The translations under genes were made by a program, and so were the position numbers. Positions 1-64,000 of a DNA stretch of 64,000 bases are shown here, piece by piece (positions within the stretch are counted from its first letter, which is position 1; every line of letters starts with the position of its first letter). The stretch lies in contig JNEU01001093.1 of NCBI GenBank assembly GCA_000697475.1, forward strand, positions 23,560 to 87,559, read 5' to 3'. Source of the DNA: Lichtheimia corymbifera B2541. Lineage: Eukaryota > Mucoromycota > Mucoromycetes > Mucorales > Lichtheimiaceae. The notes under the pieces are model-generated. The model was not told where the DNA came from. It worked only from the letters and a program-made list of their open reading frames with translations, and searched no databases.

Positions 1-852
1 CCCTTCGATCGTAAACGTCAAATTTCTTATTGAGTGGCTTCTTACCACCTATGGAGTGATGATCTTATAATTAGCTTCTTACACGTTTAAGTCTCGCAAC
101 CACCACGTTACAATCCCGTACTAGTACCATCTTTACAGGAACCTGGTATCCTTTGCCATGCGTCTATCACCGTAATGTCAGCTTTTGACTTCTTTGGATG
201 TAGGTATTCGCCCACAACAATGAAAAGGATGGCAGAAACGTAGCTCAGCACCATAGCAACGTCCAAAATTGTCAACTGTTTCTCATAAACATGCGACTAC
301 TTGGATGATACTTTGATTAGATCTACGCACAATCCATTTCCATCATTCATATTGTGAAAAATAAGGATATGAAACGGTCCACCACTTTATCATCATAGGT
401 ACTATGCATCCCATCACGGACACAGCTCTCTTCCCTCCATTGTATCTCACTTTGATCGCTAATTCACCAAATATAAGTCTCTGCGAACATCACAGTGGAT
501 CCTCCTTTTCGATGGATCAGAGTGAGAGTTAACTGGCTTTTGTGCTCATTCATAATGCTTCATTGTTATCCAACTTTCATTATCATGATCATTTTCATTG
601 TTCATTGTGATATATGACTTTTTGTATTTTGTACGCCAGTGTACTGACTGGAAACAGCTATTAATCGCTCAATATATGAATGGTCACAAAGCATTGGAAA
701 GGTGTCACTTGCACAGGTGATGATTTGATCATGCAGACAGATAAAGCGAAAATTGACGAGTGTGAGACACCGCAGTTGCTTCCCTTTCGAGTTCCGGTTG
801 GACCTTTATACGCTTTGCATATAACCAGCACTTTTATTCTCTCTCCACAACC
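1..852. other. Left-edge intergenic region with possible partial minus-strand membrane-protein exons
   Basis: No full gene is supported here. On the minus strand, about 117-290 reads as an open C-terminal exon with a hydrophobic stretch (VAMVLSYVSAILFIVVGEYL) followed by a polar tail and a TAA stop. A second open stretch at about 385-500 carries another hydrophobic run (MGCIVPMMIKWW). They could be exons of a small membrane protein, but I cannot find a convincing intron joining them (the GT-AG pair between them is only about 30 nt apart), and no family is recognised. The + strand part from about 600 to 852 would hold the VPS15 promoter and 5' UTR. Confidence 0.25.
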
Positions 853-3800
853 ATGGGGAACAAAATCTCCAATGTAACTGCCATTGCAGGCATCGACAGC
901 TACGTCAGTGAACTAGGTGATATATACTATGAGCGAAGGTATAGAGAAACAGAACGCATTCAATCTGGTGGGTTCGACATGAGGCTCATTCCTTCTTGCT
1001 ATCCTTAGTATTGGCAATGCGCGTTTCATGAAGACTATTCGTGGTCGACACAAAGATACTCTTGTTGTCGTCAAGATATTCGTCAAGCCAGACCCTCAAC
1101 TGTCGTTACGTTCATATGTCAAAAAGCTACAAGGTATGTGGTTCTAGAAACAAAGCTGGATATGACTAGATCAGCTCATGGTCATGGTTACGTTTCCTTA
1201 GACGAGCATGATGCCCTTATCAATGTTTCGAACGCATTTCCTTTCCAACGTATCCTGGAAACAGACAAGGCAGCGTATCTCGTTCGTCAATACTTTTGCA
1301 GCAGTCTTTACGATCGCATAAGGTATATCCGCCCTCGTCGTTGGTCGTTGACATTTGCATACACAAAACTGACGCCATTCATCCATGCTTAGTACCCGCC
1401 CATTCTTGACGCTGATTGAAAAGAAATGGATCGCATATCAGATTCTCAAAGCAGTAGCAAGTACGCATGCAAAAAAGGTATGTAAGAGGAGTGGATATCA
1501 TTATTGTCAGCATTGGATTAATGCAAGATGGTTACAGATTTATCATGGTGACATCAAGACTGAAAATGTATTGGTTACCTCGTGGAATTGGGTCTATCTC
1601 GTGGATTTTGCTTCCTATAAACCGACGTATCTACCAGAGGTAAATAATCTCACGTGTGTCTGATATCAGGTATGTTAATCACATGTTGCAGGATAATCCA
1701 GCGGACTTTTCTTTCTTTTTTGACATGTCGTCTCGAAGATGCTGCTATATCGCCCCTGAACGTTTCTATAACGCTGGCACGGCAGTGGATCAAAGAATGG
1801 TATAAACATGGAGGTTGATGGTTACAGGGGTCGATCAAAGTTAACGGATGTTTTTCCATAGAAAAATCTTGATTGGGATGAACAAGTGAGCGAGCTGACT
1901 CCGGAAATGGATATCTTTTCGGTTGGGTAATGTGGCATCTTTCTACAAAAATACCTTGGAAACCTTTGCTGATGAAGCTTCTTTAATAGATGTGTTATTG
2001 CCGAGCTATTTCTGGAAGGGACATCTATCTTTTCTTTATCGCAATTGTTCAAGTATCGAAGCGGAGAATACAACCCAGACAACAGCCTTGACAAGATTGA
2101 TGATGAGAACATAAAGGTAGGGGATTGGATTGGATTGGATTAGGTTGTATTGGATGCAGTAGACTGAGGTACGTTATATGTAGAGCATGGTGAAGCACAT
2201 GATCCAATTGGACCCCAAGGATCGTTTTACTGCCGAACAGTATCTGTCAGAATGGTAAGGTCGATATGAACAACCGTGGATTGCTTTTGGATAACCTTGT
2301 TTTGATAGGCGTGGAAAAGCGTTCCCACAATACTTTTACACATTCCTGCATCAATACATTAGTTCCGTGACTGAGCCAATCGATTATGAGGCAACACAAC
2401 AATCCACAGCTGCCGTAGCCGATGCCATGTCCTCAGCACTAATGGGCGTCAACAGTATCAGCAAAAAGCTTATCGATGCTGACGAGAAAATCGAACGGAT
2501 ATACCATGATTTCGACAAGATTGCTTACTTTGTCTCCTTCCAAGGCGACTCAATACCAGCAACTCAACCAGATTCCACAACAGCTCGGTCTGGTGGTCCT
2601 CGAGAACGACGAAGAACTTTAACAGGTAATTGGGAGAGAGAAATAGAGAAGGAGTGACATGGATGTAACTTTGGTCATATAATATAGATTTGCCAAATAC
2701 CACTGCGTCATCGGTAAGTCCGTCATGACATTGATTGATAACCAACTTACATTGTACAGCAGATCATCTTACCACCCATTCTCAACATACCCAATTACGA
2801 ACCCGAGAATACTACAGTGAATCATGTGGATCATCAGCAGAATCCTGGAGGTAATTTGGACTCAAGAGGCAATTGAGAGAGACAGAGAAGAAGCTGACTG
2901 GATTTTAAACGTAGAACATGGAACACTCATTTTCCTATCATTCGTGTGCTCTTTGCTTCGCAATGCATCCTTCCCAAGCTCAAAATTGAAAGCACTGGAT
3001 ATTCTGTTGGCGTTGGCAGAGCATTTGCCCGATGATGTCAAATTGGATCGACTCGTACCTTATTTAATGACTCTCCTATCTGATGACGCTGCCCTTGTTC
3101 GTGCAAATGCAATCAAGACTTTGACCCAAGTGGTAACTAATATTGACTTTTCTTTCCTCTTCCTTCCGAAGATGTACTTATGGTTCTGCAATAGCTTTGT
3201 ATGGTGGAATCTATCTCGCCCATCAATGCAAGGATATTTCCCGAATACATTTTACCCAACGTATGCGACTTTGCCAAAGATGAAGATGTTTTGGTGCGAA
3301 CGACCTATGCCAGTTGTATTGCTTTGCTAGCCGAGACTGCACTGAGATTCTTGGAAATGACCCAGCTCCTCAAAAGCGATAGCAATTTTCCTGTGGTTGA
3401 TATGGACACTGACGAACTTGATTTTGAGGTATAAACCAGATTCGGTCATTGCTGCTCAAATACTGATGATGTCGTTAGTCTGCCTATGATTCCTCATTGC
3501 AAGATCTCAAGTCTGTTATACAAGAACAAGTGACGGCCTTGCTGATTGATTCGGAAAGCTCTGTCAAGCGAGCATTATTGACCAACATCACATGTTTGTG
3601 TGTGTTCTTTGGGAGGCAAATAGCCAATGATCTTCTCTTGAGTCACATGATTACGTACTTGAATGACAAGGATTGGATGCTACGTAGGCAAGTATATATT
3701 TAAATGGGCATGCAAATTTTCTTTTGCTTATACTGTACTACTATTAGCGCCTTTTTCGAAAGCATCAAAGGCGTCGGAACTTGCGTAGGCGCACGCAGCT

Positions 3801-6800
3801 TAGAAGAGTACATCCTGCCATTGATGGTTCAAGCATTAACTGGTAAAGGAGAAAGAGGATAGTATGTATATCCATCGGCTGACGACATGCTCTACAGATG
3901 CGGAAGAGTTCGTGGTGGAAAAGGTGCTCAATACATATGCGAGCTTGGCAGAATTGGATTTATTTTCAAAGATGAAACTATGGGAGCTTATTGGCATCAT
4001 CGCCCCTTTGATATGCCATCCAAGCGTATGGATTCGACACGGTAAGTGGTACACACAGTGGTCAATGGCATATCCACTTATACATGAAGACCAGGTGCTG
4101 TTGGCTTTATTGTGTCAGCATCCAAGCATTTGCCAGAAACGGATATCTGGTGTATCATATACCCACTTTTGACTCCATTCCTCAAGGCCGACATATCGAG
4201 CATCAATGAAGAGGAGCTGATGGAAAATGCAAAGACACCGGTAAATTCTTGTGTAATAGGCCAGGGGAAAGGTTGACTTATATAGAGGTGAATTAGCTTT
4301 CACGGCAGATTTACGAGCAAGCGATAGGATGGGCGACGAAAGCGACATCCAAATCACTTTTCTGGAAACACCAACGTGAGAAACGGGCGAGATCGAATGC
4401 GCCAAGACAACGTAAATCTGGACCGGCAATGCTCTTGCGTCAAGGTATGACATATCAGAATATCATATATTTGCGTGGTACTGATGTCACGATCAGGATC
4501 CCTGTTGACTAGTGCTATTGGCGAAGAAATAGAGGTGTCTCAAGAGTAAGCATTAGCCAGGTAGTCACAAGGTGTGATACTTATATGCATAACATTCAGA
4601 GACGAATACTATCTGGAACGGCTGCGGAATATGGGAATGTCAGCAGAAGATGAGGAGATCATTGCCCTTTTGCGAGATTACCTATACAAAGTGTCACATG
4701 CAAAACTCAAGTAAGAAGCACAATGATCCATACAAGCAAATGTAGCTAACATTATTATCTTAGTCGTCCAAAAGGCTTTGAAGATCGAAGCATTGTCGTA
4801 AGTAAATGTTTTTACCATCATGGATATCTCCCTGAAATGCGACCTATTTACGTAGAACGGCGATGTCTTCCTCAAGAGCATTGGTGTAACGCCATTGACA
4901 GTGTTTCTTCCTGATCTTTCACAAGATACCCCTTTCAGCCAAGACCTTTCATCCAACTATGTAAGTGCTCCACGATTTGGAAAAAGTAGCCATTTGTTAA
5001 CAAGCTTTTTAAATAGGCTGGTGGCATAGAAAGGTGAGACAAGTGTCCTCAACAAGTGCTATGGTTGACTAACTCTATTAATTTTTTCAGACCATCGACG
5101 ATGCAGACACGAGCTAAACAGAATTCATGCAAGATTAGCCGAGTTGCGAGTGAGCCACATGTACAAGCGATTCTACCAGACCTTGACAAGTCAACCAATC
5201 CTGAAACCGCATCGGTGACGTCCAATAGTGGACTTATATCCAGCCCAACTGATATCAGCTTTGATGTACATTCAGCACCACAGCCACGAACAAAAGGTAT
5301 TACTGTAGTCTTCTTTCAAAAACAGGCATGTATTGACTTTTGTGGATATAGGTCCCTTATCACCTTCAGAGTTGGATGAACGAGCAAGATTTTCCATGCC
5401 TACGCCCAAATCTATTGGTAGGTGTTATGTGAATTAATGTGCGGGAAAGTAATTAATATATCATTGCTAGTTGGCTATGAGCATTTGCAGAATCTACTCA
5501 TGAAGACAGCTTTGGAAGCTTTCCCTCCCCATATGCCAGGTACGTTGTCGTATGGAAACGCACAAATGAGTTAGGTGACTTAAAAGTGGATGAATAGAGT
5601 TCACGGGTGATCCAGCCATCATGAAGCGCATAAAAAGGTTGCCACAGGGAACATCGCCTTTTAGGACCGTCAACAGTTGGAAGCCTGATGGTAAGAATAT
5701 TGAAGCATTGGTTGGATGCGAGTTCTCAACTGGAAGTGTAGGTACTTTGGTCGCACACTTTACGGAACATACGGCTGGTATCAACCAACTGGCGATATCT
5801 TGGGATAATCTCTTGTTTGCTTCATGCTCGGATGATGGCTCGGTCAAGATATGGGATTGCTTCAGGCTAGAGCGCAACGTCACTAACCGATCCCGAGCAA
5901 CATACAACCAGCAAGGTACATTGATAGCTTCAGGATGACAAAGCGTATCTTGCTAAGAGCATATTTTAGGGGGCCGCATCAAGTGCATCACTTTTATCCA
6001 CCAAACTTACAGCATTGCTTCAGCATCTGACAATGGCAGCATTCATGTATTTAGGTAAAAAGGATAACGGAGGTGGGGATGATTTTTTTTTCATGCCTAT
6101 TCATATGCTGGGATACAGGGTGGACATACGCAGTACGGGAAGTGCTCTCAAATTCGGAAAGTGTATTCCTGTGCGACGACACCAATTGATGAATGAATAT
6201 GCCGTGTGCATCCAACATTTCACAAGTAGTACGTACATTCTTTTGCATAATGCCGACATCAACTCACATGGGTGGACTTAGATGCATCGAATACTATGGC
6301 TGGATCCAAGTCTATACTCTTGTTTGCAACCAACAAGGGCAATATTTATGCGATGGATTTGATGACAATGGAGGTCTTGTGGCAGTTAAAAAACCCCTTG
6401 AGTCATGGTGAGTATACATTTGGCGATCAAAGGGAAGGAAGAATTCTAAGTTTTATGCTATAGGTGTTATTACTAGCATGGTTACTGATCGACTACATAC
6501 GTGGATGATGGTTGGAACAACACGCGGTATCTTGACATTATACGACTTGCGCTTCCAAATTCCGTTAAGATCTTGGTTACATCACAGCAAGAGCCGTATC
6601 AATACGATGCTTCTAAGTCACGATCCCAAGGCTGAAGGAAAGCATGTGATTATTGCTGCCGGCAAAAATGAGATCTCTGTATGGGATATTGTGCAATTGC
6701 GTTGCATTGAGGTGTTCCTTGTTCGACCTGGAGATGAGAAGACTGTGACCAACAATGGGATAGCGACCGATGTATTTCAGGTACGTTGTTGTGGATGAAC

Positions 6801-7326
6801 ACCCAAAATGATTTCATACTTATATGCATGCATCGTGTAGGCACTGGAAGCACCCAATGAAGAGGATATTCTTGGCACATCATGTACAAGTAGTGAAGCT
6901 CATTTTTCAGAAAATTCGATTCGAGCGGTGGTGTCGCCTGCAGATTGCCGATTCATTATTACAGGAGGATCCGATAGAAAGCTACGATTTTGGGATACTG
7001 CACGGATTGAGAATTCGAGCGTCGTCTTGGGATTGGATATAGATGAGCCAAAGCCGCGCTTTAGGATGAGCGTTCAGAATCATATCAAGTTTTATCTCGA
7101 GTTTGCACAAGCACAACGTACGTCCACATCCAGTACTTCAATGCACCGTACAGCATTCAGTGGATCGGGATCGCACCATTCAAGCCCTAGCGAGATCAAC
7201 TTTGCACAACAACAATCATTATTGCGAAATCATACCGATGCTGTGATGGATGTCATTCTTACCGAAGTGCCTTATCCTATGATCATTAGCGGTGATAGAG
7301 ATGGTGTAATTAAGGTGGTTTCATAG
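853..7326 (+). CDS. VPS15: VPS15-like regulatory subunit of class III PI3-kinase (pseudokinase + HEAT + WD40)
   Basis: Multi-exon gene for the scaffold/regulatory subunit (PIK3R4/p150) of the Vps34 phosphatidylinositol 3-kinase complex, which acts on endosomes, vacuole and autophagosome membranes. The start at 853 gives Met-Gly-Asn-Lys, a typical N-myristoylation context for Vps15. The kinase domain shows the family's degenerate catalytic loop [16 protein letters not shown] and DFA instead of DFG (about 1550-1620), then the APERF segment (about 1755). HEAT-repeat-like helices cover about 2.9-4.2 kb, and WD40-repeat blades (for example [21 protein letters not shown] and a terminal [10 protein letters not shown]) fill about 5.7-7.3 kb. 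One early intron (about 2116-2160) holds a (GGATT)n tract. About 20 short introns make exact exon ends uncertain, but the domain order and length match the family. The next gene begins only about 110 nt downstream. Confidence 0.93.
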
Positions 7327-7433
7327 CAATAAAGATTACTGAAATAGTAAAGTGACACAAAAATGCAGCTCGCACCTTGGTCTTTCTCGTATTCTTTTCC
7401 TCTTTATCAAACTACTATTTGTCTTTCTTTGTC

Positions 7434-8456
7434 ATGAGCCCAGTTGAATCTCCCATTACACAAGTGTCATCGACAACACAACCAGCCCTATCCAATACGC
7501 ATTCCGAAGAGGACCATTCAGGCACTGCATCTGATGACGAGAGACAACAGCAAGGGTTGCCACCTGTATTAACGCTTGAACTTCGTGGGGAGCAAATACA
7601 GATCAGCCGTGAGACCCTGGTATAGTGCAGTATGCGATAGATTGTAGTGTATCAGTTCTTATGAATGGATAACCTCATATTCTATGATGATAGGTAGCCT
7701 TTCCCGAGAGCATTTTGATTGCCATGTTTCCAAACGGGCTCGTATTGAATGGGGCGAGGCAAGCACAAGTTGACTTTGATCCAGAGTGTGTTCGAATGAT
7801 GCTTGATTTCTTTGTTCAAGCACGCACAACGCATGCAGCACATTTTTCGGAGGAAGCTTATTTGACAGAGATAGCTTTGGATAACAGAAACATCGCCAGT
7901 GCACCACAACATCATCCCCTTTTTACAAAGCCAATGGTCATTGTTCTACGAGAAGAGCTTGATTATTACATATTACCTGCTCAGCAGCATGCAAAGCCTT
8001 CAACAAGCACCATGACTAGTCTCAAAACAGCAGGTGGTCATTATCTACAACAACAAAATCAAGTATTTGAGGCGCTGTTACGCAATATCAGCAAGGAAAA
8101 CAACATGGCTGAACAACACCTTGTGGACATTTTGTGTAAAGCTGGTTTCTCTCTGGAGGATACTTGGAACTATCGTGCTCTGGAGCCCAAAAGAACGTGT
8201 ATCAGTAGCCTGTCACTTGTACATCTTGAAACCAGTGGACCCCAACGACGCATGGCAACGGCACAAAAATTGATGATGTTTTATGGCAAACCAGCAGTAA
8301 GTCTCTTTTTATTTCTCCAAATAGCATCAACAGAGCAGCTGATCACATTTACAATAGAGAAAATGTTGGTGGGATCATACATGTGTCGAATTGATGGATA
8401 TGCAGGTGCGACTGTGGGCACGACGTACATGGACCTTGGAATTGGCACTCGTGTGA
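7434..8456 (+). CDS. BTB/POZ-domain protein, Whi2/KCTD-like
   Basis: Three exons are well defined: 7434-7619, 7694-8296 and 8358-8456, each joined by GT-AG introns in phase 0. After an acidic, Ser-rich N-terminus, the protein has a KCTD-type BTB/POZ fold (strand LTLELRGEQIQISRETL, then FPESILIAMFPNG, and DFDPECVRMMLDFF). A C-terminal block with KCWWD and VRLWARRTWTLELALV closes the protein at the TGA at 8454-8456. This resembles the fungal Whi2-like family, whose yeast member activates Psr1/Psr2 phosphatases and helps restrain TORC1 and growth under stress. That family assignment is from memory of the motif pattern; the BTB fold is the firmer part. Unspliced read-through of the last intron gives a false longer ORF. 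Confidence 0.7.
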
Positions 8457-9821
8457 CTCGATCCACTTACTACAACTACGACGACTATCATACTCTATGG
8501 CACCGTTAGCATCTATTTAGCATCGTTACATTGTTATTGCTATCGAATATACCACTATAATACAAATCCAACGCTGATAGTGAGCATAGTTGTGGCAAAG
8601 CACGAGTTTGGGCAGAAGGGGTGTGTGCGTGTGTGTGCGTGTGTGTATGTGTGTATGTGCATCCACGAGATCTTTCACATATGTGTCACAGCAGCAGCAG
8701 CAGCATCACCATTTTCATCATGCACGACCGAACACTTTCCTCTACTACTGTGTATGTGCGTATGGGATTGGACATGTGCGTGTATCTGTTTATGTGAGTA
8801 CAAGCACCCTTTTGCATCTATGCCATCTTCATCATGGTCATCGGAGCATCGGATACAAGATAACCTGATTGTGGCACCTAATCTAAGAAGAAAGTATACC
8901 GTAACAATGCATCCGATCGCTCCATGGTCATTGTTGTCTTGAAGACAACGTGGAAAAACAAGCATTCGGATGCCAAGTAATAAGGTAACGTAAAAGAACT
9001 AGTTTCTCAAAAATTCTAGTGTCAATGCGCGCGCACACCCACACTTTACGCGCGCGCGTGACGAACTGTTCTCATGGAACCAGCATTTCAACATCCCCTG
9101 AAACAGCAATATCCACTGCTATATACGTTGTTCTCTAGAATCCTGCATGTGGGGATGGGCCGTGGTGGTCTGGGAGTGGGGTCACGTTAGATCAAAGTGT
9201 GTGTGTGTGTCGAAAGCACGTATACTCACATAGTGAACCAAAAAGACGTTTCAGATCGTGCATGCGCCACATATTGTATTGTCGTTGTCCCTGTTTTCGT
9301 TTTGCTATTTACACAACAAAGCTTCTACCTTTGAGATCTGTCACTTTAAAAGAGATGAGCACCACTGTTATTTGCCGACATGCGCACAGACCGGTGACAC
9401 CTTGCGTTTTATAAGCATAAGCATGAAAAGCCATTTCTCGGATATTGGAATAGCATGTGCATGTGTGCTGCAACATATGAAAAACGTAGATCGTGCGTGT
9501 GTGAGGAGAGGACAAAAAATGATGATGATTGTTTGTATTCGATTCACCAATGAGACGGTTGCAGCAAGAGATGCAAAGGAGAAATTCGCCCGTGGGAATG
9601 GCTACACACAACACACAGCTACCGATAAAGAGGTCAAGGGAGATGAATGCGTTCTGCATACCTAAAAATGGATGCACTGTGTGGAGAACAAGTCGAATCA
9701 CAGAAACAGCATTTCAAGAAAAGGTCACTCCGCCGATCCATAAATGCGGTTTGCATAATCCTTACTTCTCCACTCTTCTTTTTCCTTTTCTACCCGTTTT
9801 CTTTTTTCACTTTCAAGCGTC
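8457..9821. other. Intergenic: low-complexity GT/CA tracts and a GC-alternating dyad
   Basis: No gene is supported. GTGTGC-type tracts lie at about 8619-8660 and 9198-9212, and 9025-9060 contains two alternating GC runs facing each other across a CA-rich spacer. A pyrimidine-rich stretch just before 9822 looks like the promoter/5' UTR of the zinc-finger gene. Confidence 0.5.
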
Positions 9822-10952
<1,131 letters not shown>

Positions 10953-11596
10953 ATCCTCCCCCCACCCACACATACAACACCTTCATTCGGCTGTACATGT
11001 TGTCTTTTTCTTTTTACTAGGGTCATTATTGTGTAACTTTTTCTTCTCTTTTACATATTGCTTTGCTCGTTCAGAAGCACATACAATCTCGCTCAATATA
11101 TTGGTTATGTCCAAATAAAATGAAAATTGGTGTAATCATGTCATGTGTGCATGTACAAATGCCATGCGAAACTTCGGTATGGGTTGCAGCAGCTGGCAGA
11201 TGATCACGAACGCATGGCTATGCTATCGTGGTACAAATTGACCTTACTTAACACGCGTGAAAAAAAAAAAAAAAAGACCTGGTCCGAATTTTGGGGAATG
11301 GCCTTTTGTGTGCGTGTGAACACACAATCACACACTGCTTTGATAGATGTTATAACGCATTATAATGTATTGCTTCTTATACAAGCAACATGAATACAAA
11401 ACAATTGGGGCTACAATAACGATATACTATGGGTGGTGGGCTAGTGATGGATATGTGCTAGGCTATACAACAAAAAGTGCTGGAAAATATACATAAGAGT
11501 GGTGATTGAAGGGAGTTGGTGAGTACTATTTATAACAATGAAAGGTATGCATCATGCTTGGTGGATGTATAGTAGGAGGAGAGGTGGTGTCCATGA
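10953..11596. other. Intergenic region, 3' UTR of zinc-finger gene and AT-rich spacer
   Basis: Pyrimidine-rich 3' UTR sequence follows the stop, with AATAAA at about 11115 as a candidate polyadenylation signal. A run of 14-15 A lies at about 11261. No coding signal is seen. Confidence 0.5.
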
Positions 11597-11811
11597 CTAA
11601 GATTGCTGCTGGTGCTGTTGCTCCTGAGCCAGCAGAAGCAAATAGATTTCAAGATTGTTCATGAATACGCTTGGTTTACTAGGACACATCCTATATAAGA
11701 TGGCATGATGATGATGATGATGAGCAAAAGGAAATGGACATGCTTGTGGCTCTGAACTTACATTGAATAATGGCCTTTTTGGCCACAATGGACACATCGA
11801 CCGTCAGACAT
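11597..11811 (-). CDS. 47-residue CCHC zinc-knuckle microprotein
   Basis: Two exons on the minus strand, 11811-11762 and 11690-11597, joined by a 71-nt intron beginning GTAAGT and ending TATATAG. Splicing creates the motif CVHCGQKGHYSMMC, an exact CX2CX4HX4C zinc knuckle; neither exon alone contains it, which strongly supports the intron. The start ATG (MSDGRC...) is fixed because an in-frame TAA lies 15 nt upstream with no AG between them to serve as a splice acceptor. After the knuckle come SKPSVFMNN, a short leucine-rich helix (LEIYLLLLAQE) and a Gln/His tail. CCHC knuckles bind single-stranded nucleic acids in CNBP, Air1/2 and retroviral-type nucleocapsid proteins, but here the knuckle is almost the whole protein. 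It could be a nucleic-acid-binding microprotein or a decayed piece of a larger gene or retroelement. Confidence 0.55.
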
Positions 11812-13860
11812 TGGGAGAAGTTGTTATTGGTGATTCTTGGAGAAAGGAATACAATGCGTCCCTTTATATAGGTGTTGTTATGTGTGTGTGCGTGTGTCTC
11901 GGACGAAGCGACACGCATGGCAACACAAATGATTTCATCAGTGGCGGATTTGTATTCCCATCTCTTGTCGTACTATGCCCAGAATAGACCGATCCTCATG
12001 CTACTGCGACTCGTCGCACCTAATCCTTTATCATTCTGACGCTGTTCTCCACAGCGTTCTGTTATCAGTTGCACTCACACACCCCCAATCACCTTTGTTG
12101 CATAACATTCTTTGTGTGAGCGGGAAATTGAAGAAGGCTCAACGAGTACCAATCATAGACACCATGCTTTAAAATAAAGTTTGGATGTGCATAGCTCTCA
12201 ATGGCAGTGGCGTTGTCTCTGACATCGCGTCATTTCCTGCGTGATGGTGGCAGCAGCAGTAGTAGCAGCACCTTTTACTACTATTGCTGCGGTCGTCAAC
12301 AGGTTGCTGCTTTAATTAGATGCCTTGGCAACATGGCAGTTGTGTGTGTGCAACGCACCACAAAGGTCATGCAACCAAGTTTTGATTGTGTGGGAGTGTG
12401 AACAAGGGTTTTTTTTTACACTATGTGTCTTGAAAGGTCCAATTCAAGTGGTTCGTTCCAACCACAGCATGAAGCGGTGTTTCAAAGAAGGAAAGAAACC
12501 ATATCATCTGCCATCCTTTGTAATAAAAGTGAATCCATTCCTTTGGAACGAATTAATTCAATTGGGCGTGGCATCATTCAGGGCACGAGCATTCGTCCTG
12601 TGACTTTACCAAAGATAAAACAAAAGCCGCCTTGTGTGTCTCTTAGATAACAACAAGGAGTAAAAAGATCATTATGCTATTGAGATCGGGTCCATTGTTA
12701 TCCCCTACTTGGTATAGGTCAGCTGAACGAATGAGAAAGAAATCACCTCATGGGTTATTTCCTCCACTGTCAGTGTGCATGCAAAGCACAGCCACACCCA
12801 CCTTGAAAGATCTGCCATTTGTAATGGCCATCTTATTATTGTATTGCCAACATCCACTCTGCCTCCCATGTATCTACGAGTGTGCGTGCTAATGCTTCTT
12901 TGATATTTGGCTAAATATGTAGTATCAGCGTGTGTGAAAGTGTACACAGCATATATGGTGCAGCTGCTGAGTATCAGATCTCAAGATGAGATCTGGTATA
13001 CCTTCCATAAGAGAAAAAGGCATCAATCCTTGTGCGTTCCAATCCTGGAGTGCACCAATCTACCCCACATTCGCTGTTGTCTTACATCCAAGTGCATAAT
13101 TCTCCCAAACATGCACCATAACAAGTATAATCGAGATTATTCCGCGGGAACGCAATGAGGTTATGCTGATAGGTCGCTTGCAAACTAGAGTAAATAGTCA
13201 TCATGATAATACAACGCCCAAACATCATGCACGGGCCATGAATAATCTGAGAAGCGGTAACCGAAAACGTTGATCTCCAATAATCACGATTGTCATTTCC
13301 ACGTTTAAGAGTCAGTGGATCGGCTGAAAAGCTTCTCCGACAGCTTGCATTGGCTTGAGACCCCGTGCAGATAACGATGATCCAGGCTTGCTGAGTACGG
13401 GGGTGTGGGAAAAGATGCAAGGTGGATTATGTGGTGTGCCACAATGTGTCTAGAATCATCTCTTGCCATGTCAAAGTATTAACCAATTATGCAACGTCTG
13501 CTGATCTCAGATAATTCCTTGTGCATCGGTCCACCAAGTCTAAATGGATTACCCCACATTCCCCTTATATAGGCAATATGGGAAATGGGAATTGATGACA
13601 AGTTCCAGCTGATCAAGAGCATGACTATGCCGCATAACAATGGGTTCATGCTAGCTTTTATGCTCAAGGTTTACCAGCCTTATTCACCATGATAAGATAT
13701 TATTATTCTACAACGCTCATCGGGTGGTAGCCTATTTCATCATCAGAGAAAATGATCACATCATGTGCCATGATTGGCTAACAACTAGCATGTTTGGCAT
13801 TGTTATTATAAATCTTTATTATAATGTGTAGAGCAACATCGTATGTATTCAAGGTACACC
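11812..13860. other. Intergenic region between divergent/convergent neighbours; no firm gene
   Basis: About 2 kb without a supported gene. The + strand frame at 12423-12650 is open and fairly protein-like (ending KIKQKPPCVSLR), but an overlapping frame is open as well and no start or splice context confirms it. Around 12975-12995 there is a short inverted repeat around AGATCT. Upstream sequences of the zinc-knuckle gene (above 11811) and the 3' flank of the protease gene (below 13861) lie here. Confidence 0.4.
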
Positions 13861-15292
13861 TCAAACGGCCTTTGCAAATCCAACACGTTTGGCGTCATAG
13901 TCAAATACAGTGTAATAGGTGCGCATGAACGTATCACCAAGGATGACCATTGGCACAGGTGCTTCAGCAATGCCAGAGTAACATAGCGAGCTATTATCTG
14001 GATTCACCTTTTCTCGAACGAGATTCTGAAGGGGAATAGGAAAGTCATGGTCACCTAGCGTAAAACCAACTGATTCGGTCGTGTTGGGCTTGCAGGGCAT
14101 TTGCCATCCATAGGTTCTGTTGTAGACTGCACCCGGTATTTGTTCATGTACAGCATGGGATAATGTCAAAGGCAAGATAATCAATGTGGTGCCTGTGTCC
14201 ACAATAGCAGTGCCGTTTCCTGGATCCATGCCACTAATGTAGCTCTTGTTGCCCACCTTGACACCTGTAAAGGGTACTTCCCAATAACGAGGCGGCTTGC
14301 TTACATCCAAATAGGTAAGATCACCTTCGTATCGCTTGGAATCAATATCACCGAGTAGCTGCATATACATGTTTGAATACATTGCGTTCTTTTTCATTCT
14401 TTATCTCTTTTACCAGTTCTCCGCCGTTTGAAGAATTGCTTAGCCAAAACGATGCTACTGCATCGCGGATCATGCCTTGCGTCTTGAGACTCTCAACAAA
14501 CGACTGATTGGCACCCATCAATGATAAGCCAGCAAATCCTAATCCAAAGATACCATCCAATCTTTGGTCTGCTATGAATTGCTCGGATACTTTGTTGGCC
14601 AATCCAAATAGCTGGTGTTTGGCTGTGGCGTTCCCAACGGTGATTGTGTCAAAACCCTTATTTCCCTGCACGGTAGATCCATCACCATATTGTAGCGTCC
14701 ATGAGGAATTACGACCATCGTTTGTATCGTTGGCACTGATCATGGTCGTGTTGTCCATTGTTGTCGCAGTTTCAGGGAAAAAGGTTTTCGATTTGGATGA
14801 TATAAAGGTTGCATTGTTGGAGCAGGTGGTGCAATTGCTCGAAGGGACCCAAATATCAGAGCTTCCTGTATCAAAATCCATCTCAAAGGTCTGCGGTGGT
14901 GTGCCTATTTCCACAGCTCCCACATACTTCAAGATGGCCAAATGTTAAATGCATATCCTTGCTTTCACACATACAGCCTTGGAAAATCTTACCTCGACAT
15001 CAACGTTCACTGAATCTAATTCCACGGCGTGACGGACATCACTTATTCTAAAGGGGGGCACTTTGCCATGCAAATTGTACTTGAACAACGCTCGAACGTG
15101 TCGCTCGGGAGTGCTTAAATTCCTCGTTTTCTTGTACAATTTCAGGCTATGGTGATGATAAAAGATTACCTTCGTGTATACGTATATGCTTTTTATGCTC
15201 TTGGCTTACTTGAGGGAAGCGCCATCATTGGCAGCCATCGAGGAAGAGATGATTCCCAATAGCACTACTAATACAATGCTGCCTACAAGCAT
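13861..15292 (-). CDS. Secreted pepsin-type (A1) aspartic endopeptidase, rhizopuspepsin-like
   Basis: Four exons keep frame exactly: 15292-15210, 15146-14993, 14926-14414 and 14358-13861, giving 415 residues. The protein starts with a signal peptide (MLVGSIVLVVLLGII), then a basic propeptide of about 60 residues. The mature enzyme begins near YVGAVEIGTPPQTF. Both catalytic Asp motifs are present: DTGSSDIW and IVDTGTTL, plus the flap YGDGS and the C-terminal VILGDTFMRTYYTVFD. Several NxS/T sites suggest glycosylation. Members of this family hydrolyse proteins at acidic pH outside the cell and are abundant in Mucorales (rhizopuspepsin, mucorpepsin). The small third intron reads nearly in frame with flanking exons, so an unspliced translation would give misleading extra residues. 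The divergent LDH-like gene starts about 280 nt away on the other strand. Confidence 0.93.
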
Positions 15293-15568
15293 GATGGTGA
15301 TGGAAGTAAGAAAGAAAGAAACAAGGTAAACGATCTCATGTTTCCTTTATCAAGGATGTGAGTAACATCATCATCATTATCATCATCACCAAGTGGAACC
15401 CTTACTCACTTACAGACCCACCCACGCGCTAGTTGCATTCCCTTGTCAAACCATTCGAGAAGAGGATACCATTCACGACATTTCAAAATAGACCAAAAGT
15501 GGCATTATCTTTATTTGAACACGACTTTTCTTTTTCTTTTCTTACAAACTATCATTGTTTTATATGGC

Positions 15569-15846
15569 ATGGGTCATAGCAAAGTAGCCATTATTGGGGC
15601 AGGCTCGGTTGGGACAGCTTTGGCATATGCCCTGTTAATGCGAGGTTCAGTGACAGAAATTCTCCTCGTCGATATTAGCACCAGCATCCTCCAGGGCCAA
15701 GTCCTTGACCTTGAAGACGCCGCACTTGGTACCAACACTATTATCCGCGCAGGCACCTTTAACGAAGCAAGTCAATCCGATGTCATTGTCATTACAGCTG
15801 ATGCACCCATGAATCCACAGGAATCTGAATTGAAGGTATTGTAAAG

Positions 15847-15890
<44 letters not shown>

Positions 15891-16611
15891 AGGTTGACGA
15901 CCAGCTTGTGTTATTTCTTAGTGGGCAAAACGAAACCAGCAACTCATGAGCAGCATCCTTTCAGCCTTGCTTCCTATCCAACCGCGTGCAATGATTGTTG
16001 TGGGGAGTGATCCAGTGGATGTGTTGACTTGGCAACTGCAAGAAAAAACAGGGTTACCACGGCATTGTGTATTTGGCGTTGGCGGCAATACGCGTAGTAC
16101 AGCGCGAGCAAGAGCATGGATTGCAGAAGCATCTGGTGCACGCCATCGTGAAGATAAGGCGAGCGTGTATGTGGTGGGCAGTGGTCAACATCCAGTGGTC
16201 ACATGGCACAGTGCCCATATCAACAATCGATCTGTCAACACCATTCCTGAACTAGCCGATCATCGAGCCACGCTTGAACGTATTGTAAATTCCGACAGGG
16301 GTAATGAGATTGCTCGTCTCAAGGGAGGTGCATGGTTTGGTCGGGCGGCCATGCTGTCACGTGTAGTCGAAGCTTGCCTTGTCAAGAACAATGATGATCA
16401 ATTACCACCACCTGTCTTTGTATTATCTGTCTACGTCGATTCGCTGAATGCATGCTTATCTATGCCGGTATACCTTACACATCAAGGTGCCCAAGAGCAG
16501 GTGCAGCTTAATCTATCATCTGAGGAGGAGAAAGCTCTAAAGGAAGCTGCAGTAGAGACTACCCGTTTATATGAAACATCCATGATCCCTCCAGCAGAAT
16601 ACCAACAATAA
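15569..16611 (+). CDS. Divergent L-lactate/malate dehydrogenase-like protein, catalytic residues altered
   Basis: Two exons, 15569-15835 and 15922-16611, encode 318 residues, the usual LDH length. The NAD-binding Rossmann motif is intact (VAIIGAGSVGTALAYALL, then the acceptor Asp in LLVDI). The family signature regions align, but several key residues differ. The catalytic-loop Arg (Arg109 of LDH) position reads Glu (QESELK rather than ESRL). The NPVD stretch reads SDPVD. The segment normally LDSARFR reads RSTARAR, so the His-activating Asp is Ser while the substrate-binding Arg is kept. The active-site His is kept in GSGQHP. The fold is therefore LDH/MDH, but pyruvate or oxaloacetate reduction is doubtful. 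The intron contains a (GT)n tract of about 40 nt. A 3'ss a few codons earlier would hit a stop, so 15921/15922 is preferred. Confidence 0.8.
15849..15890. repeat. (GT)n microsatellite inside an intron
   Basis: About 20 GT dinucleotides fill nearly half of the single intron of the LDH-like gene, immediately after its 5' splice site. Alternating purine-pyrimidine tracts of this length are length-polymorphic and can adopt Z-form DNA. Confidence 0.9.
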
Positions 16612-16809
16612 ATCAGCTCTATTATTGTACATATGGCAAATCATTCACACCCTATAATATATAGCATACAGCACTACTTTGATTACTAGCAGGATTATTA
16701 TTAAAAACATGCTTTTTTGGTATATTTATCTACACATGGGGTCTCACGCAATGTACAATCGAAATAAGGGGTAATGAATAGTAATAATGCAAACAGGGAT
16801 TGAGGACAT

Positions 16810-18767
16810 CTAACATGCTGTAGAGTTCCAGGTGATTGCTTGGGATCGACTGTGTATATGTTTCTTGATCAATAATCCACATTTTCATTACATAGTGGTG
16901 TGCTTACCAAATGGGGCACGTTGCATTTCGTAACAACCACTGCTCGATGCAAAAGGCATGGTACTCGTGCTGACAAGGAAGCCGCATTAAATAAAGCTCT
17001 GTCCCATAGATATCCTGGCATATACTGCATTCTGATTCAATTACTAGCATACGCAACTTGTTAGAGAATAGAAAACAAGGATGAAACATCAAAAGTTAAA
17101 TGCTGACCTTCTTTAGCATCTCCATCATCCAATCGTCGTTGAGGCAAGCGTTCAATATCTGCTGGTGATGCACCATTTTCTGACGGCGATTCCCTTGGAA
17201 TATGTAATGATACACGTAGTAGTTAGTATAAGAAATAGGATAGTATGCTCTTCACTTACCATGATGGATCATTCTGATGCTCTTCGTTAATCATCCTAAG
17301 ACAACCAACTCAATACATAATGAAGACCAATCGTATCCATCATCTTACCGGAGTATGTTTGGAATATCGTATGCTTCTTGAAATCCTCCCCATCCATCTT
17401 GTGCATCGTTTTCTGCCCAATCTGCTACCTCTGGATCTTCATCTGACACATGGTAACCCCGTGCTTCCCAGTATTCCATATCTGGGTCGTAAAGTGCTGG
17501 TTGAGCAAGACCCTCTTGTTCCCAATCCTGTACGGGGTATGGTTGAGCAAGACCGTCTAGTTCCCAATCCTGTACGGGGTATGGTTGAGCAAGACCCTCT
17601 TCCGCCCAATCCTCTTCCTCCGGATCGTAATGTGGTGTATCGTACACATCTTCTGGCCAATCCTCTTCCTCCGGATCGTAATGTTGTATATCGTATACGT
17701 TTTCTGGCCAATCCTCTTCCTCCGGGTCGTAGTAGTGTTCAGGTTCTTCATGTTCACGTTCCTCGCCTTCATAGCTGATATGGGCATTCTCAAGCAGCTG
17801 AGCAAGATCAGTCGTTGTATCTGCATCATCGTTATGGTCGTCAAAGTATGATGAAGGATCATCAATGTCATGTTCGCTTACGCCAACGCTGTCATCTTCA
17901 TCGGTATCATCTTCGTTGGTACTCTCACTACATGCATAGTAAAATCATCATTAGGAGATCACTTTTATGTATACCTTGTGTATGATGTACTTACGAAACA
18001 AAACCGGCTGGGTCCATATTGGGGTGATTCTCATCCCCGTCAGTTCCAACATCCTCCTCAGGTGTAGCATATGAATCAGCATCCGGGAATTCGTCTTCGA
18101 AATAATGATCGCTTGTCGGTCCCATCTCTACTCCCCCAAATAACATCGGACTATCGCCTTCGTAATATGTATACCACGAGCGTTCTGATGTCGGTTCATC
18201 CGTTTCCAATTGCGAAGTAATAATATCCTCCTCCTCTTCTTCTTCATCGGTACTACCATAGCCTTGATGATCTTCCTCGTGAAACGATGCATAGCCGTCA
18301 TAGTCTTCGTATGGATTATAATCACCATCGTTGCTGCCATCATCTGAGTCACCATCGTAGTTGTTGAAATAAGCACCATCATCGTCATCAGCGCTGTATT
18401 GAGTGTCTTGATCATCATCATCGTCTGCAAGTGGGTATGGATCAGGGTCAGGATCAGAATTGGCGCCACTGCAAAGCCCAGGATAATCATAAGCATCATA
18501 TTCAGATTCGATTGTCGAACTACTCTCGGGCCAAGAACCACCAACTTCATGATCGACTTGTGGCTGTTGCTGATACCAAACGCCAAAAGAGGAGTCGTTT
18601 TGTATAGAATCGATCTATTATTATTTCGTGTCAAAACTCTTCCTCCATTACGTTCATGAGCTCGGCTTTACCTCTTCAACGAATTCGGATTGACAAATTA
18701 GACAAATGGGTTGATGTTCGACAAGGACTTCGGTTTGTTCTTCGCAGACATGACAAAAGTAAAGCAT
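16810..18767 (-). CDS. RNF115/126-type RING-H2 E3 ubiquitin ligase with acidic repeat region
   Basis: Exon 1 (18767-18672, 32 residues) encodes an N-terminal zinc ribbon, YFCHVCEEQ...CLICQSEFVEE, as in RNF115/RNF126. After an intron comes a long, highly acidic region rich in Asp, Glu, Tyr and Trp. At 17585-17735 the DNA has three 51-bp tandem repeats (DPEEEDW...), and at 17501-17620 nearly three 42-bp repeats (EGLAQPYPVQDW). Near the C-terminus, ADIERLPQRR leads into a complete C3H2C3 RING-H2: CSIC...CQHEYHAFC...CPICR. The last CPIC is completed only by splicing: exon TGCCCCATTTG joins T at 16849, and the protein ends RSQAITWNSTAC at 16810-16812. The enzyme would ubiquitinate cytosolic clients; in animals the ribbon binds ubiquitin and BAG6. 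The unusually long acidic repeats are specific to this gene. Confidence 0.82.
17501..17735. repeat. Two adjacent coding minisatellites (42-bp and 51-bp units)
   Basis: Units of 42 bp start at 17501, 17543 and 17585, and units of 51 bp are phased at about 17607, 17658 and 17709. Both periods are multiples of three and lie within the acidic region of the RING-H2 gene, so copy-number change would not shift the frame. Confidence 0.85.
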
Positions 18768-18900
18768 CACGCCAGGAACGGGAAACGGGGTTGAGGGGAA
18801 GAAGAGAAGAAAGAAAAGAGGGCGGGTGGGTGCTTTGCCGAAGCGGCATGACGCATTAATCCACTCTCAGCTGACGACAAGTCCCGGGCTGCAGCAGCCA

Positions 18901-18958
18901 TACACACACACACACACACACACACACAACACCTCTTTCTTTCTTTCTTTCTTTCTTT
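18901..18958. repeat. (CA)n and (TTTC)n tracts before FIS1
   Basis: A (CA)n run of about 26 nt is followed by a TTTC repeat in the 5' flank, within 80 nt of the FIS1 start. The pyrimidine-rich strand probably belongs to its promoter or 5' UTR. Confidence 0.8.
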
Positions 18959-18976
18959 GTTTCCTTCTCTTTTATA

Positions 18977-19670
18977 ATGACTCGCACTGCCATGCCAATG
19001 GCTCAAGAAGCTGAACTTCCTCTCACTCCTGCAGAGTTGGACGTATGTAATTGCTTTGTAAATGGTGGACACTCCCTCATTAACATATGTTGTCTTTGGG
19101 TACCTCCCTCTTTATTTCTGTTTTGACACTACTACATACTAGGTTCTACGCAAGCAATATCTTAAAGAAGGAGAATATGTTACTATCCAAACCAAGTTCA
19201 ACTATGCTTGGAGTCTGATTCGCTCGGCTGATAATCGTCAAGTGCAAGAAGGCATTCAGTTGCTGACAGGTAAAGTGGGATTATGGGGATAATAGGAATG
19301 TACTCACCTGATGATATTTATCTTTCCATAGAAATCTATATGGATTCACCTGAACGTCGTCGAGAATGTCTCTATTATCTTGCCATCGGCCACTACAAGA
19401 TTGGTAACCTGTCAGATGCCAAAAAATTCAATAGCGAGTTATTGCGACATGAACCCAGAAATGAACAAGCGTTGGATTTGGAAAGGAGGATCGATGAAAA
19501 AGTGTCCAAAGGTAAAAGCGTTTATATCATCATGGTCATTGCCTATTCTCTAATCCACCTATTATGTTATGTATTCATCATCAGAGGGCACCATTGGTCT
19601 GGCCATTGTAGGTGGTGTCGTCACGCTTGGAGCTGCCATTCTTACTGCCATCCTTAAAAAGAAGAATTAG
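18977..19670 (+). CDS. FIS1: Mitochondrial/peroxisomal fission protein Fis1
   Basis: Three or four short exons encode about 150 residues. The cytosolic part is a TPR-like helical bundle with the family hallmarks [20 protein letters not shown], then [19 protein letters not shown] and [17 protein letters not shown]. The C-terminus is a single tail-anchor segment ([20 protein letters not shown]) ending in a short basic KKKN, as expected for outer mitochondrial membrane insertion. Fis1 recruits division factors, including Mdv1/Caf4 and the dynamin Dnm1 in yeast. The start at 18977 gives a slightly longer N-terminal arm than in animals; an in-frame ATG six codons later (MPMAQE...) is also possible. 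Introns lie between LDV/LRK, LLT/EIY and VSK/EGT. Confidence 0.93.
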
Positions 19671-20011
19671 CCTGTTGTAGTCACACCCTCATGATGATGG
19701 AATACCAATACTGCTGTATATCTACGCGAGAATATATATATGGGATATGTTTTCACCTCGTCGCATCATTGTTGTTACTGAATGCTGGCAAGCACACAAT
19801 GGATATGAGGGAGGGGGGAATAGTGATATGGGGTTCATACTTGGCGATAAGGCTTGGCGATATTCATATAGACAATGTTGCCAATGCCAGTAACTTGGTG
19901 ACATTACTGATCTAGCACATAACAACATATTGCAGCTATCATGCAAGAAAACTCAGCATAGTCCAGCAGTGCGTGTGTGTGAGAGTCTCGCTCGTTTATT
20001 TCCCTTTACGT
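19671..20011. other. Intergenic, FIS1 3' flank and promoter of next gene
   Basis: Nothing beyond AT-rich flank is recognised. A GTGTGTG tract lies about 30 nt upstream of the next start. Confidence 0.5.
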
Positions 20012-20614
20012 ATGTCAACCACAGACCAAGACGAAGTATATGACTTTTCTAGTGAACTAATCGACCTGCTACGCTTCCAAACTCGGCACCAAAAGCAATT
20101 GGAAAATGCAATGGCCAGCGTGAAACAAGATGCCCTTGCGCTCATTGACCGTTGCAACGCGATCAGCACTCGGCTAAACGACACACACCAAAAGGTCCTT
20201 GAAACCGGTGACGCTTGCACACGTACTCAACACAGTATCAACGCTTCCCTTCAAAATGATGCTGAAGTCAATACCTTGGATGTTTTGCAAAAGACCTTGT
20301 GTCAACGACTTTTGGATATCCTTGATGAATCCCTTGGCAACAAGGTCCGAGAGCATCAGCAACAGCAACAACAACATCGTCAGGATATGATCACGCCACC
20401 ATTACAACAACAAGATGACGACGAAGACATGGATAATGAACATTTTTCTTCTGCTTTATCGCCACCCTTTTCTTCCATAACATCATCCCCGAGAACAGCA
20501 CCCATGAAAAGGTGATTGAGTGAAATAGGTAGATGTGTTTTAATGCGTGTTGCTGACTTTTTTTTTCATAGCGATAATGAAGATGAAGATACCACTGAAC
20601 TAGCACATAGATAA
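20012..20614 (+). CDS. Small coiled-coil protein of unknown function
   Basis: Two exons: the first from 20012 to about 20513, the second ending at 20614 after an intron that starts GTGATT and ends in a T-rich tract with CATAG (joining AAAAG to CGATAAT, Lys-Ser-Asp). The first roughly 125 residues are helical and heptad-like (LIDLLRFQTRHQKQLENAM, then LALIDRCNAISTRLNDTHQKVLE). A Gln-rich stretch, an acidic cluster and a Ser/Pro stretch follow, and the protein ends with an acidic tail. Length of about 180-190 residues and a single N-terminal coiled coil recall small subunits of tethering or kinetochore complexes, or BLOC-1-like proteins, but no family motif is recognised, so the function is unknown. 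Confidence 0.7.
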
Positions 20615-20827
20615 TGATCATGTTGTACATATTCGTAGATAAAATGTTCCTTTTTGAATGCATGTCGTATGATTAAACGAATGTTTTGGGAAAGAGAAAG
20701 ATGAAACACTATATAAACCATCATGGATGCATAGTAGTAGTAATAGTAAAGGTAGTAGTATTTTGGGAGGGGCTGGTATACAAAAGAGCGTGTAGATGGA
20801 TATAGATCAGCAGGAGTAGTAGTATGT

Positions 20828-21772
20828 TCAATACGCGGTTGTGTTGCTACTGCGTGTGGTGGTAGCAGCAAGGGCGTTCACGGATGTCTTGAAAGAGACC
20901 AAGGTGGACACAGTTTGATTGACCAGGGTAGCGAAATTGCGCATATCTTTACCAGAATCCCAATGCAGCTGCTGCCGTGAGATGACGGCTCGCAAGAGAT
21001 CAAATAGTACGATGGTTCTCAGTTCAGCTTCTTCAATCCATTGTTCACGAGCGGATACGTTAATCTTGTTGTCACATAATATCAAAGCTGGAGGCTTTTG
21101 GAGATAAGCGATGCGTTGTTGAGCCAATGAATGCAAATCAGCAATGGTCAAGAGCTTGGTCTGTGCCAACATGCCAATAAAGCGAATAAAAACTCGGAAG
21201 GATCGTCGTCGTTGAGTACATGTGGTGATGGGTGATTTGATAAAGTTGTCAAGGTGCCGGATAATGTGTGCAAGTAGTAACCGATGGAAGGTGTCTGCTG
21301 TTGTGTTGTCAAAGAGCGTCATTAAATTCGAATGCAAGGCGGAGAGACAATTGACCACGAGTTGTCCCACGGCGTTACTGGTATCGTCGATGTTTGTATT
21401 GTCATAGAGCACATGGTCGAGTATGATGCCGAGTGTTTTGTATATTAAAATATCCAAGGATGACCTGCATTGGATAAGGGGAACCCATTCTTGGATCTTG
21501 GTTGCAAGTTGATGAGCCACGTCTCGCGTGGCTGTGTCGTGGCGTTCCACGTGGGCCATAGCAGCATGAATAGAACGATCGAATGTATGCATCCCTTTGA
21601 TGTTGATGTGGTACTTGTGCAAGATAACTTGGTGTACGACTGACCGGCATGTGCGTGAGCAGGTGCTCAGGTACCACAGATCAGCAAAGTCAAGATAAGA
21701 TGCTACTTGTAGCTGTAATTCTAATGGTAGCTCGCTGATGAAATGTCTTTGTGTATAGTGCATGTTGGGCAT
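20828..21772 (-). CDS. F-box protein
   Basis: Single-exon gene of 314 residues. The N-terminus carries an F-box: ISELPLELQLQVASYLDFADLWYLS followed by TCSRTCRSVV, the usual Leu-Pro-x-Glu-Leu pattern that binds Skp1 in SCF ubiquitin ligases. The rest is alpha-helical with no visible LRR, WD40 or Kelch repeats, so the substrate is unknown. The C-terminus is Thr/Ala-rich. The first ATG (21772) and an in-frame ATG three codons later are equally plausible starts. The large transporter gene diverges from it 1.3 kb away. Confidence 0.8.
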   Translation of the reverse strand: MPNMHYTQRHFISELPLELQLQVASYLDFADLWYLSTCSRTCRSVVHQVILHKYHINIKGMHTFDRSIHAAMAHVERHDTATRDVAHQLATKIQEWVPLIQCRSSLDILIYKTLGIILDHVLYDNTNIDDTSNAVGQLVVNCLSALHSNLMTLFDNTTADTFHRLLLAHIIRHLDNFIKSPITTCTQRRRSFRVFIRFIGMLAQTKLLTIADLHSLAQQRIAYLQKPPALILCDNKINVSAREQWIEEAELRTIVLFDLLRAVISRQQLHWDSGKDMRNFATLVNQTVSTLVSFKTSVNALAATTTRSSNTTAY

Positions 21773-23080
21773 TGAAAGAGCAAATGGATGAGATGAAATG
21801 AAATGTGAGTACTGTGGAGGTGGAGGAGGGAAAGTGTATCATGGCGCGTTTCTTTTATGCGACTTGAAGTACTGCATCTGGGAACAAAATCAAAAGTCAA
21901 AGCCGAGGGTCCAGAATCCCTAACTCGGATCTTTGCTTGTTTTAGATCACAAGTTACCCAAATTGGAGATCGTCTTCTCCGTGAGGGGTAGCACCTAAAT
22001 GCCCCACTGCTTGACAGTTTCATGTACAAAGCCTATTCTACATCTCCGTGTTACAATCGGCCGTGATCCCAATTTCTGTCATGAACAGCGAAATGACATG
22101 TAATAATGGTGAGCTGTTATTATCACGCATCCTTATTTTCCTACTTGGAAAAGACATCAGGCACATCGGTGCTAGAGAAAGAGCACTATGCTGGAAAGAA
22201 TGACGGATTTGGTAAAACGCGTTTGCATCCATAGAAAACTTTCGATTCATGCACTGAAACGCTACACAGCAGGGCCGTTCATTGGAAAAGGTAAATACAT
22301 GGATAGCGCCAAATGTAGGGATCATCATGCTCTTCCTCCTCAAAAGGCATGAAGCGCCTTCTACATTCCGCTACTCTTTCCGATTGCTGATCACTTTTGG
22401 AGGCATTTGTTTCATAGAAAAAAGGAATAATGTCAATGTGCAACTGATCGATCATCCAACCTTGTATTATGTATCCCCCACCCCTGAATAAAGCTAGTCC
22501 TTAGCATTCTCGTCTTCTTGGTCGGATTGCTCACTTGAAAGTTGAATACATACATATTATATGCCATCGAAGGTAATAGAACGTTTGAACAATGATATCC
22601 ACACCAGTACCACCACCATCGCTGCCCCCTTGCATGCATTCCATATGTGCTCAGCAGCATTGTTATAGACTCCTTTGTAAAGGTATCCCTCATATTTTGA
22701 TATAGTGGGTGGGTTTGTAGTATGTATGTGCGGAGAGAATATGGTACGTTGTACATTTATCACAATCTATTTTTTGATTACACACACGCTATAAGAAGGT
22801 AATTCCCTTTTCAGGCAGAACTCCCATTGATGTTGGCCTGTGCATATGATGGATGCAGCAAGTGCATTTGGGTATGCAAGTGTATAGAGTTTATATCAGC
22901 CCCGCTTTGATTGGTGGGCCAACCAAAATGGGATTTGCGATTGATTGGGCTGTGATTTGAGTCATGCTCATGCTGTGTGTGAATGGGTGTGCCTGAATCA
23001 GCCATTATCCGCTTCCAGAAGCATGAAGAAAATCTACACACGCTTCTCTTTTACTCCATTTCGTCTTCAATGCTTTCTCA
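21773..23080. other. Divergent intergenic region
   Basis: About 1.3 kb between the divergent F-box and transporter genes. A 54-codon frame on + from 22188 (MLERMTDLVKRVC..., ending ALPPQKA) looks somewhat protein-like, but has no homologue I recognise and no splice context. Nothing else is supported. Confidence 0.4.
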
Positions 23081-26000
23081 ATGTCGACTCTTACTTGTCA
23101 CACTATTGTCGAAGCTCATTCCTCCTCTTCTGGTACCCATCGACGACCTAATGTTGACCATCACCACCAGCTGCATAAATCGCCACGCCAACAACAACAA
23201 CAACAGCACTCGTTGCCTATCAATATCAAATGCAGCAAGAATCCAGCCCGAACGCCAAGATCACCTGAAGGTGTAGCCGACGACTATTTTGGTCTTCGTG
23301 TAGCATCTACTTCATCCGCAGGAGGAGAGAGTGATTACCAAGTGGTGCTCGAAGATGGAACACTACAAAGACGCACCGTATCATTGACTACAATGGTTAC
23401 TGGCTCCTACTCGTCAATCATGGACTATTATCAGCGATATAGCGATCGATCCTTGCTTTCACCATCATCAGCTACTGCTACTCTGGAAAGGTAATAGAAT
23501 AACAAAGCACTCCCTATTTTCCAATGTCATTGATGATGGAATCATTGTTCAGTAGACATGATCATAATGAATCAACACCTCTGCTTGGAGGACAAAGAAA
23601 GCGGCTTGACCTTAGCTCAGATGATGACGACGATGACGACGATCGCCCTGGCAACACTATCCATCGCAACAACAAGAGGAAGATGAAGATACTATCATGG
23701 CGATTGAGTTATGCCCAGAAAAGAGTGATCAAATGCAGCATAGCATATCTGCTCGGCTCGCTTTTTACGTTTGTTCCGACATTAAACCAGCTTGTTGGAG
23801 GTTCAATGGCAGCAAGTCATTTAGCAGCTACGGTGACCGTATTCTTCAATCCTGCAAAGACAATCGGTGGTATGGTGGAAGCAGCAGGCTATGGATGGCT
23901 ATTTACGGTATGTGCCTTGATCCTATGCGTTATCAGCCTTTGGGTCAATGATCAGTTGTTGAACGATGGCCAATACCTCCTAAGTTATGGATTGACCTTG
24001 GGTGTCTGGATCGGTATCAGCTCCTTCGTCATTGCTTACTTTAAGGGTCTCATGAACAAACCCAGCACGGGAACAGGTAACTTTATCATTCTCATCGTCA
24101 TCATCATGATTCTCATTACTCATACGACATTCTACATGCAGCATCGGCACTTGCCTTCATCATTATCCTATCCACACTTGTCAGAGAGGCTTCTCCGGAC
24201 CGCAACGATTATAGCTTTATGCTCATTCGCCGTTTATTTGTGCTTGTGGCTATTGGCACGATCATATCAGTCGCTGTTTGTTTGGTTTTATGGCCTGAGA
24301 CTGCTACCAAAAAGCTAAAGTATGTATTATGATTACGATATACAACTAGGAATGCTTACTAATCCATCATCTACATAGAGCTGATATCCACAACAACCTC
24401 ATGTCAAATCGCGTCTTGCTCAAGTTGCTTACAAAGACCTTTCTCTTGGATGCTGATCTACCAAGTTTTACGGCAAACAAAAAGCTACAAGAAGCGATCA
24501 AAGCGCAACGTTCTGGATTTGCAGCCATGAAAAAGTCATTATCGGATGCCAAATTGGAATTTCAACTTGTTGATGGATATGATGAGATTGTTGCCAGCCT
24601 TCAACGTCTTGAAAGACATGTGGGTGGTCTTCGTAGCAGCTGTGGACTTCAGTTTGAAGCAATGAGGATGCGGAATCCCGATGATAGCACGACGACGACA
24701 TCATGGAATGTTACTACGAGTGATCAACGACGTAAATTTGAGCATGAATTACGCCGGGAGCAAAGTTGGCAGAGCAATAACAACAACAACAACGACAACA
24801 CCACGACCAACGATGATGACGAAGAGAATGGTGGAGGAGGAGAATTATTGGAATTCATAAAGACCGTACGTGCACCCATGAAATCATTAGCGTATACATG
24901 CAAGCAAACCATTGTTCAACTCCAATCGCAATTTGACACTACGGAACATCATCAACGACGCACTCTCTCTTTTCGCCTCTTACGACAAAACCTGACAGTA
25001 GCCATGGCACTTTTTGAAGAATCTTTACATCATGCATTGTCCCATATGTATCGTCGAAGCAACAGCGCTGAACTGCATGTACAGCTTTTGAAAGAGGTCC
25101 CGGTCGACAATATCTATTTGGTCTACTTTTTTGTATTTTGTCTACTCGAATATGCCAAAGAGCTTTCTATTCTTGTGCAATGCGTTGAAAATATCATCGA
25201 GCCCACGAATACAACTACCATGAGCAACAACAAGCAATCTTCTATACGACCCTTGGCCGCTGATACAGATGCACCCTTTGCAATGCCTAACAACCATAAC
25301 ACGCTCAATACCTTGCATACACCTACGCCAAGCACACAACGACACAAATTCAGCGTGAGATTATGGGGCTTTTTTTCTTGGTTTCGGCAACATACGGTGC
25401 GTTTTGCAGCCAAGAATATGATAACAGCCATTGTCCTTTCATCCTTTGCATTCATCCCCCAGACACAACCTTACTTTTACAAATACCGCATGGAGTGGAC
25501 ATTGCTTACAGTAAGTTGTTGTATGGATGGCATCCAACAATCAAATGCTCACATTTAATGCTTTAGGTGATGACCTTATTATCTCCAACCGTGGGTGGAA
25601 CGAATCTTACAGCGGTTTTACGAGTGCTTGCGACAATAGCTGGATGTGTGGTGGCTGCTATTACCTATACCCTGTTTCCAGCGCAGCCTGTGGTGCTGGC
25701 TTTATTGTCATGGATCTATTCGCTACCCAGTTTTTGGATTATCTTGTATCACAAGCATGGACGCTTTGGCCAGGTGGCGCTATTGGCATACAACCTTGTG
25801 GTACTCTTTTGCTACAACCATCGTGATGACGAGATGATGGATTTCGATGTGATGGAGTTAGCGCTAGTACGATGCATCACGGTGTCTTTGGGCGTTGTCT
25901 TTGGATTGGTGGTGACAGCATACATTTGGCCTTATTCAGCACGCGTTGAACTGAGAAAGGGATTATCGGACTTGCTTATTCGATTATCATGGGTATACAA

Positions 26001-26622
26001 GCATCTATCAATGACGCAAGACCAACGTGAGATGCTTCATCATCAAACGGAGTGTCAGCAATCCCTCGTCCACTTGCGGGATCTCTTAGTACACGCACCA
26101 AGCGAGCCAAGATTAAAGGGAACCTTTCCTGCAGCTGCCTATGATACCCTGCTCACAACATGCCAAAATATTATGGACAAGTTTGTTTCGCTTGGCATTG
26201 TCGTAGGCAAAAGAGAAACCCAGATTCATCTGGTACTTTTGGAAGCTAGCACCGAATACAAGGAAATGGTCGGCAACTCGCTATTGTATTTTTACGTTCT
26301 TGCATCAGCATTACAACTCAAAACACCTTTGCCGCCTTATTTACCCCCGGCAGAAAGAGCCCGCAAGCAGCTTATGCTCCAATTACAAGATACATCTTTG
26401 CATTCGGAAGGACATTACATGATTTACTATGCTTATCTGGTGCTCATGGAAGACGTGATCCGTGATCTTGATTCGGTAAATGATATAGCGTGTATTCAAG
26501 CATGTATGCTATGTGTTACTAATGATCGTTACGTCTAGCTGGGCAAGGTGATGAAGGACTTGTTTGGAGCACTGATACCAGATAACCAATGGGCAGAATA
26601 CTTTACAAGGCAAATCGCATAG
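23081..26622 (+). CDS. FUSC/aromatic-acid-exporter-like membrane protein (BRE4/DUF2421 type)
   Basis: About 1,070 residues over six or so exons (first exon 23081 to about 23491, second from 23555; last exon ends at TAG 26620-26622 after an intron at about 26476-26536). The layout is cytosolic tail with a poly-Asp run, a first block of about six membrane segments (from RVIKCSIAYLLGSLFTFVPTL), a long helical cytosolic domain (about 24.4-25.4 kb), then a second six-segment block (from about 25.4 kb) and a C-terminal helical domain. The motif AATVTVFFNPAKTIGGMVEA and the duplicated membrane blocks match fungal Brefeldin-A-sensitivity-related/FUSC proteins, related to bacterial aromatic acid exporters and plant ALMT. 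The family is thought to export organic anions or drugs; the substrate here is unknown. Asn/Thr/Asp tracts in the central loop look poorly conserved. Confidence 0.8.
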
Positions 26623-26839
26623 ATACCCCTCTTAGATATATCAAATCATCAATGACAATAATAGATACAGTGAATGCATTCAAGCAATTGATTGGTATTT
26701 TATAAACGAAGGAAATGCAATGATACGAATGTTGTATGATATCTATCTACATATAGCATATATAAGGAGGAGGTGGATGATGACTTGAAATAGTGGGGGT
26801 GATGATATAGGTAGTTATTGGGTACTGCTAAATATATAT

Positions 26840-27787
26840 TTACTTCATCCATCGATCACGAATGCTTGAAGTCCAAGCGGGAGCGCCTTCGAATCCATTG
26901 ATACCACGGCTGTAGTCATGGAAAGCCTTGTAGATTTCTTGCTGAGTGTTCATGACAAAGGGACCATATTGAACAATGGGTTCCTTGATAGGTTTGCCAG
27001 CGATGATGACAAAGTGGCAGTCATCGGTAAGAGCCTCGACAGGGATGAAGGTACCACCATTATCATCAAGAACAAGAGTATGATGAGCATCGGATTTGTG
27101 CTTGTCTGCGCCAAAGAGACCAGAGCCATTGATGGTGTAAATGAAACCAACATAATCCTTGGGGATGACTTGTTCGATGGATTTGCCCTTGGCCAACTTG
27201 ACATCAATAAACATGGTAGGTGTGCGAGTCATGACGGGGCTCTTGACACCATAGGATTCACCGGCGATGACCTTGATATTGACACCATCCTCAGGAGAAA
27301 CCTGTGTCACCTTGGAGGCAGGGAATTCTTGATAGTTGGGTTCAGCCATCTTGTCCTTGGATGAAAGGTTTACCCACAATTGCAGACCATGAGCACGGCT
27401 GTTGCTGGCAGGGATTTCAGCATGAACAATGCCCTTGGCAGCTGACATCCATTGAAGATCTCCGGGACCAATACGACCACTATGACCCTTGAAGTCTTCA
27501 TGCAAAAATTCGCCTTCGAGCATATAAGTCACTGTTTCAAAACCGCGATGGGGATGATCAGGGAAACCACCAGGAGCATGGACATCAAACTCATCGAGCA
27601 TAAGGAATGGATCCAAGTTGCGAAGCTGCATGCTGCCGATGCTACGGAAGACTACAATCATGATCATTAGTATACAAATAATACCCCCACACCATGAGAG
27701 AATGTACATACCACGAGCACCATCACCATCCATTTGTTCACGAGAAAGAACGGACTTGACAATCTTGCGTGCAATACGAGAAGCCAT
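26840..27787 (-). CDS. Pirin-like cupin protein
   Basis: Two exons (27787-27712 and 27651-26840) encode a two-cupin pirin. The first metal-binding motif is present (DHPHRGFETVTYMLEGE, two His) and so is the second (GDLQWMSAAKGIVHAE, His-x-Glu), so all four Fe ligands are conserved. Pirins are nuclear or cytosolic iron proteins acting as redox-sensitive cofactors or quercetinase-like dioxygenases. The start at 27787 gives MASRIARKIVKSVLSRE, an amphipathic basic N-terminus that could be a mitochondrial presequence; an upstream in-frame ATG at 27862 would add 25 residues. The 60-nt intron (27711-27652) has no stop and is a multiple of three, so intron retention would insert a hydrophobic stretch of 20 residues near the N-terminus. 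Confidence 0.92.
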   Translation of the reverse strand: MASRIARKIVKSVLSREQMDGDGARGMYILSWCGGIICILMIMIVVFRSIGSMQLRNLDPFLMLDEFDVHAPGGFPDHPHRGFETVTYMLEGEFLHEDFKGHSGRIGPGDLQWMSAAKGIVHAEIPASNSRAHGLQLWVNLSSKDKMAEPNYQEFPASKVTQVSPEDGVNIKVIAGESYGVKSPVMTRTPTMFIDVKLAKGKSIEQVIPKDYVGFIYTINGSGLFGADKHKSDAHHTLVLDDNGGTFIPVEALTDDCHFVIIAGKPIKEPIVQYGPFVMNTQQEIYKAFHDYSRGINGFEGAPAWTSSIRDRWMK

Positions 27788-28204
27788 TGTTGTTGTAGTT
27801 GATTTGCTTGGTAAAAAGATAAACTTTGTAAAGTTGATGCCAGGGCAAGGAAAGAACACCAAGTCCTTTTATACTCATCTGAAGCGGAGTTCAATAGCTG
27901 CCGTGCCTTTGTCAGTGATTACAAAGGCGCCGAGTGACCTGGTTTCAGGCGGTGCAACATGCTTACAAGCGGATGGGTAAGCGTTACTAATGACCAACAC
28001 GATCCATCGAGTACCATCTACCCCTACACCTGCTTACTAAATCACTCCATTCAAGTGCTCCATTGACGATGCTGGTGATTGTGGATAGAATAGTTCACCA
28101 AACGAGTGTGGGTGTGGGTGGGTGGGTGCGGCTGCATGATAAAATAGCGACATGACGACAAATAAACGGGCGTTGTCTTTCTTCTTTCCTTTTCCTTTAT
28201 CCAA
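27788..28204. other. Divergent promoter region between pirin and the next + gene
   Basis: A 417-bp spacer. A GT/GGGT-rich tract lies at about 28106-28128, and a pyrimidine-rich tract precedes the start at 28205. No gene is visible. Confidence 0.5.
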
Positions 28205-29604
28205 ATGCCTACTTGCGAGAACTCATCACAAACGGATCGATTTCGCTATTGCAGAGAACGGGAGATACACGTGACATTCAAGATACCTGCAGCACTGCGT
28301 CAACAAATCAAACAAAGCACATCCTTCAACACGTGCCCATTGTCATCTCTTCGTGCAACATGCATCGCAACAATTGAATATCCAAATTACACTAATGATG
28401 TCTTTTCCCTCGACAAGCTTGATGTTGTATTGGACAATGGTGCTCTCACTGTGGAGATATCCTTTTTCATCACACCCCCCCTGTTGCTGCTTCCTTTATG
28501 TGCATACGATCCTTAACTTTTTTCTTACTGTGGTTGCAGGATCAATGGATTAGATTATGTTGCCTCCATGTCATGGGCAGAGAGACCACTCAAGAATGTA
28601 AGTTTATGTGCATATCCACCTGCTATGCTTATCCACATTCGTTACATGTAGGCCATGAAACGAAGCGACTTCCGCTTGGAGAAGATATACACGTCAAACA
28701 AGCTTGGGAATGTTCAAGGCTAGTGATATTATGACTCATACGTTGCCAATGCATCATCTCCTGACAAAGGTTACGACTATAGGCTTTCTCTTTCATACCA
28801 CCCGATCCTCTGCGTCAGTGAGCACACCTCTTTCTTATATCCTCAAGCGAGCAGCACCTTATGCAACTCTTTCCACTATTCACCTGATGCTGGAATTCGA
28901 GGCAGACAATATCCTTTTAAAATGCTTTGTGAACAACAACAACAATACTGCTACGCTCCAGTCCTTGACTTTATATATCTTCTCTTTTACAGCCAAATCA
29001 ATTACAAGACCTGTTGCAATCACCACCCGATGCGTTTAGCGAATACCTTTCATCCGTCTTTAACCAAATCATTGGCCGGGATCTTTGTAAGCTCTATCCG
29101 CTTGTATTTTCATCAGAGTATGCCAAAGTAAGTGTCTATGATCACACACATTGCCCTATACGTATTCACCATCATCACCCTGATTAGCGTCTCGCTGAAA
29201 TTACATGCATGATTCCCACCATTGCTCGTTCGATCCAACGTGTTATTATGCGTGCCAACCATGATGGTGGACCACAACCCCTATGTACAACATCCCCCGC
29301 TGCACTTATTGCACGAGCCAATCTCCAAGCGATCGCTTCAGTGACACGGATCATGCGACCTACTTTTACTACCATGGATGATGATCCGGGGGCTGACATG
29401 AAAACTGATCTCATGATTGGGTTTTACCATTCCATCAAGCGAAACCTATTTATACAACGACATGCAAAAGTCAACAATACCTCCACAACAGATGACGATG
29501 ATCAGCAAGTTCCCATGTCCTATGAAGACGTAGCGGATGCTTGGATTGTACCAGATTCAGCTACAGACCACCCAGTAGACGATGACTTGTACATGTACTT
29601 GTAA
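28205..29604 (+). CDS. Protein of unknown function, multi-exon, splicing unresolved in the middle
   Basis: First exon (from ATG 28205) and last exon (about 29188-29604) are clear; the middle is not. The last intron (GTAAGT at about 29129, ending TTAG) joins SSEYAK to RLAEITCMIPTIARS. The preceding exon, from about 28992 after a TTTTACAG acceptor, reads PNQLQDLLQSPPDAFSEYL. Between 28470 and 28980 there are at least two introns, and three frames compete, so I do not give a joined protein. No domain or family motif is recognised. The C-terminal part is helical, then acidic, ending DDDLYMYL. The gene is called on open frames, splice signals and protein-like composition. Confidence 0.55.
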
Positions 29605-29639
29605 TACAATCTCCCTATTATACCACATTCTTGTCTGCG

Positions 29640-29675
29640 TTCATGTTGCGGGTGAAGGGTGAAGGGTGAAGGATT
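29640..29675. repeat. GGGTGAA tandem repeat in 3' flank
   Basis: Three direct GGGTGAA/GGGTGAAG copies lie between the converging gene ends. No function is apparent. Confidence 0.6.
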
Positions 29676-29795
29676 TATGATACCCACACACACAGAGAGA
29701 CTTTTTGTGTAGCTTATGGAACATTGTGCTTTTGCAGGATTGTATTAAGGATGATGGGTTGGGCATAATACTATATGATGATGGGTTGTGGGGTA

Positions 29796-31082
29796 TCAGA
29801 GGGATTCGACATGGACTTCAAATCGACCTTTTTTAAAGACAGTGCTGTTCCTTGATCGCATTTCTTGTACTATAGGTGGAATCAAGGCTTTGTATGTGGA
29901 ATCGGGTGAGGTGGCGACAATGGCTTCTTTTTCAGCATCATTTTTTGTGCATGAGAAAAAGTTATCCATGCCCCCTACATGAGGCTGACGCCAGAATGCA
30001 TTATCCCAAATGTGTGGTTTATGCGTTGTTCCAGTAGAGGGCGGTGGTGGTGGTGGTGGTGGTAAGGTGGTAGTCGTATCTGCTGTTGTTGTTTGATTGT
30101 ATTCATCGGATGATGAAAACCGAGAACCACGTTGCTCATCCACATACAAAGAGCTGTTGCTAATAGGATGATCTGTGTTGATGTTACGCGCTGTTGTTGC
30201 CGGTAATGATATGTCATTTGTCTCCTGCTCCTCCAGCATGTGCGCTAAGCTATCGCGACGATTGTAATCTCTTTCATCTTCGTGACAACAGCAAGGCTGA
30301 ACATTATTACTATCGCTATTACTGCTGCTTTCATCATCTGGTAGGATTCTTATACCAGCAATGTCGGCGAATTCTTTGGCTGTCAGGTCACCCGAGTGAG
30401 CTGTGATGTTGGAAGATGATATATAGGAGATATGAGAATAGTGTCGAATATGAGTTGCAGTTTTGCTACGGCGATGGTGTATTGCTGATGAAGAGGGATG
30501 ATGATGTATAGTGCTATTGTTATTTAAGCAACTGCTACCTCCAGGCATTTGAAGACTTGTTGTATGTCGATGTCCACTCCGATTGACTAGGATACTACGA
30601 CGTTGCTGCTCCTCCTCCTGGTAACATATAACACGTGGTGGTGGGTCATCATCATCATCCTCATCATCGTCTTCGCCGTCTTCATTATCCTTTGTGCGTT
30701 GATTGTTGTCAGCAAACAAGGGACGATGATCGGATCGTTTCCGTTGATGTTGTGTCTGATAGCGATATCGTTCAAAAAGGGCATCATTTTCAAATGCATT
30801 GGCTCCATTGCTGTTGTTTCTTTGGCGACCAAAAGTATCACGGTCAGTGTTACGAAAACAAGATTGTAAAATTGAGGTGATAGATGAACGTCGCCTGTGT
30901 TCACCCAAAGTGGTTGAGGAAGGTGACGATGATGAGACAAGTTTTGAAAAGATAGATTTGGGTTTTGATGATAAAAAAGAAGCTGCTGGTTCTTGAAAAG
31001 ATGGAACAAAATCGTGACCTGAAGTGGATGATCGTAAAGCACTTGACGAACGATTCCGCTTAATCGAAAAGACAATAGTCAT
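29796..31082 (-). CDS. Disordered Ser/Asn/Asp-rich protein with C-terminal KKGRFEV motif
   Basis: Intronless reading frame of 428 residues. The start at 31082 gives MTIVFSIKRNRSSS. Almost the whole protein is predicted disordered by eye: Ser/Arg-rich N-terminus, acidic D/E tract, His/Asn/Ser-rich centre, a poly-Pro stretch and a C-terminus with the more conserved-looking block EMRSRNSTVFKKGRFEVHV. The sequence RFEV fits the RFx[V/I] docking motif known for OSR1/SPAK-type kinases, and many basic-Ser sites precede it, but a functional link is inference. No catalytic domain is seen. It could be a cell-wall or polarity signalling scaffold; function unknown. Confidence 0.65.
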   Translation of the reverse strand: MTIVFSIKRNRSSSALRSSTSGHDFVPSFQEPAASFLSSKPKSIFSKLVSSSSPSSTTLGEHRRRSSITSILQSCFRNTDRDTFGRQRNNSNGANAFENDALFERYRYQTQHQRKRSDHRPLFADNNQRTKDNEDGEDDDEDDDDDPPPRVICYQEEEQQRRSILVNRSGHRHTTSLQMPGGSSCLNNNSTIHHHPSSSAIHHRRSKTATHIRHYSHISYISSSNITAHSGDLTAKEFADIAGIRILPDDESSSNSDSNNVQPCCCHEDERDYNRRDSLAHMLEEQETNDISLPATTARNINTDHPISNSSLYVDEQRGSRFSSSDEYNQTTTADTTTTLPPPPPPPPSTGTTHKPHIWDNAFWRQPHVGGMDNFFSCTKNDAEKEAIVATSPDSTYKALIPPIVQEMRSRNSTVFKKGRFEVHVESL

Positions 31083-32696
31083 AGGATAAAGGAGAGGAGG
31101 GGAAAGAAAAAAAAAAGAGAGAGAGAGAACAAGAGTAAGAAATGATATATACGGGAATTATCCTAGAACAGGAAAAAAGAAAGGGAAAAGAGGAAGATAA
31201 GCCAGTCTTCCCCTCTCACTCTGTCTCTCAGAGACTCTCCTCCTCCTCCTTTTCCCCAATCCCGTCTGGTGGTGGAAAAAACCCTGTTGGGAGACGCGCA
31301 CAGGGGTCATTCACTATATCTCCTTCCTTATTTACATTGTCACTGCAAGGAGCAGCACCACTGGCATTCAACTGCAGCACCACCACCCTTTGTAAAGTTT
31401 CACTATCTTCCTTTGCAATAGTCATAAAGCTATACATTCGCCATCCCATAGCGATCGCATTCACAATGGAAAGCACATTGTATTGAGGGGTCGAAAGAAA
31501 TAAGAATTTTAATGATATCAACACATGACCAAATGAGAAAGGGCCCAGGAATGGGGGTTTGGTTGTTGGGTGTGGGTGGGATGGGAGAACAGGGACCTGA
31601 GACATCAGGCATCACTACTGGTTTAATAAGTACATCACCTCATGGGCTTCATTCTTAACCTAATTATTAAAGCATCCAATATCGTAATGTCAAGCTCTTC
31701 TTTCAATGCATCCATATGCCAGCAAACGCGTGTTGAAGCCGACTCTGAAACGGCGGCTGAGTACGCGTGGCTGTAATACTCATGCAACCCAGCAATATAT
31801 TCATGCGCCGTGATTACCCCAGGTAACATGCTGGGTACTTGAAACTGCAGGGTCAACTATCAATGGCTAACTGCATGAGAAAACAGCACAGCTGATATTT
31901 ATATCCGTTTAGCCATGCAAATTGTAACACCTTATTACAATGCAGAGATGGGATGATGGTCAGTGCTTGTTGTTCTCTATTAGGGTATCGGGATACTATT
32001 ACGTAACTTGTACAAGCTACTCTTTTTTCTGCCACATGCATGTCATTCACCACTTTACCAAGTAGTTATCCGTATCAGGTAGTTATCCTGCATTAAAAAA
32101 GTACAGGAGCAACACGCTGCAAAAGCATGAGAACGCGTAAGATCTAGAACCACTGATAAGGACCATCACGGATCCCTCTGTCTGAGTATGGATCATCATT
32201 GTCTAACGTAATCAATGAAATGCAGCAAACATTTTTTCGATCACTAGAGTACCACCCATGATGCCTTTACAATGGATCTTTGACATGAGCTACTTAATTT
32301 AATGGGGCTACACAACGCTGCGTATAATAGCACAAAAGCCACGCCTCCTTTAATAAGCAAATGACTCCCACCATTCGAAGCTTGTTGTATCACCATCAAA
32401 GAGATATTATAGTACTTTATGATCAGAATGAGCATTTTTGGCCGTTCACTTTTTGTTTCTGGCCAAAATGTCGCAAGCACCACATAAATGGCATTAATCT
32501 TTCGACATATGATATTGGAGCAACACGGCATTGGTTTATCCTACAAACCGGTAAAAAGTCGCTGATCACCGTTCAAGATGTTACACATGTTGCCCACGTA
32601 TGCTACTCATTTTACCCGTGCGCTTTATACAACAAGTGATTGTGTCCTATTTCTTGATTTTCTTTTTCTTCTCGCTTTCCTTTCTTTTCCCTTTTT
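31083..32696. other. Divergent intergenic region
   Basis: About 1.6 kb between divergent genes. It begins with purine-rich (A)n(GA)n sequence at 31095-31130. At 31635-31856 both strands have protein-like short frames, so neither is called. AT-rich for the rest. Confidence 0.4.
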
Positions 32697-33292
32697 ATGT
32701 CGAATACGAATAATGCCATCACTCAATGCCCACACCAAGACACGCCACTTTCTTCTACTACTCTATCCATAACTAACACTAGCACAGAACCCTTTCCTCA
32801 ACAACGATTATACATGTTAACCCGACAGCCCTTAACTGCACGTAATCTTGCGTTACATACGTCTCTGGTATGGCAAGCAGTAGTAATAGTAGCAGATTGC
32901 ATATACCATTTATAAATTGACCTCCTTTGGAAAAGAATCCTTCGACATGTCAAAACCGTGTTGAACGTGCGTTACAATTTATTGATCGGCAAAGCTATCT
33001 TGCTCGTATGGAGCGCCAGCTGCAAAATGATCTACGACAAGAAAGACGTCAAGTCCGCCAAGAGCATCATAAAGCTCGCAGTAAAACCAGCCCCAGTCTC
33101 CATACCACCACCGCCCACTCCTCTTGCTCTTCTTCCATTGAGCTACCACCGACCAAGATCCATCGCATTATAAGCCGTTTAAGCCATCCTTTCCATTCTC
33201 GTGGAACTTTTTTAGAAGCTAGCAGCGGTATCTCCTCATCCTCATCCTCTTCCCCAACATTAATAGCTATTGGCTACCATGAATGTATTTGA
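32697..33292 (+). CDS. Small basic protein of unknown function
   Basis: Two exons in phase 0, 32697-32867 and 32936-33292, joined by a 68-nt GTATGG...AAAAG intron, give 175 residues. The first exon is Thr/Ser/Pro-rich. The second starts with NPSTCQNRVERALQFIDRQS and continues as a charged helix (MERQLQNDLRQERRQVRQEH) that could form a coiled coil, followed by a Ser-rich tail. No family is recognised. The coding case rests on splice signals, exact frame and composition, so it is moderate. Confidence 0.55.
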
Positions 33293-33441
33293 TACCAAGA
33301 AAAATGACAGTTGTTGTTTATATAGGGTTGAAGTGAAAGAGAATATACAAAAAGCGTAATCAATGAACGATTTTGAAATGAGTCATATCGATGGTGAATC
33401 GAGTCATGTGAGAGAGGTGGTGGATGTAATGTCAAATCAGC

Positions 33442-34275
33442 TCAGCGTGCCTTGTCTGCAATAGGATTGGCATGAATAGTGACACTGCGAATGCGTACTT
33501 CTTGAATAGGTCGATGTTTCTCATCCACAGGAATCTTTTCAATGGCATCCAAAGTAGAATCCGCGCCATCAATCACCCTAGAACAATACCGTTCATGAAT
33601 GATACTTTTTCCCCAAGAAGAAACGCCTCTCATCATCCATGATACTTACTTGCCGAACACAGTATATTTGGTATCGAGATGGGGATGTTTGGCATAAGTG
33701 ATGAAGAATTGAGAACCGTTGGTGTTAGGACCAGAGTTTGCCATGGATAGAATTCCTCGTGCATTATGCTATGGTACCAAAAGTTAACTACTTTGATCCC
33801 CCATCTTTGTACCTTTTTTTCTTGTTACCTTGAGCGTTGACCGGATCTCATCGTTGAATTTGCGACCCCAGATAGAGTTACCACCTTTGCCAGTGCCTGT
33901 CGGATCACCAGTCTAGAAAGAAAGAGAATGTGTCAAGGGCGCGTCGTTGTAGCTTAAGCATATTGCCACCATGGTCTTCACCCACTCTCACTGGACATCC
34001 ACTTTACCTGCACCATAAAGCCTCCAATGTTGCGATGGAATAGATTGTTGTCATAATAGCCACTAGCGCAGAGTGCGAGAAAGTTCTTGAATGCCACTCC
34101 ATTAGCGATCCAAGATGACACGAGAGTATGGGAACAAGCAAGCTTACCTCGGCTGTCGTGGGAACAGCTTCACAAAACACCTCTACTTTGAGATCACCGA
34201 GATCTGTATGCAGCGTTACTGACTAAGAAGCAATGAGAACCAAGCTCACAATTATCGGCATTGGGTATTTACCAT
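33442..34275 (-). CDS. PPIL3: Peptidyl-prolyl cis-trans isomerase, PPIL3-type cyclophilin
   Basis: Several exons encode a single cyclophilin domain of about 160 residues that matches PPIL3: [19 protein letters not shown], then [20 protein letters not shown] with the catalytic Arg, [33 protein letters not shown] and the diagnostic end [12 protein letters not shown]3 cyclophilins are spliceosome-associated prolyl isomerases. The most unusual point is the start: the first exon would consist of just the ATG (34275-34273), immediately followed by an intron GTAAAT...CTTAG and then TCAGTAACGCTG (Ser-Val-Thr-Leu). The protein lines up with the family's N-terminus (MSVTLHTD) only with this splice. The last exon contains the stop at 33442-33444. 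Confidence 0.92.
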
Positions 34276-35454
34276 GAATAGGAGGAAGAGCCGCGCGCGC
34301 TTAAAGTCTTGGAACAACTCACAGCATTTTTATTTACTATCTGAAACCCATTCCACTACTACTGCTATTGCTATCACTATTACAATTGCTATGATACTAT
34401 AGAAACCATCATGAATAAACGCCATCTATCTATTCTCATAGTTAGCATACATGTCAAATAAACGATACGTATTACTATTGCTCAATGCCGTGCTCAGAGA
34501 GAAGATTGAATCTTCAGAAAAGGCCCAATTGGCGCTTTCGGTAGAATAAAGTTGATACATATTGATTGTGTTTTCATCATAGCACGTATACAAAGAGCAA
34601 ACACTGAATGCAACTTACCCATTAAAGCAAGATAAAGGAAAGAAAGAGCTGTGGTGCATCAGCAGGCGACACGTTGCTCCCCTTTTTGCAGAGCGACCGA
34701 GTGGCTTACATCCCCGACAATGGTGGGATTGTTGCGTACAGCATAGTGCGTATGTAAAATGATGCTTGCTCCAATGATCTAGAATATACATCCAACAAGC
34801 TGTATAGCTAACTGAATCCGTTGCATTGATTATCCTTTGGCAAATCGTCAGAAAAGAACAATCAGACAAAGATCAAGAAATATGGGTCATTGTAGTAGGA
34901 GCAGACAATGAAGATGTCCTTTGATATAGATACTACCTATGATAGGGGAAAACGACTCACATTAGCTTGATTAGGATTCTACCATATACTCCATCAGCCC
35001 AGATCTTCTAAGTATATGACGCTATAACTATGGCCATGTATCATTTAAATCATTGCCTTCGGGTCAATCTTGCAAGATAGGATGTCTCTTTACTCATGAA
35101 TTTTGCATACTACTACTACCACCACTACATTGCCATATGAGACTGCATTCTACATACTACAATGTGGACTATGTAGCCATATGCATCGCCCATTCTATGA
35201 TAGCATCGGATATATCTTGAAATAACGGCAAAGGAGGATCACACCCGCAAGCTAAGAACCAGTGTAGCTCACCTATACATATATAAAGCTCCTCCACCTC
35301 ATTATAATGAAGGATAATGATTCACTCTATTAGTAGGTTATATGAAAGCGGTTCTGTTCTTGTACCTGCGGGAGATCACGTGCTTGGTGAATGGGATTTT
35401 CGGATACTGGGCTTGTTCAAGTCAACTGTATTTTCTTTGTTTCCAGCTCCTCCA
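34276..35454. other. Intergenic/promoter region upstream of TRM5
   Basis: About 1.2 kb between divergent PPIL3 and TRM5. A minus-strand frame at 34615-34869 has no recognisable features. An in-frame extension of TRM5 from ATG 35317 lies at its end and might be a 5' leader or an organellar presequence. Nothing else is seen. Confidence 0.4.
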
Positions 35455-37417
35455 ATGACAGCATTCGTTCCTCCAGCCCACCATGGCATGACAGTGCTCA
35501 ATCGCGAAGCTTTCAAAAAGACAATTCAGACACTGGGCGTGCGTGTGCCTGCTCGACAAGTTAATGTTGTAATGAAGGGCCTCATGGGGTAAGCAACCCA
35601 CCGCGTACATTGATCGATCTCCCTTGTAACGCAGGTAGAATAGACAATTGCTCAACCAACCACGCCTACGCAATGTTGTCGACGATCCTCAAGGAAAAGA
35701 AACCAAACTGCTCCTTTTAAAGCAAGAGGTGCTTCAACCTGAAGGTTAGTGTACCATTTCTCTCCTCCCCCCCAACCGTTGTAGCATAGCAACCAGCATT
35801 GAACGATATATTTAGATGTATCCAAGTTACCAGAGCCAGCTAGAAAACTCATTGAAGAACATGGTGTTGGTTTCTCTACATTTGATGTTGACGTTGACTA
35901 CAATTACTGGACTGCAGGTGAGCGAGGAACCGAAAATAGAAAGGTGGATCAATGTGTGATTGACAATGCATCAAGAACAAATCTTCGAGGCTGTACTTCC
36001 CGCCGGTTCTGACGCCACCCCTGGATCCTATACTCAAGTAGGACATATTGGTAATTTCATTTGGGATCAAGGATGGCTTCATCATGCTTACGTATCATTA
36101 TAGCACATATGAATCTGAAGGAAGAATACTATCCCTGGAAACAGCTTATTGGCCAGGTTATTTTGGACGTGAGTTTGTTCACACGTATGCTTCTTGGATT
36201 GGAATGTGCTTAGTTCTTTTTACGTAGAAAAACAAAAATATCACGAGCGTTGTCAACAAGACCAACAACATTGATACCACCTTCCGGTTTTTCAAGATGG
36301 AAGTACTTGCAGGCGAGGATAATATGGTTGCGCAAGTGGTAAGGAGATTACATTGGGGTCAAGTGTATGGACACACGTATGCTCATACAGAGCAATTTAG
36401 AAAGAGAGTGGGTGTCGATTCAAGTTTGATTTCTCCAAAGTCTACTGGAATTCTCGGTTGCACACGGAGCACGACCGATTGGTACAAACCTTCAAACGCG
36501 GAGAATACGTCTGTGAGTTGTGGCAATTGCTACATAACACGTGGTGACTGAGAATATGCTGTTTAGGTGACGTTTTTGCTGGTGTCGGTCCGTTCGCATT
36601 GCCAGCAGCTAAAAAGGGGGCCATTGTCTACGCTAACGACCTCAATCCCGTTTCTTTTGAATGGCTGAATGAAAATGTCAAATTGAATAAGGTACGTGTT
36701 TACAAATATCCACCAATGGAAGCTGTCTATTGACATTGGGATTGCTTAGATCAAGAGTGGCATTCATACCTACAACTTGGATGGTCGTGAATTTATCCGG
36801 AAAGCGGTGCAAGATTTACAAGCTACAGCAAATAGTGATACGGAATGGAAGACTTTTGATCACTTTGTTATGAACCTTCCAGCAACGGCTATTGAATTCC
36901 TAGGTAACATGGGGGAGGAGAACAGAGAATTGTAATCGTGCTGCGGGCGCTCGTGCGTTGCATTTTAGCGCGGGGGAAAGTGTGTGACCTTGTGTTCTAA
37001 ACCAAAGATGTTTGTTTGCGTGGTAGATGCGTTTCGTGGATTGTATCGGGAGCACAAGCACAGATTTGATGCGGCACCTACGGCTAAGCTTCCCATGATC
37101 CACTGTCACTGTTTCACAAAGAGCCCGGAACCGGCCAACGATATCTACGAGGTAAGAAGAAAGAGAGAGTGTGTGTGTGGTGATGAGTGGGTTACCCAGA
37201 TAAAAAATCAACTCGTCATGGGAATTTTCTTATTCTGTAGAGAGTCAGTCAAGTGATAGGCTCAAGCGTTGACCGTACAACAAGCAAATTGCACTTGGTC
37301 CGTAACGTTGCTCCCAAGAAAGATATGTATTGTCTATCATTCCCTCTCAATCCAGAGATCGCCTTTGCAGCAACAGCAGCAACAACGTCTACATCATCAT
37401 CCTCATCATCCTGGTAA
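35455..37417 (+). CDS. TRM5: tRNA (guanine37-N1)-methyltransferase Trm5
   Basis: About ten short exons encode the SAM-dependent enzyme that makes m1G37 in tRNAs and prevents +1 frameshifting. Recognised segments are [41 protein letters not shown] (the D2 region), [15 protein letters not shown], the SAM-binding motif [19 protein letters not shown], the [18 protein letters not shown] motif and the catalytic-site [16 protein letters not shown] (NLPA). The last exon ends at TAA 37415-37417 after a Ser run. The start at 35455 matches cytosolic enzymes; the frame is open upstream to ATG 35317 (adding 46 residues), which may provide a mitochondrial form as in yeast Trm5. Exon borders in the middle are approximate. 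Confidence 0.92.
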
Positions 37418-38944
37418 TACTCTGTACAACCCCCCGTTTTCATTCCCAACACGCTTTGTCTTTGAAGAAGCAATAACAGTGTCTAAAATAAGAATATCGA
37501 ATGTTTCACATACAGTGAGAAACGGAAGCACGAAGACACCGCAAACGAGGCACACAAAAAACACAAAGAGTAGCATTAGAATCCTGACACGACCGAGCCA
37601 ACGGGTGATCTTTGACTTTTTACAACATGCGATATTGTTAGGAAATACATATTACCATCTATCATAATGGAAATGAATGTTTAAAACTACTTTGGATCAT
37701 TTATTCGGCTTGCAGACTTTAAGGGGGGAGAGGAGATGAGAGAAAAAGGGGAGATGAGAGAGAGTAGCATAGCCAAATGGGTATCGGAGTATCACACAAA
37801 ACCAACCCTCCTCCTTTTCAGCTGTATCATGAAACACCATGGATGACTTGTTCCGAGATGACAAAAAAACACACAGACACAGGCTCGTGCCACTATTGCA
37901 TTGATGAAAACATCAGGCCAAAGTATGATATTACGTGTGATATTGCAGCAGGTGATTTGCATTCAAGTCGAGAATTTTACTCGGGCCGGCATAATGATAA
38001 TGGGCAATTCCGAGTTCAGCAATGATATATGGCATTGCTCCACGTGTATGATTGCATATCAAAATGAGCATCTACTCCCCTGTTGTCCGGTGACCTCTTC
38101 CTTCCAAGGCAAAACAGCATACTGTAAATGAGTAGTGAGAGAGAACAGTGCACACGTACATCATCCCTCTATGCATTTAACCTCGGACAACGGGTATTAG
38201 ATGCATTCCAAGTGACCTTTTTCTTTCCCTTCCTTTGGCTCTTTATACATGCCTCATTATACGTCTCTCCCCACTGTAATCATTAGTCTTCCTTTGTTGT
38301 CATTTCTTTTGTTTCATAGTAGGAATCCAAGCTATAGAATAAAGGCCATGTTTTGATGACGCGGGTCACCGAGAATAATATGACGCGACTTCCGAGATGT
38401 GTGGCAAGCAAAGTAAAAGTGCACGAGGTAGGATGTGACACAGTATCGGATCGGCAACGATTCCTTAAAAGAGACAAGACACGGTGTTGTCCTGTGATGA
38501 TATGGCCCTGATTATTTTTCGCGCGCAACAACCCTTGCTCCTTTTCAAAGTGGAGAAGATGGCCACACAAGACACATTTATCAAGGAGAGTGGCGTAGGG
38601 GAAAAGTCGGTATCGTTTTGTATGTCGTTGTTAGAAAGGAGCCAATTCAGCCGAATGGCCGTGTGTATGTATGTGTGTATATGTATAGTGATGATGATGC
38701 TCTCTCTCTCTCTCTATGTAGCGGATGGTGGCCGGAAGAAGCAACCGGTCACGCTCTCTACGTCCGATCCCCTTAGTTGCTTTTCCGGGTACATGGACCA
38801 CTCCTTTTTCTTATTTATAAACCCGCCAGAATTTTTGTCTTTTACACCCCCATCCTCTTCTCCATTTTTCCTACATTCGCTTTTTATTCCTCCTCGTTGT
38901 CATCTGTTGTATCTCTCTCTCCCTTTTATAACGTGAAAAAAAAG
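37418..38944. other. Intergenic region with long pyrimidine-rich leader
   Basis: About 1.5 kb. A GAGATGAGAG-type purine run lies at about 37725-37765 and a (CT)n tract at 38699-38716. From about 38805 to 38940 a strongly pyrimidine-rich leader precedes the Zn2Cys6 gene, typical of a highly expressed fungal promoter or 5' UTR. No gene is supported. Confidence 0.5.
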
Positions 38945-39760
38945 ATGAATGTCACCATGCCTATTGACAAGACTCGACGCAAACGCCTCAAAGTGGTGAG
39001 CGCTTGTGGTGAATGCCGAAGGAAAAAGACAAAGTGCAACGGTGAATCGCCATGCATTGGATGTATTAAGGCCAAAGTCGAATGCAAGTATATTACTTCT
39101 CACAAGGCTCGAGCTATGGCCCGCCAAGCACCTGTATCAGCATCATCCACAGTAACATCAGGCAGCAACAGCAGCAACAATAACAGCTATAACGTCAATG
39201 GAATGAACCAATCATCATCGAATAACAACAGCAAGCCTACAGTGGAAGCTATTGAAGAGCGACTAGGTGTGATTGAAGACATTTTACGTGCATTGTTAAA
39301 GCAAGGACAAGAAAATGGAGGCACACCACCACCTCCACCTCCAGCACCATCCTCATATTCATTACCTGTTTTTGATTCCAGCGCGTCATGCGGCGGCGGT
39401 TATCATCACCCGCTACCGCCGAGTACGACGAGGGGCGGTGTGCATGCTTCCCATGTCCAAAATTGGCGTTTTGCACGAGACCCCATAGCACCCACTCCAA
39501 GACGCCCTAATGGTAGTGGTTCAGCTTTCCATTTGCCACCACTCACTTCATCATCATCCATCTCATCAGCTTGCTCACTTTCATCTTCTTCATCAACAAG
39601 CACAACTTCTTCAGCATCTTCCACCAGCGGTGGTCCTGCCATTCGTAATTTACTCAATGATCAAGATATCGATCTGCCTACACCACCCCCAACTGCTTCT
39701 TTCCACAAAGAAGGCCATGCGTACTATCGTTATCATTATCAATCCGAGAACAACCTGTGA
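38945..39760 (+). CDS. Zn2Cys6 (Gal4-type) transcription factor
   Basis: Intronless, 271 residues from ATG 38945 (upstream in-frame sequence is pyrimidine-rich leader and not expected to be translated). The N-terminal binuclear cluster is complete: CGECRRKKTKCNGESPCIGC then KAKVEC, the CX2CX6CX5CX2CX6C pattern. A basic linker is followed by an Asn/Ser-rich region and a short predicted coiled coil (VEAIEERLGVIEDILRALLK) for dimerisation. The rest is Pro/Ser-rich and likely disordered. The large fungal-specific 'MHR' domain of classic family members is absent, so it is a small, truncated-type regulator. Targets are unknown. Confidence 0.87.
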   Translation: MNVTMPIDKTRRKRLKVVSACGECRRKKTKCNGESPCIGCIKAKVECKYITSHKARAMARQAPVSASSTVTSGSNSSNNNSYNVNGMNQSSSNNNSKPTVEAIEERLGVIEDILRALLKQGQENGGTPPPPPPAPSSYSLPVFDSSASCGGGYHHPLPPSTTRGGVHASHVQNWRFARDPIAPTPRRPNGSGSAFHLPPLTSSSSISSACSLSSSSSTSTTSSASSTSGGPAIRNLLNDQDIDLPTPPPTASFHKEGHAYYRYHYQSENNL

Positions 39761-40132
39761 TGCTGGTCATCCAGGTTTCTTCTTTTTATTCTTTTATAAC
39801 TCGCACCTTGTACCTTTATCCAGCCTTCTATACAATCAAATAGTAATAGGATACCCTGTCTTTATCACCCTCTTACATATTATGTCTGCATGTTGTGTCA
39901 TGTGTGTATGCGTTATGTGGGAAATGGAAACATCATTGAGTAACACAAAGATTGCAATCGGAAAAGCGATGCGTGTTTTTGCTTTTTGACAAGTCTAGCT
40001 ATATATACTACTACTAACAAGTAATAATGGTGATGATTGGGGGAGAGGGAGGGAGGGAGGAAAGCGAAAAAGGATTAAAATGGATATAAGACTACTTGTA
40101 CATGTGTATGTTTTTGTGGGCAAGGAGCAAGC
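39761..40132. other. Converging 3' flanks
   Basis: A 372-bp spacer between the ends of the Zn2Cys6 gene (+) and the ATPase gene (-). It has a GGGAGA-rich run at about 40038-40062 and no coding signal. Confidence 0.5.
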
Positions 40133-43100
40133 TTATTGTTGTTCTTGTTGTTGTTTCTCGGTGGGAGGTTCTTGTTGTCTGGGAGACTCTTGTTGTTGTT
40201 GTTTCTCGGTGGGAGGTTCTTGTTGTCTGGGAGATTCTTGTTGTTCTTGTTGTTCACGTTGAATTGCAATGCGTTGTTGTTCCTCTTGAGCCTGCTGTTC
40301 TCTACGTTTAGCCTTGCGACGAAGCATGATACGCTTGAAGAACTTCCAGACTTCAGTCAGGGCCATATAAAGTAAGCATGAAGCGACGACCATGCCCCAT
40401 TCCCAATCGATGCCTCTGTGTCTGAAGACTCTGGTGTTGAGAACTGGGACGTAGAGACAAATGATGCAAAGAACAAAGCAGGCAGCGAATGAATAAATGA
40501 GATAAAAGTTGTGTTTGCGTTTTGTCCAAGCACTCCAGGTCCAGATGGGATTTTGCAAATCGCGACAAGTAAAACCATGAAGGAGAACCATCAATGTCAA
40601 CACGGTAAACACAGCACCACGTGCCTTGAAGACATTCTCACAGACATCCGTGTATTCGTAATTGCAGTCCACACCGAGTTCGCCACCACCATAGCCATAG
40701 ACGACGACGATGAAGTTGAGCAAGCAGATGATACCCATAATAAAGCCGTAAAAGATGATATCGATGGTATTGGATAATGAAAACAGGCCTTCCGAGGTGG
40801 GTCTTGGAGGAACAAGCATTTGATCGGGATGCACAGGCTCCAAACCAAGACTCATAGCAGGTGGCGAGGATGTCAAGATATTGTTGAACAGAATTTGGAT
40901 GGGAGTCATCAAGAACACAGACTTGCCGCTTTCATCAAAGAAACCAAGACCCAAGATCAAAGGAACAACTTCAGCGACATTGCCAGACACCATGTGCACC
41001 ACAAAACGAGAAATGTTGGCAAAGACACGTCGACCTTCTTCAATCGCCTTGACAATGGTTGCAAAGTTGTCATCCACCAGCACAATTTCAGCCGCTTGCT
41101 TGGCAACATCGGATCCGTTTTGACCCATTGCAATACCGATATCCGATTCCTTCAAACTGGGAGAGTCGTTCACACCATCACCCGTCATACCCGTGATACG
41201 GTTTCTTCGGTGGAGGGCTTCAATCATCTTGACCTTGGTATCAGGGCTACATCGTGCAATGACCAAAGGAAGCTCAGGCATAGCATCGATTTGTTCATCC
41301 GATAACTTATCAAACTTGGTTGCCGTCATGACGAGATCCTTTGGATACTTTTTCGTGTCATCAATGCCATAACCTTCAGGAAGAATGCCAACTTCACGCG
41401 CAATGGCAGTAGCAGTAGCTGCATGATCACCTGTCAGCATATGCACGGTAATACCAGCTTGGTGGCACTCGGCAACAGCACCGCGTGATTCAGCACGTGG
41501 AGGATCGTAGATACCAACAAGGCCCAGGAATTGCATGTCTTGCTCAATGTCTTCACGCTTAAAGGTGTCAGCAGTAACAGTCTCCTTGGTCTCAAGTTGA
41601 CGCATGCCCAATGTCAATACACGTAAACCACCCTTGGCCAATTCTTCTACTTGTGGAAGCACCTGTTCTTCGAGTTCTTTGACTTGCATGGCTTCACCGT
41701 CGTACATTCCGGTACATGTGCTCAACACGCGTTCAGTGGCACCCTTGGTAAATGCATAGTAGCTACCATCAGGTGCTTGTGCAAGCACACTCATGCGTTT
41801 GATAGAGGAATCAAATGGATATTCAGCAACCAGTTTCCAGTTGGCGTTCGCATCGGATGACTTGGTCAGTGCGGGCTTGCCCATTTTGGCCTTGTGTGCA
41901 AAGACCTGAAGAGCAATCTAGAATATAGAGTATATCATTTTTAGATTTCATATATATAAAACATGTCATCTTCATCATCAACCTACCTCTGTTGGATCAC
42001 CCATTCCATGATATTCATCCGTCTCTTTGTCCTTGCGAATTTCACTCATGTTACACAAAGCACCGGTGAGAACCAAATGCTGCATGACATTGGAAAAATC
42101 ATCCTTGGTCACCACTTGATTGTCATCTTCGCGTGTAATATCGCCTTCAATTGAAAAGCCCAATCCACCAACATTGTAGAATCCTTCACCAGGGCACCAG
42201 AGTCTTGTGAGCACCATCTTGGATTGTGTCAATGTACCAGTCTTATCCGAGCATACATTGGTGACAGCACCAAGTAATTCAAGAGCGGAGATTTTGCGAA
42301 CCAATGCATTGGCTTTGGCCATTCCATGAACACCAAAGGCCTGTGTAAGTGTAACAACAGCAACCAATGCTTCAGGAATGGCAGAGATGGCAGTAGAAAT
42401 AGCATATAAAATTTCGGATTCTCCAATCTGGAATTTGGCAACAGCGAATACAATAATGACAGCAAGGATGGCAACACCCAAAAGCACCAAAGCCATACGG
42501 TCAAGTGAGCGTTGAAGAGGTGTCTTGCGGTTATCATCGCTGGTAAGGAGGCGCAATGCAATCTTGCCAATTTCCGTTTGCATACCAGTAGCAGTGACAA
42601 GTGCCTTGCCACGGCCTTTGGTCAGCACAGTGCTTGAATAACTCATGTTGACACGGTCACCCAATGGGATATCAGCGCCTTCCAAGGTATCAGATCTATC
42701 ATGCAAACGTCAATATTTACGTCAACCCAATTTTTATTGCACACTTACACTTTGTTTACTGGTACAGATTCACCGGTGAGTAGAGCTTCATCAACATCCA
42801 TATTGAAAGATCTATAAAGAGACGCACACACATATATATTAGACAACATGGCTCTTTACAATATCAAGGTCGTCATGGCTGCTTACTCAATGATACGACA
42901 ATCAGCACCAACAACGTCACCAGCCTTGAGAAGAATCAAGTCACCAGGAATCAATTCACGTGTGGGAATAGTCTTAGCTTGGCCGTTGCGCACTACTTGA
43001 CTAGTGGGTGAAGCCATTTGTCGCAGAGAGTCCATTGTTTTTTCAGCCTTGAATTCTTGAGCAAAACCGACACCAGCATTGATGAACATGATGGCGCAAA

Positions 43101-43640
43101 TGACACCACCTTCCACCCAATCTTTAAAGACAAATGATACAACCTACATACAAGCTATTTAGATAACGAGCAAATAAAGCACAATTGAAGAATATCACTT
43201 ACCATTGCAATCAGCAAAATCAGCACCATAATGTTGAAGAATTGCTTGATCAATAACTTGACAGGGTTAACACCTCCTTCGCCTTCCATTTCATTGAACC
43301 CTGATTCTTCACGTCGTCCTTCCACATCTTGATCCGAAAGGCCATCTTCAAGATCAGTCTTGAGAAGCTTGGCTACCGTTTCAAGATCCATGGTATGGTA
43401 GGGTGGGCCTTCGACTCGTTCTTCTTCAGCAGCACGTCGACGCCGCCGTTTGACGAGATTCATCTTCTTCATAATGACACTTCTCACGGAGCGTGCATCA
43501 AAGGAGATGTTACTGCTTTGACCGGTAGATGACCGGGTCAATTCACGTTGCTTAATCTTTTCATGATGAGATCGATCAACAGATTGCTCTGCAAATGTAA
43601 TCGTAGTGGTATTATTGTTGTTCCTTGTATCCGAACTCAT
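40133..43640 (-). CDS. P-type cation ATPase, type IID (ENA-like Na+/K+ efflux pump)
   Basis: Five or so exons (first 43640-43203) encode about 1,080 residues. Actuator-domain motif DVDEALLTGESVPVNK, phosphorylation motif CSDKTGTLTQ (about 42235-42260), the hinge motif MTGDGVNDSPSLKESDIGIAMG (shown here in part) and about ten membrane helices are present. The stretch QEFKAEKTMDSLRQMASPT before the actuator domain and the M4 sequence AISAIPEALVAVVTL match ENA-type pumps, which export Na+ or K+ at the plasma membrane or endomembranes under salt or alkaline stress. Secretory-pathway Ca2+/Mn2+ pumps (PMR1) are the main alternative. The N-terminus is basic and Ser/Arg-rich. The C-terminus ends in a Gln/Glu-rich tail with a tandemly duplicated QQESPRQQEPPTEKQ block. 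The start at MSSDTRN is preferred over an in-frame ATG 16 codons upstream. Confidence 0.88.
40138..40250. repeat. 54-bp direct duplication in the ATPase C-terminal coding region
   Basis: Two nearly identical 54-bp copies, each containing TTTCTCGGTGGGAGGTTCTT, encode two QQESPRQQEPPTEKQQQ blocks at the extreme C-terminus of the P-type ATPase. The period is a multiple of three, so the frame is kept. Confidence 0.85.
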
Positions 43641-45683
43641 GGCATGGGTGTAAAAAGAAAAGGTAGTTTGATCCTTTTGTTTTCTCACAAAGACGTGCTT
43701 CTTTTATATATTTCGGACTCGGCTTTGAAACCAACGACAGAAGAGTGATGCGTTGTATGTATCTACTATTTTCCCGTCATGCTTACCATCTTTGGAATAT
43801 CATTGGTTTCCGGGGTTTCGATCAATCGTGCTTACCAGGTTTTCGACAATTGTGAAACAAGAGCTACGCACGGGTAATCGGAACACAATGAATCAAAAGC
43901 CGTGATATGTGCTTTCTCTTGTCAACTTAGATAGGCACAACGCTTTATATCGGGGACTCCACACATTTCCGATTTGCAATAACAAATATGGTTATTGTGT
44001 GGCGCGCCTAGTGGAACCATTCACCACCGCTATCAATCATGTTTGTTTGCATAGTGATTATAATAACCATTGCAATGGAAAAAACGACACCTCCAAACAA
44101 AAGAGGGGATTGCATCCATGGCATTATTGGAAAGCGTGTGTAAAGCATATCATACAAGTATATATATATATATACTCTTGCATCCTGCTTTGGTAGCTTG
44201 TTACCAAAAAAGGCGAACTTGGTCCAGGTGGGCGATTTTCCCTTCCTCAGCTTCTCACGAACTAAGCAGCAGCGCTAGCCTGCCCTGTTTCCTCTCGTAC
44301 AACGGAAAGTCTGGAACAGCACCATCAATGAATGAATATCAAAGCATGATGAAAAGACAAGCCCTATCAGAAAGGAGTATGATCCACGTGTACGCATACA
44401 TATGTTTGAGTTCCAGAATCAACACAGCACGCTTACTGATTGAATGATGGCTACGTATTGATGACATATCATGCTACTTCCCCCGAAGTGCACGGGCCCA
44501 CTTGTTTGCCTCCGCCATTTGCCCGCCAGGCTCTTCCTCTACCTTTAATATCTTACTACTGCTGATACTATATCATGAGGATAATCTGTGTACTGCTCAA
44601 TTCAAGGGCACATTTGGCTCTGTCTTTATTATCGATCTCCATTCAACCTATACTGCATTGAAAGCATCAGCTGACTTTCTTTTGCAATCCGATGTTTCTT
44701 TTCATTTTCCATGCAGCAGCCAATAACGTTTATCCAATGGCTATCATGTGACATCTCGTTTTGCTTTCATAATATGGATCCCTTGATTCCCTTATTCGCC
44801 GATGGATCCGTCTTGATCCCATAGAGTGGATTCCGTTCAAAATACCGAAAGCAGATCGCTAACATGTGCAACTTTAAAACGTGGAGTGCAAATGTTTATT
44901 AATTGTCTAACCAGGCGTCGGTGCATTTTCAAGATCTCAGCAGCACAGCATTTGCTGCAGCAGCACCAAAACCCAGCGCAATGGATGTGCCAAAGGGTTC
45001 TTTCATTTTATAAATCCGAGCATCAAAGAGTAATGGTGTTATAACTCAACTTGCAGGTTTTGATCCCTGATCATTAAGGTACATGATACTACGACAGCCC
45101 ACTTTACAGCTAGACACTTATAAAAGTATTTAATCTACACGTCCTCCACCGGTTCTTCACGTCCATTACTTACTCATATTCTTATCATTGCTTGCCCATG
45201 AAGCAGAGCAGATCATAAAACTTTTACAGCAAGCTGAGATGAGTATTCTGGCAGTAAATATGAGGTTGAAACATCGCTCATTCAGGTTTTATAATACGTG
45301 ACCGATTCGGCCATTTGCATGACGACTGTTGTCATGTACTTGGTATATTTTCAACATTTGGATTATCCGCATTAATAGCACACGCTACGTTGTTTCCCAG
45401 ATTTGTATTATCAAAATCCTTTTGTGGCTACCAGTGATGGATTTGCTACGTGCATAGCAATTCAATTTTTTACATAACGAGCTTTTTATTATCCCAGAAT
45501 AGTCATCTGATATGGAGTAGGAGGAACTGGACAATGACTTCATTGGCATGAACGAAAGGTCGTTGGATGAGACAGTGGCAGCACGTGACACATTTGCAAT
45601 TTTAGGACAAGCCGCTGGGCAACACCAATGCAAGGCGGGTTCTCTTTCTACTCTTCTTTTTTGGATATGCTGCAACTCCCATC
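43641..45683. other. Large divergent intergenic region
   Basis: About 2 kb between divergent ATPase and CorA genes. A (TA)n tract lies at about 44159-44173. Short open frames (for example 44502-44726) are not protein-like enough to call. It likely holds both promoters; regulators of ion transporters in both directions would be consistent with shared control, but no motif proves it. Confidence 0.4.
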
Positions 45684-47390
45684 ATGTCTTTGCCCAACGA
45701 CGAATCTTTTATACGCCAATCACGGCATGTAAACCGCTCATTCTCTCTTCCCTTTACTCAAGAACATCGAAGTCGCAGGAGACTTTCCGACCAGCAGCAA
45801 CAACAACAGCTACCCCAACACCATCCTTATTCGTCTCTCGATCGCACTCCTACTGTACCCCATGACGACCAATTTGCTGAGGAATGGCCAGTCAATGAAG
45901 CGCAGGATGTTGAAGCCGATGTGCTGTTTCCACAGTATAAGATTGAGTCTCACGACCACGCTGATATGGAGGCTTTTAACGAGATGCTTGATCGAAAAAT
46001 GTCGGCTGATACGGAGACACTCAAGCTATCAAAAACATTGAGCAAGCATACCCGAAGTGATCAAAAGGTAAGATAGAATAAGTCATGGGTTATGATAGTC
46101 TTTATACTTACACTATGCGTGTAGAGTGAGATGGACGCATATGGTACTCGATTCTGGATTTACACTGTTCGGAAAGACGGAGAGGCTACTCAAGAGTTTC
46201 ACCAATTGCTCAGCGAAGAAGGACGTCAGATATTGGATCGAGCCCTGAAAACACCGGGCTGGTGGGTGGATGTTCAATCACCAACGACCGATGACATGAA
46301 GGCGTTAAGCAAGGTAAAAAAAAGTCGTTGATCTCTCTTTGTTTCTCTCTTTCTTATTCATCATCTTAGACGTTTCATATCCATCCCTTGACAACTGAAG
46401 ATGTCCTTGCTCAAGAACCACGGGAGAAGGTTGAAATGTTTCCGAATTACACGTTTATCTGCTTCCGCAGCTTTCAGATCGACCCTTATACCGAGCAGAT
46501 TTGCCCATTCAATTTCTATATTCTCATCTTTCGACAAGGCCTTTTAACAGTAAGTTGTGCTTATTCGGAAAGGGGGCATCCATTTAACGATGACTTTGCG
46601 CTATAGTTTCATTTCCGTTCATCCGATATCCCTCAAAAAGTACGACAGCGCACTGAACAGCTCAAGACGTACATGGTGATCACGCCAGATTGGCTCAATT
46701 ACGCCATCATTGATGCTATTGTGGATGAGTTTGGACCCACTATCCTTCAAGTTGAAATGGAAGCTGTGTCGATCGATGAACTTTCACTTGTGTTACGCCG
46801 ATCGGAGCAGGCTGACATGTTGCGTCGCATTAGTCGTTGCAGGCGGCGTTCTACACAGCTGTCACGATTGCTGACTTCAAAGATGGATGTTATCAAGAGC
46901 TTGATCAAGCGTTACGAGGACAGGGCAAATGGCGATCTTGATGATATCAGCGAGGATCCATTGACAGCGAAGAGTAAAAAGGCGTTTAGTGACGTGTGCT
47001 TGTACTTGGGAGACATTCAAGGTAAAAATTCACTCTCAAAAGAAATCAAGCAACCGGTTCTTATATCTTTGAATAGATCATGTTGTGACCATGACGCAGA
47101 ACATTGGGCATTATAACCGTATACTGGGACGCGCACATACAAACTACCTTGCACAAGTGAATGTGGAGTTGACTGAGACTTACAGTACTACCAACATGGT
47201 CATGAATCGATTGACGTTTCTTGCCACGGTGTTTGTGCCACTGACGGTGCTATGTGGTCTATTTGGCATGAACGTGGAAGTACCAGGCCAAAACTACTTG
47301 GATCTCAACTACTTCTTTTGGATCATGGCGGGCATGTCGGTTTATTGCACGTGTGCTACAGCATGGGGTAAATGGCTTAAGCTTTTGTAA
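45684..47390 (+). CDS. CorA-family divalent cation (Mg2+) transporter
   Basis: Five exons encode about 480 residues. A Gln/His-rich N-terminal tail leads to the cytosolic funnel domain (WWVDVQSPTTDDMKALSK, HPLTTEDVLAQEPREKVE, then MFPNYTFICFRSF). The long stalk helix is rich in Arg and Leu, and two C-terminal membrane helices contain the CorA signature GMN in VLCGLFGMNVEVPG. The end is WGKWLKLL. The family carries Mg2+ (and Mn2+/Co2+) into the cytosol or out of the vacuole; the conserved Lys-x-Glu pattern and long N-terminus recall Alr/Mnr2-type fungal members rather than mitochondrial Mrs2. The fourth intron (about 47021-47076) interrupts just after the stalk. Confidence 0.9.
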
Positions 47391-47524
47391 ATTTACAAGG
47401 GACTTTTGGATCTATGCAACCAATAAATTAGCCTAGTTTAATACCATAAACTGTCATTCTCTCTTTTAAATGTCTCCCATGCATTGTCTTCCTTTCTTGT
47501 TTATTTTGTAACCCCTTCTCAACA

Positions 47525-49024
47525 ATGTTCGTGACGCCGTTCCTGCCTATACCCGATTGTGCTGACTGCAGCTATGAACGCCAACGGTTTATTTCAGCAC
47601 GAGTCTACTTTGCATTGGCATGCGTCAACTTTTTTTTCGTCACTATAACCAGTATCATCTATTTCCGCCGAGCGTATCTATCAAGTGGAATGCGGCAAAG
47701 GATAAAACATGACCAAGGAAGAGAAGGACCCACGCTTGAGGATCGAATGAACTACCACACACTTGGACAACGGAGCTTTTTTGGATTGATTATGCGAACA
47801 GCGGGACATTTGATTCTCAGCACAACAGTATTATGCACCCAATCGTTTTCACGCGCATCCTGCGAGCTATTCATGTGGGGAACAATGATCGGATATTATA
47901 CCTGGATGTTTGGTCTTTGCTGGTCGTCCTATCGTCTATACCACCTTATCCGCATCAATCGCATGAAAAAGTCTTACGCTCAACGATCTCTTCAGCATGA
48001 ATGGGAGGCTTGGTTTATTCGTCACTGCCACGCCGTTGACGCTCGTCATGGCTTGTTGCCATACTGTATTATTCTCATTGTGGGTGTAACCACCGTTGCC
48101 ATGGTAGAAGTGGTTACTATGATACGTGATGGCGCTCATTGTATCTACAGCTGGGGAAGTTACGTAATGGTCGTGCTCGACGTTGTATTTGTCATTGTTG
48201 TGGTCCCCTTTAGTGTATGGCATGTCTTCAAGTATAAAGACTTGCATGGTATCCGTGCCAGCATCTTGACTCAATGTATCATTGGAGTGCCTTGCATTAT
48301 CATGTATTTTGTTTGGACAGCTGCCCTTGAACCACCGAATACTGAACATCCTTCCATGCCTCGAGTCATGTTCGCACCAGGCAATTGGATACTTATCATG
48401 ACTACCACTGGCCATATTATGTATATTGTTGTCCCATTGTTTCGCCGTCCTCATTATTATGTTTCTGCTCGACAAAGATCTCTATCACTCAGCCGTCCAA
48501 TCGCAACCACCAACACCACAACATTGTCCCATGATACCGGCGCCAACACCAACCCATCAACTACCGGCCATTATAGAGTAGAATTGTCTGCTGAATCATT
48601 ACGCAACGCTCTCAACGATCCTGAATCAGCTGATGCGCTCTTACAACTGGCAACAAAAGATTTTAGCGCTGAAAACGTCTTATTTTACATGGAGTACTTG
48701 AGATTGGCGAAAAAAGATACCTTACAGTGGTCGGAATGCCTTGAACTTTACAAGACATACATCCCTGACACTGCCCCTCTCCAAATCAACATTACTGGGA
48801 AAACTCGTAAAGAGCTCGAGGCCGCCATGAGTAACTTGAACAAGGTTCCGTCTAATCCATGCGAAGGATCTTCCAGTAATCCGTATAAAAACCAACAACT
48901 GCAACAACGACAAGAACTCGTTTCCATCAGTATTTTCGACGGATGCAGCGAAGAAGTCTTTTGGAACATATTCACCAGTGTCTTTCCAAAGTTTGTCCAA
49001 GACCATCAAAACCCATTTCCTTAA
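47525..49024 (+). CDS. Seven-transmembrane protein with C-terminal RGS domain
   Basis: Intronless, 499 residues. Seven hydrophobic helices occupy about residues 25-320 (for example ARVYFALACVNFFFVTITSI and SYVMVVLDVVFVIVVVPF), linked by basic cytosolic loops. After a Ser/Thr-rich linker, an RGS-like domain begins near residue 355 (SAESLRNALNDPESADALLQLATKDFSAENVLFYMEY, shown here in part) and ends with the helix containing VFWNIFTSVFPKFVQ. RGS domains speed GTP hydrolysis by G-alpha subunits, so this single polypeptide combines receptor-like and G-protein-off functions, as in plant RGS1 and fungal GprK-like proteins. The ligand is unknown. Only 134 nt separate it from the upstream CorA stop. 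Confidence 0.87.
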   Translation: MFVTPFLPIPDCADCSYERQRFISARVYFALACVNFFFVTITSIIYFRRAYLSSGMRQRIKHDQGREGPTLEDRMNYHTLGQRSFFGLIMRTAGHLILSTTVLCTQSFSRASCELFMWGTMIGYYTWMFGLCWSSYRLYHLIRINRMKKSYAQRSLQHEWEAWFIRHCHAVDARHGLLPYCIILIVGVTTVAMVEVVTMIRDGAHCIYSWGSYVMVVLDVVFVIVVVPFSVWHVFKYKDLHGIRASILTQCIIGVPCIIMYFVWTAALEPPNTEHPSMPRVMFAPGNWILIMTTTGHIMYIVVPLFRRPHYYVSARQRSLSLSRPIATTNTTTLSHDTGANTNPSTTGHYRVELSAESLRNALNDPESADALLQLATKDFSAENVLFYMEYLRLAKKDTLQWSECLELYKTYIPDTAPLQINITGKTRKELEAAMSNLNKVPSNPCEGSSSNPYKNQQLQQRQELVSISIFDGCSEEVFWNIFTSVFPKFVQDHQNPFP

Positions 49025-49170
49025 TTTATACATATGTACACGCTACTACTACCACTACTACTATTACTAGCAGCTAATAACAATAATCTTTGTAACACTA
49101 ATAAACCACCAATACCCCTTGCAATGATCCATGGTTACACATTTAATGTAATATGCATGAAAACAACCAT

Positions 49171-51758
49171 CTAGCTTGATTTACCGGCATCTTCCCTAAG
49201 GGTGACGGTCCGGTTGACCACAAGACGAGAAATAGCTTCCTTTGTATTGCCTGCAACCACCTTTGCGACATCCAATTCGGTATCATAGTCAAGGCAGAAA
49301 TAGCCTGTACGCACAAACTGCCATCGCATGCTTTCTTTGTTATGGCCTTCGGTGTTCTTGATCCATTCTTCAATCTGCGAGTAAATGCCAACAGTAGCCA
49401 AAGCGCCCTTGACCACCTGAAGCGAATCGGGGTTGATATCATTCAAGAAACCGCCTTCAGCATCATCAGGATTGGCATGCTTGAAAAGAGGTTCGTACAA
49501 GCGCACTTCGTCAAGTTTGACAGGAGATCCATGTGCAGGTGCTTCACCCACCCAGTGAATATAGGTCTTTGGCTTTTTGAATTCGCCCTCGTTTTCATAG
49601 CGGCACACAAGCTCAGTCACCTTGCCATTGGCATCCTTCTTCACCTGAACGCACTTTACAGGGCGAGGAACATGCAAAAGACCCACTGATTTGCCTGGAG
49701 CAAGACGGTAATAATCTTTGGAATCCACTTCACGGAAATCGGAAGAATCAATGTAAAAGGTGTTGGTGAAAGGAACCTTGTATTCGCCAAATTCGGGTTT
49801 GCGAGGCATGTTGGGGACTTGCACCCATTCCAAATAATCATCCGCCAAGTTCTCAATGGTCACCTTGATAGGATCCATCACAACCATGGTACGGGGTGCC
49901 GTCTTATCAAGATAATCGCGGACCTTGCTATCGAATCGTAAAACATCGATTGTGCTCTTGGCTGTAGTGACACCCAATTCCAATACGAAGCTGTTGATAG
50001 CTTCTGGTGGCACACCACGGCGTCGAATGCCGACCAAAGTATACATACGAGGATCATCCCTATTGATCAATCCGTCAATAACATTGTAAATACCTTTGAA
50101 TAAAGAGTAAGCTTACCATCCATGGACATAGTTGTTGGTAACGAGCTTAAGAATCTTTCTCTTGGACATGATGGTACCAGTGACATTCAAACGACCGTAT
50201 TCCCACTGCACAGGCTTGTACACCTCAACAGCATCACAAAGCCAGTAGTAACTCTCACGTGATTGTCTAAACTCGGTGGTGCAAAGCGAATGCGAAATGT
50301 TTTCAAAAGAGTCGACCAAGCAATGGGTGAAGTCGTAAGTAGGATAAATGCACCATTCAGAGCCAGTTCGGTGATGAGGAGTGAAAAGGACACGATAAGC
50401 GATCAAATCCCAGAACTGAGGGTTGCCACTCTCAAGATCCATCTTCATACGCAGAGTGATTTCACCTTCCTTGTAACGGCCTTCCTTCATCTTTTGGAAT
50501 TGTTCAAGTGTTTCTTCAATAGGACGGTCACGATGGACACAAGCGGTACGGGCACCACCATTATCACCACCACGATGTGCGTGAATTTCTTCACCAGTAC
50601 ACTGACATGTGTAAGCAAGACCCTTCTTGATCAGCTTGACAGCAAGATCGTACAACTCGTGGAAATAATCGCTGGAATAAGTGATCTTGAAAGGTTCAAA
50701 GCCCAACCACTTTACGGTCTCCAAGATGGACAAAAAGTACTTTTCTTCCTCTGCCTCGGGATTCGTATCATCGTATCTCAAATAGCAAACACCATTGTGT
50801 GCCTTGGCATAACCAAAGTTGACATTGATGGCCTTAGCGTGTCCAATATGCAAGTAGCCATTAGGTTCAGGAGGGAAACGAGTGTACACCTTGCCACCAG
50901 TAGCCTTCAAGTGTTCTTCCATCAATTCAGGCTTAATCTGCTTGTTGCCGCCGGGCTTATGAAGCTTTGCAAGTTCGCCTTCGAAAAAGATCTTGGACAA
51001 ATCCACTTCCTTGGTCTCTTCCTTCTTCTTTTGCTGCTGCTGCTGCTTGGCAGGCTCCTTCTTCTCTTTCTTCTTCTTTTGAGGAGCATCACGTTCATCC
51101 TTAGGACCCAACAATGCAAGGAATTGAGCCTCGACTTCGTTCTTCACGCTGACACCGTCTGCCCATCGAAGCTCAGGTATCTTACGAGTAGTTGCCAATG
51201 TAGGACCGAGTAAACGATAACGATTGGTGATAAGGTTCTCTTTGTTGGATTCAATGTACTTGGCAACGGCATCCTTGATTTGCTCAGGGGTGACAACAAC
51301 ACCTATTTCGACATATATCAATAAACAATTATCCTCCATATTTGATCCATTGATCTTACCAACACCGGCAGCAGTATTGAATTCCTCCTTGTTGATAGGT
51401 TCCTGGACGTCTTCGACATACTTGATCGCAGCTAGAAAAACACGAACAACGTGTGTCAACATGGTCCTATACCAACCCATATATATATACTCCACGCATA
51501 CATACCTGACACCTGATCAGCCGTCTTCAAATCGCCAGCCATGATGCTGTTGACAATGTAAGCACGGTGGGGAAGAGCATCCTTGGTAATGGTGGACGCG
51601 AGTTGATACAGCAAGTTGCCTCGATCCTTGTCACAACCAGAGTCGCGGACATTGGCTTCGTCAATGACAGCCTCGAGGAGTGGTGCAAGCTTTTTGTTCT
51701 TGACAGTGTCCTTGGCCTTCTGTTCAGAAAGACCAATTTTGACAAAGACGGCTTCCAT
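49171..51758 (-). CDS. QARS1/GLN4: Cytosolic glutaminyl-tRNA synthetase
   Basis: Class I synthetase of roughly 800 residues, four or five exons. The eukaryote-specific N-terminal domain (MEAVFVKIGLSEQKAKDTV) and a Lys/Gln-rich linker (KKKKEKKEPAKQQQQQ) precede the catalytic domain. Signature sequences are RFPPEPNGYLHIGHAKAI (HIGH), CYLRYDDTNPEAEEEKYF, TYDFTHCLVDSFENISHSL and the KMSKS-type TIMSKRKI. The anticodon-binding beta-barrel domains fill the C-terminal third and end at DAGKSS. It charges tRNA-Gln in the cytosol. One intron (51359-51303, 57 nt) has no in-frame stop and is a multiple of three, so retention would add 19 residues to the N-terminal domain; splicing gives the continuous GVGVVVTPEQI. 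Confidence 0.95.
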
Positions 51759-52813
51759 AGGGAAATAACGGGTAGTGGTGGAGGAGAAAAAAGAATATTG
51801 TGGTCAGCCTGAAGCAGCGCCGCTGTCAAGTTGGGATTTTGGGACAAAGCAATCGTGACTCACTTCGGCCACGGGATTCAACCTCTTCTTTACTGCTGCT
51901 GCGGTTCTTATCAAAAGGTGATAAGCAGAGCCATAATCATCCCCCAGTAAGCACCTTGACTCAACATTACAAATATTAAATACTACTTGCATCTGGTCAT
52001 GCCTTGGGTTGACATGCTGGAATTCCCATATAACAATGAACGACGAACTCCTTATCCATGCTTTTGAAACCCCCGCTTTCATTATGAAGAGGATAATAAA
52101 GATGTTTACAATGAACCTTGTCATTTGATCCTGAAAAAGTACCCAACCAAACGCTTAATCCTACAGTCATTATTACCCAAAAAAGACACAGCACCTTCTT
52201 TTTGGGCTATCAAACTATCACCTATAATGGCTCTTTGACCCATTCTTTCTATACCTATGATGACTGCTATGGCGCCTATACATGACGTTCATGCTTATGC
52301 GTGCCTTTGATAGATGATGACATGATGAATAATGGTGCTACCTCAAGGATGAGAGAAATAATGATCACTTCCATTTTACAAATGATTTGGCATCCTCTCA
52401 GGAGCTATATCTGTAGTAAAAAAGCCTTTACGGTCAGCGGACAGAGGCAAAGGGCGTGTGGTTGCCTTGTGATTGTTGTTGCTGGGTAATTGTTGTTCCC
52501 ATGGTACCAACATTTTTATTGCCTGATATTGACCAAACGACAGACAATCATAGCGATTATCCATGCAACCAGAATCTTTATTAAGAAAAGGATGAATGAG
52601 GTGTAATTGGAGACTACCAATGTATCAACTGATGCGTAAACCGATACGCCGTCTGACTTGTGCTACATCACATTGGCTGTCTTTGGTGAATTTCGCATGA
52701 CGAGATTGATGGTGAGTCGTGTTTTTCTTGTCTGTGCTCCCCCAGCATTAACTACCTTTTATTAAGTCTTCCCTCTATATTAACAGCACTAGTCAACAAG
52801 TCGCATTGCCATA
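51759..52813. other. Divergent intergenic region
   Basis: About 1 kb between divergent GlnRS and MPO1 genes. Several short open frames show no protein-like character. No RNA gene or repeat is recognised. Confidence 0.45.
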
Positions 52814-53574
52814 ATGCCGCTCTCCGATGTCTTTAATCTAAAGAAGCAGCTCATTGCATATGGTTCTCATCACAACAACAAGGTCAATGTCGCTATTCAC
52901 ATGGTCTTTGTCCCCACCATTTTCTGGACTGGTAATGTCGAAGCTACTATACAACTCCCAAGCATAAACAAACTCATTCTTTTTAGCTCTTGTCTTTGGT
53001 GCCAAAACGGGACCTCTTGTGAGCACTGCTGGTTTACCCAAGGTACTCAAGGACGTTGGACCCAACCTTAGCTTCTTCACTGTTGCCGGTTACAGTCTTT
53101 ACTATACAATCCTGGACCCTGTCGCATCCGTAAGTAATCCAATGTCTGTGTATGGATCATATGCTGACTAGCGTTCTTTACTAGTTGTTGTATGCTCCTC
53201 TATTGTATGGCATGTGCTATTCAGCTACTCGTTTCGAGAAAACCAATCCCAATGCCATGAAGATTGCCTTGGCAGGTCATATTGTTGCATGGATCTTCCA
53301 ATTCATTGGTCATGGTGTGGCAGAAAAACGTCGTCCCAAGCTCGTGGATAATTTGGTACAAGGTTAGTAATAGCGTAGTATGATGCATGATATAGTAGTC
53401 TTTTTCTGATGGCTTCTTCATTCTCCTTTAGCTCTTGTCTCTGCCCCTTACTTTGTCTTTTTTGAAGTCTTGTTTGCCCTTGGTTACCGCCCTTCGCTTC
53501 GTAAACAAGTTGAGGTCGAGGTCCAAAAGGACATTGCCGAGTTCCGCGCCAAGCAGGAAAAGAAAGCTCAATAA
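52814..53574 (+). CDS. MPO1: MPO1-like (DUF962) ER membrane dioxygenase
   Basis: Four exons encode about 200 residues with several membrane helices. The N-terminal motif AYGSHHNNKVNVAIHMVFVP and the later AGHIVAWIFQFIGHGVAEKR carry the conserved His residues of the family. Yeast Mpo1 (Ygl010w) is an Fe2+-dependent dioxygenase of the ER that shortens 2-hydroxy fatty acids (alpha-oxidation) made during phytosphingosine breakdown. The C-terminus is charged and ends KQEKKAQ, an ER-retention-like basic tail. Introns lie after VPTIFWT, after DPVAS and after LVDNLVQ. The start is preceded by a pyrimidine-rich leader. Confidence 0.92.
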
Positions 53575-53837
53575 ACCATGTGGAACCGTTTCGTGTAACA
53601 GAGTAGTATCTGCTGTAATCAAATAAACTTTACTGACAAACAAATCAACTTTGCCCGGGGTGAAATGAAAGGAAAAAAATATACTACGTGTAATAACATA
53701 ATGAATAAGTAGTGTGTGAGTGAGAGAGGTGTGAATAGTACGTGTACTAAAATGAAGCTAAGTTACAGGGTGGGGTAGTTGTTGAAATTGGGAGTGTGGG
53801 TGGGAATATTGATGCATGTCTTTTACACACAATGCTT

Positions 53838-54989
53838 TTATCCGTAATGCCATTGTTGTTGTTGTTGTTGCTGTTGAGCGGGAATCTGTGCATGTTGCAT
53901 AGATGGCGATGCCACCTGATGTTTACCAGGTTGTACATTATTGCTCTCATTCTCATCGTATGCATTAGGTGGAGAATAAACAACGTTGGATGGAGCAGCA
54001 CCAGCGGCACCAGCGGCACCAACAGCACCAGCGGCAACCATGGCTTGTCCTGGAATGGGTGATGCCACTTGTTGTTCAGGTTGCATGGCGTAAGGGTCGT
54101 AATAAGGTTGCTGGTCATAGTATTGTTGCTGTTGTGGTGGTGGAGCAGTGTAATAGGCACCTGAGATTGCAGCATCGGGATAAGTCATGGCAGGAGTGAC
54201 AGCTTGAGACGACATGGGAGGTGAATAATATGCATCCATTGCAGCTGCTGGAGGGGGTTGAGGTGAATATCCACCATTATGGTAATACTGGTCATCGTAA
54301 TGGCCTTGATTATGATGGATATCGCCTGCAGCTGCAACAGCAGCAGCTGCCATTGCAGGAGAAGGTCTCGCCTCGTACATGTTATCGCTGTTGCCATTGG
54401 TATTATTACCGCCATTGTTATACTGGAATCGATCAGCACGTTGTTGATGTCTTTTTCTACGACGAACAAAGAGAAGAGCACCAACAAGAGCACCCACAGC
54501 TACAACACCACCCACGACAGATCCTGCGACAATAGCAGTGGTGTTGTCACCATCATCACCCGATTTGGGACTAGCGGTACTAGAGGAAGAAGCCGAGGAA
54601 GATGTTACTGAATCAGTGGACGAGGAAGAATCGTTATCATCTGTTTTGGATGATGTAGGTGTTGGTTCCTTAGAGGAAGTGGATGACGGTTGTTCCTTTG
54701 ACTTTGAGCTTGGCGTCGGATTACTCGATGATTGAGGTGTGCTTGGTTCAGCAGACGACGAAGGCTGGGGTGCATTAGAGCTGGTAGGATCGGCAGATGA
54801 TGTTGGTAGTGCTGAATTATCTGATGTTGCTGAGGCTGTATCTGATGTCGAGGAACCCACTTCAGAAGAGGATGATTTATCGCCATCATTATCAGGACAC
54901 CAGATGAAACAAAAAGCCTCTGCTTGAGTAGCTAGTAATGCTATCAATATGAACGATATCCAGATAATCTCGGTTGCTCTAAGCCGCAT
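53838..54989 (-). CDS. Single-pass Ser/Thr-rich membrane protein, Mid2/WSC-like wall sensor
   Basis: Intronless, 383 residues. The protein has a signal peptide (ISFILIALLATQAEAFCF), a Ser/Thr/Pro-rich ectodomain of about 120 residues likely to be heavily O-mannosylated, one membrane helix (AIVAGSVVGGVVAVGALVGA) and a basic stop-transfer (RRRKRHQQR). The cytosolic tail is rich in Asn, Tyr, Ala, Pro and Gln, with an Ala-Gly repeat and a poly-Gln run before the end WHYG. The architecture matches fungal cell-wall stress sensors (Mid2/Mtl1, Wsc), but the Cys-rich WSC domain is absent, so Mid2-like or a general mucin-like receptor is the better reading. No homologue-specific motif is seen. Confidence 0.7.
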   Translation of the reverse strand: MRLRATEIIWISFILIALLATQAEAFCFIWCPDNDGDKSSSSEVGSSTSDTASATSDNSALPTSSADPTSSNAPQPSSSAEPSTPQSSSNPTPSSKSKEQPSSTSSKEPTPTSSKTDDNDSSSSTDSVTSSSASSSSTASPKSGDDGDNTTAIVAGSVVGGVVAVGALVGALLFVRRRKRHQQRADRFQYNNGGNNTNGNSDNMYEARPSPAMAAAAVAAAGDIHHNQGHYDDQYYHNGGYSPQPPPAAAMDAYYSPPMSSQAVTPAMTYPDAAISGAYYTAPPPQQQQYYDQQPYYDPYAMQPEQQVASPIPGQAMVAAGAVGAAGAAGAAPSNVVYSPPNAYDENESNNVQPGKHQVASPSMQHAQIPAQQQQQQQQWHYG

Positions 54990-55552
54990 TATACAATCGA
55001 ATAAATAAAGGAATGGTTTGGGAACAGGAGACTAAAAGAGTGATGAAGGGAAATAAAAGAAAGAAGAAAGGAGGGAGAGAATATCAAGAAGGAGAGAGAG
55101 AAAGAGAGCAAAAGATTCGGTGAGCATGTGTAATTAAAATTCGGAAGGCTACTATGATTTGGATCACCGTCAACAGCGTGGCACAAGCACTATTAATTGA
55201 ATTGAGGACTTTTTTTGTCGGCCCTGTATTCAGGCATCCCCGACCGATCGTACGTGCCTTATTACATGTGAGAGACCCCAACGCTCCACACTCATCTTTA
55301 TCTAAAAGGTCATTGACCCATCCATTCTCATCGTGTCTTATGGGATATCATTATCATCTTTATATATACACATACAAGTAAAATGTTATCTTTGTGCAGA
55401 ATGTTATCGCGGAGAGGGGTTGACAATACATGTGGTTGATGGTAATCAGTATAAAAAAAAGACCGCGTGGGTGCGCTCGCCACTATCCCTAAAGAGGTAT
55501 TTTCTTTCTTTTCCTCTCTTCATTCATTCCGCAAACTCTTGTCACGCAAGCG
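54990..55552. other. Intergenic region
   Basis: A purine-rich (GAAAGA/GAGAGA) stretch at about 55055-55110 is the leader or promoter of the minus-strand sensor gene. The remainder up to 55552 is the 3' flank of the Tag1-like gene. No other feature is seen. Confidence 0.45.
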
Positions 55553-58355
55553 TCAAAATCCTTTGTTGACCGTAGCAGTAAGGTTGTTGCGCTTGTATCG
55601 TAAATCTTGCAAAACCAAGTCGTCGATCTGGATAGTAACAATGCTGTCGATGGATAATTCGATTTCCCCACCCAGGGCCTTTTTAATCATGTCAAGTCCA
55701 AGTTTCTTTGTCATGACGGGTATCTTTGGTGTTTGGACCGTGATGGCTGAGCAATTGTCGGCTGCTGTGTTGCTGCTGCTACAAAGCAGTGGTGGTAACA
55801 TCACAGGCTCTGTCCAACCTTCGCCTGGATCGTGAAAGTTAGCGTGTGCTGTACCAATCTCGGTTGTCTCGTACACTGCTGTTGCATTAAGCTGGATCAT
55901 CTCTAGCCTAATATGGCTGAAAGGATTTCGTAACCATAAAACCGCTGTTGACGATAAGACATTCATTTGCATGGCTGCAAGCAGAGGAGGCTCATCAAAT
56001 AATGGCGGGACTACTGTAAATTCCATGCTACGCACCAGTGGCAATAAGAGATCAGAAAGGGTCGCATTGGGATGCCGTCCCGAGATGGTGAGTGGCGTAT
56101 CCGCTTCGGCTATAGTGTGCATTGATCCACAGCAGCATGTGAGTACAACAGGTCACTTTTTGCATGTGTTGTGAACACACAGATAAATTTCAGACTTACC
56201 CGAAATGTATTTCCCAATATAATCCACCACTGGAACTGGGTTATCAGCAAAAAGCCGACCCCGAGTTGACATCTTGTTGCTTGTATTGGCATCAAGTTTC
56301 AGCTCTTGTAATATAATCTCGCCAATGATTTGTCCACCAAACTCGAGAGAAAAATGTATCAAGCCCATATTCACTTGCACGTCAGAGGGGTTCATGATCT
56401 CCAACTCGGACTGTATATAAAGTGCATCGGTAGCACCATGCTCCAATGAGATGGATGTCACGCGAGGTGGTGGGTCCTGCATGCCGTTCATGCCTAAGAA
56501 TAATGCAATATTTACTATTTATTGATTCATGTTACATTTGCTTAACATGCGTACCTTGACTATCAATCTGCCCTTTAAATTCAAGATCATGTATTGTCAA
56601 GTGACCAAAAGCACTATCCACCATAGCATCGGCTGTACCACGAACATAAACAGTGCCTCGTTTGCCATTGAATATCTTGCCAATAAACTTTTGAAACTCG
56701 TCATCCTTGCCAGGCATCACTGTAAAGGGCGCACGTGTTATCCTTGAAGTCACTTTGAGCATCCCTCGTGGCAAGTCATCGTCTTCGGTCGTGTGAGCAG
56801 GTGATGGCTTATTGGGGACGAGTTTGCCGAATGGTTCCTTAGAATCAGCTTCCAAGTATAAGAAAACGCGAGGATAGATTTCAGTGACATTGATCGAAAA
56901 CTGCATCTCATCCGGCTTTTGAAGCATGGCAGCAATGTCAGCGGAAATGACAGGTCGGCCGCTGTCTGAAAAGTCGATTTTGATATTGCTCAACTCAAGC
57001 GACCGGATCAAATCACTTTGTTTGGTGCCAGGAAAAGGGATCTCGAGTGTCAATGATTGTAGTGCCTTTCGTAACCATGGAGGTGTTGTTGAAGATGAGG
57101 ATTCTTGCGGTTCATCGTCAGGTCCAAACGGGCTGCCACGCACATGTACGATACTGGTGTTGCCATGCAGATAACTTGATAGGAACCTATCCATCAACTC
57201 TTTTCCTTGTCGATCATTGTTGCTCATTGGAATGGTGCGTCCATGGATATCAAAGACATTGTTTTGCTGGCCAAGTAAACTTGCATCCTCAGCACGTACT
57301 ACGGCGATAAGCTTGTCGTTGCCATGGTCGTTTGGCAAATAGATCCCAAAATCCACATCACCAAGTCGCAAGCTCAATGTGCTCGATGGATTATAGATTT
57401 CAACAGCACCTCCAAGCGCAATACCACCACGAGGATGTGTTCCAGGGAATTCAACCGATTGCAAACTTGCTTGCTTGAGCCCATCCATCCCTACAATAAT
57501 CATAAATCAGTATATTAACAAGTCAAGGAGTTATACTTTCATCTCACCTTCCAGTGTTACTTGCTTGTCAAAATCCACCTTTGCACTAAACCAACCCAAC
57601 TGAAGACGAACTGGACCAGTCAATTGCCAAGCTACTTGTTTGGAAGCCACTGCATCTTGAGCGAAAAGCATGAGTTCCTTGTCATTATCCACGATGAAGC
57701 GAGTGATGAAATCAAATGGTGTCGATCTTGAATCAGATGATAATTCAAGGGGTGGCAAATGGATTGTTCCCATGGCTGCGTGATCAGCTGTTGATTGACT
57801 GCCGATGATGAAGGACGATGGTGCATGGTATACAAGTAGTGCTGAATGTCCAATTCCAATGCTCCCCAATATCCATGCTGCTGTTGATGCCAATGTATAT
57901 GCTTGGTCACGAAGAGTGATGCTTCCTGCTACATGCATTGCAAGCACATTGATGTTGTCTTCTTGTGTAGCATTGACAATAGATGCTTCTTTGAGATCAA
58001 ATATCACACCGGTCTCGAATGAACGTTGTGCAAACTCGGGCGTCATAATGAGCAATATCAACACTGCCACGCATGATAGAACCATAACAAGGATGAAGAT
58101 AACGCATATCGGTAAGCGCCATGGTCCACCAGGTCCTAACGAATCCTCATTCTCTTGGCCATCCTGATTGAGTCGGTCGTCATGATCCATTGAGCCTTCC
58201 GGAACTGATATTGAGCCATAATTGCCGTTCGCTCGAGTCTTATCTTTGCGTTGTAAATGGGTATCGTCATTGTCGTCTTGCTCAAATGCTGGATTATGTA
58301 CTGAAATGGAGGATGACGAAGGTTCCCCAGTAGGGGTGCTACCACGGGAAGGCAT
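55553..58355 (-). CDS. Tag1-like vacuolar membrane protein (DUF3712 repeats)
   Basis: Four or five exons encode roughly 870 residues. After a polar N-terminus of about 85 residues comes one membrane helix (CVIFILVMVLSCVAVLILLI), followed by a large lumenal part built of repeated LEA/DUF3712-like beta domains (for example AVEIYNPSSTLSLRLGDVDFGIYL and LEIMNPSDVQVNMGLIHFSL). Several NxS/T sites fit lumenal exposure. The layout agrees with yeast Tag1 (Ylr173w), a vacuolar protein that helps end starvation-induced autophagy. Start MPSRGSTP at 58355 and stop at 55553 (VNKGF). Exon breaks lie near EGMDG (about 57540), QGMNG (about 56530) and about 56200-56120. The family call is from architecture and the DUF3712-type NPS motifs, not a full alignment. 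Confidence 0.78.
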
Positions 58356-59452
58356 AGTAGAGGTGGAAAAGCATGAACGCTAGGTAACCAAAGAAACCCC
58401 ACATCGGCGTACAAAATCCTGGTGATGTGCAGTAACGTGACCCCTCCCTCCACCGAAACTTTGTTCCAATAAATCATGGCTATAAAGCTTTATTATCTCT
58501 ATAAACTTTATTGTGTTATCTGCTAGATTGATGTTTGCTCATGTGAACTAGAATGGCATAACTATGGTGTAGTTTTGTCGTAGATAATGGCAACAACTTG
58601 ATATGCGTCAGAATCATTTTCGTCAAAAGATCTCACTGTTGATGCGGTGCGGATGTTTTGGACTGTTGCTGAATGCTGTTCTAATCCCCACATTATCCCG
58701 CTTCCACTCGTTGGTGCAGTGTAGTGTTGCAATTACGTGGTTTTCATCACATGTTGCCTATATAGTAAGCTGCACATGAGAATGGTAGATCGAACGTGCA
58801 TGTATAAGTTGTAAACTTACCGTAATCAACTCAATGAAAATCAATCGACAGTCTTCAGGGAAGCCATTATGTCACCCGTGTGCGGGCTGTAGTTACCCAT
58901 GTTCATCTGCTACAGCCTTATAGATGCATCTCAGGAGGTAGCTACATCAAAAGGAATACGAGTATGTGGATCATTAAGCGAGAGCACTAGGTTTTACCTT
59001 ATTAAAGGAGCCAAAATCATAATGACAACATTAGTAAAGAGAGTACAGTAGGACGACAATGAGTCGCTAAATATCATCGCAAAGATTAGTACACAAAGGA
59101 TGATGTATCCACCATGGCATACTCACCTGAACTTGGGCTTTAAAGCTGCCGACAAACGGAGAGTGACATGTGTGATGGAAGAAAAGAGGCGTGTGGGAGT
59201 GAAATGATGGGCGACGACATCTTTTATTTGCATGATGCTGGGCGTGGGTATTTCTGTGGTTCACAACGAGTGATAAAATGTTTGTTGGAGATGGTGATGA
59301 GCTCATAGATTAATGGATCAACTTCACAAGTAAGGGTCTTGGTGTGATTGATTGTTCATGCATACATATATCAAGTCAATATAGGAAGGAACAACATTGT
59401 TTATTGAATAAGCTACGAGTGAATCACATAGAGGGTAACAGGGATCATTGTG
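58356..59452. other. Intergenic region
   Basis: About 1.1 kb upstream of the Tag1-like gene. Only short, unconvincing frames are present (one at 59067-59306, minus). No RNA gene or repeat is recognised. Confidence 0.45.
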
Positions 59453-59777
59453 TCATTGTATTCTTGGTTGCTGCCACCATAAACATCCTTCATCCACGAT
59501 TGTCAAATAGCCGCTGCATGCATTGACTCGATATTCCAAATATCCTTCATGGGTAAACAGCCTTTCCTCCAATCCATCATCATCCTCAGCTGTATCCATG
59601 TGATATGATCCATCACTCCTGCTGGCGGCATCCCAAGTAATATTCCAGGACTCATTATCGCTGCACTTGATCGCATCCATCCAGCATAGCCATTGCAATC
59701 CCAACATTGCTGCTGATATGCTTCCATTTCCATCCGGCTGTTGGTCTACCTCGCCCTTAGTAATTTTCCATCACATC
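59453..59777 (-). CDS. Possible small protein or exon (low confidence)
   Basis: On the minus strand the frame ending at 59453 is open from about 59777 and is protein-like: acidic centre (HMDTAEDDDGLEERLF), then EYRVNACSGYLTIVDEGC and LWWQQPRIQ at the end, with four Cys and five or more Trp. The first in-frame Met is at 59707 (84 residues). A second frame overlaps it and is also open, and no clear 5' exon was found, so the start is undecided. No family is recognised. Confidence 0.3.
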
Positions 59778-59929
59778 TCCATCGGATGAAGATTGCTTGT
59801 ATTGTGGTGTATATGATATACGATATGGCATCACCATATGTATTGGAACAAGTTGCTACGCGTAAATAAAGCTGCTTCTATATAGCGACTATCGTAATAA
59901 AGGCTGCAAGGCGAGTTGCTGCAAGTAAA

Positions 59930-60181
59930 GAACGCTGTTGGAGACACAGGGCAAAGGCAATGCTAATAGCAGCTGGCTGATGAATGCTGTTGCGTTTGGT
60001 CGCGGCAGGGCAGTGTACAAGAGCGCGTGTGTAGTAGTAGAGTGACAAGGCTGTGAACGCTGTTCGAGGCAATGGAGTACAGACATTGCTAATAGCAACT
60101 GCTGGAATGAATGCTGTTACGATTGGTTGTGGCAGAAAGGGAACGTGCAGTGTCAAGCACTGCGGGTGTTGCTGTAGTGGG
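59930..60181. repeat. Imperfect 125-bp tandem duplication
   Basis: Two diverged copies start at 59930 and 60055, both opening GAACGCTGTT and sharing the later landmarks TGCTAATAGCA and ATGAATGCTGTT. It is non-coding as far as seen and lies just before the terminal repeat cluster. Confidence 0.65.
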
Positions 60182-60434
60182 GAGTGCACGCCGTGGAGCT
60201 TGCCATTCAGTCGAAGACAATCAGATCAAGACAGTTGTAGCATTGACATGACGGGGTCAAGCAGGACAATCGTTCGCTGGTGGTAGTTGTACTTGAATGC
60301 ATAAACAGTTGAGAATGGGAAGAAGAGGGAAATAGGAAATAAAGTGGGAGTGGAAGAGGTGGAAATTAAATCTGTCAGCCAGTCAGACATATCCATATAC
60401 TCTGATATCAATGCATGATATTGGGATTGCCTGT

Positions 60435-61060
60435 CTCGAACCTCAAACTTTCACACAATATGCTCTAGGACATGCAGAACAACTTTGTATTAATAAAGAA
60501 CCCACACTTCATTTGAAAATTTCGAAAGGGAGAGCATAATGTGGGATTTACTATAACGGACGAAAATTGGGAAAGCGCCGGATTTATGAAAAAGTCAATT
60601 AGTATGTAGTTTCTTGGGATTCCCCATCTCGCACTTGAAACTTGGTCAGATGGTTCTCTGGGACATGCTGATCAACACCATTCATTTAAAAAACGTATGG
60701 TTCATAATGAACATTTTGAATGCGGGCCAGTCCAAATGTAGGATAAAGTAGGGTCGGCGCTCCTGTTCCCCGAGATTGGCCACCTCGAACCTGAAACTTT
60801 CACACAACACCCTTTCGACCACGCCGAGCAATTTCGTTCTCATAAAGACCCCAGAGTTCATTATGAAAATCTTGCATGTAGGAGAGACGATGAATGGATG
60901 ATAACATAAATAGGGTGTACGGCCGTGCGCGCCGATATTGCTGGTGGGGACGTCGAAACTTGGTCAGACGGTGGGCTTCGACATGCTGATCAATATCGTT
61001 CTCATAAAGCCTTTACACATCATTATGGAATTTGGAGAAACAGGCACCTTTATGTTTTTA
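60435..61060 (+). repeat. Four diverged direct copies of an 85-bp, codon-aligned motif
   Basis: Copies begin near 60440, 60632, 60785 and 60948. Each has the pattern (G/C)AAACT-(about 30 nt)-GAnCAA-(about 15 nt)-AAA-(about 12 nt)-CAT. In the same reading frame the first gives LEPQTFTQYALGHAEQL, the second LALETWSDGSLGHADQH, the third LEPETFTQHPFDHAEQF and the fourth DVETWSDGGLRHADQY. Differences fall mostly in third codon positions and conservative changes, and the same motif recurs, in both orientations, inside the palindromic array to the right. Intervening sequence has stops, so no intact gene is present. Confidence 0.7.
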
Positions 61061-62824
61061 CATATGCTGTAAGTGTGATGCTATATGGAGAGTGGTGTTT
61101 GTTCATTGTCAAGTAGCCTGACCCTGATAGAGCGGAAGATGCACAGGGGCATGCTTGTGCAACACATCTCATTTGCATGATACTTCACAATGAGCAAAGA
61201 CCACTTGTCATATAGCATAGTGCTTACAGCATATGTAAAACATAAAGGTGCCTGTATCTCTGAATCTTACAATGAAACTTGGGGTCGTTCATAGAACAAA
61301 ACTGCTCGTCGGGGTGAAGCGCACCTTGGGTGCAAGTTTCACGATCAGGCTCGCCACTCCTAGATTTCGCAATGTCACCACCAGCCAAAGTTGAAAAAAA
61401 AAATTCAAGAGGTCGACCCACGATTCACTTTGGCTGGTGGTGACATTGCGAAATCTAGGAGTGGCGAGCCTGATCGTGAAACTTGCACCCAAGGTGCGCT
61501 TCACCCCGACGAGCAACTTTGTTCTATGAAAGAGCCCACGTTTCATTGTAAATTTTAGAGATACAGCTATCTTTATGTTTTTTACATATGCTGTAACCAT
61601 AATGCTATATGGAGAGCGGTATTTGTTCATTAGGAAGTATCATGCAAATGAGCTGTGTTGCACAAAGAAGTCCGTCTGCATCTTCGGCTCTATCAGGGTC
61701 AGGCTACTTGACATTGAACAAAGACCACTTGTCATATAGCATTACGCGTACAGCATAGTAAAAACATAAAGATAGCTGTATCTCTAAATTTTACAATGAA
61801 ACGTGGGGTCTTTAATCGAACAAAGTTGCTCGTCGGGGCGAGGCGCACCTTGGGTGCAAGTTTCACGATCAGGCTCGGCGATCCTAGATTTCGCAATGTC
61901 ACCACCAGCCAAAGTAGATCGTGGGTCGACCTCTTGAATTTTTTTTTCGACTTTGGCTGGTGGTGACGTTGCGAAATCTAGGAGTGGCGAGTTTGATCGT
62001 GAAACTTGCACCCAAGGTGCGCTACACCCAGACGAGCAACTTCGTTCGATTGAAGACCCCACGTTTCATTGTAGAATTTTGAGTTATGGACATCTTTATG
62101 TTTTACATATGCTGTGACCATAATGCTATATGACAAGTGGTCTTGTTCAATGTCAAGTAGATAGACCGCGATAGAGCCGAAGATGCAGACGGACTTCTTT
62201 GTGCAACACAGCTCATTTGCATGATACTTGACTATGAACAAACACCACTTGTCATATAGCATCATGGTTTCAGTATATGTAAAAACGTAAAAGTGCCTGT
62301 ATCTAGGATGGGCAAGCTTAATCGTGAAACATGATTGACAAGGTGCGCTTCACCACGACGAGCAATATTGTTCTATGAAAGAGCCCATGTTTCATTGTAA
62401 AGTTTTGAGATAAATGCACTTTCTCAATTTTACATATGCTGTAAGCGTGATCCAATATGTTAGGTGGTCTTTGTTCATTGTGAAGTAGCTTGACCCTAAT
62501 AGAGCCGAAGATGCAGAGGCACGTGTTTGGGTAACATAGCTCATTTGCATGATCATTGACAATGAACAAACACCACTTGTCATATAGCATCACGTTTTCA
62601 GCATATGTAAAAACATATAAGCGCATTTATCTCTAAACTTTACAATGGAGCGTGGGGTCTTTCATAGAACAACATTGCTCGTCGTGGTGAAGCGCACCTT
62701 GTCAATCATGTTTCACGATTAAGCTTGCCCATCCTAGATACAGGCACTTTTACGTTTTTACATATACTGAAACCATGATGCTATATGACAAGTGGTGTTT
62801 GTTCATAGTCAAGTATCATGCAAA

Positions 62825-63062
62825 TGTTGTGAAGTGTCTGCAGGCCGGTCGTATTTCTAACACTCTCCTGCATTAGTGCCGTTAGAGAGTACGTGGCCTT
62901 TATAAGCCTGTTTGATGCAAACAATAAACAACAGCTCTTTCTTTCCTTTAAAAGCTCCTTTGCAATCGGCCATTTGCATCGTATACGTCGTTGCTTGTAT
63001 GAGTTGATGTTCAGCTCTTAGGGCGGTTGAGCATTACAGCAGTCCAAGATCGCATTACTACA
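62825..63062 (+). repeat. 5' LTR of the TRIM element
   Basis: 238 bp, TG...CA ends with a 3-bp terminal inverted TGT/ACA. It contains TTTATAAG as a possible TATA box and CAATAAACAA with the AATAAA polyadenylation signal about 30 nt later, giving a U3-R-U5 order in + orientation. Confidence 0.93.
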
Positions 63063-63401
63063 AACTGGTGGAGAAGCTGGGCGGCTGCCATACAAGCTTT
63101 GTTGGTCAGTGTAGCCCTATATCAAGACCAGGCCCTTGGAAGAAGGCGCTGTGAAGAATCGGACGAAGAATCAAGGAAAGGACAGGACGTCTAGATTCAA
63201 GGAATTTCTGATCAGCATCCCCTTCTATCATTTTTTGTTGTATTGCATGACGTTTCTCATCCCCAACCCCAGAAGTTCTGTATGTTTTGTACCCACATCC
63301 ATCATTCAACTGATGTGATGCTTATATGTATTATCTCGCTGTACTTCACTTTGTTTTGTGTCAAACAGCATGAGGACATTTGCTCTTTGACAAGGCCCTT
63401 T

Positions 63402-63639
63402 TGTTGTGAAGTGTCTGCAGGCCGGTCGTATTTCTAACACTCTCCTGCATTAGTGCCGTTAGAGAGTACGTGGCCTTTATAAGCCTGTTTGATGCAAACA
63501 ATAAACAACAGCTCTTTCTTTCCTTTAAAAGCTCCTTTGCAATCGGCCATTTGCATCGTATACGTCGTTGCTTGTATGAGTTGATGTTCAGCTCTTAGGG
63601 CGGTTGAGCATTACAGCAGTCCAAGATCGCATTACTACA
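63402..63639 (+). repeat. 3' LTR of the TRIM element
   Basis: Same 238-bp sequence as the 5' copy, no difference noticed. It is followed immediately by the CAAA target duplication and then by the continuing host repeat (TGAGCTGTGTTGCAC). Confidence 0.93.
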
Positions 63640-64000
63640 CAAATGAGCTGTGTTGCACAAAGAAGTCCGTCTGCATCTTCGGCTCTATCGCGGTCTATCT
63701 ACTTGACATTGAACAAGACCACTTGTCATATAGCATTACGCGTACAGCATAGTAAAAACATAAAGATAGCTGTATCTCTAAATTTTACAATGAAACGTGG
63801 GGTCTTTAATCGAACAAAGTTGCTCGTCGGGGCGAGGCGCACCTTGGGTGCAAGTTTCACGATCAGGCTCGGCGATCCTAGATTTCGCAACGTCACCACC
63901 AGCCAAAGTCGAAAAAAAAATTCAAGAGGTCGACCCACGATCTACTTTGGCTGGTGGTGACATTGCGAAATCTAGGATCGCCGAGCCTGATCGTGAAACT

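What the first reader, a model, noticed from the sequence alone, without database searches (positions are those of the whole stretch)
61050..64000. Evenly spaced palindromic array with a higher-order mirror axis
Five dyad centres occur every 260-263 nt with two alternating spacer types and alternating spacer orientation, and the whole region is again mirrored about 62,520 (after removing the TRIM insertion). Such regular head-to-head/tail-to-tail order is not typical of dispersed transposon insertions; it points to fold-back amplification, hairpin-mediated inverted duplication or a structured satellite. Arms of up to about 200 nt, and about 650 nt or more for the large palindrome, are expected to be unstable and to yield double-stranded RNA if transcribed, which would feed the RNAi machinery known in Mucorales. 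I do not recognise it as a described element.
Basis: partly seen in the sequence, partly recalled or inferred. Interest (0 to 1): 0.78.

Follow-up and report, generated by a model that had tools for sequence, protein, structure and literature searches.

The report
Dispersed fold-back repeat with palindromic arms
The regular palindromes are one copy of a common fold-back repeat scattered through this fungus-like genome; most copies examined are mirrored about a single axis, so the pattern mainly came with the element rather than being made at this spot.

Summary
Five dyad centres lie 260-262 nt apart (61,148 to 62,192), and the array is mirrored about 62,520 once the TRIM (62,825-63,639, TSD CAAA) is skipped. 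The window ends exactly at its contig's end, so the right arm is cut off. Half-units alternate. Of 34 arrays with the short 'g' module in both orientations, 32 show one convergent switch g>...<g; in the window it flanks 62,520. Copies range from a bare hairpin to 16 half-units, and some loci are single palindromes of 2.5-3.6 kb. I read it as a non-autonomous fold-back (long-TIR) repeat whose arms carry tandem units that are themselves palindromes. Exact inverted tracts (up to 497 nt; above any cross-locus match in 18 of 42 arrays) suggest arm-to-arm homogenisation. True ends, TSD and transposase were not found: it works like a Foldback/Tetris element, membership unproven. dsRNA/RNAi not testable.

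The parts
59366..60400 (+). Outer arm module T (probably non-coding; about 64-76% to other copies outside, 84-89% in its inner 415 nt)
   Evidence: 63 matches, 1049 first-look candidates of which 40 scored; homology to other array loci starts at about 59,300-59,400; no Pfam match in the three ORFs tried (two in T, one in Lrep)
60401..61036 (+). Arm module Lrep: about four diverged L-type repeats roughly 170 nt apart
   Evidence: 947 first-look candidates, 40 scored, 92-97% except C402:1-531 at 100%; 74-97% to the window among 34 fetched copies (the window's own included in the 34)
61037..62484 (+). Left arm of the array: alternating 261-nt half-units between B cores and S hairpins
61056..61240 (+). 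B core (dyad 61,148); repeated at about 61,580-61,762 and 62,102-62,284
61237..61582 (.). S hairpin with its two L arms (dyad 61,409.5); repeated around 61,932.5 and 63,926.5
   Evidence: MFE -275.5 kcal/mol, z -38.6
62301..62345 (+). g module (S hairpin and one L arm missing, period about 194 nt shorter), pointing to the axis
62485..62555 (.). Loop at the higher-order mirror axis (62,520)
62556..62824 (-). Right arm of the fold-back, part before the TRIM
62695..62739 (-). Mirror-image g module, pointing to the axis
62825..63639 (+). TRIM-like insertion: two identical 238-nt LTRs (62,825-63,062; 63,402-63,639), 339 nt between, TSD CAAA at 62,821-62,824 and 63,640-63,643
63644..64000 (-). Right arm continued, cut off by the contig end

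Best explanation
The region is one copy of a high-copy, apparently non-coding fold-back repeat. Its two arms are a long inverted repeat: T, Lrep, then tandem units, then the axis at 62,520, then the same in reverse. The tandem unit is itself a palindrome (B core, L arm, S hairpin, L arm), which produces the head-to-head/tail-to-tail order. Shown: dispersal, a conserved axis in most copies, variable unit number, exchange of end modules, local homogenisation in part of the arrays. Inferred: copies spread as non-autonomous DNA transposons moved in trans; unit number changes by unequal exchange or replication slippage; the arms are re-homogenised by gene conversion between arms (hairpin or cruciform pairing).
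For:: 373 and 454 matches from 40 scored candidates each (807 and 737 at first look); by my count of the listed rows 37 contigs and 63 in both together; 36 of 42 arrays hold g modules; 34 of 36 have a single switch (label shuffles: mean 15, maximum 24), two of these trivially (L020, L026 show one g only), so 32 of 34 with both orientations; neighbouring g pairs are convergent 35, divergent 1, same 24; single palindromes spanning 2.8 kb at 87% (L027), 2.5 kb at 84% (L041), 3.6 kb at 86% (L052) and 3.1 kb at 86% (L067); half-unit number 0 (L004) to 16 (L046, L067) over 54 loci; nearest relative of a unit in another array for 186 of 261, in the same array for 75 (shuffles mean 5.8, maximum 15); longest exact inverted tract exceeds the best cross-locus tract in 18 of 42 arrays (up to 497 nt), direct in 8 of 42, either in 20 of 42. 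Lrep arms within L027 93.5% and L052 96.4% alike, against 88.2% mean between loci.
Against: No element terminus and no target-site duplication was found: homology runs on outwards (L004 right flank against L008, 83% over about 1.1 kb). Ends are unlike (F one side, Lrep the other) at 9 of 20 loci with both flanks named. Not every array has one axis: L056 and L063 show more than one switch, L055 also has two axes if one search is used, and 6 of 42 arrays show no g module. In the median array the longest exact inverted tract (98 nt) does not exceed the best cross-locus tract (108 nt), and in 22 of 42 arrays no local tract does. Identity falls outwards (Lrep 92-97%, inner T 84-89%, outer T about 64-76%), opposite to what conserved transposase-binding ends would give. 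No transposase was linked to the family; the 9 MULE-domain matches in the genome were not tied to it.
Confidence: 0.66

Rival explanations
1. The palindromes were made at this place by fold-back or hairpin-mediated inverted duplication.
For:: exact inverted tracts of 246 nt (62,121-62,366 with 62,674-63,738, TRIM skipped) and 125 nt (61,859-61,983 with 63,876-64,000), longer than the best tract shared with any other fetched locus (102 nt; 84 nt in the array set); one search shows such an excess in 18 of 42 arrays.
Against:: the same order, axis and flanks recur at dozens of loci; 5 of the 7 window units scored have their nearest relative at another locus. Gene conversion between pre-existing arms also explains the exact tracts.
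Confidence: 0.12
2. A complex dispersed satellite: module blocks spread by ectopic recombination or circular DNA and never were a transposon.
For: Module order is circular (T-Lrep-array-F-X-T) with T copies in the same direction on both sides of the array at C257; no TSD or clean ends; mixed end types; long exact direct tracts in some arrays (L069 1212 nt at offset 519, L059 431, L064 419, L067 360).
Against: A single convergent switch in 32 of 34 arrays with both g orientations, a bare hairpin form without units (L004) and like ends at 11 of 20 loci (L035 has both Lrep in the same direction and L011 and L059 involve flank F5, so 8 without caveat) are expected of fold-back elements and not of a plain satellite.
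Confidence: 0.17
3. Assembly artefact at a contig end.
For: Window ends at the contig end; 22 of 51 array loci examined lie within 3 kb of a contig end against 7.4% expected; C402:1-531 is 100% identical to the window's Lrep while its T is 72%, which is suspicious.
Against: 29 of 51 loci lie further inside contigs, and several of these (L069-L072 for example) show the same architecture; the TRIM with 4-bp TSD joins left and right parts consistently.
Confidence: 0.05

Closest known systems
Tetris, a Foldback-type element of Drosophila virilis (PMC4079207; abstract and sections 10, 17, 19 read)
   Same: Non-coding, dispersed, long inverted arms, variable number of about 220-bp tandem repeats inside the arms, rearranged and modular copies, satellite-like extension of the inner repeats.
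   Different: The sections read describe Tetris repeats as tandem repeats and not as palindromes; Tetris has 8-10 bp TSDs and recognisable outer domains, which I did not find here. Sequence relationship not tested.
Foldback (FB) and Galileo elements (FB from recall; Galileo as cited in PMC4079207)
   Same: Long TIRs that carry internal tandem repeats.
   Different: Unit is a palindrome of two half-units here; superfamily unknown.
Bacterial BIMEs/REPs (starts of the abstracts of PMC2817692 and PMC3733652 seen in the listing)
   Same: Regularly spaced palindromes in alternating orientation, dispersed.
   Different: REPs are 20-40 bp bacterial units; here 261-nt half-units in a eukaryotic repeat. 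Analogy only.
Y-chromosome palindromes (start of the abstract of PMC3723533 seen in the listing)
   Same: Arms kept alike by gene conversion.
   Different: Large palindromes of one chromosome, not a dispersed repeat.

Membership tests
Foldback-type (long-TIR) DNA transposon | Long inverted arms making up most of the element | tested here: met
   palindromes of 2.5-3.6 kb at 84-87% in L027, L041, L052, L067 (4 of 8 loci compared with themselves; L071 2.0 kb at 80%; L004, L005, L007 give shorter or weaker arms)
Foldback-type (long-TIR) DNA transposon | Tandem repeats inside the arms, variable in number between copies | tested here: met
   0 to 16 half-units over 54 loci (many cut by contig ends or by the fetched stretch); frequent direct offsets of 326-330 and 519-523
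Foldback-type (long-TIR) DNA transposon | Dispersed, high copy | tested here: met
   (counts are first-look candidates; 40 scored per search)
Foldback-type (long-TIR) DNA transposon | Target-site duplication of constant length (8-10 bp in Tetris) | tested here: inconclusive
Foldback-type (long-TIR) DNA transposon | Conserved terminal sequence at both ends | tested here: inconclusive
   several alternative flanks (F1-F5, Lrep-T), none a proven terminus; 9 of 20 loci have unlike ends
Foldback-type (long-TIR) DNA transposon | Autonomous partner with the same ends | not tested
   MULE domains exist in the genome (9 matches) but their ends were not read
Satellite DNA | Head-to-tail arrays homogenised locally | tested here: inconclusive
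   75 of 261 units have their nearest relative in the same array, 186 elsewhere; direct exact tract above any cross-locus match in 8 of 42 arrays; most arrays are mirrored about an axis
microRNA precursor families | Match over the family's gathering score | tested here: not met
   best MIR8675 63.6 bits against 90.8 needed
TRIM (the insertion at 62,825-63,639) | Short LTRs beginning TG and ending CA, small middle, TSD | tested here: met
   238-nt identical LTRs TG...CA, 339-nt middle, 4-bp TSD; primer-binding site not tested

The most novel reading that the evidence does not exclude
A self-maintaining palindromic element: the fold-back symmetry is actively restored by arm-to-arm exchange, which keeps an axis in nearly every copy while swapping end modules and flipping hairpin loops, so that hundreds of long hairpins persist as recombination nodes and a potential genome-wide dsRNA source.
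Probability: 0.2. Interest if true: 0.7.

Novelty: new variant of a known kind. Interest (0 to 1): 0.45.

Why it matters
Long palindromes are generally thought to be unstable. A family that keeps many near-palindromes, most with one conserved axis and some with exact inverted tracts of hundreds of nucleotides, would be a natural system for measuring palindrome maintenance by gene conversion. It would also let one ask whether such hairpins feed RNA interference in an early-diverging fungus. Array loci are enriched at contig ends, so their real size is probably underestimated.

Tried and rejected
Chance: excluded by arm length and identity. Protein coding: three ORFs in T and Lrep give no Pfam match; longer ORFs beside arrays in L048, L033 and L069 read like nested retroelement gag/ORF1 pieces with CCHC motifs (my reading from recall, no Pfam result, searches failed on coordinates). 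Idea that the array is the 5' region of a LINE: rejected, because L069 shows a poly-A end followed by an L arm and L048 a join at an S centre, i.e. they look like ordinary nested insertions. tRNA: none in the window by ARAGORN with the bacterial code. miRNA families: below cut-off. Idea that T is a terminal direct repeat (LTR-like): open; the two T copies at C257 are 68% and 72-75% identical to the window's T and were not compared with each other. Presence elsewhere: the 21-nt S motif has no exact match in viral contigs or genome contigs, which are viral and prokaryotic; other fungi could not be searched. Searches for print: (listings only, except PMC4079207) showed no description of such a family in Mucorales among the rows listed; this does not show that none exists.

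Alternative end points: a join at profile positions 278/440 and starts at 877-880 were examined as termini and given up, since homology continues outwards. The window's T stops at about 59,366 where another dispersed repeat (about 58,922-59,366) abuts it.

Full report
What is there. The palindromes are real and regular: dyad centres at 61,148, 61,409.5, 61,671, 61,932.5 and 62,192.5, then the axis at 62,520, with arms of 65-271 nt at 82-94% (41 nt only at 62,192.5). Skipping the TRIM, the mirror about 62,520 runs from 61,859 to the window end at 90%. The window's last base is the last base of contig C366, so the right half is incomplete.

It is a dispersed repeat. One 523-nt period finds 373 matches from 40 scored of 807 first-look candidates; the axis region finds 454 from 40 of 737. 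The rows listed fall on 63 contigs by my count. The flanking modules are equally common at first look: T 1049 and Lrep 947 candidates, 40 scored each. Array copies inside contigs have the same architecture.

Anatomy. Along the window: T (59,366-60,400), Lrep (60,401-61,036, about four diverged L repeats), then B core, L arm, S hairpin, L arm, B core and so on. In the largest hit cluster of each of 54 loci the half-units alternate -+-+, apart from a doubled sign at one end of L047, L049 and L063. In a second unit type, g, the S hairpin and one L arm are missing, shortening the period from 523 to about 328 nt; the junction shares ATCT with both parents, which suggests a deletion (my reading of the sequence).

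One axis in most copies. The g modules are directional. In 34 of 36 arrays with g they read with a single switch; shuffling orientations within arrays gives a mean of 15 and never more than 24. Two of the 34 (L020, L026) hold one g only, so 32 of 34 arrays with both orientations. L056 and L063 have more than one switch; L055 also has two axes if one search is used, where the motif scan missed one g; 6 of 42 arrays show no g. The window reads g> B <g around 62,520. The first B loop after Lrep is in one orientation in 31 of 36 cases, while S loops are mixed (19 against 11), as if small hairpin loops flip but the overall symmetry stays. The higher-order mirror axis is therefore a property of the family and not a local accident.

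Size series. L004 is a bare hairpin without units, L003 and L008 hold two half-units, and L046 and L067 hold 16. Whole-locus palindromes reach 3.6 kb (L052, 86%) and 2.8 kb (L027, 87%). This is the design of Foldback-type elements with tandem repeats inside long TIRs, for which Tetris (PMC4079207; abstract and sections 10, 17 and 19 read) is the closest parallel found.

Ends. Of 54 loci, 20 have both flanks named: Lrep/Lrep 6 (L035 with both in the same direction), F/F 5 (L011 and L059 with flank F5, possibly an unrelated insertion), F/Lrep 9 (L061 with F5); the rest are cut by contig or stretch ends, carry a TRIM at the edge, or have an unnamed flank.

Dynamics. Most units (186 of 261) have their nearest relative in another array, so arrays seem to travel as wholes; 75 have it in the same array (51 inverted, 24 direct) against 5.8 expected from shuffles. 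The inverted share was not tested against the larger number of inverted pairs that alternation gives. In 18 of 42 arrays the longest exact inverted tract exceeds anything shared with the other 41, in 8 the longest direct one does, in 22 neither; medians are 98 inverted, 47 direct, 108 cross-locus. In the window the exact inverted tracts are 246 and 125 nt, with a 176-nt exact direct tract 61,721-61,896 = 63,715-63,890 between them. A simple reading is conversion of one S-hairpin stem by the other after the arms had been homogenised. Lrep arms of one copy are 93.5% (L027) and 96.4% (L052) alike, against a between-locus mean of 88.2%, maximum 96.4%: a consistent but small sample of two.

What is not shown. 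No terminus, no TSD, no transposase. Ends are unlike at 9 of 20 loci, and identity falls outwards from Lrep, which is unusual for transposase-bound ends. The membership claim is therefore weaker than the functional likeness. RNA folding of one S hairpin is extreme (z -38.6), but transcription and small RNAs were not testable.

Assembly. 22 of 51 array loci examined lie within 3 kb of a contig end, 7.4% expected (loci are mainly best hits, window left out). C402:1-531 is identical to the window's Lrep in the orientation expected of the missing right arm, but its T is 72%. Either the two contigs are halves of one copy, or contig ends were extended wrongly; only long reads can tell.

Mended on re-check: the single-axis count is now given with its two trivial cases and its exceptions, arm lengths are given per centre, the satellite row is inconclusive, and the 22 of 42 arrays without a local excess are stated.

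Noticed in passing
window 62,825-63,639; L003-L008: Six other TRIM LTR copies were fetched (of 13 other LTR places; 93.7-95.8% identical) and all six sit inside this fold-back family, in or beside its B and F modules. Four-bp TSDs (CCTC, CCAT, CCTC, TTTG, AGGG) can be read by eye at five of the six; at L007 none was read. In L006 the site is the same B-loop position as in the window, in the opposite orientation. The TRIM seems to favour this repeat.
   Followed up: partly
window 58,922-59,366: A separate dispersed repeat of about 445 nt (117 first-look candidates, 40 scored, 67-79% where listed; many matches begin near 58,922 and end near 59,366; possible TIR with ATGCAT and a TA site, by eye) abuts the outer end of T.
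   Followed up: partly
G000 C402:1-531: 100% identical to the window's Lrep (60,400-60,930), where the other copies listed are at most 97%; possibly the missing right arm of this copy or a contig-end artefact.
   Followed up: no
L069 3,405-5,222 (C402:124,404-126,221): 519-nt units with a 1212-nt exact direct match: recent direct tandem amplification, longer than in any other of the 42 arrays.
   Followed up: partly
L048 from about 2,722; L069 about 1,677-2,300: CCHC-type retroelement ORF1 pieces (my reading) joined to the S centre, and ending in poly-A before an L arm: nested LINE-like insertions in the arrays.
   Followed up: partly
L072 1,690-2,150 and L032 900-1,000: Another hairpin-forming dispersed repeat lies inside or beside the arrays (GGAGCAGGCGCATC module; by eye).
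   Followed up: no
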